Shown here: in pieces, positions 1 to 36,745 of the stretch
Position numbering within the stretch: the stretch's first letter is position 1
Layout: each line of letters opens with the position of its first letter
Source: Longimicrobium sp.
Lineage (GTDB): Bacteria > Gemmatimonadota > Gemmatimonadetes > Longimicrobiales > Longimicrobiaceae
Assembly (NCBI GenBank): GCA_036389795.1
Contig: DASVWD010000028.1
Location: 1 to 36,745 of the forward strand
Reading direction: 5' to 3'
DNA length: 36,745 nt
The notes under the pieces: generated by a model
Database searches by the model: none
The model's input: the letters and a program-made list of their open reading frames with translations, nothing else
Told to the model about the DNA's origin: nothing
Made by a program: the position numbers and the translations under genes

Positions 1-1
1 G

Positions 2-151
2 TGGCCGCTCTGCGACGAAGCGCTGGTCAACGAGTCGTTCGACTCCATTGAGGAGTTGGAGACCCGGCTGGGAGAGCGCTGCTGCGTGCTCTCCGATCAG
101 CCCGAACTCCTCCGCTCGGCCACCTTCTTCCATTGGTGGCCACACTCATGA
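2..151 (+). CDS. IS630-type transposase, C-terminal fragment
   Basis: An open frame enters from the left edge and ends at the TGA at 149-151, giving about 49 residues. They start WPLCDEALVNESFDSIEELE and end FFHWWPHS. This matches the usual C-terminus of IS630/Tc1-like DDE transposases, where an 'N..F.s..el...l' helix follows the last catalytic acid and a short 'hWWPH'-like tail closes the protein. The catalytic DDE domain lies outside the window, so intactness cannot be judged. Family assignment rests on recalled pattern only. Confidence 0.6.
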   Translation, partial: WPLCDEALVNESFDSIEELETRLGERCCVLSDQPELLRSATFFHWWPHS

Positions 152-205
152 TTCCAGAACTCTTCTCTGCAAAATGTATGATATCTGTGGTGTCCCAACG
201 ACAAA

Positions 206-233
206 CCCCTCTTCCGAGCGTCCGGGAGAGGGG
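206..233 (-). terminator. Hairpin terminator after the metalloprotease gene
   Basis: CCCCTCTTCC and GGGAGAGGGG can pair around a short GC loop. Read on the minus strand, the stem is followed by GTTTG, a short U-rich tail. It lies about 30 nt past the stop codon of the minus-strand protease gene, where an intrinsic terminator would be expected. Confidence 0.55.
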
Positions 234-261
234 CTTTCGCTTGCTCGTCGCGAAGTTGTGG

Positions 262-2073
262 CTACCGCCCGCGCGACTGGGCGGAGACCAGGCTCTGGTC
301 CACCAGCCAGGCGCGCGCGTCGCCCACGTCCAGCCGGTTGTTCTTGTTCCCCAGCAGGTCCAGGAAGCGCACCTGGTCGGGGGTGAGCGGCGCGCCCTCG
401 CCCAGCAGGTGCGCCATCACCGCCGCCGACGTGAGCTGGGGCTTCACCACCTCGAGCGCGAAGGTGCGGGCGCCGAACGCGCTCCCGCTGGTGACGCTCA
501 CCGTGAACACGAAGACGCCCGCCTCGGCCGGGACGCCGCGGATGGAGCCGTCGAAGCTGATCACCACCCCCGTCGGCAGGCGCCCGCCCACCACCGTCCA
601 GCTCGCCGCGCCCGGCAGGTTGGCGGCGCTGAGCCGGTCGCTGTACTCGGCGCCCATGGTGGCCGCGGGGCGCACCGAGTCGCCCTGCACGGCGATGCCG
701 CCCAGCGTGGAGACCTCCACCCGGAAGCCGGTGGCCGTCTGCTCCAGCACGCTCACCCGCACCCCGGCGGCGCCGTCCACGAAGCTCTCGCCGGGGAGCC
801 ACTGCGCCCCCGCGTCGTTGGGGTTGCCGTTGCCGTCGGGGTCCACCACCCGTGCGGGGCTCGCGTCGCGCAGGTCGACCCGGTGGATCACCACCGCCTC
901 GGCCGGGAGCCGGCCGGGGGCGTCGTAGCCGGAGAGGCGCCGCGCCTCGACCGTGAAGAACACGCCGCCGCCGGGGACGGGGATCTCGGCCATCTGGTAG
1001 CCCCCCGCCGGCGGCGAGGCCCCGCGCTCCAGCGTGATGGTGGCCTGGGTGCTGGGCCCCGCCACGTACTTGCGCGCCGCCGGGATCCACCCCAGCAGGT
1101 CCTTGTGGAAGGCGATGGTGTGCGGGGCCACCCGGGTGCCCACCGAGGGGTCGGTGGAGCCGCCGCCGCTCATCACGTCCCAGCGCGAGTCGTAGGTCTG
1201 CGTGTACGGCCCCGACGAGTGGGGGAGCCCCAGCGAGTGCCCCGTCTCGTGCGCGTAGGTGGACTGGGTGGCCCAGTTCGCCATCCAGGTGGTGGCCCAG
1301 CGCCTGGTCACCCCGTCCAGGGTGAGCGTCCACCCCCCGCCCCACGAGAAGCCGCCCAGGTCGGAGTTGAACTGCATGTTGATGCCGACGTACTGCGAGA
1401 AGTCGACCTCGGCGTCGGCCGCGGCGGTGCAGTCGCGCACCAGGGCCCCCAGGTCGGCCTCGCTGGAGGAGCGCATGTACTGCGCGGAGGGTCTCGGCAG
1501 CAGGTACGGCCCGCGCACCACCGTCCCCGAGAGGTCCACCCGCTGCTCCGACAGCTCGCGCCAGTAGTGGTCGAGCCCCGGGTACGCCGGGCCCATCCAC
1601 TGCTCCAGGACCTCCCGCGACCGGGGGTCGCCGCCCATGTCCGCGAAGCGGCAGACGAGCGTCACGTACGCGCGCGTGCCGAACTGCGGGGCGCCGGCCA
1701 CCGCCAGGCGCGGCCCCGCCTGCGGGGCGAGCGAGCGCACCCGGAGCGCCGGGGCGCCGCCGTCGGCGCCGGTGAGCAGGTCGCCCTCCACGGTCACGCG
1801 CTGGCCGTTCAGCTTCAGCACGCCGCCGTACGGCTCTGCCTCGGCCGCGCTCATCCGGAGCCGCGTGGCGCGCCCGCCGGCGTCCACCAGCAGGTACTGG
1901 ACGTCGGCCAGGGCGTTCTCGACGCCGCGCGTCTGCCACACCACGTGGAACCACCCCGAGCGCGCCTCCCCGTCCACCCGCGCGGGAAGGTGCGCGAACG
2001 CCGCCAGCGCCAGCCCCAGCGCGCAGAGCGCGGCCGCGGCGCGGCGGGCCGTCCTGCCTGTTCCGGTGCTCAT
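262..2073 (-). CDS. Secreted metzincin-like metalloprotease with Ig-like and dockerin-like C-terminal parts
   Basis: 603 aa. An N-terminal signal peptide (about residues 1-28, Arg-rich then an Ala/Leu core) implies export. Residues about 275-285 read HETGHSLGLPH, the HExxHxxGxxH zinc motif of metzincins, followed by a 'WDVMSGG' Met-turn-like sequence. This supports a zinc endopeptidase resembling the M6/gametolysin type. A putative-Ig (He_PIG-like) segment covers roughly 465-540. The last 50 residues contain LDLLGNKNNRLDVGDARAWL, a dockerin/EF-hand-like calcium loop. ATG is at 2071-2073 with GAGGGGG just upstream, 7 nt after the stop of the lipoprotein gene, so the two are probably co-transcribed. 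Substrate unknown. It has no obvious link to the RiPP genes. Confidence 0.8.
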   Translation of the reverse strand: MSTGTGRTARRAAAALCALGLALAAFAHLPARVDGEARSGWFHVVWQTRGVENALADVQYLLVDAGGRATRLRMSAAEAEPYGGVLKLNGQRVTVEGDLLTGADGGAPALRVRSLAPQAGPRLAVAGAPQFGTRAYVTLVCRFADMGGDPRSREVLEQWMGPAYPGLDHYWRELSEQRVDLSGTVVRGPYLLPRPSAQYMRSSSEADLGALVRDCTAAADAEVDFSQYVGINMQFNSDLGGFSWGGGWTLTLDGVTRRWATTWMANWATQSTYAHETGHSLGLPHSSGPYTQTYDSRWDVMSGGGSTDPSVGTRVAPHTIAFHKDLLGWIPAARKYVAGPSTQATITLERGASPPAGGYQMAEIPVPGGGVFFTVEARRLSGYDAPGRLPAEAVVIHRVDLRDASPARVVDPDGNGNPNDAGAQWLPGESFVDGAAGVRVSVLEQTATGFRVEVSTLGGIAVQGDSVRPAATMGAEYSDRLSAANLPGAASWTVVGGRLPTGVVISFDGSIRGVPAEAGVFVFTVSVTSGSAFGARTFALEVVKPQLTSAAVMAHLLGEGAPLTPDQVRFLDLLGNKNNRLDVGDARAWLVDQSLVSAQSRGR

Positions 2074-2080
2074 CGCCCCC

Positions 2081-2500
2081 TCACCGCGCGAAGGTGACGC
2101 GGTAGCCGCTCACGTCGGCCCGCGGCTGGTTGCTCAGGCCGGCGGCCTCGACCACGGTGGCCGTGTAGGCGCGCGCCCGGTTCACGTCGGGGACGGACAG
2201 GCGCAGCAGGTCGCCGCCCGTGATGGCGCCGAAGACCGCCACCCGCCGGGTGGTGCCCCCCGGCGCCGTGGAGTACACGCTGGTCCCCGCGCGCGCCGGC
2301 GCCACCGAGGCGATCGCCCCGGGGCCGGAGAGCGACACCACCATGGCGCGGTCGTCGGTGAACGGGGTCTCCAGGCGCAGCACCAGCTCGCCCGGGACGG
2401 GCGTGGGCGTGCCGCCGTCGCCGCCGCACGCCGCCAGGAGCGCGGCCGCGGCGAGCGGCGCCCAGCGGAGCGCGCGGCGGCGTGGGAGGGAGGTCTTCAT
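2081..2500 (-). CDS. Small putative lipoprotein
   Basis: 139 aa. The start at 2500 is chosen over a much longer upstream frame because MKTSLPRRRALRWAPLAAAA opens a typical lipoprotein signal ending in LLAACGGDGG (Cys about residue 28), and GGGGGAT lies a few bases before the ATG. After a short Thr/Pro linker the rest looks like a small beta-rich domain: 'ELVLRLETPFTDDRAMVVSL' near the start and 'VSGYRVTFAR' at the end. I do not recognise the family. It precedes the metalloprotease with 7 nt between them and likely shares its mRNA. Confidence 0.7.
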   Translation of the reverse strand: MKTSLPRRRALRWAPLAAAALLAACGGDGGTPTPVPGELVLRLETPFTDDRAMVVSLSGPGAIASVAPARAGTSVYSTAPGGTTRRVAVFGAITGGDLLRLSVPDVNRARAYTATVVEAAGLSNQPRADVSGYRVTFAR

Positions 2501-2927
2501 CGGGTGATCCCCCGCGGAGTGTCGGCCGGCCGGGTCCGGGCGGACGAGCCGGCGGGTGGGCAGGGAAGAGAACGCGGCGGCGCGGGCGCCTCTGACACCC
2601 GCGGGCCGCGGCCGCACCGCCCTGGCGGACGCGTGGCGATGCAAGCTCCGCGCGCGGACCGCGCCGCCGGCCGCCCGCCGCTCCATCTCGTTGCAGGGCA
2701 GGCGGATCCACCGCTCTCGCCGCCCGGGCGCCCTGCCCGCGTGGATGGGGCCGCCGTGTACGGGTGAGGCGCCGGAGCCGCAGTGTGGAGCGTCGCGGGA
2801 CAGCAGGCGGGCGGCGCAGGGGCGCGCCGGGGGACGCGCTCTTCTTGTCCGGATGTTTCCCGCGCGCCATCTTCCCTGCCCCGGACGGCCCGCTCTCCCA
2901 CCCGACCATCCCGCTCCCCTGGAAACG
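2501..2927. other. Divergent intergenic region
   Basis: 427 nt between the minus-strand lipoprotein gene and the plus-strand DUF2075-type gene. Frames that extend through it on both strands are Arg/Pro/Ala-rich low-complexity readings without a start signal or family similarity, so I treat it as non-coding. It must hold both promoters. I see no clear -35/-10 pair and no copy of the sigma-54 architecture found further right. Confidence 0.5.
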
Positions 2928-4817
2928 ATGCACCTCGCCAAGCTGAAGGTCGAAGACTTCATCCGGTCGGCGCCCGCCCTGTGGTCGACGCTGGCGGAGC
3001 AGTACAGGCTCGTCCACCGCCGGTCCCCCGGCGAGTCCGAGGTCGACTCCTGGAGGCACTCGCTGCCGCATCTCGCGCGGGTCCTGGCGGCGGCGGCGCC
3101 GGGGACGCGCGAGGGCACGATCTACCTGGAGTACGAGATGCCGAGCTCCTCGGCGCGGGCGGACGCCCTCGTCGTGGGCCTGGGCAGGGACCAGCGGCGC
3201 GCGGGCGTGGTGGTGGAGCTGAAGCAGTGGGACGCGCGCTCGATCCTGGTGGAAGGGACCCTGGTCAGGGTGGGGCCGGCCTGGCACTCCCACCCCAGCG
3301 ACCAGGCGCTCGGCTACCGGGACTTCCTGGCGGACCTGTCGGAGGCGTTCGCCGACCAGCCGCACGTGCTCGGGTGCTGCTCGTTCCTCCACAACCTCCC
3401 GGCGCAGGGGGCGCTCGCCCTCACCCGCGAGCCGTTCGCCAGGCTGTGCCAGCTCTCGCCGGTGTTCACCGGCGACCGCGTGAGGGAGATGGCCGACTGG
3501 ATCTCGGGGATCGTGGCGGAGCGGCCCGACTCGCGGTTCCTCGCGGACCTCGACGCGGACCGGGTCCGCGTCAGCCGCTCGCTCTTCCAGAACGTGGCGA
3601 AGGCCGTCCGCGAGGAACCCGCGTGGCACCTCCTGGAGAGCCAGCGGACGGCCTACGGGCGGATCCTCGACCTCGCCCTCCGCGACGACGGCGAGAAGCA
3701 CCTGGTGCTCGTCACCGGCGGCCCCGGGACGGGGAAGAGCGTGATCGCGATGCAGCTGATGGGGCAGCTGAGCCGCCGCGCCGTCCCGGTCGTCCACGTG
3801 ACCAACTCGAAGAGCTTCACCACGGTGATGCAGTCGCTGATCTCGGTGCGCGGGAGCCGGATGTGGGGGAGCCAGGCCACGGAGGGCCTGTTCCGGCTGT
3901 CGCACAGCTGGGTCCGGCGGAAGGACGCCTTCGACGTCGCCCTGTGCGACGAGGCCCACCGCTTCCGCCGCAGCACCAACCTCCGTCCGTACCTGGTGAG
4001 CGGCCGCCCGCAGGCGGAGGAGATCATGGAGCGCGTCCGGACCACGGTGGCCTTCATCGACGAGCGCCAGATCCTGCGCAAGGCCGAGCAGGGCACGGTC
4101 GACTACTTCCGGCGGTGCGCCGAGGCCGTCGGGATCAGGCCGGAGAACATCCACGGCCCGATCGAGCTGCAGGCCCAGTTCCGGCAGGCCGGCAGCAGCG
4201 AGTTCCTGGGCGCGCTCGACAGCGCCCTGTACGAGGAGCGCCCCGTCGGCTTCGCGCACCGCAACTTCGCCGTGGACGTCGTCGCCTCGGTCGCGGAGCT
4301 CGAGGAGGTGCTGCGGGCGAAGGTCGAGGCCGGGTACTCGGCACGCCTGCTCGCCGGCTTCTGCTGGCCGTGGTCCGACCCCGGGGCCGGCGGCTCGCTC
4401 GCCCACGACGTGCGGATCGGCGGCTGGTCGCGGCCGTGGAACGCCAAGGCCGTGCCGTCGAAGCACTACACGCCCGACCAGCACCCGTACACCCTCTGGG
4501 CGACGCGCAGGCACGACCAGCTCGGCGAGATCGGGTGCATCTACTCGGCGCAGGGCTTCGAGTTCGACCACATCGGCCTGATCTGGGGGCCGGACCTCGT
4601 CTGGCGGGGAGGCCGCTGGGTGGCGCGGCCGGAGCGCAGCTCGGATTCAGAGATGAGGTCCGGGGCCGGGCGGGTCACCTCCCCGGCCGTGGCGCTTCCC
4701 CTGCTGAAGAACGCCTACCGGGTGCTGGCGACGAGGGGGATGCGCGGCTGCTGGATCCACTGCGAGGACGAGCAGACGGCGGAGTACCTCCGCGGCGCGC
4801 TCACCGCCGGGGGGTGA
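2928..4817 (+). CDS. DUF2075-type ATPase with N-terminal nuclease-like domain
   Basis: 629 aa from ATG 2928, with GGAAAC just upstream. The frame stays open further upstream, but that part is low-complexity. Residues about 75-101 end in VVVELKQW after a 'YEMPSSSARADALVVG' strand, a D...(E)xK arrangement typical of PD-(D/E)XK nuclease folds. Residues about 260-275 carry GGPGTGKSVIAMQL (Walker A), about 338-343 LCDEAHRF (Walker B), and FIDERQ follows near 376. Later motifs CIYSAQGFEFDHIGLIWG and NAYRVLATRGMRG match superfamily I helicase motifs V/VI as seen in DUF2075 (Schlafen-like) proteins. Such proteins are often found in defence or mobile contexts; its role here is unknown. It seems monocistronic. 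Confidence 0.8.
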   Translation: MHLAKLKVEDFIRSAPALWSTLAEQYRLVHRRSPGESEVDSWRHSLPHLARVLAAAAPGTREGTIYLEYEMPSSSARADALVVGLGRDQRRAGVVVELKQWDARSILVEGTLVRVGPAWHSHPSDQALGYRDFLADLSEAFADQPHVLGCCSFLHNLPAQGALALTREPFARLCQLSPVFTGDRVREMADWISGIVAERPDSRFLADLDADRVRVSRSLFQNVAKAVREEPAWHLLESQRTAYGRILDLALRDDGEKHLVLVTGGPGTGKSVIAMQLMGQLSRRAVPVVHVTNSKSFTTVMQSLISVRGSRMWGSQATEGLFRLSHSWVRRKDAFDVALCDEAHRFRRSTNLRPYLVSGRPQAEEIMERVRTTVAFIDERQILRKAEQGTVDYFRRCAEAVGIRPENIHGPIELQAQFRQAGSSEFLGALDSALYEERPVGFAHRNFAVDVVASVAELEEVLRAKVEAGYSARLLAGFCWPWSDPGAGGSLAHDVRIGGWSRPWNAKAVPSKHYTPDQHPYTLWATRRHDQLGEIGCIYSAQGFEFDHIGLIWGPDLVWRGGRWVARPERSSDSEMRSGAGRVTSPAVALPLLKNAYRVLATRGMRGCWIHCEDEQTAEYLRGALTAGG

Positions 4818-4857
4818 TCCCGGACCCGGCGCGCGGGCCGTTCCCGGGGAGCCCCGG

Positions 4858-4921
4858 CCTCTGTGTCTCTGTGTGATTTCAATCTGTTCGGAACCAGAAT
4901 AATGCTCTGCAACGTGGTGTG
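4858..4921. repeat. Half copy of the palindromic dispersed repeat
   Basis: CTCTGTGTCTCTGTGTGATT, then AATCTGTT, GGAACCAGAA and ATGCTCTGCAACGTGGT, match the reverse complement of the left half of the full element at 20619-20781 nearly base for base. Only one arm is present here. It lies 40 nt past the DUF2075-type gene. The rest of 4818-5064 shows no gene. Confidence 0.7.
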
Positions 4922-5064
4922 ACTGCCGACACAGGACGGTCGCGACGCTCCTTCGGATCCTCTCCCCCGGGCATTCGGACTCCGCGTACAAGGTTGGCGG
5001 AGGGAGGAGGCCGGCCGCCGCGGAGGACCGTCGAGACGACCAGATCCCGGGCGGCGACGGAGAA

Positions 5065-5562
5065 TCAGCCCTTCCCCTCGTCCGGGTCGTGGGCCATCTC
5101 GTCGATGGCGACGGCGACCGCCAGGATCAGCGCGTCGTCCTCCCCGGGGGCCACGTCGATCCCGTAGGTGTCGGTGAGCGCGAACCACTTCTTGGAGACG
5201 CGCGCCACGGTGTCGCCGCCGCGGCGGACCTCGTACTCGTGGTCCAGCAGCTCGCCCTGCGCCACCAGGTCCCCGCCGCCCTCCACGTCGATCACGAACC
5301 GGTCGCGGAAGGGCGAGATCCACGCCTTGCGCACCGTGGCGACGGTGCGGCCGCCGCGCAGGATCTTCATGCTGTCGCGCAGCGCGAGCTTCTTCTCGCG
5401 GATGGTGGCCACCTCGTTCCCCCGCAGGTCCTCGATCACGAAGGTCTCGCGCAGGCGCAGCACCTTGCCGTCCACGCGGTAGACCGGCTTCCCCCGCTCG
5501 TCCTCGATCACGAAGTCCTCGCCGATCGAGATCAGCCGCTGGCGCATCCTGTAGCGGGCCAT
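5065..5562 (-). CDS. LURP-one-related (tubby-like fold) protein
   Basis: 165 aa from the ATG at 5560-5562, preceded by GGGGGAACG. The sequence starts MARYRMRQRLISIGEDFVIE and runs as short beta-strand repeats: 'DERGKPVYRVDGKVLRLRET', 'GNEVATIREKKLALRDSMKI', 'ARVSKKWFALTDTYGIDVA'. This is the hallmark of the LOR/YxjI family, a small tubby-like barrel often suggested to bind membrane lipids. A final helix (LILAVAVAIDEMAH) completes the fold, and length fits the family. Its 5' end lies about 100 nt from a sigma-54 upstream site that serves the divergent plus-strand gene. No link to the RiPP pathway is evident. Confidence 0.85.
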   Translation of the reverse strand: MARYRMRQRLISIGEDFVIEDERGKPVYRVDGKVLRLRETFVIEDLRGNEVATIREKKLALRDSMKILRGGRTVATVRKAWISPFRDRFVIDVEGGGDLVAQGELLDHEYEVRRGGDTVARVSKKWFALTDTYGIDVAPGEDDALILAVAVAIDEMAHDPDEGKG

Positions 5563-5658
5563 CGTTCCCCCGTCTGCCGAAGTGAAGGCGGCGGTCGCGG
5601 CCCCACCGCCGGCGCGACCGGGTCTCCCGAGACGGGCAATCGGCGAGCCAGGAGCGGC

Positions 5659-5684
5659 GCGAGCCCGTTCTCTATCCCGTAGAG
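5659..5684 (+). promoter_or_regulatory. Upstream activator site 1 (bEBP-like)
   Basis: Half-sites GCGAG, N6, CTCTATC, one base, CGTAGAG. This is the same three-half-site layout as seven other copies in the window. The centre (5677) is only 49 nt before the -24 G at 5726, closer than in the other copies; the difference is about four helical turns from 93. A RYTTRCG-like ACTCACG lies at 5700-5706. Confidence 0.55.
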
Positions 5685-5724
5685 GCGGGACTCGCAAAAA
5701 CTCACGGCCCCAACGGCGCCCGAC

Positions 5725-5741
5725 AGGCTAACCCCTTGCCA
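5725..5741 (+). promoter_or_regulatory. Sigma-54 -24/-12 promoter 1
   Basis: AGGCTAACCCCTTGCCA. GG at 5726-5727 and GC at 5738-5739 have the strict 12-nt offset of sigma-54 promoters. Predicted start of transcription near 5751, about 110 nt before the leader-like gene at 5861. Confidence 0.55.
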
Positions 5742-5860
5742 GCCAAAACGCTAGCGCACGGCACCCCGGTTGCTCTCACCCACCTGATCGACACGGCCCT
5801 TCCGAGAGGCATCCCCCGTCCACCCCCGGCGACGCGCGCCGCCCGCTCCCCAGGTACCTG

Positions 5861-6187
5861 ATGCATCCACCGCCCTCCCCCGGCTTCGGCGCCGACGCGG
5901 CCCGCGAGGCCGAGCGCGTGCTCCGGGAGGCGCTCGCGCGCTCCGCCACCGACCTGCCGTTCCGCCGCAGGCTGCTGGAGGATCCCCGCGCGGCCATCGA
6001 GGAGCTCACCGGGCGGGCGCTCCCCGAGGAGTTCCACGTGCTCTTCGTGGAGAACCACGGCAGCGCCACGCTGGTGCTCCCGGAGTACGTCGGCCCCGAG
6101 GCCCCGCTCCCGCACGAGCCCGCCTCGCTCCCCCTGGCGGCCCTGGGCGCGCCGGTCGAGGGCGCCCGCGCCGGCCGGCCGAACTGA
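5861..6187 (+). CDS. NHLP-type leader protein lacking a double-glycine site
   Basis: 108 aa. Residues about 15-80 match nitrile-hydratase-alpha-like leaders (NHLP): LARSATDLPFRRRLLEDPRA, AIEELTG and HVLFVENHGSATLVLPEY align well with the precursors at 9493 and 9922. Unlike them it has no LSE-x-ELEAVAGG segment. It ends in a Pro/Ala-rich tail with no obvious core and no Cys. It may be a degenerate precursor, a truncated leader, or a leader-like accessory protein. The start is a first-ATG choice with only a weak AGG upstream. It sits behind its own sigma-54 promoter and ahead of the three-precursor group. Confidence 0.75.
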   Translation: MHPPPSPGFGADAAREAERVLREALARSATDLPFRRRLLEDPRAAIEELTGRALPEEFHVLFVENHGSATLVLPEYVGPEAPLPHEPASLPLAALGAPVEGARAGRPN

Positions 6188-6228
6188 GCCGCGGGCACCC
6201 GGCGGCTCCCACGAGAGCGGACCGCGCC

Positions 6229-6255
6229 GGAGAGCCGGCGCTCTACCCGGTAGAG
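6229..6255 (+). promoter_or_regulatory. Upstream activator site 2
   Basis: GGAGAG, N6, CTCTACC, C, GGTAGAG. The second part is a perfect palindrome extended to GCTCTACC-C-GGTAGAGC (6240-6256). Centre 6248 lies 93 nt before the -24 G at 6341. Confidence 0.7.
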
Positions 6256-6339
6256 CCCTGGCTCGACGCGCGCCGGGCCCGGCGGCGGAGATCGTCTTCC
6301 AACCTGTTGTGAACAGCTTACTTACGTGCGATCCCGCAG

Positions 6340-6356
6340 GGGCATGCCCGTTGCCT
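6340..6356 (+). promoter_or_regulatory. Sigma-54 -24/-12 promoter 2
   Basis: GGGCATGCCCGTTGCCT, with GG at 6341-6342 and GC at 6353-6354. An ACTTACG box at 6320-6326 starts 21 nt before the -24 G. Predicted transcription start near 6366, 41 nt before the first precursor gene. Confidence 0.75.
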
Positions 6357-6406
6357 TCGCCTGCGGCAGCGCCGAGACCCACCCCACCCACCCTCCGGAG
6401 GACACG

Positions 6407-6619
6407 ATGTCGAAAGAGAAGACCCAGGACCAGGCGTCCGCCGCGCAGGCGGGCGACGCGACGGAGCTGACGGACGAGAGCCTCGAGGCGGTGGCCGGCG
6501 GGCTCAGCCTGATCGGCAACGACGACGGCGGGTGCATCCTGCTGCCGCTGCCGGAATCCCCCTTCCCGACCGAGCCGGTCTTCAACCCCGACGGCACGAC
6601 GCTGCAGACCGCCGTCTGA
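6407..6619 (+). CDS. RiPP precursor A1 (GG leader, Cys/Pro core)
   Basis: 70 aa. The leader begins MSKEKTQDQASAAQAGDATE and ends ELTDESLEAVAGG, the double-glycine signal recognised by C39 peptidase exporters. The 38-residue core contains GNDDGGCILLPLPESPFPTE, with a single Cys, scattered Ser/Thr and many prolines. GGAGG lies 7 nt before the ATG, which is chosen because all sister precursors begin MS-[EDK]. First of three consecutive precursors, probably one mRNA from the sigma-54 promoter at 6340. Likely modified by one of the two LanM enzymes, but with one Cys at most one thioether ring could form. Confidence 0.85.
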   Translation: MSKEKTQDQASAAQAGDATELTDESLEAVAGGLSLIGNDDGGCILLPLPESPFPTEPVFNPDGTTLQTAV

Positions 6620-6685
6620 GTCCGAGAGTGCCCGCTGCCCTTCCAGGGGCCATTCCGCGCTTCCCCATCCCACCCGGAGGATCCG

Positions 6686-6868
6686 ATGTCCGAAGAGAAG
6701 AGCACCGATCCGCAGTCGCGCGCGCCGGAGGCCGAGAGCCTCCCGGACGAGAACCTGGAGTCGGTCTCCGGGGGCGCCAGCATCATCGACACGGGCTGCA
6801 TCCTGCTCCCGCCCGAGCCGTGCTTCCCCATGCCCTTCGACCCCACCGGCGACATCGTCGCGCTCTGA
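6686..6868 (+). CDS. RiPP precursor A2
   Basis: 60 aa. The leader MSEEKSTDPQSRAPEAESLP ends NLESVSGG, a Ser variant of the usual VAGG. The core has IIDTGCILLPPEPCFPMPFD, with two Cys in a [DG]-[TG]-G-C-I-L-L-P context shared with A1. CCCGGAGGATCCG precedes the ATG. It lies 66 nt after A1. GC content and codon use match the neighbours. Confidence 0.85.
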   Translation: MSEEKSTDPQSRAPEAESLPDENLESVSGGASIIDTGCILLPPEPCFPMPFDPTGDIVAL

Positions 6869-6936
6869 GCCAGCCGGCGGCGCCTTCGCACCCGGCCGGC
6901 CCACGGCCCGAACCCATTCACCAAGGAGAACGTCCC

Positions 6937-7086
6937 ATGTCCGAGAAGAACCCCGAGACGCAGAACACCACCGAGGCGACGGAACTGACCGACGAGAGCG
7001 TCGAGCAGGTGTCGGGCGGCATCATCGACGGCGGCTGCATCGGGCCGTTCCCGCCGACCTTCCCCGAGGGGAACAGCACCTTCTGA
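6937..7086 (+). CDS. RiPP precursor A3
   Basis: 49 aa, start at 6937 with AAGGAG upstream. The leader ends ELTDESVEQVSGG. The core IIDGGCIGPFPPTFPEGNST ends in Phe. The I-D-[GT]-G-C-I element is shared with A2, and PTFP recurs in the precursor at 21990. One Cys, two Thr/Ser in the core. It is the shortest precursor and the last before a strong GC hairpin. Confidence 0.85.
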   Translation: MSEKNPETQNTTEATELTDESVEQVSGGIIDGGCIGPFPPTFPEGNSTF

Positions 7087-7116
7087 TCTGCACGGCCGGG
7101 AGACCGGCACCGCGAC

Positions 7117-7152
7117 ACCCGGCCCGGGGCGGACCTCCGCTCCGGGCCGGGG
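7117..7152 (+). terminator. GC hairpin after the A1-A3 precursors
   Basis: CCGGCCCGGGGCGGA pairs with TCCGCTCCGGGCCGG around a CC-containing loop, 30 nt past the A3 stop codon. There is no U-tract, but stem strength and position suggest a transcription end or mRNA 3' stabiliser. Confidence 0.5.
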
Positions 7153-7170
7153 CCGCTTCGGGTACAGTTC

Positions 7171-7266
7171 TCACGCAGAGACGCAGAGGAGGACCGGAGC
7201 CTCCTCTGCGTCTCTGCGTCATTGCCGTCGGTTCTGTTCGGAGCCAGAACGACGCTCTCCACGTGG
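7171..7266. repeat. Palindromic dispersed repeat with conserved flank
   Basis: A perfect 20-bp inverted repeat (7173-7192 with 7200-7219, ACGCAGAGACGCAGAGGAGG) and a 7-nt spacer. The conserved flank GGTTCTGTTCGGAGCCAGAA and CGACGCTCTCCACGTGG follows at 7230-7266. The flank matches the arms of the copies at 4858 and 20581. It lies between convergent transcription units, so the stem could also act as a bidirectional terminator. Confidence 0.75.
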
Positions 7267-7380
7267 CACGAGCCTGAAGGGGCCGGCCGTCAGCGCGCCT
7301 TCTTCAGCACTGCATCGACCCCGGGACGGCACCCGCCTGGCGATCCTCCTCGCTGCCGGCGCCTCGCGCTACCCCCCCCT

Positions 7381-8769
7381 TCACAACCAGAACGGAATGA
7401 AGTACGGCGGCCGCTCCTTCGGCGGCGCGCGTTCCTCGGTCTCGCGCGCCGGAGGAACGCGCGCGACGGTGAGCACGTTCTCGCCGCGGGGGAGGCCGGC
7501 GGTGGGGATGTGGGCCACGACGCCGCGGATGCCGGTGGCGGGGTGCGTGTAGAAGCGGAAGGGGACGGCGAGCGGGCGGCCGTTCAGCGTCACGGGCTGC
7601 GCCCGCGCCCAGCACTCCAGCACCGCCTGCCGCCCGGCGTCGCTCTCGCCGCCAGGCTCGTCGCCGCCGAAGCGCAGCCCCCCCTCGCGGAAGGGGCGCA
7701 TCCCGGCGCAGGCCCGGGAGAAGAGCGCGTCGTGGCGGCCGGGAAGGAAAGGAATGAAGAGGCGCACGTACGGCTCGCGCACCACGTCCGACTGGATGGA
7801 GGGGAGGGTGTACACCTCGCCCGGGGCGCGCTTGTCCTCGTAGAAGCCGCGCTCCACCCCGAAGCGGCCCGGCTCCCGGGGAAGGTAGCCGTAGGCGTCG
7901 GTGGTGATCCGGCCGCGCCCGATCCACAGGTCCTTGACCACGAAGAGCGCGAGCGGGGCGTAGAGGATGGCGAAGAACACCGGGTAGATCCGCCGCCGGG
8001 GGAGGTTGGTGAAGAGCGTCAGCAGCGTCGGCGCGAAGAGGGCCATCCCCTGCAGGCGGTAGGTGGCGGCCAGCAGCGCGCGCAGCACCCGCCGGGGGCG
8101 CCCCGCCGGGTCCAGCCGCGCGCCGAAGCGCCGGTCCACCAGCGCCAGCACGATCCCCGGGACGACGAACAGCGCCAGGAGCACGTACAGGAGCACCCCG
8201 GTGCGCTCGCCGCCGAAGAACAGCCGCGACAGGGACGCGGCCAGCAGCCAGAGCGCGCCCCCGTACACGATGGAGACCAGGAAGAGGACGACCACCAGGA
8301 ACGCGAAGCCGAAGATCACGCTGGCGAAGCGGTCGGAGCGGTCGATGAGCGCCTGGAGCGGGGGGACGCGCTCGCGCTGCACCTCGCGCCCCACCGGCCC
8401 GGACTGGCTCCGCTCCCAGTCGACCCCCCGCGGGAACACCGACTCCAGCCCGATCATCCCCACCCAGTACGCCCGCACGCACAGGTGCAGGAGGAACGAG
8501 CCGATGAGGGTGTAGAGGATCAGCTTGAGGTAGGCGTACAGGAAGATCAGCGCGCCCAGCGCCGATCCCGCCAGCCGCGGCGACAGCCGGTCGAACCAGG
8601 CGTCGAGCGAGCCGGGGAGCTGCGCGAGCGAGAAGACCACGGCGCCGGAGATGAGCAGCTCCAGCTCCCACGGCCGCACGGTGGGCTCGTGCGGCGTCTG
8701 CCCCAGCGTGGAGGGCGGGGCGGCGGGGGGCGGCTCCGGGGCCGCCGGGTCTTCGGCGTGCGTGGCCAA
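7381..8769 (-). CDS. Polytopic membrane protein, unknown function
   Basis: 462 aa. After a Pro/Ala-rich N-terminus (about 35 residues) come six or seven hydrophobic segments, roughly at residues 40-60, 75-115 (two), 150-190 (two), 200-220 and 255-280, e.g. FGFAFLVVVLFLVSIVYGGA and YPVFFAILYAPLALFVV. The C-terminal 180 residues are soluble, with 'IPFLPGRHDALFSRACAGMR' and 'GVVAHIPTAGLPRGENVLTV', probably an extracytoplasmic beta domain. I do not recognise a family. It lies within the RiPP region but on the opposite strand and without the shared promoter, so involvement is uncertain. Confidence 0.75.
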   Translation of the reverse strand: MATHAEDPAAPEPPPAAPPSTLGQTPHEPTVRPWELELLISGAVVFSLAQLPGSLDAWFDRLSPRLAGSALGALIFLYAYLKLILYTLIGSFLLHLCVRAYWVGMIGLESVFPRGVDWERSQSGPVGREVQRERVPPLQALIDRSDRFASVIFGFAFLVVVLFLVSIVYGGALWLLAASLSRLFFGGERTGVLLYVLLALFVVPGIVLALVDRRFGARLDPAGRPRRVLRALLAATYRLQGMALFAPTLLTLFTNLPRRRIYPVFFAILYAPLALFVVKDLWIGRGRITTDAYGYLPREPGRFGVERGFYEDKRAPGEVYTLPSIQSDVVREPYVRLFIPFLPGRHDALFSRACAGMRPFREGGLRFGGDEPGGESDAGRQAVLECWARAQPVTLNGRPLAVPFRFYTHPATGIRGVVAHIPTAGLPRGENVLTVARVPPARETEERAPPKERPPYFIPFWL

Positions 8770-9057
8770 TGCGGGCGCGGGATGCGGGGTCGGGCGGAAG
8801 ACGCGTCCGGCGACGGTCCGAATGTCGGCGCGGCGCGGATGCCCCGCAAGGGCGGACGCAGGGGAGATCCGGCGGGAACAGGGACGGTCGGCGGCGGCCT
8901 CGGGTCGTCCGCAGACCCTCGTTCGGAGCCCGGTACCGGGTTCCGGGATCGATCGTGCACGATCGCACCCACCCGGAGCGTCATCCCGACGGAGCCCCGG
9001 CGACCGAAGGATCCGCGGGCGGCGTGCGAGCGTCGGCCCGGCTCACCACAGCCCGAC
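8770..9057. other. Intergenic stretch without recognisable gene
   Basis: 288 nt upstream of the minus-strand membrane protein gene. I see no credible ORF, RNA gene or repeat. It must contain the promoter for the membrane protein gene, but no clear element is visible. Confidence 0.4.
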
Positions 9058-9172
9058 CTCGTACGGAGTCAGCGGAAGAATCGCGGTGTTCTCCGTTGAC
9101 TCCGTCCACTCCGTGCGAGGCCTTTCCGCAAGATCCGGGAATCCAGAACCAGGGCTCGGCAGACACGTGGCG
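9058..9172. repeat. Palindromic dispersed repeat, degenerate copy
   Basis: CTCGTACGGAGTCAGCGGA pairs imperfectly with the 3' arm ending CCACTCCGTGCGAG (9058-9119). It is followed by AATCCAGAACCAGGGCTCGG and CACGTGG (about 9139-9172), the degenerate form of the GAACCAGAA...GCTC...ACGTGG flank seen at 4858 and 7230. Confidence 0.6.
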
Positions 9173-9234
9173 CCGCGGGAGAAATCCGGCGGCGCCGCTC
9201 CCTGTTTCCTCCCCCGGGTCCGGCCCGGCGGCCC

Positions 9235-9262
9235 GGGCGAGCCGAGTCTCTACCCGGTAGAG
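9235..9262 (+). promoter_or_regulatory. Upstream activator site 3
   Basis: GGGCGAG, N6, CTCTACC, C, GGTAGAG; centre 9255, 95 nt before the -24 G at 9350. The palindromic part is perfect over 15 nt. Confidence 0.7.
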
Positions 9263-9348
9263 CCGGGACTCCATTCCCGCCGGGGCGATCCGGGTGGCCT
9301 GACACCCTAAACTGTATACCTGCAATCACTTACGATCCGTGCCGGACA

Positions 9349-9365
9349 TGGTATGCCCGTTGCCC
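9349..9365 (+). promoter_or_regulatory. Sigma-54 -24/-12 promoter 3
   Basis: TGGTATGCCCGTTGCCC, GG at 9350-9351 and GC at 9362-9363. ACTTACG at 9328-9334 starts 22 nt before the -24 G. Predicted transcription start about 9375, 118 nt before the precursor at 9493. Confidence 0.75.
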
Positions 9366-9492
9366 TATCAGGGGCCCGTCCGCGACGAACGCGGCACGAA
9401 GACGCGCACCCCGGCCGGCGACGACGCCGGCTTTCAGCGGAACCGCGCTCCGCGGTTCGACCGCACTCACCCACTCAGTCTGGAGGCCCCAA

Positions 9493-9864
9493 ATGCAGCA
9501 GTACGCCGAGGCTTACCGCAACGACCCCGAGTTCAAGCAGAAGGCCGACGAGGTCGTCGCCCAGGTGCTGGTCCGCTCGTCGACCGACGCGGACTTCCGC
9601 CGCAAGCTGATCGAGAGCCCGGCCGAGGCGCTCGCCGAGTTCACCGGGACCGACGCCTCGCGCTTCGAGCACCTGAACATCGCCTTCGTCGAGAACACGG
9701 GAACCGCCACCATCGTGCTCCCGGAGCCGATCGGCCAGGCGGAGCTGTCGGAGAGCGAGCTGGAGGCGGTCGCGGGCGGCAGCGAGGTGGTCACCATCCT
9801 CGCCGTGGCCGGCCTGGCCGCCGCCTGCCTGGGCGCCCTCGCCGCCGGCATGTCGCTGGACTGA
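9493..9864 (+). CDS. NHLP-leader RiPP precursor B1
   Basis: 123 aa. The leader resembles the nitrile hydratase alpha subunit: VRSSTDADFRRKLIESPAEA, then NIAFVENTGTATIVLPEPIG, ending LSESELEAVAGG near residue 95. NHLP leaders of this kind are known to guide peptides to LanM-type or other modifying enzymes. The roughly 27-residue core is hydrophobic, VVTILAVAGLAAACLGALAA within it, with one Cys and few Ser/Thr. It looks more like a membrane-active helix than a ring-rich lanthipeptide. GGAGG is 7 nt before the ATG. Followed 57 nt later by the paralogue B2. Confidence 0.9.
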   Translation: MQQYAEAYRNDPEFKQKADEVVAQVLVRSSTDADFRRKLIESPAEALAEFTGTDASRFEHLNIAFVENTGTATIVLPEPIGQAELSESELEAVAGGSEVVTILAVAGLAAACLGALAAGMSLD

Positions 9865-9921
9865 TCCGGACCATCCCCCGATTCCTGGCAGAAAGCCAAC
9901 CACCTACGCAGAGAGGCTCCC

Positions 9922-10287
9922 ATGGACCGCAAGACCGTCGTCGAGATGATCCGGAACAACCCGGAGCTGGTGGAGCAGGGGCGCGAGCGCATGGAGGGTG
10001 TGCTCACCCGCTCCGCGACCGACCCGGAGTTCCGCACGCAGCTGCTCACCGAGCCCCGCGCCGCCCTGTCGTCGCACTTCGGGCACGAGGTGCCGGAAGG
10101 CATCGTGTTCATCGAGAACAAGGCCACGGCGACCATCGTCCTCCCCGACTTCGTCGATCCGTCGGCGGAGCTGTCGGAGAGCGAGCTGGAGGCGGTGGCG
10201 GGCGGCTCCGAGATCATCACCGCCATCGCCGTGGGCGTGGCGATCGGCTCGGCGCTCACCGTGATCGGCTACGAGCTGACCCACTGA
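9922..10287 (+). CDS. NHLP-leader RiPP precursor B2
   Basis: 121 aa, paralogue of B1. It has LTRSATDPEFRTQLLTEPRA and IVFIENKATATIVLPDFVDP in the leader, and LSESELEAVAGG identical to B1 just before the core. The 26-residue core (starting SEIITAIAVGVAIGSALTVI) is hydrophobic with Ser and Thr but no Cys at all, so it cannot form a lanthionine within itself. AGAGGCTCCC precedes the ATG. It is co-transcribed with B1, and a perfect 14-bp hairpin separates it from the downstream small membrane protein and LanM-1. Confidence 0.9.
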   Translation: MDRKTVVEMIRNNPELVEQGRERMEGVLTRSATDPEFRTQLLTEPRAALSSHFGHEVPEGIVFIENKATATIVLPDFVDPSAELSESELEAVAGGSEIITAIAVGVAIGSALTVIGYELTH

Positions 10288-10328
10288 GCACCTCCGCGCG
10301 GCGGGCCCTCCGGGGCCCCCGCGACCCC

Positions 10329-10359
10329 CGGGCGGCGCGGAGCGACTCCGCGCCGCCCG
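10329..10359 (+). terminator. Perfect 14-bp hairpin between precursors and LanM-1
   Basis: CGGGCGGCGCGGAG and CTCCGCGCCGCCCG pair perfectly around CGA. It lies 42 nt after the B2 stop and 41 nt before the next ATG, with no U-tract. It could be a partial terminator or processing site that keeps precursor mRNA in excess over the enzyme mRNA. Confidence 0.55.
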
Positions 10360-10399
10360 TGCGCGCACCCCCGCCGTCCGAGATCCCGGAGAAGCCCCG

Positions 10400-10567
10400 A
10401 TGCCCCACCAGAAGTTGCTGGTCGCCGCCTGCGTGGCCGCGTTCGTGGCGTGCGCGGCCGCGCTGTGGGTGTCCCACGCCCGCACGCAGAGCTGGAACGC
10501 CGGACTGGTCCTCCTCGCGGCGACGGCGCTGCTGGCCGCCGCCACCCTGGGCCTGCGGCGCAGCTGA
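10400..10567 (+). CDS. Small two-helix membrane protein
   Basis: 55 aa. It starts MPHQKLLVAACVAAFVACAA and ends LLAAATLGLRRS. Two hydrophobic segments (about residues 5-23 and 35-50) are joined by a short polar loop HARTQSWN, with positive residues at both ends. GGAGAA lies 8 nt before the ATG, and the stop is 8 nt before the LanM-1 start, so it is translated within this cassette. No family recognised. A tiny membrane protein between bacteriocin-like precursors and their modifying enzyme is a reasonable candidate for immunity, but nothing in the sequence proves that. Confidence 0.65.
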   Translation: MPHQKLLVAACVAAFVACAAALWVSHARTQSWNAGLVLLAATALLAAATLGLRRS

Positions 10568-10575
10568 GCCCGCCC

Positions 10576-13500
10576 ATGCTCGCCTCCGCCCCCGCCCCCG
10601 CGGCGACGCCGGCCGACGACGCCCGGCGCGCCCTGCGCGACCTGGTCCGCCGCGCGCGCCCGCTGTACGAGCGCCTGGACGCCTTCCGTGCCCGCCCCCC
10701 CGCCTCCCCCGCCGCGCCGACGCCCCTGGCCGAGCGCCGGCTGGCCGCCTGGCGCGATGCGATGGCCAGCGGCGACGCCGCGGCGTTCGCCCTGCGCCTG
10801 GCGTGGGACGGCCTGGACGAGGCCTCGGCGCTGGCCCTGCTGGCCGACGACGGCCCCGCGGACGACGGGGACGAGCCGCTCCCGGAGTGGGCGGCCGCCG
10901 TGGGCGAGGCGTACGGGGAGGGGCGCGGCGCGCGCGTCCCGGCCGGGGAGCGCGCGCCGGCCGACCGCGCGCTCGACGCCGGCGATCCGCTCCCGTTCGA
11001 GGAAGTCCTCCTCCCGCTGGTGCGCTGGGCGCGCGCGCGGGTGGCGGCCGCGGCCGGCTCGGCCTGCGGCCTCCTGGACGACGCGGCCCACGCGGCGCTG
11101 GAGCGCGCCCTCCTGCGGCGCCTGACGCACACGGCGTCGCGGGCGCTCTTCGCGCGGCTGGCGGCCACGCGGGCCGTGCGCGCCTCGGGCGGGCTGGGGG
11201 CGCTCTTCGGCGCGCCGGCCGGCGGCGGCGCGTACCAGGCGCTCCTGGAGGGCATGCGCGGCGGCGGCGCGCTGCGCTTCTTCGCGCAGTATCCGGTGCT
11301 CGCGCGGCTGCTGGGGACCGCGGCGGTGCTGTGGGCCGAGACGGCGGCCGAGCTGCTCGGGCGCCTGGACGCCGACCGCGGCGAGATCGAGGCGGTGCTG
11401 GGAGGCGGGCGCGCGCTGGGGCGAGTGGCGGCGCTGCAGTGCGACGCCTCGGACTTCCACTCGGGCGGCCGCTCCGTCTTCATCCTCGCCTTCGAGGGCG
11501 GCGCGCGGGTGGTCTACAAGCCCCGCCCGCTGGCGCTGGAGGCGGCGTTCCGCGAGCTGGCCGCATGGCTGGCGCGCCGCCCCGGGGCCCCGGAGCTGCG
11601 CTCCCCCGCGCTGGTGCGGCGCCCCACCCACGGGTGGATCGCCTTCGTGGAGGGCGGCGCCTGCGCCGACCGCGCGGCGGTGCGGCGCTACTACGAGCGC
11701 TGCGGGGCGCTGCTGGCGGTGGCGTACGCGCTGGGCGGGACCGACTTCCACCTGGACAACCTGCTGGCGTCGGGCGAGCACCCGGTGCTGATCGACTTGG
11801 AGACGCTGCTGTCGCACCGCTTCGACCTGGTGGAGAAGGTCCCGAACCAGGCGTTCGGCGCCGAGGTGGCGCGGGCGGCGGCGCAGCGCTCGGTGCTGGC
11901 GGTGCACATGCTCCCGCGGCTGAAGGTGGCGGCCTCGGGAATGGGCGCCAACGCGGGCGCCCTGGGGTGCCATGCCCCGCTGGGCGACGGGGTGGTCGAG
12001 GCCACCGTCTGGGCCGCTTGCAACCAGGACGGGATGCGGCTGGCGCGCACGCGCGTCCGCGTTCCGCAGCGCGCGTCCAACCTGGCGGTGCTCGACGGCC
12101 GGCCGGTCCCCGCGGGGGAGCACGTGGACGCGGTGGCGGAGGGCTTCGCCCGCACCTACCGCACGCTGGCCGCGCACCGCGCCGAGCTGCTGGCGCCCGG
12201 AGGGCCGGTGGAGCGCCTGCGGGGGTGCCCGGTGCGCTTCATCCTGCACCACACCAGCCTGTACGCGACGCTCCTGGAGCGCTGCCTCCACCCCACCCAC
12301 CTGGCCGACGGGGTGGCGCGCGGGATCCAGCTCGACGCGCTCGCCCGGCCGCTGGTGAGCCTGGGCGCGCGGCCCGCCGTCTGGCCGGCGCTGCGCTCCG
12401 AGCACCACGACCTGGAGCGGATGGACGTCCCGCTCTTCGCGCCCTCGTCGGACTCCACGGCGCTCCCGCTCTCCAGCGGCGGCGCGGCGGAGGGATGCTT
12501 CGCGGCCGACGCCTACGGCGAGGCGGTGCGCCGCCTGGGCGCGCTGGGCGAGGCCGACCTGGAGGCGCAGCTGTCGCTCGTCCACGCGGCCTTCCGCGCC
12601 GACGCGGCGCGCGGGCTGGCGGCGGGTCCCGGCGCCTCTGCCGCCGCCGCCCCGCCCGTCCGCGCCTCCGGAGACGCCGCCGCGGAGCTGGCCGGGGCGG
12701 CGCTCGCCGGGGCGCGCGCGGTGGCCGCGGAGCTGGCGCGCGCGGCGCTGCGCGCCGAAAACGGCGAGGCGGGGTGGATCGGCGCGTCGTACGAGCCGCG
12801 GGCGCGCCGCTTCGACGCGGGGGCGGGCGCGGCCAACCTCCTCGACGGCTATGTGGGGACGGCGTTCTTCCTGGCCGCGCTGGAGCAGGCGGACCCGGGC
12901 GCCGGGCACGGCGCGCTGGCCATGGCCGCGCTGCGCCCGCTGGTGGACCACCTGGACGACTACGCGGCCATGTTCCGCCTGCGCCGCGACCGCGACCTGG
13001 GCGCCGGCACGGGGACGGGCTCGCTCCTCTACGCGCTCCCCCGCCTGGCGGAGTGGCTGGGCGAGCCGCGGCTGCTCGACGCGGCGCTCACCCTCGCCGC
13101 GCTCCTGGACGGGGCCCCCGCGCCCGCCGCGCACCGCTGCGACCTCCTGTCCGGCGCGGCGGGGCTGATCCCCGGCCTGCTGGCGCTGCACCGCGCCGGC
13201 GCCCCGGACGCCCTCGCGCGCGCCTTGGCCGTGGGAGAGGGGATCGTGGGCGCGAGGGTGTGCGACGAGGCGACCGGGACGATGGCGTGGACCGGTCCGC
13301 TCGGGCGGCCCGAGGCCGGGCTGGCGCACGGCCAGGCGGGGATCGCCTGCGCGCTGCTGCGCCTGGCCGTCGCCGCGGGCGACGACTCGCCGGCGGACGC
13401 GGCGCGCGAGGCGATGCGCTGCGAGCGCTCCCTGCTGGGGGCCGGTCTCGCCGCCGCGCCCGAGGCGTCGGCGGCGTGGAGCGCGGGCGCCACCGGCGTG

Positions 13501-13863
13501 GGGCTCGCCCGCCTGGCCGCGCTTGACGCGGACGGCGGCGAGGCGCGCGCGGACGTGGAGGCGGCGCTGGAGCGGACGCGCGCGCACCTCTTCGATGGCG
13601 GCGACTCGGCGTGCGCGGGGGTGCCGGGGCGGGTGGAGTTCTTCCTCTGCGCCGGGGCGGCGCTGGGGCGGCCGGAGCTGGTGCGCGAGGGGCAGGCCGC
13701 CGCGCTGGCGGCGGTGGAGCGGGCCCGCGCCCGCGGCGGGTGGCGCACCGGCTGGGAGCCGTTCTCCCACCCCGGGCTGTTCGTCGGCATGGCGGGCGTC
13801 GGCTACCAGCTCCTGCGCGCCGCGCACCCGGAGCGCTTTCCGGCGGTGCTGGCCTGGGAGTAG
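10576..13863 (+). CDS. lanM: LanM-type lanthipeptide synthetase 1, degenerate cyclase zinc site
   Basis: 1095 aa, start ATG 10576 eight nt after the small membrane protein. The N-terminal dehydratase keeps the kinase-like residues: YKPRPLALE (Tyr314-Lys315), DFHLDN (Asp390, His392, Asn395) and IDLE (Asp407, Glu409). VRFILHHTSLY retains the Arg...Thr pair linked to phosphate elimination in LanM enzymes. LanM normally phosphorylates and dehydrates Ser/Thr, then cyclises onto Cys. The C-terminal LanC-like part keeps the GLAHGQAG motif (about residue 916), but the usual WCHG reads WSAG (Trp968-Ser969-Ala970), and the usual C-[CH]-G reads CAG (Cys1013-Ala1014). Two of three zinc ligands are therefore absent, and cyclase activity is probably lost or altered. 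It shares a cassette with B1/B2, whose cores hold one and no Cys. Confidence 0.92.
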   Translation: MLASAPAPAATPADDARRALRDLVRRARPLYERLDAFRARPPASPAAPTPLAERRLAAWRDAMASGDAAAFALRLAWDGLDEASALALLADDGPADDGDEPLPEWAAAVGEAYGEGRGARVPAGERAPADRALDAGDPLPFEEVLLPLVRWARARVAAAAGSACGLLDDAAHAALERALLRRLTHTASRALFARLAATRAVRASGGLGALFGAPAGGGAYQALLEGMRGGGALRFFAQYPVLARLLGTAAVLWAETAAELLGRLDADRGEIEAVLGGGRALGRVAALQCDASDFHSGGRSVFILAFEGGARVVYKPRPLALEAAFRELAAWLARRPGAPELRSPALVRRPTHGWIAFVEGGACADRAAVRRYYERCGALLAVAYALGGTDFHLDNLLASGEHPVLIDLETLLSHRFDLVEKVPNQAFGAEVARAAAQRSVLAVHMLPRLKVAASGMGANAGALGCHAPLGDGVVEATVWAACNQDGMRLARTRVRVPQRASNLAVLDGRPVPAGEHVDAVAEGFARTYRTLAAHRAELLAPGGPVERLRGCPVRFILHHTSLYATLLERCLHPTHLADGVARGIQLDALARPLVSLGARPAVWPALRSEHHDLERMDVPLFAPSSDSTALPLSSGGAAEGCFAADAYGEAVRRLGALGEADLEAQLSLVHAAFRADAARGLAAGPGASAAAAPPVRASGDAAAELAGAALAGARAVAAELARAALRAENGEAGWIGASYEPRARRFDAGAGAANLLDGYVGTAFFLAALEQADPGAGHGALAMAALRPLVDHLDDYAAMFRLRRDRDLGAGTGTGSLLYALPRLAEWLGEPRLLDAALTLAALLDGAPAPAAHRCDLLSGAAGLIPGLLALHRAGAPDALARALAVGEGIVGARVCDEATGTMAWTGPLGRPEAGLAHGQAGIACALLRLAVAAGDDSPADAAREAMRCERSLLGAGLAAAPEASAAWSAGATGVGLARLAALDADGGEARADVEAALERTRAHLFDGGDSACAGVPGRVEFFLCAGAALGRPELVREGQAAALAAVERARARGGWRTGWEPFSHPGLFVGMAGVGYQLLRAAHPERFPAVLAWE

Positions 13864-13883
13864 GCGCGGGACGAAGACATCAG

Positions 13884-14638
<755 letters not shown>

Positions 14639-14720
14639 TACCAAATCCCCCGGATAAACAACGGGTGGATGAAGCAAGCGGCATCCGTGTCACTATCGCG
14701 CCCAACCCACCTGCCAGGGT

Positions 14721-14795
14721 GAGAAGATTCTTCGGCCCTGCACCGATCCGCGCGGAGGCTGGTTCGGGTGGCCGGGCCTCAGCTCAGAATGACAG
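14721..14795. repeat. Short dispersed repeat (AGATTCTTCGG ... CTCAGAATGACAG)
   Basis: GAGAAGATTCTTCGGCCC at the left and CTCAGCTCAGAATGACAG at the right frame a GC-rich middle. I recognise this end pair as a common intergenic repeat type in several bacterial genomes; only one copy occurs in this window. Confidence 0.4.
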
Positions 14796-14839
14796 CGAAC
14801 ACCAACGGATCTTCGGATCTGGTACCACGCGCAGACGCG

Positions 14840-14894
14840 GAGAAAACCGAGAGCCGCGGAGGAGTTCGAACTCCCCCGCGGCTCTCGGTTTCTC
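14840..14894. repeat. Palindromic repeat / possible terminator of the minus precursor
   Basis: GAGAAAACCGAGAGCCGCGG pairs with CCGCGGCTCTCGGTTTCTC (one extra A in the left arm) around GAGG-rich loop sequence. It is preceded by TGGTACCACGCGCAGACGCGG, reminiscent of the repeat family's ends. It lies 90 nt downstream of the minus-strand precursor that stops at 14984 and could terminate it. Confidence 0.6.
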
Positions 14895-14983
14895 GGCTGC
14901 CGGCTCTGCGCCGCCATGGAGGCGGTGCCGGGTGCAGGCTCCCTTACGCCGCGGCGCCCGTCGTCCCGGGAAGGCCGGCCGCC

Positions 14984-15163
14984 TCAGCTCGTGGGAGCTT
15001 CGTCCATCTGCTTGATGGCGTCCAGGCACGCCTGGGCGAGCGTGGGCGAAACGTACAGATACGTGCCGCCGGCCACGCTCTCCAGCTCGGTCTCCGACAG
15101 CTGCACCTGGGGGATCTCGGCCGCGTCGACGGCCTCCGGGGTGGTCTGCTCGCGCTCGGACAT
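14984..15163 (-). CDS. RiPP precursor C1
   Basis: 59 aa from the ATG at 15161-15163. The leader MSEREQTTPEAVDAAEIPQV continues to LSETELESVAGG. The 26-residue core TYLYVSPTLAQACLDAIKQM plus DEAPTS has one Cys and several Ser/Thr/Tyr. An upstream in-frame extension to 15298 is repeat DNA and is rejected, since MSE starts are shared by all sisters. It is the only precursor group with no recognisable sigma-54 promoter: a dispersed repeat lies directly upstream. The next upstream gene on the same strand is precursor C2, 228 nt away, so it may depend on read-through. Confidence 0.8.
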   Translation of the reverse strand: MSEREQTTPEAVDAAEIPQVQLSETELESVAGGTYLYVSPTLAQACLDAIKQMDEAPTS

Positions 15164-15223
15164 GGGGGTCTCGCTCTGCTGTGGTGGTGGGGAGTGGAAC
15201 GTTGGGACGACGCGGAGCGCGTC

Positions 15224-15332
15224 ATACCATGTTGCGAAGGATGGTTCCGGATTCCTGATCCTCCGACGAAAAACCTCACACGGAGTCAACGGAGTCAACG
15301 GAGAAACCCCGCAGTTCCTCCGTCAACTGCGT
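15224..15332. repeat. Palindromic dispersed repeat between C2 and C1
   Basis: ATACCATGTTGCGAAGGATG then GGTTCCGGATTCC matches the end module ATACCAC-GTT...GGTTCC of the copy at 20619. Then CACACGGAGTCAACGGAG (15279 onward) pairs imperfectly with CTCCGTCAACTGCGTGTG (ending about 15329). One end module plus one palindrome. Confidence 0.65.
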
Positions 15333-15391
15333 GTGAAAGATCCAGCGACGGATCTCGATCCCGAACGAACACTGAAAACGGTATCGGACGG

Positions 15392-15559
15392 TCAGTTGCC
15401 GGTGACGGCTTCGATGATGAGCTTGCCCAGCTCGATCTCGGCCTTGGCGAGGTCGATGAGCGCGTCGCCCAGGGTGCCGCCGGCCACCGACTCCAGCTCC
15501 GCCTCGTTCAGCTCGACCTCGGCGACGACCTCGGCCGCGCTCTGCTTGTTCTCCGACAT
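15392..15559 (-). CDS. RiPP precursor C2
   Basis: 55 aa. It begins MSENKQSAAEVVAEVELNEA, and the leader ends LNEAELESVAGG. The 27-residue core (TLGDALIDLAKAEIELGKLI then IEAVTGN) is an amphipathic helix by eye, with two Thr, no Ser and no Cys. AGGAGAG sits 5 nt before the ATG. Its own sigma-54 promoter and activator site lie upstream at 15697-15812. Because it has no Cys, it can at most be dehydrated, or may be exported unmodified. Confidence 0.82.
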   Translation of the reverse strand: MSENKQSAAEVVAEVELNEAELESVAGGTLGDALIDLAKAEIELGKLIIEAVTGN

Positions 15560-15696
15560 GGTGCTCTCCTGGCAGATAGTGGGAAGGGGAGCGGCACGCG
15601 CCGGCGCCGCTCTGCGATGGGACCGTCTTCGGGGAACGAGGGTCCGGTGTACCGGGCGGAAAGGTCCGCCCGCCGTGGCCCGTCACCCGCTTTCCA

Positions 15697-15713
15697 ATGC
15701 AGCGGACATGCCC
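15697..15713 (-). promoter_or_regulatory. Sigma-54 -24/-12 promoter 4
   Basis: Minus strand reads GGGCATGTCCGCTGCAT, with GG at 15712-15711 and GC at 15700-15699. A GTTTACA box begins at 15733, 21 nt before the -24 G, matching the RYTTRCG position in the other copies. Predicted start about 15687, 128 nt before the C2 ATG. Confidence 0.65.
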
Positions 15714-15784
15714 CCTGTCCCGATCCTGTAAACGGACGCAGGTCAAGCACTTGCGGCATCGGACCGCCCGCCGCCTCCCTCGCC

Positions 15785-15812
15785 GGTAGAGTGGAGCCTC
15801 TACCCGCTGGCG
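15785..15812 (-). promoter_or_regulatory. Upstream activator site 4
   Basis: Plus-strand order is GGTAGAG, N6, CTCTACC, C, GCTGGCG. The pseudo-dyad at 15805 is 93 nt, and the one at 15784 is 72 nt, from the -24 G at 15712, so either reading falls on a helical phase used by other copies. Confidence 0.6.
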
Positions 15813-16122
15813 CCCCGCCTCCATCGCGAGCGGGTGCAACGGCGGTCCGGGACGGCAGGCCGTGGATCCCGGCACGGAGCCCGGGCTCGCTCCGCCACGC
15901 GCCGGGAAGCGGTCGATCCGACGAGGCATTCCGGGGTTGGCGAACACCGGCCGGCCCCGGCACCGACCGATCTTCGGAACTCGCAGCGGCCGGCGGCGGA
16001 GAGGCCCGCGCGGTGGCCCGGAGCCTGCCCTGCCACGGGGAGGCACGACCCGCCGCGCGGCGCGGCAGGTGGCTCCGTGACAACGGCTTGGCGCATTCCG
16101 CCGCCGGCGCGGCGGGCGCGCG

Positions 16123-16171
16123 CGTAGAGCGGGCGCTCTATCGCGTGGCGGCTCGCCTCTACCCGGCTCCC
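16123..16171. promoter_or_regulatory. Orphan activator-site cluster before LanM-2
   Basis: GTAGAG, N6, CTCTATC, G, CGTGGCG, followed 5 nt on by CCTCTACCCGGCTCC. The half-sites match the family, but I find no GG-N10-GC promoter at the expected distance on either strand. The LanM-2 ATG is only 32 nt away. It may be a remnant of a lost precursor unit or a distal site. Nothing else is recognised in 15813-16202. Confidence 0.45.
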
Positions 16172-16202
16172 GCGTTTCTCCCGTCCACCCCCGCGCATCC
16201 GC

Positions 16203-19200
16203 ATGCCGAGCACCTCCCCGACCCGTGCCCGCCGCTCCCGCCGCCCCCTCTCGCGCGCAGAGCTGGTGCGCATCGTGGAGCGCGCCGCCACCTTCGGCGA
16301 GCGGCTGGGCGGCGCCTTCGCTCCCGACGCCGACGCCGATCCCGCCGTCGCGCGGGCGCGGCTGGAGCGCTGGCGCCAGCTGGTGGCGCGCGGCGACGCG
16401 GAGCGCTTCGCGCGGCGGCTGGCGTGGGACGGGCTGGACGAGGCCGCCGCGCTCCGCGGCGTGGGCGAGGTGCGGCTGGCCCGCGGCGCGCGGCTCCCGG
16501 CCTGGGCGGCCGTGGTGGGCGAGGCGTCCGCGGCCGCGCCCGCCCTCACCCCCGCCGCGCTCGCGGCCGAGCCGCTGCTGGAGGTGGAGCCGCGCCTGCC
16601 GTTCGGCGAGCTGGCGCTCCCCTTCGTGCTGGCCGGGCGCCGGCGGCTCGCGGCGGCCGCCGGGGTCCACCACGCGCTCCTGGAGGCGCGGGCTCACCTG
16701 CAGTTCGAGCGCGCGCTCCTGCGCGCCCTGGCCGACTACGCCGAGCGCGCGCTGCACGCCGCCCGCGCCGCCTGGCGCGGCGGGCGCGGCGAGGCCGACG
16801 GCGCGCCCGAGGCGTTCGTGGCGGCCGCGCTGGCCGGCGGCCTGCGCGAGGTGTTCGGGCGCTACCCCGTGCTGGCGCGCCTGCTGGCGGAGCGGACGCT
16901 CGCCTGGGTGGAGGCCGCCGCCGAGCTGCTCGCCCGCCTGACGGCCGACCGCGGCGCGCTCGCCGCGGCCTTCGGCGGCGGCGGCGACCCCGGCCCGGTG
17001 GCGGACGCGCGGGCCGGGCTCTCGGACCCGCACGCCGGGGGGCGCACGGTGGCGATCCTGCGCTTCGCGTGCGGGACCACCGCGGTCTACAAGCCCCGCC
17101 CGCTCGCGGCGGAGCGCGCCTTCGCGGCGCTGGTGGACTGGCTGAACGCCGCGGGAGGGGAGCCGGCGCTCCGGCCGCTCCGGGTGCTGGACCGCGGCGG
17201 CTACGGGTGGACGGAGTACGTGGCGCACGCCGACTGCGCCGACCCGGCGGCGGTGGAGCGGCACCGCGTGCGCGCGGGGAAGCTGCTCTGCCTGATGTAC
17301 CTGCTCTCCGGCCAGGACCTGCACCACGAGAACCTGATCGCCGTCGGGGAGCACCCGGTGCTCATCGACCTGGAGGTGCTGCTGCGCGCCGCCACCCGCG
17401 ACGAGGGGGTGGGCGAGCCCGTGCAGGCCCGCTTCTGGGACGGGATGCAGCACTCCGTGATGGCCGCCGGGCTCCTCCCGCAGCTCCACGGCCGTCCGGA
17501 CGGCTCCACCTTCGCCGGGGGCGGCTTCGTCGCCAGCGACCTGGACCCGGGCCGCGCGAACGTCGCCACCCTGGCCGGCGCGCCCGCCCCCGGCGACCCC
17601 GCCGCCCCGGTGGAGCGCGGCTTCCGCGACATGTTCCGCACCCTGCAGAAGAGGCGCGCCGAGCTGCTGGCGCCCGGCGGGCCGCTGGAGGCGTTCCGCG
17701 CCAACCGGGTGCGGGTGATCCTGCGCTCCACCTCCGTCTACGGCTCGCTCCTGCAGCGCACGCTCACCCCGCGCTTCCTGGAGTGCGGCGTGGAGCGCAG
17801 CGTGGAGATCGACGTCCTGGTGCGCCCCGCGCTGCGCCGGCCCGAGCGGCCCCGGCTGTGGCCCGCCTTCCGCGACGAGGCGGCCGCCCTGCACGGCATG
17901 GACGTTCCGTCGTTCCACATGGGGGTCGGCGCCACCGCGCTCCCCACCGCCGCCGGCGAGGTCCCCGACTTCGCGGAGGAGCCGGGGCTCGCGCGCGCGG
18001 CCGCCCGGCTGGCGGCCCTCGACGCGGCCGAGCGGGAGCGCCAGGCGCACTGCGTCCGGGTGGCCTTCACCGGGCACCGGCTGCGGCGGGAGTGGGCCGA
18101 GCGCGCCCGCGCGGCCGGCGCCGCGCCGAGCGCGCCCGCAGCGGAGGCGCTCGGCGCGGCCCGCGAGGTCGCGCGCTGGCTGGAGTCGCTGGCGGTGCGC
18201 GGCGCGGGCGGCCCCGCCTGGCTGGCGCTGCACGACGGGGCCGCGGAGCTCGTCGGCCCCGGGCTGGCGCACGGCCGCGCCGGGATCGGGCTCTTCCTGG
18301 CCGCGCTGGCGGCGGTGGGCGGCGAGGCGCGCCACCGCCGCCTGGCGCTCGAGACGCTGGCCCCGCTCGCCGCCGCGGCGGGCGACCCCCGCGCCCTGGC
18401 GCGGCTCAGGGCGAAGCTCGGCCTGGGCGCCGCGGCGGGGATCGGCGGGGTCGCGTACGGGCTGCTCCGGGCGGGGACGCTCCTGGACGAGCCGCCGCTG
18501 GTGGAGGCCGCCCGGCGCGCCGCGGCCGCCGTGACCCGGCGGGCTGCCGCCGCCGCGGGCGAGCCGGACGTCTTCTCGGGCGCGGCCGGCGCGCTGCTGG
18601 CGCTCCTGGCGGTGCACGAGGCCACCGGCGACGCCCTGGCGCTGGAGCGGGCCGGCGACTGCGCGCGGCGCCTGCTGGCGGCCCGCGCGGCCGACCCGGC
18701 GACCGGGCTGCGCGCCTGGCCGCGCGCGGACGGACGGCTGGGGACGGGCTTCGGCCACGGCGCGGCGGGGATCGCGTACGCGCTGCTGCGGCTGCACGGG
18801 CACACGGCAGAGCCGGCCCTGGCCGAGGCGGCGGCCGAGGCGCACGCGTTCGAGGCCACGCTCTACCGGGAGGAGCTGGGGAACTGGCTGGACCACGCCG
18901 GGCAGCGCGGCGCCGCGCCCGCCGCCGACCTCCTCTGCGCCTGGTGCCACGGCGCCGCGGGGGTGGGACTGGGCCGCGCCGCCGCGCCGGGCGCGCTCGC
19001 CGGCCCGGGCGCGCGGGCGGACCTGGAGCGCGCGCTCGCCGCCGCCGCTCGGGCGAAGCCCGGCGGCCCCGCCACCCTCTGCTGCGGCGGCATGGGGCGC
19101 GCCGAGCTCCTGCTCTCGGCCGGACGGGCGCTCGGGCGCCCCGAGCTGGCGGAGCGCGCGCGCGAGCTGGGGCGCGAGGTGGCGCAGGGGGCGGCGCGGC

Positions 19201-19334
19201 GGGGCACCTTCGGCCACGCCACGCTGGACAGCGCCTTCACGCCGGGGCTGTTCCAGGGCGCGTCCGGGATCGGGTACCAGCTCCTGCGCCTGCACCACCC
19301 CGACCGTCTCCCCTCCGTCCTGCTCTGGGAGTAG
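16203..19334 (+). CDS. lanM: LanM-type lanthipeptide synthetase 2, intact cyclase
   Basis: 1043 aa from the first ATG at 16203; no good ribosome site is visible, so the true start may differ slightly. Dehydratase motifs are intact: YKPRPLAAE (Tyr296-Lys297), DLHHEN (Asp372, His374, Asn377), IDLEVL, and VRVILRSTSVY. Cyclase motifs are intact: GFGHGAAG (about 849), AWCHGAAG (Cys915) and LCCGGMG (Cys960-Cys961). The CCG form gives three cysteine zinc ligands instead of Cys-Cys-His, as in the ProcM-like group known for handling many different precursors. That suits a locus with numerous unlike cores. The fully functional site contrasts with LanM-1. It is flanked by precursors C1/C2 (minus) and D1-D3 (plus). 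Confidence 0.93.
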   Translation: MPSTSPTRARRSRRPLSRAELVRIVERAATFGERLGGAFAPDADADPAVARARLERWRQLVARGDAERFARRLAWDGLDEAAALRGVGEVRLARGARLPAWAAVVGEASAAAPALTPAALAAEPLLEVEPRLPFGELALPFVLAGRRRLAAAAGVHHALLEARAHLQFERALLRALADYAERALHAARAAWRGGRGEADGAPEAFVAAALAGGLREVFGRYPVLARLLAERTLAWVEAAAELLARLTADRGALAAAFGGGGDPGPVADARAGLSDPHAGGRTVAILRFACGTTAVYKPRPLAAERAFAALVDWLNAAGGEPALRPLRVLDRGGYGWTEYVAHADCADPAAVERHRVRAGKLLCLMYLLSGQDLHHENLIAVGEHPVLIDLEVLLRAATRDEGVGEPVQARFWDGMQHSVMAAGLLPQLHGRPDGSTFAGGGFVASDLDPGRANVATLAGAPAPGDPAAPVERGFRDMFRTLQKRRAELLAPGGPLEAFRANRVRVILRSTSVYGSLLQRTLTPRFLECGVERSVEIDVLVRPALRRPERPRLWPAFRDEAAALHGMDVPSFHMGVGATALPTAAGEVPDFAEEPGLARAAARLAALDAAERERQAHCVRVAFTGHRLRREWAERARAAGAAPSAPAAEALGAAREVARWLESLAVRGAGGPAWLALHDGAAELVGPGLAHGRAGIGLFLAALAAVGGEARHRRLALETLAPLAAAAGDPRALARLRAKLGLGAAAGIGGVAYGLLRAGTLLDEPPLVEAARRAAAAVTRRAAAAAGEPDVFSGAAGALLALLAVHEATGDALALERAGDCARRLLAARAADPATGLRAWPRADGRLGTGFGHGAAGIAYALLRLHGHTAEPALAEAAAEAHAFEATLYREELGNWLDHAGQRGAAPAADLLCAWCHGAAGVGLGRAAAPGALAGPGARADLERALAAAARAKPGGPATLCCGGMGRAELLLSAGRALGRPELAERARELGREVAQGAARRGTFGHATLDSAFTPGLFQGASGIGYQLLRLHHPDRLPSVLLWE

Positions 19335-19393
19335 CGCCGCCGCCGGGCCTCGTCCCGGCGCCAGGATCGGATGACGGGTCGGGATCCCGCGGA

Positions 19394-19441
19394 GACACGG
19401 AGGAACGGAGGACCCCCGCGAGTCCTCCGTTCCTCCGCGTC
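19394..19441. repeat. Palindromic dispersed repeat after LanM-2
   Basis: GACACGGAGGAACGGAGGAC (19394-19413) pairs with GTCCTCCGTTCCTCCGCGTC (19422-19441), 19 of 20 positions, 8-nt spacer. It is the same GAGG/CGGAG palindrome style as the other copies and lies 60 nt past the LanM-2 stop; it could double as its terminator. Confidence 0.65.
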
Positions 19442-19549
19442 TGCGTTGAGAAGCTCCGATGCTCTACCTCGAACGACTCTCCGCGGGCCCGGGCGGGACC
19501 GGATCGGGCGCGGCGGGCTCGGCCGGGGCCCGCCGAAACCGCCCCGGCA

Positions 19550-19576
19550 ATGGAGCGGCGGCTCTATCGCGTGGAG
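19550..19576 (+). promoter_or_regulatory. Upstream activator site 5
   Basis: TGGAG, N6, CTCTATC, G, CGTGGAG; centre 19569, 93 nt before the -24 G at 19662. Confidence 0.65.
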
Positions 19577-19660
19577 CCCCGGCTCCAGGCCGGGCTCCGG
19601 CCGTGGGTGACGTGATCCGCCAAGTGACGCGCCGATAAATACTTACGGATCTGCCGCCCG

Positions 19661-19677
19661 TGGTATCGCCGTTGCTT
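19661..19677 (+). promoter_or_regulatory. Sigma-54 -24/-12 promoter 5
   Basis: TGGTATCGCCGTTGCTT, GG at 19662-19663, GC at 19674-19675. ACTTACG at 19641-19647 starts 21 nt upstream of the -24 G. Predicted start about 19687, 36 nt before the D1 ATG. Confidence 0.75.
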
Positions 19678-19722
19678 TGTCCCGACGCAGCCGAAACCCC
19701 ATCCCCCACCCCCGGAGGAACC

Positions 19723-19875
19723 ATGTCGGAGCACGAGAAGAACGTTCGCGGCGAGGAGCCGGAGTTGAGCGACGAGGCGCTGGAGCAGGTCGCCGGCGGC
19801 TGCGAGATCGACAGCCAGCTCCACGATCCGTTCACGCAGATGACCATCCCCACGCAGGACACTTTCTGCCGGTAA
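19723..19875 (+). CDS. RiPP precursor D1
   Basis: 50 aa. Leader MSEHEKNVRGEEPELSDEAL then EQVAGG; core CEIDSQLHDPFTQMTIPTQD then TFCR. Cys is the first and near-last core residue, with Ser and four Thr between, a layout that would allow a large thioether macrocycle. GGAGGAACC precedes the ATG. First of three tandem paralogues sharing VRGEEPEL[SN]D[ED]ALEQVAGGC. Confidence 0.88.
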   Translation: MSEHEKNVRGEEPELSDEALEQVAGGCEIDSQLHDPFTQMTIPTQDTFCR

Positions 19876-19979
19876 GCCGCGGCGGCCGCAGCGCGGCCCC
19901 GCTCCCCACGGGCGACGGTTTCCCTCCGCGCCCATCGACCCGCCGGGGCGCCGCCCCGGCCCGCCCACGGAGCCGAGAC

Positions 19980-20162
19980 ATGTCCGAGAACGAGAAGAAC
20001 GCCCCCGAGGTTCGCGGCGAGGAGCCGGAGCTGAACGACGAGGCGCTGGAGCAGGTCGCCGGCGGCTGTCAGATCGACAGCCAGCTCTACGACACCGGCT
20101 GCTTCACCCTGCCGATGACCATCCCGACGGACTATCCGTGGGACATCCCCTGCGAGAGCTGA
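19980..20162 (+). CDS. RiPP precursor D2
   Basis: 60 aa from ATG 19980 (GGAG 9 nt upstream). The leader ends ELNDEALEQVAGG. The core CQIDSQLYDTGCFTLPMTIP then TDYPWDIPCES has three Cys with Ser/Thr between them. It keeps the C-x-I-D-S-Q-L and MTIPT elements of D1 and the DTGC of precursor A2. Of the D group it has the best lanthipeptide composition. Confidence 0.88.
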   Translation: MSENEKNAPEVRGEEPELNDEALEQVAGGCQIDSQLYDTGCFTLPMTIPTDYPWDIPCES

Positions 20163-20223
20163 GCGGGCGAGACCGCGCCCGGAGCCCGGCCTTCGCGGGC
20201 CCCCGGGCCTGACCACACGCTGC

Positions 20224-20247
20224 GCCCGGGCCGTCCGCGGCCCGGGC
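20224..20247 (+). terminator. Hairpin between D2 and D3
   Basis: GCCCGGGCCG and CGGCCCGGGC, a perfect 10-bp stem with loop TCCG, 60 nt past D2 and 26 nt before the D3 start. It probably attenuates D3 or stabilises upstream mRNA rather than ending transcription, as D3 has no promoter of its own. Confidence 0.45.
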
Positions 20248-20272
20248 ACCCCCACAACCGATGGAGACGACG

Positions 20273-20437
20273 ATGTCCGACCAGGAGAAGAGCCAGCCCA
20301 ACGTCCGCGGCGAGGAGCCCGAGCTGAACGACGACGCGCTCGAGCAGGTCGCCGGCGGCTGCCAGGTGAACAGCGAGCTGCAGGACACCTTCGGCCCGCC
20401 GCCGTTCTACCCCGTGCTCGACAGCGGCATCGCCTGA
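20273..20437 (+). CDS. RiPP precursor D3
   Basis: 54 aa. Start MSDQEKSQPNVRGEEPELND; leader ends ALEQVAGG; core CQVNSELQDTFGPPPFYPVL then DSGIA. One Cys directly after GG, as in D1 and D2. An in-frame ATG lies four codons upstream (20261), but its GGAG is well placed as ribosome site for 20273 and sisters start MS. Third in the D1-D3 tandem. Confidence 0.86.
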   Translation: MSDQEKSQPNVRGEEPELNDDALEQVAGGCQVNSELQDTFGPPPFYPVLDSGIA

Positions 20438-20580
20438 GCCGCCTCCCGCGGCCGCAGGCTCCCCGCACGCGCCGGGCGTGGCTCACAGCCGCCCCGGCGC
20501 CGCTGCTTTCCCCCGGTTCCTTCCCCGCCCCGATCACCCGCCGACCTTCCCGGCCGCTCCGGTTCCAAACAGAAGAGATC

Positions 20581-20819
20581 GACCTCACGCAGAGGCCCGG
20601 AGACGCGGAGAAGAACTCATACCACGTTTCGGAGCATCGTTCTGGTTCCAAACAGAACAGCAACAGATTGGAATCACACAGAGAAACAGAGGAACAGAGA
20701 AACCGAAGTCCTCTGTTTCTCCGTTTCTCTGTGTGAGGCCTTTCAGGACCTATTCCCGAACGATGCTCTGCAAGGTGGTATCAGGCTTTCTCGGCGTCTC
20801 TGCGTCTCTGCGTGAGGTC
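20581..20819. repeat. Nested palindromic MITE-like element (full copy)
   Basis: Three nested inverted repeats. Outer arms: GACCTCACGCAGAGGCCCGG against the 3' end GTCTCTGCGTCTCTGCGTGAGGTC (imperfect). Middle arms: ATACCACGTTTCGGAGCATC at 20619 against GATGCTCTGCAAGGTGGTAT ending 20781. Inner arms: CACACAGAGAAACAGAGGAA at about 20674 against CTGTTTCTCCGTTTCTCTGT ending near 20736. No ORF. Other copies in the window hold one palindrome plus one middle arm. Confidence 0.75.
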
Positions 20820-21149
20820 TTCAGAGCTTTTTACCCGGTCGTCGGTGTCAGGCGCCGTCCGCCGCAACGCCGCGTCAGCGCTCGGCCGACCGGGCCCGGC
20901 CCCGGTAGCCGCGAGAGGTTGGCGGCGTGTACAGCCGGCGCTCGCCCGCCGCGCTGCCGGCGTGGTCGAGCGGTCGTGGGCGGGAGCCGGAGGACTCCGG
21001 CGGGAGCCGCGGGTGCAGAGCAGCGGCGCCGTGAAGCCCGTGCAGCACCGGCTCGAGAAGGATCGCTCGGACGTGGCCGCGCTCTTCCGGCGGCGTTCTG
21101 CGGCTCCATCGGCGGGCGGAGCCCGGCGGCGGTGCCGGAAAAACGCGCA
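20820..21149. other. Intergenic stretch without recognisable gene
   Basis: 330 nt of Arg/Pro/Ala-coding readings in several frames, none with a start signal or recognisable family. No repeat found beyond the element ending at 20819. Confidence 0.4.
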
Positions 21150-21184
21150 GGGCGGGAGGAGGCCGCGAAGGCCTCCTCCCGCCC
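21150..21184 (-). terminator. Intrinsic terminator of the E1 precursor
   Basis: GGGCGGGAGGAGGCC and GGCCTCCTCCCGCCC form a perfect 15-bp stem with a 5-nt loop. On the minus strand it is followed within 10 nt by TTTTT. A second hairpin (21253-21291, CCGGACCGGACC with GGTCTGGTCCGG) lies closer to the E1 stop. Confidence 0.65.
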
Positions 21185-21304
21185 CGGAGCCGCCCGGGCG
21201 GGCGCCCCCGTCCGCCCCCCCGGAACTTCCCTCGGGGTGAGCAGGATCCCGCCCGGACCGGACCGCTCCGGCCCGGAGGGGTCTGGTCCGGAACGGGTGT
21301 CGAC

Positions 21305-21484
21305 TTACTGCTGGATCATCCCGCCGCTCGCGGCCTGCACGAGCTGCTGGCCCGCCTTGTTGATCTGCTCTGCGCACCAGTCGATGGCGTCGCTGATGAT
21401 GCCGTCGCCGCCGGACACGGCCTCGAGCTGGGTCTCGTCCAGCTCGTCGCCCGCCTGCGCCTCGATCTGCTCTTTCTCCGACAT
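21305..21484 (-). CDS. RiPP precursor E1
   Basis: 59 aa from ATG 21482-21484, with AGGAGG 6 nt upstream. Leader MSEKEQIEAQAGDELDETQL then EAVSGG. The 33-residue core begins DGIISDAIDWCAEQINKAGQ and continues QLVQAASGGMIQQ: an amphipathic helix-like stretch with one Cys, two Ser and no Thr. It resembles C2 more than the Pro-rich A/D cores. It has its own sigma-54 promoter, divergent from that of precursor E2. Confidence 0.85.
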   Translation of the reverse strand: MSEKEQIEAQAGDELDETQLEAVSGGDGIISDAIDWCAEQINKAGQQLVQAASGGMIQQ

Positions 21485-21566
21485 GGGAGCCTCCTGGGGT
21501 GGGGTGGCCGGACGGGACCGCCCAGCCGGGGGTGGCCGCACGGAGCGGCCGAACGGCCCGGTGGGA

Positions 21567-21583
21567 ACGCACCGGCCGTGCCC
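21567..21583 (-). promoter_or_regulatory. Sigma-54 -24/-12 promoter 6
   Basis: Minus strand reads GGGCACGGCCGGTGCGT, GG at 21582-21581, GC at 21570-21569. A GTTTGCG box starts at 21603, 21 nt before the -24 G. Predicted start about 21557, 73 nt before the E1 ATG. Confidence 0.65.
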
Positions 21584-21655
21584 GCCCGCCCGATCTCGCA
21601 AACCCATACGATGCAAACACTTGCGCCATGCTCCGGCGCGGCTCGCCGCGGCCCG

Positions 21656-21705
21656 GGTAGAGCGGAGGCTCTACATCCTGTCCGCGCGGCTCTACCCGGG
21701 AGCGC
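21656..21705 (-). promoter_or_regulatory. Upstream activator site 6, extended
   Basis: Plus-strand order GGTAGAG, N6, CTCTACA; 16 nt later CTCTACC-C-GGGAGCG. Pseudo-dyads fall at 73 and 94 nt from the -24 G at 21582. The outer site may be shared with the divergent E2 unit. Confidence 0.6.
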
Positions 21706-21790
21706 CGGCGGAGAGGGTTGCCGCGCCCTCCCGCCGATGCGGAACGTTCCGCGCCTCGCGGATCGAGGCGCCCCCGGGCGCCCCCGCGCA

Positions 21791-21817
21791 ATGGAGCGCC
21801 GGCTCTACCGGATGGAG
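21791..21817 (+). promoter_or_regulatory. Upstream activator site 7
   Basis: TGGAG, N6, CTCTACC, G, GATGGAG; centre 21810, 94 nt before the -24 G at 21904. Confidence 0.65.
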
Positions 21818-21902
21818 CCGGGGCTCCACCCGGGGGGAGGCCCGTTGGCGCCACCATCCCGCAACCCGCATCGGAAAAAGGAGTTGTGGCGTCCTCCCGG
21901 CG

Positions 21903-21919
21903 CGGTATCCGGGTTGCCT
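21903..21919 (+). promoter_or_regulatory. Sigma-54 -24/-12 promoter 7
   Basis: CGGTATCCGGGTTGCCT, GG at 21904-21905, GC at 21916-21917. The upstream box is weak here (GTTGTGG at 21883). Predicted start about 21929, 61 nt before the E2 ATG. Confidence 0.65.
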
Positions 21920-21989
21920 CTCCCCCGGGCCGGATCGCAGCGCGGCGCCCCCGGGCGGCCGCATCCCCCTTTCCCGATTGGAGCCCCCC

Positions 21990-22166
21990 ATGTTCGAGAT
22001 CGAGACCCAGGAGTTCGTCGCCCGCGGCGAGGAGCCGGAGCTGAGCGACGAGGCGCTGGAGGAAGTGGCCGGCGGCGGCCTGTGCAGCATCGACGGCTGC
22101 CAGACCGTCGACTTCTGCGACACCCTGGGCACTCCTCCGACCTTCCCGACCGACGGCGGCTTCTGA
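21990..22166 (+). CDS. RiPP precursor E2
   Basis: 58 aa, start MFEIETQEFVARGEEPELSD; leader ends EALEEVAGG. The core GLCSIDGCQTVDFCDTLGTP then PTFPTDGGF carries three Cys with Ser/Thr between them, and the PTFP end of A3. TTGGAG precedes the ATG. The leader shares RGEEPELSDEALE with D1, so the D group and E2 are close relatives. Followed 97 nt later by the unknown 368-aa gene, with GC hairpin sequence between. Confidence 0.87.
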   Translation: MFEIETQEFVARGEEPELSDEALEEVAGGGLCSIDGCQTVDFCDTLGTPPTFPTDGGF

Positions 22167-22263
22167 GCCGCCCCGCGCGGGCCGGAGCGCGCCGGGCGCC
22201 ACCCTGCCCGGCGCCGCCCGCCCCGTCCGGCGGCGGCGCCGCACCGCCCCACCGACGCGACCG

Positions 22264-23370
22264 ATGATCTCGCTGGCCGACACCTTGGACACGCTCTCGG
22301 CCCACTTCCCCGCCGCGCTGCTGCCGCCGGAGGAGTACGCGGCCGCGCGCGCGGCGGCCGCCGCGCTCCCGGCCGCGCTCACCCGCTGGACCTACCTGGA
22401 GTGCCGCCTCGGCGGCCGCCCCGCCCCCGTCGACGTGATCGTCGAGGTCGACGCCGCGGGGCGCGAGATCATCACCGGCGCCAACCCCGCGCTGGCGCTC
22501 CCCCCCGGCCTGGCCGCCGCCCCCGCGTGGGAGCGGGTGGCCGGGCTCTGCCGCCGCTGGGCCGACCCCGCCGACCCGCTGCACCCCTGGGTCGACTCGC
22601 TCTGGCTGGAGTTCGACGTGGACCCGCGCGCCGGGGGGGCGCCGCCGCTGCCCGGCGTGTTCGTGGCCTTCACCCCCGCCGCCTTCGGCACCGGCACGGC
22701 CGGCGAGCGGAGCGCGCGCACCGAGGCCGCGCTGGAGGCGCTCCTCGGAGGAGCGCTCGACCCCGCCCGGCGCGCCGCGCTCCGGCGCGTCTACCGCTGC
22801 CTCCCCGGGGGCGCCACCGTCCTCTACGCCGGCTGCCTCCTGCCGCGCGGCACCCGCGCGCTCAGGGTGTGCCCGGTGGAGGTGAGCGCGCGCGACCTCC
22901 CGGCCTTCCTGCGCGCCGCCGGCTGGCCGGGGCCGTACGCCCCCCTCGAGGCCGCGCTGGCACAGCTGAGCGCCGTGCGCGAGGGCGCCCCCGCGCGCGA
23001 CGCCGCGCTGGTGCACCTGGACCTGGACGCCGGCGGCGTCCTCGGCCGGCTGGGGCTGGAGTACGTCTTCGGCCGGCGCACGCAGGTGCGCGGGGAGATC
23101 TGCGAGGCCGCGTTCCTGGACCACCTGGTGGGCGCCGGCCTGTGCACGGCGCAGGAGCGCGACGCCATGGCCGCCTTCCCCGGCGCGGCGCGCGAGCAGC
23201 TCCCGCACGAGCTGTGGAAGAGCCTGGTGGTGCGGCGCGTCAACCACGTGAAGCTGGTGTTCGACGCCGGCCGCGTGGAAGCCAAGGCCTACCTCTGCCT
23301 GCACAACCGCTTCCTCCCCCGCCGCCCGGCCCCCTCCCCCGCCGCCGCGCCCGAGCTCGCCGCGGTCTGA
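22264..23370 (+). CDS. Unknown 368-aa protein behind precursor E2
   Basis: 368 aa, soluble, no signal peptide or membrane segment. Starts MISLADTLDTLSAHFPAALL. Distinctive stretches are WTYLECRLGGRPAPVDVIVE, HPWVDSLWLEFDVD, VFVAFTP, DAALVHLDLDAGG, GLEYVFGRR and HELWKSLVVRRVNHVKLVFD, the last followed by an AKAYLCLHNR end. I do not recognise the family and see no catalytic motif. It most likely shares the sigma-54 transcript of E2 and so may be a modifying, partner or immunity protein for it. Codon use equals the neighbours. Confidence 0.78.
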   Translation: MISLADTLDTLSAHFPAALLPPEEYAAARAAAAALPAALTRWTYLECRLGGRPAPVDVIVEVDAAGREIITGANPALALPPGLAAAPAWERVAGLCRRWADPADPLHPWVDSLWLEFDVDPRAGGAPPLPGVFVAFTPAAFGTGTAGERSARTEAALEALLGGALDPARRAALRRVYRCLPGGATVLYAGCLLPRGTRALRVCPVEVSARDLPAFLRAAGWPGPYAPLEAALAQLSAVREGAPARDAALVHLDLDAGGVLGRLGLEYVFGRRTQVRGEICEAAFLDHLVGAGLCTAQERDAMAAFPGAAREQLPHELWKSLVVRRVNHVKLVFDAGRVEAKAYLCLHNRFLPRRPAPSPAAAPELAAV

Positions 23371-23417
23371 TCCCCTCTGGCGGAGGATCGTCCGGAATCG
23401 AGATCCACCACCGAATG

Positions 23418-23488
23418 CCTCGCACGGATCGACCGGGTCAGCGGAGAACCGCGGGGTTCTCCGTCGACTGCGTCGATTCTGCGTGAGG
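23418..23488. repeat. Palindromic dispersed repeat after the unknown gene
   Basis: CCTCGCACGGATCGACCGGG at the left and CGACTGCGTCGATTCTGCGTGAGG at the right pair imperfectly. The inner part CGGAGAACC-GCG-GGTTCTCCG is a perfect 9-bp stem. Same CCTC-G-CA-CGGA ends as the copies at 9058 and 15277. Confidence 0.65.
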
Positions 23489-23569
23489 CCTTGCCGCTTC
23501 CGGCGCAGATGGCCCCGGCATGGCGCCGACACCCCTGTCGGCCCTCCGGATTGGAAGACCCGCGCGGCC

Positions 23570-23597
23570 CGTAGAGCCCCCGCTCTACCGGGTAGAG
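23570..23597 (+). promoter_or_regulatory. Upstream activator site 8
   Basis: GTAGAG, N6, CTCTACC, G, GGTAGAG: the most complete copy, all three half-sites perfect apart from the first base. Centre 23590, 93 nt before the -24 position at 23683. Confidence 0.75.
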
Positions 23598-23681
23598 CCG
23601 GGACGCCGCCAGCCCCGGCCCCGGCGCAGCGTCCAGCCCCACAAATCCATCCACGACAAACACTTGGAGAGACAGGCGCCC

Positions 23682-23698
23682 GTGCACGGCGCTTGCTT
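23682..23698 (+). promoter_or_regulatory. Sigma-54 -24/-12 promoter 8 (export operon)
   Basis: GTGCACGGCGCTTGCTT; TG at 23683-23684 replaces GG, GC at 23695-23696. ACTTGGA at 23662 starts 21 nt upstream. Predicted start about 23708, 43 nt before the first gene of the export operon. Confidence 0.7.
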
Positions 23699-23750
23699 TT
23701 CCCCGGGCCGACAGACGGTTCACCCCCACCCCCGGAGTCTGGAGCACCCG

Positions 23751-24077
23751 ATGTCCTCCTCGAAGATGAGCGAGAAGCTGCTCGAGCAGGTCGTGCATCG
23801 CGCGGGCACCGACCGCGCGTTCCGCCAGCAGCTCCTCGCCGACCCCGCCGGCGCCATCCACGGCGCGTACGGCGTGGCGCTCCCCGCCGGCTTCCGCATC
23901 AGGTTCGTGGAGAAGGACCCCGCGTTCGACGTGGTGGTCGTGCTCCCCGAGCTGTGCGGCGGCGACGACGAGCTGTCGGACGACGACCTGGAGAAGGTCG
24001 CCGGCGGCACCCTGCAGTACTGGAACGACGACGCGCCGCCCCCGCCGTCCGATCCGCCTCCCCCGCCTCCCCCCTGA
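23751..24077 (+). CDS. NHLP-leader precursor F1 with polyproline tail
   Basis: 108 aa. NHLP-type leader: VVHRAGTDRAFRQQLLADPA, FRIRFVEKDPAFDVVVVLPE, then LSDDDLEKVAGG. The 22-residue core is TLQYWNDDAPPPPSDP followed by six more prolines, with no Cys, one Ser and one Thr. Such a tail cannot form thioether rings. It may be a structural spacer, a degenerate core, or a scaffold leader. TCTGGAG lies 7 nt before the ATG. It is the first gene of the export operon. Confidence 0.85.
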   Translation: MSSSKMSEKLLEQVVHRAGTDRAFRQQLLADPAGAIHGAYGVALPAGFRIRFVEKDPAFDVVVVLPELCGGDDELSDDDLEKVAGGTLQYWNDDAPPPPSDPPPPPPP

Positions 24078-24086
24078 GGGCGAGCC

Positions 24087-24269
24087 ATGACGCAGACGAC
24101 CCTCGTCGCCGCGCCGCCGGTCGAGCTGAAGCTGGAGCTGAAGCCCGCCGCGGCCCGGATCCTCGACGCCGAGATGGAGCTCACCGACGACGAGCTGGAA
24201 GCCGTCGTCGGCGGGCTGGCCCGGGTGCACTTCCCCGCGGCCGCCTTCGACACGGTCGCCGCCGGCTGA
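24087..24269 (+). CDS. Short leader-type peptide F2
   Basis: 60 aa, nine nt after F1. It starts MTQTTLVAAPPVELKLELKP and has MELTDDELEAVVGG before a 17-residue tail LARVHFPAAAFDTVAAG that contains no Cys or Ser. VVGG replaces VAGG, but the segment is clearly the same double-glycine signal. Probably a further substrate of the C39 exporter; modification by LanM looks unlikely given the core. Confidence 0.78.
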   Translation: MTQTTLVAAPPVELKLELKPAAARILDAEMELTDDELEAVVGGLARVHFPAAAFDTVAAG

Positions 24270-24325
24270 GCCGGCGGCGCCCGCCGCACCCCCCGCACCG
24301 CGACCCGCGCCGGAGAGAGACGACG

Positions 24326-25861
24326 ATGCCGCAGCAGACCTTCCGCTCGGCGGCCCGCCTGGGGGCCGCGCTGGCCGCGCTGGCGCTCTTCGGCGCGCCG
24401 CGCGCCGCGGCCGCGCAGGACGGCGGCGGCCTCACCCTGGACCGGGTGGTGAGCCGCGCGATGGAGGGGAGCCCCCAGATCCTGGCGGTGGTGGCCCGCG
24501 CGGACGCCGTCCGCGCGCGGGCGCTGGCCGCCGCGGGGCGCTTCGACCTGCGGCTGGGCGCCAGCGTGAGCGGCACGCAGCAGAGCGCCTTCGAAGCCGG
24601 CCAGGCCGGGCTGCAGGCCGCCACCACCCACACCGCCGCCTACGAGCTGAACGCCACCCGCCAGTTCCGCTCCGGGATCGTCGTGCAGCCGCGGGTGACG
24701 GTCAGCCGCACCGCCCGCGAGGGCGCGGCGGCGGCCGACGCCGGCTCCAGCGTGAGCCTGAGCGTGGCCGTCCCGCTCCTGCGCGACCGCTTCGGCCGCG
24801 CCAGCACCGCCGGCGAGCGCGCGGCGCGGCTGCGCGCCGACGCCGTCCGCCTGGACGTGCGCTACGCCACCGACGTGGGCGTGAACCAGGCGGTGGGCGC
24901 CTACTGGGACTACGTGGCCGCGCACGCGCGGCTGGAGGTGTACGCCCAGGCCGAGGAGCGCGCCCGGCGCCGCCTGGAGGAGACCCGCGCGCTGGTGGCG
25001 GGCGACGAGCGCCCCGCCGCCGACCTCACCCCCCTCGACGCCGCCCTCGCCCGGGCCGGCCAGCAGCGCATCGCCGCCGAGCAGGCCGTCGAGGAGGCCC
25101 GCGCCAACCTGGGGCTGGCGATGGGGCTGGAGCTGGCCGAGACGGCCGCGCTCCCCGCCCCCGGCACCCCCTTTCCCGCGGCCGCCGCCTGGAGCCCCGG
25201 CGCGGCCGACGCCGAGCGGCTGGCGCGGCTGGCGCTGGAGCGCCGCGGCGACTACGTGGCCACCCGCATGGAGCTCTCCTCCGACGAGGTCCTGCTGGCC
25301 GGCGCCCGCGAGGAGCTCAAGCCCCGGCTGGACCTGCAGCTCTCGATGGGGTACGCCGGGCGGCGGCTGGGCAGCGGCTACGGCGGGCTGGTGGAGCCGC
25401 TCTACCGCGACGTCCCCGGCCTGAACGCCTCGGTCCGGGTCGACTGGCAGCTCCCCGTCGCCCGCACCGAGGCCCGCGGGCTCGCGGCCCAGGCCGAGGC
25501 CCAGCGCGCCGAGAAGGCGGCCGACGTGGCCGACCGGGCCCGCCACATCACCGCGAGCGTGGCCCTGCTGGTCCAGTCGCTCTCCCGCGGCGCCGCCGCG
25601 GTGGAGCACGCCGAGCGCGCCGTGGCGCTCTACCGCACCACGGTCGAGAACGAGCAGCAGAAGAACCGCCTGGGCGCCGCCACCCTGTTCGACGTCATCT
25701 ACGCCGAGGACAACCTGACCGGCGCCCTGCTGAGCGAGGTGGCCGGCCGGCTGGCCTACGCCAAGGCGCTGGCCCAGCTGCGCGTGGAGACCGGCACCCT
25801 GGCCGAGGACACCGCCGACGGCCCGGCGGTCGACCCCGCGCGGCTGCTGAGCAGACCGTAA
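24326..25861 (+). CDS. TolC-like outer membrane efflux protein
   Basis: 511 aa with a signal peptide (MPQQTFRSAARLGAALAALA ... AAAAQDGG, cleavage about residue 31). 'LTLDRVVSRAMEGSPQILAV' is the usual first helix of outer-membrane efflux proteins. Long Ala/Arg/Glu-rich helices with coiled-coil character alternate with beta segments ('YELNATRQFRSGIVVQPRVT', 'LDLQLSMGYAGRRLGSGYGG'). The 'YRTTVENEQQKNRLGAATLF' helix near the end is typical of the family. It would form the outer-membrane channel of a tripartite exporter with the HlyD-like and ABC proteins that follow. ATG 24326 follows GGAGAGAGACGACG. A longer frame upstream is antisense-like filler. Confidence 0.9.
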   Translation: MPQQTFRSAARLGAALAALALFGAPRAAAAQDGGGLTLDRVVSRAMEGSPQILAVVARADAVRARALAAAGRFDLRLGASVSGTQQSAFEAGQAGLQAATTHTAAYELNATRQFRSGIVVQPRVTVSRTAREGAAAADAGSSVSLSVAVPLLRDRFGRASTAGERAARLRADAVRLDVRYATDVGVNQAVGAYWDYVAAHARLEVYAQAEERARRRLEETRALVAGDERPAADLTPLDAALARAGQQRIAAEQAVEEARANLGLAMGLELAETAALPAPGTPFPAAAAWSPGAADAERLARLALERRGDYVATRMELSSDEVLLAGAREELKPRLDLQLSMGYAGRRLGSGYGGLVEPLYRDVPGLNASVRVDWQLPVARTEARGLAAQAEAQRAEKAADVADRARHITASVALLVQSLSRGAAAVEHAERAVALYRTTVENEQQKNRLGAATLFDVIYAEDNLTGALLSEVAGRLAYAKALAQLRVETGTLAEDTADGPAVDPARLLSRP

Positions 25862-25933
25862 AGCCGCCGCGCCCGGCCGCCACCGCCCGGGCGCCCCCGA
25901 GCCACCACGAGCCCCGACAACCGCCTCCGCAAC

Positions 25934-27193
25934 ATGGAAAACCGAGTCTTCCGCAAGGTGTCGCTGGACCGGCTCTCCTCGCCCGAGCAGCTCGACCAAG
26001 TGATGCAGGTGACCAACCCCCGCGGCTGGCTGGCGCTGGCCGGCCTGGGCGCGCTGCTGGTGATGGCGATCATGTGGGGCGTCTTCGGCTCCCTCTCCGA
26101 GAAGGTGGCCGGCGGCGGGATCCTGCTCAAGAGCGGCGGCGTCTTCGAGGTGGTCTCGCCCGCCGAGGGGCGCGTCACCGACGTCTCCGTGAGCGTGGGC
26201 GACAGCGTGACCGAGGGGCAGGTGGTGGCGTGGATCGCCCAGCCCGAGCACTCGGCCCGCCTGCAGGAGGCCAAGGCCCGGCTGGCGGCGCTGCGCGCCG
26301 AGTACCAGCGCACCCTGTCCTTCAGCGGCAACGACGCCCAGCTGCAGGCCCAGAGCGTGGGCGAGCAGCGCCGCAACCTGCAGCAGTCGATCGCCGCCGA
26401 GGAGCAGACGCTGCGCTGGCTCACCGAGCGGGTGCAGAGCCAGGAGAAGCTGGTGGAGCAGGGGCTCGTCACCCGCGGCGCCCTGCTGCAGACCCGCCAG
26501 CAGCTGGAGCAGTCGCAGGAGAAGATCCGCTCCGGGCGCAGCCAGCTGGCGCAGCTCGACGTGCAGAAGCTCTCCTCCGACAACGACCGCTCCCGCCAGC
26601 TCGCCGCCCACCGCCGCGAGATCCAGCTGGCCGAGCTGGAGCTGGCGCAGCTGGAGCGCGACCTCCGCCGCGCCTCGCAGGTGGTCTCGCCCTACACCGG
26701 GCGCATCCTGGAGTTGATGACCGAGCAGGGGAAGATGGTGGGGCGCGGCGAGCCCGTCCTGAACCTGGACCTCACCGGCAGCTCGGTGAAGAACCTGATG
26801 GCGGTGATCTACGTCCCCTCGATGCACGGCAAGAAGGTGAAGCCGGGGATGGAGATCCAGATCGCCCCCTCCACGGTGCGGCAGGAGGAGTTCGGGATGA
26901 TGCTGGGGAAGGTGACCTTCGTCTCCAACTTCCCCGCCACCCCGCGCGGCATGGCCATGACGCTCAAGAACGACCAGCTGGTGCAGGGCCTCTCCGGCAA
27001 CGGCGCCCCCTACGAGGTGCACGCCGACCTGATCGTGGACCCCGCCACCGTGAGCCGCTACCGCTGGTCGTCCTCCGGCGGCCCCCCGGTCGAGATCCAG
27101 AGCGGCACCCTGGCCAGCGGCCAGGTCACCGTCGACCGCCAGCGCCCCCTGGCCGCGGTGCTCCCGCTGCTGCGCCGCTGGTCGGGGATGTAA
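25934..27193 (+). CDS. NHLP bacteriocin system secretion protein (HlyD-like adaptor)
   Basis: 419 aa. MENRVFRKVSLDRLSSPEQL, then one transmembrane segment about residues 35-57 (LALAGLGALLVMAIMWGVFG). A barrel-sandwich half follows (GGVFEVVSPAEGRVTDVSVS), then a long coiled coil about 110-250 rich in Gln/Arg/Leu, and the second half (PYTGRILELMTEQGKMVGRG). The C-terminal beta domain ends near LLRRWSGM. This is the layout of the NHLP-associated HlyD family (TIGR03794 type). It is the periplasmic adaptor between the inner-membrane ABC exporter and the TolC-like channel; genes lie in that order 72 and 96 nt apart. Confidence 0.9.
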   Translation: MENRVFRKVSLDRLSSPEQLDQVMQVTNPRGWLALAGLGALLVMAIMWGVFGSLSEKVAGGGILLKSGGVFEVVSPAEGRVTDVSVSVGDSVTEGQVVAWIAQPEHSARLQEAKARLAALRAEYQRTLSFSGNDAQLQAQSVGEQRRNLQQSIAAEEQTLRWLTERVQSQEKLVEQGLVTRGALLQTRQQLEQSQEKIRSGRSQLAQLDVQKLSSDNDRSRQLAAHRREIQLAELELAQLERDLRRASQVVSPYTGRILELMTEQGKMVGRGEPVLNLDLTGSSVKNLMAVIYVPSMHGKKVKPGMEIQIAPSTVRQEEFGMMLGKVTFVSNFPATPRGMAMTLKNDQLVQGLSGNGAPYEVHADLIVDPATVSRYRWSSSGGPPVEIQSGTLASGQVTVDRQRPLAAVLPLLRRWSGM

Positions 27194-27289
27194 GCCGGAC
27201 CGCCGGACCCGAGCCGGACCAGAGACCGATCGCGGCGGGGGCGCCGATGGCGGCGCCCCCGCCCCACCCGAACCGCACCACGCTGACCG

Positions 27290-29539
27290 ATGCCACTGGC
27301 GAGCATCACGCGCCGTCACTGGGGGAGGCTGAAGCTTCCGCCCTGGCTCCGCCCGGCGCCCCCCGAGGCGGCCGCAGCCCCCGCGAAGTGGGTGCGCACC
27401 CCCACCATCCTGCAGATGGAGGCGGTGGAGTGCGGCGCCGCCTCGCTGGCCATGATCCTGGCCCACCACGGGCGCTACGTGCCGCTCGAGGAGCTGCGCG
27501 TGGCGTGCGGCGTCTCGCGCGACGGGAGCAAGGCCAGCAACCTGCTCAAGGCCGCGCGCGGCCTGGGGCTCGTGGCCAAGGGGTTCAAGAAGGAGCCCAA
27601 CCAGCTCCGCCCTCTCCCCATGCCGGCCATCGTGCACTGGAACTTCAACCACTTCCTGGTGCTCGACGGGTTCCACAAGGGGCAGGTGCGCATCAACGAC
27701 CCCGCCCAGGGGCCGCGCGTGATCTCGGAGGAGGAGTTCGACCAGTCGTTCACCGGCGTGGTGATGACCTTCGAGAAGGGCGAGGACTTCCAGGCGGGCG
27801 GCCGCCGGAGGGGGCTCCTGGGCACGCTGGCCCCGCGGCTCAGGGGCTCGCGGCTGGCGCTGCTCTTCGTGATCCTGGCCGGGCTGTCGCTGGTGGTCCC
27901 CGGGCTCGTGGTCCCCACCTTCTCGCGCGTCTTCGTCGACAGCGTGCTGGTGAAGGGGCTCACGGCGTGGCTGCGCCCCCTCCTGATCCTGATGGCGCTC
28001 ACCGGCGTGGTGCAGGCGGTGCTCACCTTCCTGCAGCAGCGCTACCTGCTCCGGCTGGAGACCAAGGTGGCGCTCTCCACCTCGGCCACCTTCTTCTGGC
28101 ACGTGCTGAGGCTGCCCATCACCTTCTTCAACCAGCGCTTCGCCGGCGAGATCGGCGGCCGCGTGGCGATCAACGACAAGGTGGCGCGCCTGCTCTCGGG
28201 CGAGCTGGCCACCACGGTGCTGAACTTCGTCGTGATCGCCTTCTACGCCCTGATGATGGTGCAGTACGACGTGTGGCTGACGCTGCTGTCGGTGACGATC
28301 GTGGCGCTCAACATGGTGGTGCTCAAGGTGATGTCGCGCCGCCGGGTGGACCTCACCCAGCGGATGCTGCAGGACGGCGGGAAGATGATGGGCACCGCCA
28401 TGGGCGGGCTGCAGACGATCGAGAGCCTCAAGGCCACCGGGAGCGAGTCGGACTTCTTCGCCCGCTGGAGCGGCTACCAGGCCAAGGTGATCAACGCCGG
28501 CCAGCAGATCTCGCTCACCAGCCAGGTGCTGGCGCAGGTCCCCCAGTTCCTCCTCTCGCTCAACACCGCGCTGCTCCTGGGCTTCGGGGGCTCGAGGGTG
28601 ATGGACGGCCACCTGAGCATGGGGATGCTGATGGCGTTCCAGGCGCTCATGCTGGCGTTCGTGAACCCGGTCAACCGGCTGGTGAGCCTGGGCGGCACCC
28701 TGCAGGAGGTCAAGGGCGACATGGACCGCCTGGACGACGTGCTGCTGGCCCGCCCCGACCGGCGCGCCGTGGCGGCGGCCGACGAGGGCGAGCTGGCGGA
28801 GGACGGCCCCCCGGTGAAGCTCTCCGGCTTCCTGGAGCTCAAGCACGTCACCTTCGGCTACTCGCCGCTGGACCCGCCGCTGATCGAGAACTTCAACCTG
28901 ACGCTCAGGCCCGGCAGCCGCGTGGCGTTGGTGGGGGGCTCGGGGTGCGGCAAGAGCACCGTCAGCAAGCTGGTGTCGGGGCTCTACGAGCCGTGGTCGG
29001 GCGAGATCCTCTTCGACGGGAAGAGCCGCGACGAGATCCCGCGCGGCGTGCTGGCCAACTCGCTGGCCATCGTCGACCAGGAGATCTTCATGTTCGAGGG
29101 GACGATCCGCGACAACGTGACGCTCTGGGACGCCACCGTCCCCGAGGCCGAGCTGCTGCAGGCCGCCCGCGACGCCTGCATCCACGACGAGGTCGCCTCG
29201 CGCCCCGGCGGCTACGCGAGCCCGGTGGAGGAGGGGGGCACCAACTTCAGCGGCGGGCAGCGCCAGCGCCTCGAGATCGCCCGGGCGCTGGCGGGCAACC
29301 CCACCATGCTGGTGCTCGACGAGGCCACCAGCGCGCTGGACCCGGCCACCGAGAAGACGATCGACGACAACCTGCGCCGCCGCGGCTGCACCTGCCTGAT
29401 CGTGGCGCACCGGCTCTCCACCATCCGCGACTGCGACGAGATCATCGTGCTGCACCAGGGCAAGATCGTGCAGCGCGGCACGCACGAGCAGCTCGCCGCC
29501 CAGCCCGGCTACTACAGCCGGCTGATCGCCTCCGAGTGA
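27290..29539 (+). CDS. NHLP-family ABC exporter with C39 leader peptidase
   Basis: 749 aa. The N-terminal C39 peptidase has the catalytic triad: MEAVECGAASLAMILAHHGR (Cys48), HWNFNHFLVLDGF (His121) and INDPAQG (Asp137). It cuts leaders after Gly-Gly. A six-helix ABC permease domain spans about residues 180-470. The nucleotide-binding domain has GGSGCGKST (about 550), NFSGGQRQRLE (about 652), LVLDEATSALD (about 674) and the AHRLSTI switch. This is the TIGR03796-type peptidase/permease/ATPase and the clear candidate for processing all the VAGG/VSGG leaders in the window. Its TGA overlaps the next start (TGATG), implying translational coupling. Confidence 0.95.
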   Translation: MPLASITRRHWGRLKLPPWLRPAPPEAAAAPAKWVRTPTILQMEAVECGAASLAMILAHHGRYVPLEELRVACGVSRDGSKASNLLKAARGLGLVAKGFKKEPNQLRPLPMPAIVHWNFNHFLVLDGFHKGQVRINDPAQGPRVISEEEFDQSFTGVVMTFEKGEDFQAGGRRRGLLGTLAPRLRGSRLALLFVILAGLSLVVPGLVVPTFSRVFVDSVLVKGLTAWLRPLLILMALTGVVQAVLTFLQQRYLLRLETKVALSTSATFFWHVLRLPITFFNQRFAGEIGGRVAINDKVARLLSGELATTVLNFVVIAFYALMMVQYDVWLTLLSVTIVALNMVVLKVMSRRRVDLTQRMLQDGGKMMGTAMGGLQTIESLKATGSESDFFARWSGYQAKVINAGQQISLTSQVLAQVPQFLLSLNTALLLGFGGSRVMDGHLSMGMLMAFQALMLAFVNPVNRLVSLGGTLQEVKGDMDRLDDVLLARPDRRAVAAADEGELAEDGPPVKLSGFLELKHVTFGYSPLDPPLIENFNLTLRPGSRVALVGGSGCGKSTVSKLVSGLYEPWSGEILFDGKSRDEIPRGVLANSLAIVDQEIFMFEGTIRDNVTLWDATVPEAELLQAARDACIHDEVASRPGGYASPVEEGGTNFSGGQRQRLEIARALAGNPTMLVLDEATSALDPATEKTIDDNLRRRGCTCLIVAHRLSTIRDCDEIIVLHQGKIVQRGTHEQLAAQPGYYSRLIASE

Positions 29540-32499
29540 TGACGCACCCGACCTCCCCGACCGCAGGTCCCGACGTGAGCGCGACCACCCCTCCCGACTT
29601 CCTGGCCGCGGGCGCCGCCGAGTTCGAGGCCGGCAGCGACCGCCCCTTCCTCCTGGCCGGCGCCAGCGCCTGGCTGGTCACGGCCGGCCGCGTCGACGTC
29701 TTCGCCGTGCCGCTCGCGGGCGGCCTTCCGGCGGGAAGCCGCACCCACCTCTTCCGCGCCGGGGCGGGGCAGCTCGTCTTCGGCACCGGCGCGGGCGAGG
29801 GCGCCGCCGTGGGGCTCCTGGCGGTGGGCTCGCCCGGCACCCGGGTGGCGCCGGTGGAGCGGCGCGTGCTGCGCGCCGCCGCCATGGACCCGGCGCGCTC
29901 CGGGGCGCTGGCCGGCCTCCTCGACGAGTGGGTGGACCTGCTCTGCGCCGCCGTGGGGCGCGGCGTGGCCCCCGACGGGTGCGCCGAGGTGAGCCCCGAG
30001 GCGCCCGACCTCCCGCAGGGCGTGCGCTACGTGCGCCCGGGGCGCCGGGTGGCGTGGGTGCGCCACCTGGACGGCGCCTCCTTCCTGCTGGGGCGCGAGG
30101 GGCTCAAGCTGAACGGCGACTTCACCCCGCTGGCGAAGAGCGCCTGGATGGAGGTGCAGGGGAGCTGCCGCCTGGACCTGCAGGAGACCGCGGCCGTGCT
30201 GGGGCGCGGCGACGCCTGGGAGGGGCTGGAGCGGCTGCACGCCCTGGTGCTGGAGTGCGTGGCCCGCATGGCCGCCGAGGCCGCCCGGGCCGAGCGCGAG
30301 CGGCTGCGCGAGAAGGCCGCCGCCGGGCGCGGCGCCTTCCAGGGCGCCGTGGGGCGGCTGGCCACCACGCTCGAGGCCGGCGCCCCCGCGCGGATGCGGC
30401 TCAGAGCCGCGGCCGCCGGCGGCGCGTCCGACGACCCGCTCCTCTGCGCCGCCCGCCTGGTGGGCGCGGCGCTGGGGGTGGCGGTGCACCCCTACCCGCG
30501 CGAGAAGGGCGCCCCCGCCCCGCGCGACCCGCTGGGGGCGCTGGCCCGCGCCTCGCGCACCCGCACCCGCCAGGTGGTGCTGCGCGAGGGGTGGTGGAGG
30601 GAGGACGGCGGCCCGCTCCTGGCCTACCTGGCCGAGGACGGCCGCCCGGTGGCGCTCCTCCCCGCGCGGGGGACGCGCTACACCCTGCACGACCCGCGGG
30701 AGCGCGGCGAGGCGGCCCTGGTCGACGCCGCCCTGGCCGACCGGGTGAAGCCGATCGCCTTCACCTTCTACCGCCCCTTCTCCGACCAGGCGCTCGGGCT
30801 GAAGGACGTGGTGCGCTTCGGGCTGCAGGGGTGCGGGCGCGACCTGGGGATGGTGCTGGGCTTGAGCGTGGCCGCCGCGCTCCTGTCGCTGGTGACCCCG
30901 ATGGCCACGGGGAAGATCTTCAACGACATCATCCCCGGCGCCGAGCGGGGGCAGCTGGGGCAGCTCACCGCCGCGCTGGTGGTGATCGCGCTGGCCACCA
31001 TGCTCTTCCGGCTGGGCGCCGGGGTGGCGCTGGTGCGCATCGAGGGCCGCATGGGCTCGGCCACCCAGGCCGCGGTGTGGGACCGGGTGCTGGGGCTGCC
31101 GATGCCGTTCTTCCGCCCCTACTCGGCCGGCAACCTGGCCAGCCGCGCCATGGGGATCGACGCCATCCGCCAGCACCTCTCCGGCGCCACCATCCAGGCG
31201 CTCCTGGGCGGGCTCTTCTCGGTGGTGCACTTCGGGCTGCTCTACCACTACTCGCCGCGGCTGGCGCTGTGGGGGACGGGGCTGATCGCGCTCTCCATCG
31301 CCGTCACGGCGGGCGCCAGCCGGCTGCAGATGAAGAGCGAGAACCAGATCGCCGCGCTGCGCACGAAGCTCTCGGGCTCGGTGCTGCAGTTCCTCTCCTC
31401 CATCGCCAAGCTGCGCACCGCCGCGGCCGAGGGGGAGGCGTTCTCGATCTGGGCGAAAGGCTTCAGCGAGCAGCGCCAGCTGCAGTTCCGCGCCCGCTCC
31501 ATCGGCAACCTGGTGGCCTCGTTCAACGCCGGCTACCCGGTGGTCACCACGCTGGTGCTGTACGCGGTGGCGCTGCCGCTCATGAGCGGCGACCACCCGC
31601 TGCGCACCGGCGACTTCATGGCCTTCATGACCTCGTTCGCCACCTGCCTGGGAGGGATGCTGGGCGCCTCGGCGGCGCTCCTGGGGGCCATGGCGGTGGT
31701 GCCGATGTACGAGCAGGCGCGCCCGATCCTGGAGACGCTCCCCGAGGTCGACACCGCCAAGGCCGACCCGGGCGCGCTCTCGGGCGGCATCGACATCGAG
31801 CGGGTGGTGTTCCGCTACAACCCCGACGGCCCCCCGATCCTGCGCGACCTCACCATGCGCATCAGGCCGGGCGAGTTCGTGGCCTTCGTGGGCCCCTCGG
31901 GGTCGGGGAAGAGCACGCTGCTCCGCCTCCTGCTGGGCTTCGAGGCGCCCGAGTCGGGCGCGGTCTACTACGACGGGCGCGAGCTGGCCGGCCTCGACGC
32001 GCAGGCGGTGCGCCGCCAGATCGGGGTGGTGCTGCAGAACGGGCGGCTGATGTCGGGCGACATCTTCACCAACATCGCCGGCAGCTCCCCCGCCACGCAG
32101 GAAGACGCCTGGGAGGCGGCGCGCATGGCCGGCTTCGACGAGGACATCAAGGCCATGCCGATGGGGATGCACACCGTGGTCAGCGAGGGCGGCGGCACCC
32201 TCTCGGGCGGCCAGCGCCAGCGGCTGATGATCGCGCGCGCCATCGTGCAGCGCCCGCGCATCCTCTTCTTCGACGAGGCCACCAGCGCGCTCGACAACCG
32301 CACCCAGGCGATCGTCACCCAGAGCCTGGACCGCCTGAACGCCACCCGCGTGGTGATCGCGCACCGCCTCAGCACCATCCTGAACGCCGACCGCATCTAC
32401 GTGATCGAGGCCGGCCGCATCGTGCAGGCCGGCACCTACCACGAGCTGATCCGCCAGGACGGGCTCTTCGCCGAGCTGGCGAAGCGGCAGCTGGCCTGA
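29539..32499 (+). CDS. NHLP-family ABC transporter permease/ATPase, no peptidase
   Basis: 986 aa. The first 280 residues hold a cyclic-nucleotide-binding-like beta domain (SDRPFLLAGASAWLVTAGRV, DVFAV) and a helical linker; there is no C39 Cys/His site. A long middle part leads to membrane helices from about residue 430. The ATPase has GPSGSGKSTLL (about 785), TLSGGQRQRLMIARA (about 888), LFFDEATSALD (about 908) and AHRLSTI. This matches the second NHLP ABC protein (TIGR03797 type), which accompanies the peptidase-bearing one, perhaps as a heterodimer. It starts at the overlapping TGATG and ends at TGA 32499. Confidence 0.93.
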   Translation: MTHPTSPTAGPDVSATTPPDFLAAGAAEFEAGSDRPFLLAGASAWLVTAGRVDVFAVPLAGGLPAGSRTHLFRAGAGQLVFGTGAGEGAAVGLLAVGSPGTRVAPVERRVLRAAAMDPARSGALAGLLDEWVDLLCAAVGRGVAPDGCAEVSPEAPDLPQGVRYVRPGRRVAWVRHLDGASFLLGREGLKLNGDFTPLAKSAWMEVQGSCRLDLQETAAVLGRGDAWEGLERLHALVLECVARMAAEAARAERERLREKAAAGRGAFQGAVGRLATTLEAGAPARMRLRAAAAGGASDDPLLCAARLVGAALGVAVHPYPREKGAPAPRDPLGALARASRTRTRQVVLREGWWREDGGPLLAYLAEDGRPVALLPARGTRYTLHDPRERGEAALVDAALADRVKPIAFTFYRPFSDQALGLKDVVRFGLQGCGRDLGMVLGLSVAAALLSLVTPMATGKIFNDIIPGAERGQLGQLTAALVVIALATMLFRLGAGVALVRIEGRMGSATQAAVWDRVLGLPMPFFRPYSAGNLASRAMGIDAIRQHLSGATIQALLGGLFSVVHFGLLYHYSPRLALWGTGLIALSIAVTAGASRLQMKSENQIAALRTKLSGSVLQFLSSIAKLRTAAAEGEAFSIWAKGFSEQRQLQFRARSIGNLVASFNAGYPVVTTLVLYAVALPLMSGDHPLRTGDFMAFMTSFATCLGGMLGASAALLGAMAVVPMYEQARPILETLPEVDTAKADPGALSGGIDIERVVFRYNPDGPPILRDLTMRIRPGEFVAFVGPSGSGKSTLLRLLLGFEAPESGAVYYDGRELAGLDAQAVRRQIGVVLQNGRLMSGDIFTNIAGSSPATQEDAWEAARMAGFDEDIKAMPMGMHTVVSEGGGTLSGGQRQRLMIARAIVQRPRILFFDEATSALDNRTQAIVTQSLDRLNATRVVIAHRLSTILNADRIYVIEAGRIVQAGTYHELIRQDGLFAELAKRQLA

Positions 32500-32523
32500 G
32501 CAAGCGCTCGAGCGCTCGGTCGG

Positions 32524-32660
32524 CTTCAGGTGCCAGGTGCCAGGTGCACAGACGAGACCCGATCCGGCACCTCGGCACTCAGGACTTCAGGACTCAGGAC
32601 TTAGCACTGAGGACTAAGGACTAAGGACTAGGGACTCAGGACCCAGCACTCCCTAACTCA
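32524..32660. repeat. Heptamer tandem arrays
   Basis: Two tracts: CAGGTGCCAGGTGCCAGGTG (GGTGCCA units, about 32528-32547), then from about 32576 to 32645 degenerate AGGACT[AC/TA] units such as GGACTAAGGACTAAGGACTA. It fills the 200-nt gap between the ABC gene and the lipoprotein gene. Seven-base periodicity is plain by eye. Confidence 0.7.
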
Positions 32661-32699
32661 GTACGACGAACCCGAATCCGCACACGTGAGGACCCACCC

Positions 32700-33896
32700 A
32701 TGACGCGCATCCGTCCGATCTTCGCGGCCGCCGCCCTGCTCGCCCTCGCGGCGGCCGGCTGCGGCCCCGGCTCGCCCGCCGAGGAGCGCGCCCAGCTGGG
32801 GCGCCAGGAGAAGGGCGACATCGTGCTGGCCGCCGTCTGGCCCTTCCAGGCGCGCGGCGAGATCCGCTTCGCCGAGGGGCTGCAGATGGCGGTGGAGGAG
32901 GTCAACGCCGCCGGCGGGATCGGCGGCCGCCGCGTGAGGCTCCGCATGGAGGACGACCGCGGCTCGGTGAACGACGGCCTCCTGGTGGCCCAGCGGCTGG
33001 CCGACGACCCGCGGGTGGCGGCGGTGATCGGGCACCTGAACAGCTACGTGACGGTGCCGGCGGCCTCGGTCTACGAGTCGGGCGGGCTGCTGCTCCTGGC
33101 GCCCGCCTCCACCGACCCCGAGCTCACGGCCAAGGGGTACGCCCGGGTCTTCCGCATCATCCCCACCGACCGGCAGACCGGGCACCGCATGGCCGAGTAC
33201 GCCGCCCGGCGCGGCTACCGGCGCGTGGCCATCTACTACGCGCGCAACAGCTACGGCCGGGCGCTGGCCAACGCCTTCGAGGAGCGGGCGGCCACCACCG
33301 GGCTCACCGTGGTCGCGCGGGCCAGCTACGCCCCCGAGGCCGCGGGCGACGGGCGCACCTTCGCCCCCACCCTGGGCGAGTGGAAGGACATGGAGCTGGA
33401 CGCGGTGTTCCTGGCGGGCCAGGTGCCGCAGGCCGGCTACCTGGCCGCCGAGGCGCGCCGGCTGGGGATCACCGCGGCGATCCTGGGCGACGACGCCATG
33501 AGCTCCCCCGCGCTGGTGCAGGCGGGCGGGGCGGCGGTGGAGGGCACCGTGGTCCCCTCGCCCTTCCACCCGGGCGAGCCGCGCGCCGTGGTGCAGCGCT
33601 TCTCGGCCTCCTTCCGCCGGCGCTTCGGGGCCGAGGCCGACCCGGGCGCGGCGCTGGGGTACGACGCAGTGATGGTGCTGGCCGCGGCCATGCGCCGCGC
33701 CGGCTCGGCGGCGCCCGAGGACGTGGCCGCCGCCCTGCGCGCGCTCCGAGCCCACCCGGGGGTCACCGGGCCGATCACCTTCGACCCGCGCGGCGACCTG
33801 GCCGAGCGCGAGATGGTGAAGACGGTGGTGCGCGGCGGCGCCTTCCACTACCTGGGCGGCGACGCGCTCGCCCGGGCCGGCGGCCGGGAGCGCTGA
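32700..33896 (+). CDS. ABC-type substrate-binding lipoprotein (Leu/Ile/Val-binding-like)
   Basis: 398 aa. MTRIRPIFAAAALLALAAAG then Cys21 is a lipoprotein signal. The mature part has IVLAAVWPFQARGEIRFAEG, MAVEEVNAAGGIGGRRV, AAVIGHLNSYVTVPAASVYE and PASTDPELTAKGYARVFRII, the periplasmic-binding-protein type I fold of branched-chain amino acid or amide receptors. No matching importer permease or ATPase is in the window. Its place behind the NHLP exporter, separated only by heptamer repeats, suggests a sensing or capture role tied to the exported peptides; that is inference. GAGGACCCACCC precedes the ATG. Confidence 0.88.
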   Translation: MTRIRPIFAAAALLALAAAGCGPGSPAEERAQLGRQEKGDIVLAAVWPFQARGEIRFAEGLQMAVEEVNAAGGIGGRRVRLRMEDDRGSVNDGLLVAQRLADDPRVAAVIGHLNSYVTVPAASVYESGGLLLLAPASTDPELTAKGYARVFRIIPTDRQTGHRMAEYAARRGYRRVAIYYARNSYGRALANAFEERAATTGLTVVARASYAPEAAGDGRTFAPTLGEWKDMELDAVFLAGQVPQAGYLAAEARRLGITAAILGDDAMSSPALVQAGGAAVEGTVVPSPFHPGEPRAVVQRFSASFRRRFGAEADPGAALGYDAVMVLAAAMRRAGSAAPEDVAAALRALRAHPGVTGPITFDPRGDLAEREMVKTVVRGGAFHYLGGDALARAGGRER

Positions 33897-33898
33897 CG

Positions 33899-35101
33899 AT
33901 GGCCGACCCGGCCTTCCGCGCCGCGGTGCTGGCGGCGCACGGCGCCAGGGGCGCCGAGGTGGACGAGCTGCTCGCCTACGCCGAGAGCGCCTTCGCCCCG
34001 GCCGCCCCTCCCGCGGGCGGCTGGCCGCTCCCCGACGAGCCGTTCGCGGCCGCGTGGGAGGAGTACGCGGCGCGCGCTGCCGACGAGGGGGCCGCGGCGA
34101 TCCTGGCCGGCGTCCTTCCGCAGCTGCGCTTCCCCGTCCAGGCCGGGATCGGCGCGAGCGACGCCTACCGCGCGGCCACCCTGCGCGGCGAGCCCACGGC
34201 GCACCCGGAGGGCGGCCTGGTCTTCGCCGACCCGGAGGGGATCCGGCTCTTCCTGCACCCCACCCCCGCCGGGCGGCTCCCGGTGGTGGTGGCCCGCGCC
34301 CGCGCCGACTTCGTGGCGCTGCTCTGCGCGCTCACCCGCCGCAACGAGCCCGACCCGGTCCCCGACTCGATGGGCGCCTGCATCGTGGGCGGCTACAACA
34401 ACTGGGACCGGGTGGCGCGCCTGCGCCGCGCCTGGGAGGCGGCGCACCCCGCGGCCGCGGCCGCCGGCGGGTGGGCCGCCCACTTCCGCGCCGAGGTGGT
34501 CCCGCGCAAGGAGCTCTACCAGGACCGCTTCGTCCTCCTCTCCAGCGGCCCCTACAGCGCGGTCGAGGCGGGGGCGCTGGGGCTGGACGGGGAAGAGTGG
34601 CCCGCGAAGTCGCTCGCCATCCGGCTGGAGCACGAGTGCGCGCACTACTTCACCCGCCGCGTGTGGGGGAGCATGCGCAACTCGCTCCACGACGAGCTGC
34701 TGGCCGACTACCAGGGGATCCGCGCCGCCGAGGGGCGCTACCGGGCCGACTGGTTCCTGCGCTTCGTGGGGCTGGAGGACCCCACCGCGTACCGCGAGGG
34801 GGGGCGCCTGCAGAACTACCGCGGCACCCCGCCCCTTTCCGACGGGGCGTTCCGCGTCCTGCAGGCCCTGGTGAGGAGCGCCGCGGCGCGCCTGGAGGCG
34901 ATCGACCTGCTGCGCCCCCGCGGCGCGGCCGGCCCCGCCGAGGCCGCGCGCGCGCTGGGGGCGCTCGCCGCCCTCTCGCTGGAGGAGCTGGCGTCTCCGG
35001 ATGCACCCGCGCGCTTCCGCAGGGCGTACGGGGAGCGCCCCCTTACGGCCTCCCCGGCGGCGCCGCGAGCCGCGTCCGGAATCCCGAGGGCCGCTTTGTA
35101 G
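33899..35101 (+). CDS. HExxH-motif protein of unknown family
   Basis: 400 aa, ATG two nt after the TGA of the binding protein, so translationally coupled. No signal peptide. Key stretch: IRLEHECAHYFTRRVWGSMR then NSLHDELLADYQGI (about residues 240-275), an HExxH zinc-type motif with an acidic DELLADY downstream, as in gluzincin-like peptidases. Also MGACIVGGYNNWDRVARLRR and VVPRKELYQDRFVLLSSGPY. It may be a cytoplasmic metallopeptidase trimming or degrading leaders or peptides, but the family is not recognised and the fold may be non-proteolytic. Last gene of the probable export operon. Confidence 0.75.
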   Translation: MADPAFRAAVLAAHGARGAEVDELLAYAESAFAPAAPPAGGWPLPDEPFAAAWEEYAARAADEGAAAILAGVLPQLRFPVQAGIGASDAYRAATLRGEPTAHPEGGLVFADPEGIRLFLHPTPAGRLPVVVARARADFVALLCALTRRNEPDPVPDSMGACIVGGYNNWDRVARLRRAWEAAHPAAAAAGGWAAHFRAEVVPRKELYQDRFVLLSSGPYSAVEAGALGLDGEEWPAKSLAIRLEHECAHYFTRRVWGSMRNSLHDELLADYQGIRAAEGRYRADWFLRFVGLEDPTAYREGGRLQNYRGTPPLSDGAFRVLQALVRSAAARLEAIDLLRPRGAAGPAEAARALGALAALSLEELASPDAPARFRRAYGERPLTASPAAPRAASGIPRAAL

Positions 35102-35616
35102 CGCTCGGGGCTTCCGGGACCTGCAAGGCCTTGTCAGAAAACAAGATCGGCATATGTTTGTGCACCCTTCCCGAGGGTGATCTGGTAGGACGGCGGCGCA
35201 CGCGCCGTCGCGCAGGGCTGTCGCAGTTACGGTCCGGTGGTGCCACGGGAGAGGCCGCTCGGCCGCTCCCCTCACGCCGCCGGCCGAACCCGGGCTTCCC
35301 GGGTCGTGGTGAAGTGCGGTCCGGCTCTCCGCAGTTCCCTCAGCGCAGTCTTCTCCCAGTCGGCAGCAACGCCCCGGTGTGCCTCTCCGGGGAGCGCCCA
35401 CGCGCTTCCCACGCCCGGCACGCCCTCCCCCTCGCGGGGAATCGCGGCAACGCCAGAGGCAGTGGCGCACCCGCGGCAAGCACCGCTCGCGCCACCGCAG
35501 GCACAGTTCAGCCCCAAGTGGCGCAATAGATCCCATTTCGCCGGTTTCCCCCACGTCGCTCCCGCCGGGTGCAGCCGCGCCCGCCGGGTCGGGAATTCCC
35601 CAACCCAGGACGTACC
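35102..35616. other. Intergenic region before the activator gene
   Basis: 515 nt without a credible gene; plus- and minus-frame readings are low-complexity. At 35149-35163 GGCATATGTTTGTGC resembles a sigma-54 promoter, but the GG-GC offset is 13, not 12, and no activator half-sites lie upstream. CCCTTCCCGAGGGTG (35165-35179) is a small hairpin. The activator's promoter is not identified. Confidence 0.4.
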
Positions 35617-36745
35617 GTGCAGACCCACCTCTCCCCCGCCGTTCCGGACCCCGCGCTCCTGCTGGACGCCGCGCGCGACCTGTACCACCACTCACTCGAC
35701 GAGTGGGGCGAGCGTCGCGCCACCGTGCTCGTGGGCCGCCACCCGCTCCTGGAGGAGGCGCTCGACAAGGTCGTGCGCTTCGCCGCCTCCGACAGCCCCG
35801 TGCTGATCACGGGCGAGACGGGGACGGGGAAGGAGCTGTTCGCCCGCGCGGTGTTCCTGAACGCGCGCCGGCACCGCCGCGCCTTCCTGAGCGTGAACTG
35901 CGCGCAGTACGTGGGGACGGAGCTGATCGCCAGCGAGCTGTTCGGGCACCGCAAGGGGAGCTTCACGGGGGCGGTCGCCGACCACCGGGGGATCTTCGAG
36001 GAGGCCGACGGCGGCTTCGTGTTCCTGGACGAGGTGGGCGACCTGCCGATGCAGGCGCAGGCGATGCTGCTGCGCACCCTGGGCGAGGGCGAGATCGTCC
36101 CGGTGGGGAGCAACCAGGTCAAGCGGGTGGACGTGCGCGTGGTGGCGGCCACCAGCCGCGACCTGCAGCCGATGATCGCCGCGGGGAAGTTCCGCGCCGA
36201 CCTGTACTACCGGCTGCGCCCGCTGCACGTGCAGGTGCCGCCGGTGCGCCTGCGCGGCAACGACTGGGAGCTGATCGCCCAGTACTACCTGGGGCGGCTC
36301 TCCCGGCAGACGCGGCAGCCGAAGGAGCTCTCGCCCGCGGCGCGGGTGGCGCTGAGCACGCACCGCTGGCCGGGGAACGTGCGCGAGGTCCGCAGCGTGG
36401 TGGACACCGGCTTCCACATCGCCGAGGGGCCGCAGATCACCCCGGCCGACTTCTCGGGGGCGCTGGAGGTGGCCGCGCGCGAGCTGCAGAACTCGGCCAA
36501 CGCGCAGGCGATCGGCGAGATCTGCGGGCGGCTGGCGGCGGGGGAGGGGTGCTTCTGGGAGGACGTGCACCGCCCCTTCCTGGAGCGCGACCTGAACCGC
36601 GCCGAGGTGCGCGAGATCATCTCCCGGGGCCTGCAGTCGTCGCACGGCAGCTACAAGCGGCTCCTGAACGTGTTCGGGCTGGCGCAGGACGAGTACCTGA
36701 AGTTCATGGACTTCCTCCGCCACCACCGCCTGAAGCCCGAGCTGC
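35617..36745 (+). CDS. Sigma-54-dependent activator (bEBP), 3' end outside window
   Basis: At least 376 aa, starting at GTG 35617 with CCAGGA 6 nt upstream. Only about 60 residues precede the AAA+ domain, so there is no receiver, GAF or PAS sensor. GETGTGKE (66-73) is Walker A, GSFTGA (114-119) is the sigma-54-contacting loop with Ser in place of the usual Ala, and FVFLDEVGDL (about 135-144) is Walker B. RADLYYRLRPLHVQVPPVRL and WPGNVREVRSVV are typical sensor and arginine-finger regions. The C-terminus has a Fis-like helix-turn-helix (GSYKRLLNVFGLAQDEYLKF). It is the likely activator of the eight -24/-12 promoters in this window. Confidence 0.92.
   Translation, partial: MQTHLSPAVPDPALLLDAARDLYHHSLDEWGERRATVLVGRHPLLEEALDKVVRFAASDSPVLITGETGTGKELFARAVFLNARRHRRAFLSVNCAQYVGTELIASELFGHRKGSFTGAVADHRGIFEEADGGFVFLDEVGDLPMQAQAMLLRTLGEGEIVPVGSNQVKRVDVRVVAATSRDLQPMIAAGKFRADLYYRLRPLHVQVPPVRLRGNDWELIAQYYLGRLSRQTRQPKELSPAARVALSTHRWPGNVREVRSVVDTGFHIAEGPQITPADFSGALEVAARELQNSANAQAIGEICGRLAAGEGCFWEDVHRPFLERDLNRAEVREIISRGLQSSHGSYKRLLNVFGLAQDEYLKFMDFLRHHRLKPEL

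Follow-up and report, generated by a model that had tools for sequence, protein, structure and literature searches.

Results

The lanthipeptide synthetase locus

The window (the whole stretch of Longimicrobium sp. DNA that was analysed, 36,745 nucleotides) carries two genes for LanM-type enzymes, designated LanM-1 and LanM-2, together with two precursor genes and an export system of the NHLP bacteriocin type. The following genes and sites are relevant for this study:

9493..9864, + strand: precursor B1, NHLP-type leader of 96 aa ending in VAGG, followed by a 27-aa hydrophobic core (TIGR03793 43.7 bits, E 1.9e-11, below the cut-off of 50.9)
9922..10287, + strand: precursor B2, NHLP-type leader of 95 aa ending in VAGG, followed by a 26-aa hydrophobic core (TIGR03793 50.5 bits, E 1.3e-13, likewise below the cut-off)
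10400..10567, + strand: hydrophobic protein of 55 aa between B2 and LanM-1, no family match
10576..13863, + strand: LanM-1, class II lanthipeptide synthetase-like protein of 1095 aa (family models, AlphaFold2 model)
12235..12255, + strand: R554 and T560 of LanM-1, corresponding to R506 and T512 of CylM (phosphate elimination), present (alignment; PMC4550811)
13327..13329, + strand: His918 in an LAHGQAG motif, at the position of the LanC-type catalytic acid, present (alignment)
13477..13488, + strand: WSAG in place of WCHG, residues 968-971, zinc ligand 1 being Ser969 (alignment)
13612..13620, + strand: CAG in place of C-[CH]-G, residues 1013-1015, ligand 2 (Cys1013) being present and ligand 3 being Ala1014 (alignment)
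16203..19334, + strand: LanM-2, second LanM with an intact zinc site (WCHG, CCG; family model, alignment)
25934..27193, + strand: NHLP bacteriocin system secretion protein, HlyD type (TIGR03794)
27290..29539, + strand: NHLP bacteriocin export ABC transporter with peptidase (TIGR03796, 1128 bits)
29695..32499, + strand: second ABC transporter subunit of the export system (ABC_tran, ABC_membrane)

The LanM-1 reading frame is uninterrupted from the ATG at 10576 to the stop codon at 13861-13863. Its product scores 639 bits with the LanM model TIGR03897 (curated cut-off 304) and only 27 bits against 575 with the class III synthetase model, and thus scores as class II. The dehydratase domain (residues ~233-622) matches PF13575 (DUF4135) with 361.6 bits and the LanC-like domain (~700-1095) matches PF05147 with 113.8 bits. 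As already read in the preliminary description, the B1 core (SEVVTILAVAGLAAACLGALAAGMSLD) has one Cys and the B2 core (SEIITAIAVGVAIGSALTVIGYELTH) has none. They contain three and five Ser/Thr, respectively, and Ser is the first residue of both. The TIGR03794 and TIGR03796 matches in the neighbourhood both score above their cut-offs, and the peptidase of the TIGR03796 transporter is expected to cleave the leaders after GG. An immunity function of the 55-aa hydrophobic protein is only a guess. No YcaO protein was found among the scanned ORFs, which are a subset of all ORFs of the window.

Active sites and fold of LanM-1

The loss of two of the three zinc ligands of LanM-1, which the preliminary description had reported, is borne out by alignment. 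Columns 969 and 1013 hold Cys in 74/74 zinc-intact LanMs and column 1014 holds Cys or His; in LanM-1 two of the three ligands are absent (Ser969, Ala1014) and one Cys (Cys1013) is left. Since the anchor residues flanking both motifs (W968, G971, G974, G1015, G1018) are conserved in LanM-1, alongside H918, the zinc columns are securely aligned, which settles the column identity in favour of the earlier claim. His at column 918 is likewise found in 74/74 intact LanMs. Three independent relatives likewise carry another residue than Cys at column 969 (Ser, Ser and Ala), which makes an assembly error unlikely. Candidates for a replacement ligand were rejected: the clade mates do not share C855, C896, C925, C949, C1025, H1065 and further Cys/His residues of the domain. 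H872 is conserved there, but this position is likewise His or Tyr in intact LanMs. As the remaining Cys and His residues are unconserved, H872 aside, no replacement ligand is apparent from the sequence of the cyclase domain, in line with the proposal under scrutiny. Given the retained Cys1013 and His918, LanM-1 may still possess a weakened zinc site.

The AlphaFold2 model of LanM-1, built from 23 LanMs, has a mean pLDDT of 86 and a pTM of 0.88. The whole model superimposes on LicM2 with Z 37.8 (870 residues, rmsd 5.4) and its C-terminal part on NisC with Z 31.2 (344 residues, rmsd 3.0). According to the model the cyclase barrel is retained and the clearest changes are those in the active site; in the alignment, positions conserved in intact LanMs are mostly retained outside the zinc site.

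The dehydratase half, described beforehand as intact in its motifs, is complete also at the level of single residues. Aligning LanM-1 to CylM and LicM2 mapped ten dehydratase residues, and ten of ten are present: D293, H295, K315, D390, H392, N395, D407, E409, R554 and T560, the counterparts of CylM D252, H254, K274, D347, H349, N352, D364, E366, R506 and T512. In CylM, phosphate elimination requires D252, H254, R506 and T512, while D347, N352 and D364 are among the residues for phosphorylation (PMC4550811).

Relatives of LanM-1

At E 1e-20, LanM-1 has matches in 18 of 395 sampled genomes of the phylum of the window. The two closest relatives, L004/L028 in genome G029 (42%) and L005/L029 in G243 (39%), are both without zinc site. 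An alignment-based search yielded 80 further LanM loci from GTDB genomes, whereas LanM-1 alone as query retrieved none of them. Altogether 108 LanM ORFs were classified: 74 are intact, 17 have lost the zinc site, nine have no cyclase domain, three have zinc ligands but no acid His and five are cut at contig ends. The nine ORFs without cyclase domain include L104, a frame split with the cyclase in the next frame, and L015, a broken copy; L052, L074, L105 and L113 are dehydratase-only LanMs.

In the tree of the dehydratase domains, LanM-1 forms a clade with L028, L029 and L030b, the second LanM of G144 (UFBoot 97, aLRT 89, SH 0.94). All four members are zinc-degenerate, and each lies near NHLP-type precursors whose hydrophobic cores contain at most one Cys. 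Ligand loss within the clade is uneven, and the acid His is absent in L029. The sister of this clade comprises LanM-2 and the first, zinc-intact LanM of G144; therefore the window and G144 have the same pairing of one intact with one zinc-degenerate LanM. Zinc loss has several further origins in the tree: L019, L138 and L139 form a second zinc-less clade, and other losses occur in a Kordia/Flavobacteriia/Alteromonas/Sphingomonas group, in a cyanobacterial group with WSHG/CNG motifs and in L034.

Cysteine content of the precursor cores

Besides B1 and B2, the hydrophobic low-Cys cores of the LanM-1 clade are found at L028 (three), L029 (four) and L030b (three). In the second clade, the cores of L138 and L147 (the latter from the genome of L139) are hydrophobic, free of Cys and 18-20 residues long, and a Cys-free hydrophobic core also adjoins L136, a LanM without acid His. 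Taking the LanM-1 clade, the second clade and L136 together, 0/16 precursors have at least two Cys vs 20/30 beside zinc-intact LanMs (p ~6e-6; per-locus Mann-Whitney p = 0.001). These p values are descriptive, because the compared groups were picked after the tree and the gene contents were known, precursors sharing a locus are related to each other, and the matching of cores to LanMs was manual. For L052, L074 and L019, neither the GG pattern nor the NHLP model found a precursor.

When all cyclase-dead loci are pooled, no difference in Cys content from intact loci is seen (p = 0.28), since L091, L094, L057, L068, L081 and L034 keep 3-4 Cys. Such cores beside zinc-less LanMs come from Alteromonas, a Flavobacteriia MAG and several cyanobacteria; the Cys-rich core of L094 reads SSGWICTISGECNGGQSC. 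The earlier idea that enzyme and substrates moved together away from thioether rings is consequently supported for the LanM-1 clade and the second clade; a general rule that zinc loss means absence of Cys is not.

A LanJA-type reductase beside cyclase-degenerate LanMs

A medium-chain dehydrogenase adjoins L028, L029, L138, L139, L136 and L019 as well as the cyanobacterial dehydratase-only L052 and L074. These dehydrogenases share 30-34% identity with LtnJ of lacticin 3147 over ~350 aa (E ~1e-50), the cut copy in L019 31% over 303 aa. Their identity to two generic MDRs encoded in the window genome is ~21-27% over comparable lengths, with short local matches of up to 33%. Judged by sequence, the dehydrogenases beside degenerate LanMs are of the LanJA type.

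Counted from LanM, LanJA is adjacent in 8/29 cyclase-dead vs 0/72 intact cases (p = 2e-5), where the 72 exclude the lacticin plasmid, an added reference in which LanJA adjoins intact LanMs. The 29 include L104 and L015; dropping these two would only strengthen the association, because both are without LanJA. Counted from LanJA, six of 390 genomes of the phylum carry the reductase, and in all six its gene directly adjoins that of a cyclase-degenerate LanM. Per genome, LanJA is present in 6/8 with a degenerate LanM vs 0/8 with intact LanMs only (p = 0.007). The window genome G000 (98% complete) has no LanJA match at E 1e-50 and only generic matches of 24-28%, and none was found in G144 at the same cut-off or in the flanks examined. 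The preliminary description did not mention the reductase, with which most of the sister enzymes are paired. We found no description of a pairing of cyclase-degenerate LanM with LanJA in the open-licence literature. That cyclase loss recurrently comes together with LanJA is of greater interest than dehydration without rings as such, a principle documented or predicted elsewhere.

Discussion

LanM-1 probably acts as a dehydratase on a folded but cyclase-dead scaffold and yields linear Dha/Dhb peptides without (methyl)lanthionine. B1 and B2 are its presumed substrates, because they are adjacent and have a common leader type. We propose that LanM-1 would bind their NHLP leaders, phosphorylate Ser/Thr of the cores and then eliminate the phosphate to form Dha/Dhb. 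With zinc ligands 1 and 3 gone and cores of 0-1 Cys, (methyl)lanthionine should not arise. The NHLP export system would then cleave after Gly-Gly (VAGG) and export dehydrated peptides that are linear and hydrophobic. Should Ser1 of a core be among the dehydrated residues, cleavage would expose an N-terminal Dha that could hydrolyse to a pyruvyl cap. Such a cap is possible by analogy, since Ser starts both cores and a precedent exists in polytheonamide, where Thr1 is dehydrated by PoyF and cleavage is followed by hydrolysis of the enamine (PMC9505594). In the sister clusters LanJA probably reduces Dha to D-Ala and may likewise reduce Dhb to D-Abu; the product of the window should stay dehydrated, as the window genome is without LanJA. 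All chemistry, capping of the N-terminus and whatever biological activity the peptides may have are inferred here, whereas the residue losses, the intact dehydratase residues, the retained fold, the clade, the low-Cys cores and the LanJA distribution are observed. Counterpoints to the dehydratase reading are the single Cys of B1, the intact LanM-2 in the cluster and the few Ser/Thr of the cores (three and five).

Zinc loss alone is no proof of ring loss, because six zinc-less loci retain 3-4 Cys, and to conclude from missing zinc alone that no thioether is formed is not safe. The cyclase domains of class III enzymes have no zinc ligands, and cyclisation still occurs (PMC10301443, PMC10604976). 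A thioether could still form on B1, by residual activity of LanM-1, non-enzymatically or by LanM-2 in trans. The presence of Cys1013 and His918, the intact LanM-2 in the same cluster and Cys-rich cores beside zinc-less LanMs elsewhere, such as L094, would agree with this. However, B2 is free of Cys, so that both substrates cannot be covered, the cores carry 0-1 Cys throughout the LanM-1 clade, and cyclisation is impaired in LctM zinc mutants, as summarized in PMC11356792. We regard a thioether on B1 as unlikely.

The zinc-less domain might have come to serve the dehydratase, for example by positioning the substrate. This is compatible with LanM-1 being a ring-free dehydratase and would explain why the fold was kept (Z 31.2 with NisC, non-zinc conserved positions mostly intact). 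CcaM provides a precedent, as its zinc-free cyclase domain is required for dehydration (PMC10676384). Against such a role, dehydratase-only LanMs exist (L052, L074, L105, L113), and the dehydration domains of CylM, HalM2 and NukM are active by themselves once excised, according to the account of them in PMC10676384. On balance it appears quite improbable.

It is very unlikely that LanM-1 halts at phosphorylation and releases phosphopeptides as EmbM does in the phospeptin pathway. EmbM resembles LanM-1 as a LanM-type enzyme with a Cys-free precursor, but its dehydration domain comes without cyclase domain, residues critical for elimination are reported to be altered and the product is phosphorylated (PMC9505594, PMC9259500). 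In LanM-1 the elimination residues D293, H295, R554 and T560 are present; since all ten dehydratase residues are in place, a kinase-only enzyme is not expected and the phosphopeptide was set aside as product. That LanM-1 is decaying to a pseudogene and modifies nothing, as the uneven ligand loss in the clade and the missing acid His of L029 might suggest, is the least credible explanation in view of a full ORF, a complete set of dehydratase residues, a state common to four genomes and the precursor cassettes upstream.

The preliminary description rightly called the route untypical of LanM, yet the principle of dehydration without rings is already documented or predicted. According to a prediction by Haft et al. 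(2010), NHLPs that adjoin LanM and have no Cys remain dehydrated, and LctM mutated in its zinc ligands retained dehydration and cyclised poorly (Paul 2007, as cited in PMC11356792). Precursors associated with LanM but without Cys were put aside by Walker et al. (PMC7268733). The LanM of Pseudanabaena galeata CCNP1313 (OA858_24670) lacks zinc ligands like LanM-1 and has a Cys-free precursor like B2 (PMC11356792). It differs in its Nif11-type precursor, its cyanobacterial host and the loss of all three ligands (A, M and W at CylM 875, 911 and 912) vs two in LanM-1, and no LanJA is reported in the passages that describe it. CcaM (LanMbC, dehydrazoles) also dehydrates without forming lanthionine, but has a cyclase domain of the class III type and needs azoles made by YcaO (PMC10676384), while LanM-1 scores as class II. 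PoyF, a LanM-type dehydratase, acts at Thr1 in the core of an NHLP precursor, and no cyclisation follows (PMC9505594); in contrast to LanM-1 its cyclase domain is wholly absent, and the poy cluster has other maturases. Of the LanJA reductases LtnJ (lacticin 3147), NpnJA and RodJA, the first has the 30-34% identity given above to those beside the relatives of LanM-1. The LanM partners of LtnJ are ring-forming with intact zinc sites, whereas the LanJA partners among the relatives are cyclase-degenerate and the window is without LanJA.

We tentatively suggest, at slightly less than an even chance, that LanMs have repeatedly abandoned rings in favour of linear, hydrophobic, mostly Cys-free peptides that LanJA reduces to D-Ala/D-Abu, and that the branch of LanM-1 leaves Dha/Dhb and keeps a ring-forming LanM alongside, as also in G144. 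If true, this would be a recurrent thioether-free type of RiPP rather than a lone degenerate enzyme, and would show how a ring-forming family can lose the second of its two reactions as enzymes and substrates shift jointly. D-amino acids could then substitute for rings in protection against proteases, the paired LanJA offering a testable reason. Possible dehydratases or dehydratase-reductase pairs would become available to install Dha or D-Ala in linear peptides. Many clusters combining NHLP precursors with LanM would not be lanthipeptide clusters, which calls for caution in genome mining.

Zinc ligands and core cysteines

Loss of the zinc site and loss of core Cys do not always coincide among the LanM loci sampled from other genomes and in the window. 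The loci described here are:
L091 7287-7487, precursor with three-Cys lacticin-481-like core, Flavobacteriia MAG
L094 7572-7775, precursor with three-Cys lacticin-481-like core, Alteromonas
Window 15392-15559 (minus), precursor adjoining LanM-2, core TLGDALIDLAKAEIELGKLIIEAVTGN without Cys
L097 (JAQWBM010000052.1, 79-12206), LanM and precursor array, Eubacteriales MAG

The LanMs of L091 and L094 have lost all three zinc ligands, while their precursors still carry the core SSGWICTISGECNGGQSC, which resembles that of lacticin 481. This is the reverse of the LanM-1 case, and the combination suggests zinc-free cyclisation. Since LanM-2 has an intact zinc site and adjoins a Cys-free core, low Cys in the window cluster is not limited to LanM-1. 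The L097 LanM has Tyr in place of the acid His and adjoins many Cys-free precursors, whose cores (such as LSPEAIISLASATAASAVSATATAVSATATAVSASVAIASAAASALVSAS) consist chiefly of Ala, Val, Ser and Thr; their products may possibly be heavily dehydrated or D-amino-acid peptides.

Between LanM-1 and LanM-2, GAACCGGACGTGCGGATTTCCCGCATCCGGCTCTCC (13990-14060) is similar to the 3' part of bacterial group II introns and is probably an intron remnant.

Proline-rich precursors and an unannotated family

Cys-free proline-rich cores on NHLP-type precursors are common to three LanM clusters:
Window 23520-24077, core TLQYWNDDAPPPPSDPPPPPPP
L030 11585-11932, core TQTDDPSNFIWSDPSPPPPPPPGGGNDGP
L138 357-740, core DSGDWAPPPPPPGGP

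Further features are:
Window 22264-23370, 368-aa protein, unannotated family
L052 3845-9971, cyanobacterial LanJA/LanM cluster
L074 578-9941, cyanobacterial LanJA/LanM cluster

The 368-aa protein matched nothing in Pfam and NCBIfam. A further 11 LanM loci in the set, from Gemmatimonadota (the window's phylum), cyanobacteria and myxobacteria, encode homologues with 24-45% identity to it, and in L138 and L139 a member adjoins a cyclase-dead LanM. It is a LanM-cluster protein of an unannotated family. A search of the L052 and L074 clusters for a precursor peptide found none; both encode a dehydratase-only LanM, LanJA, a family member and a second unannotated protein of about 605 aa.
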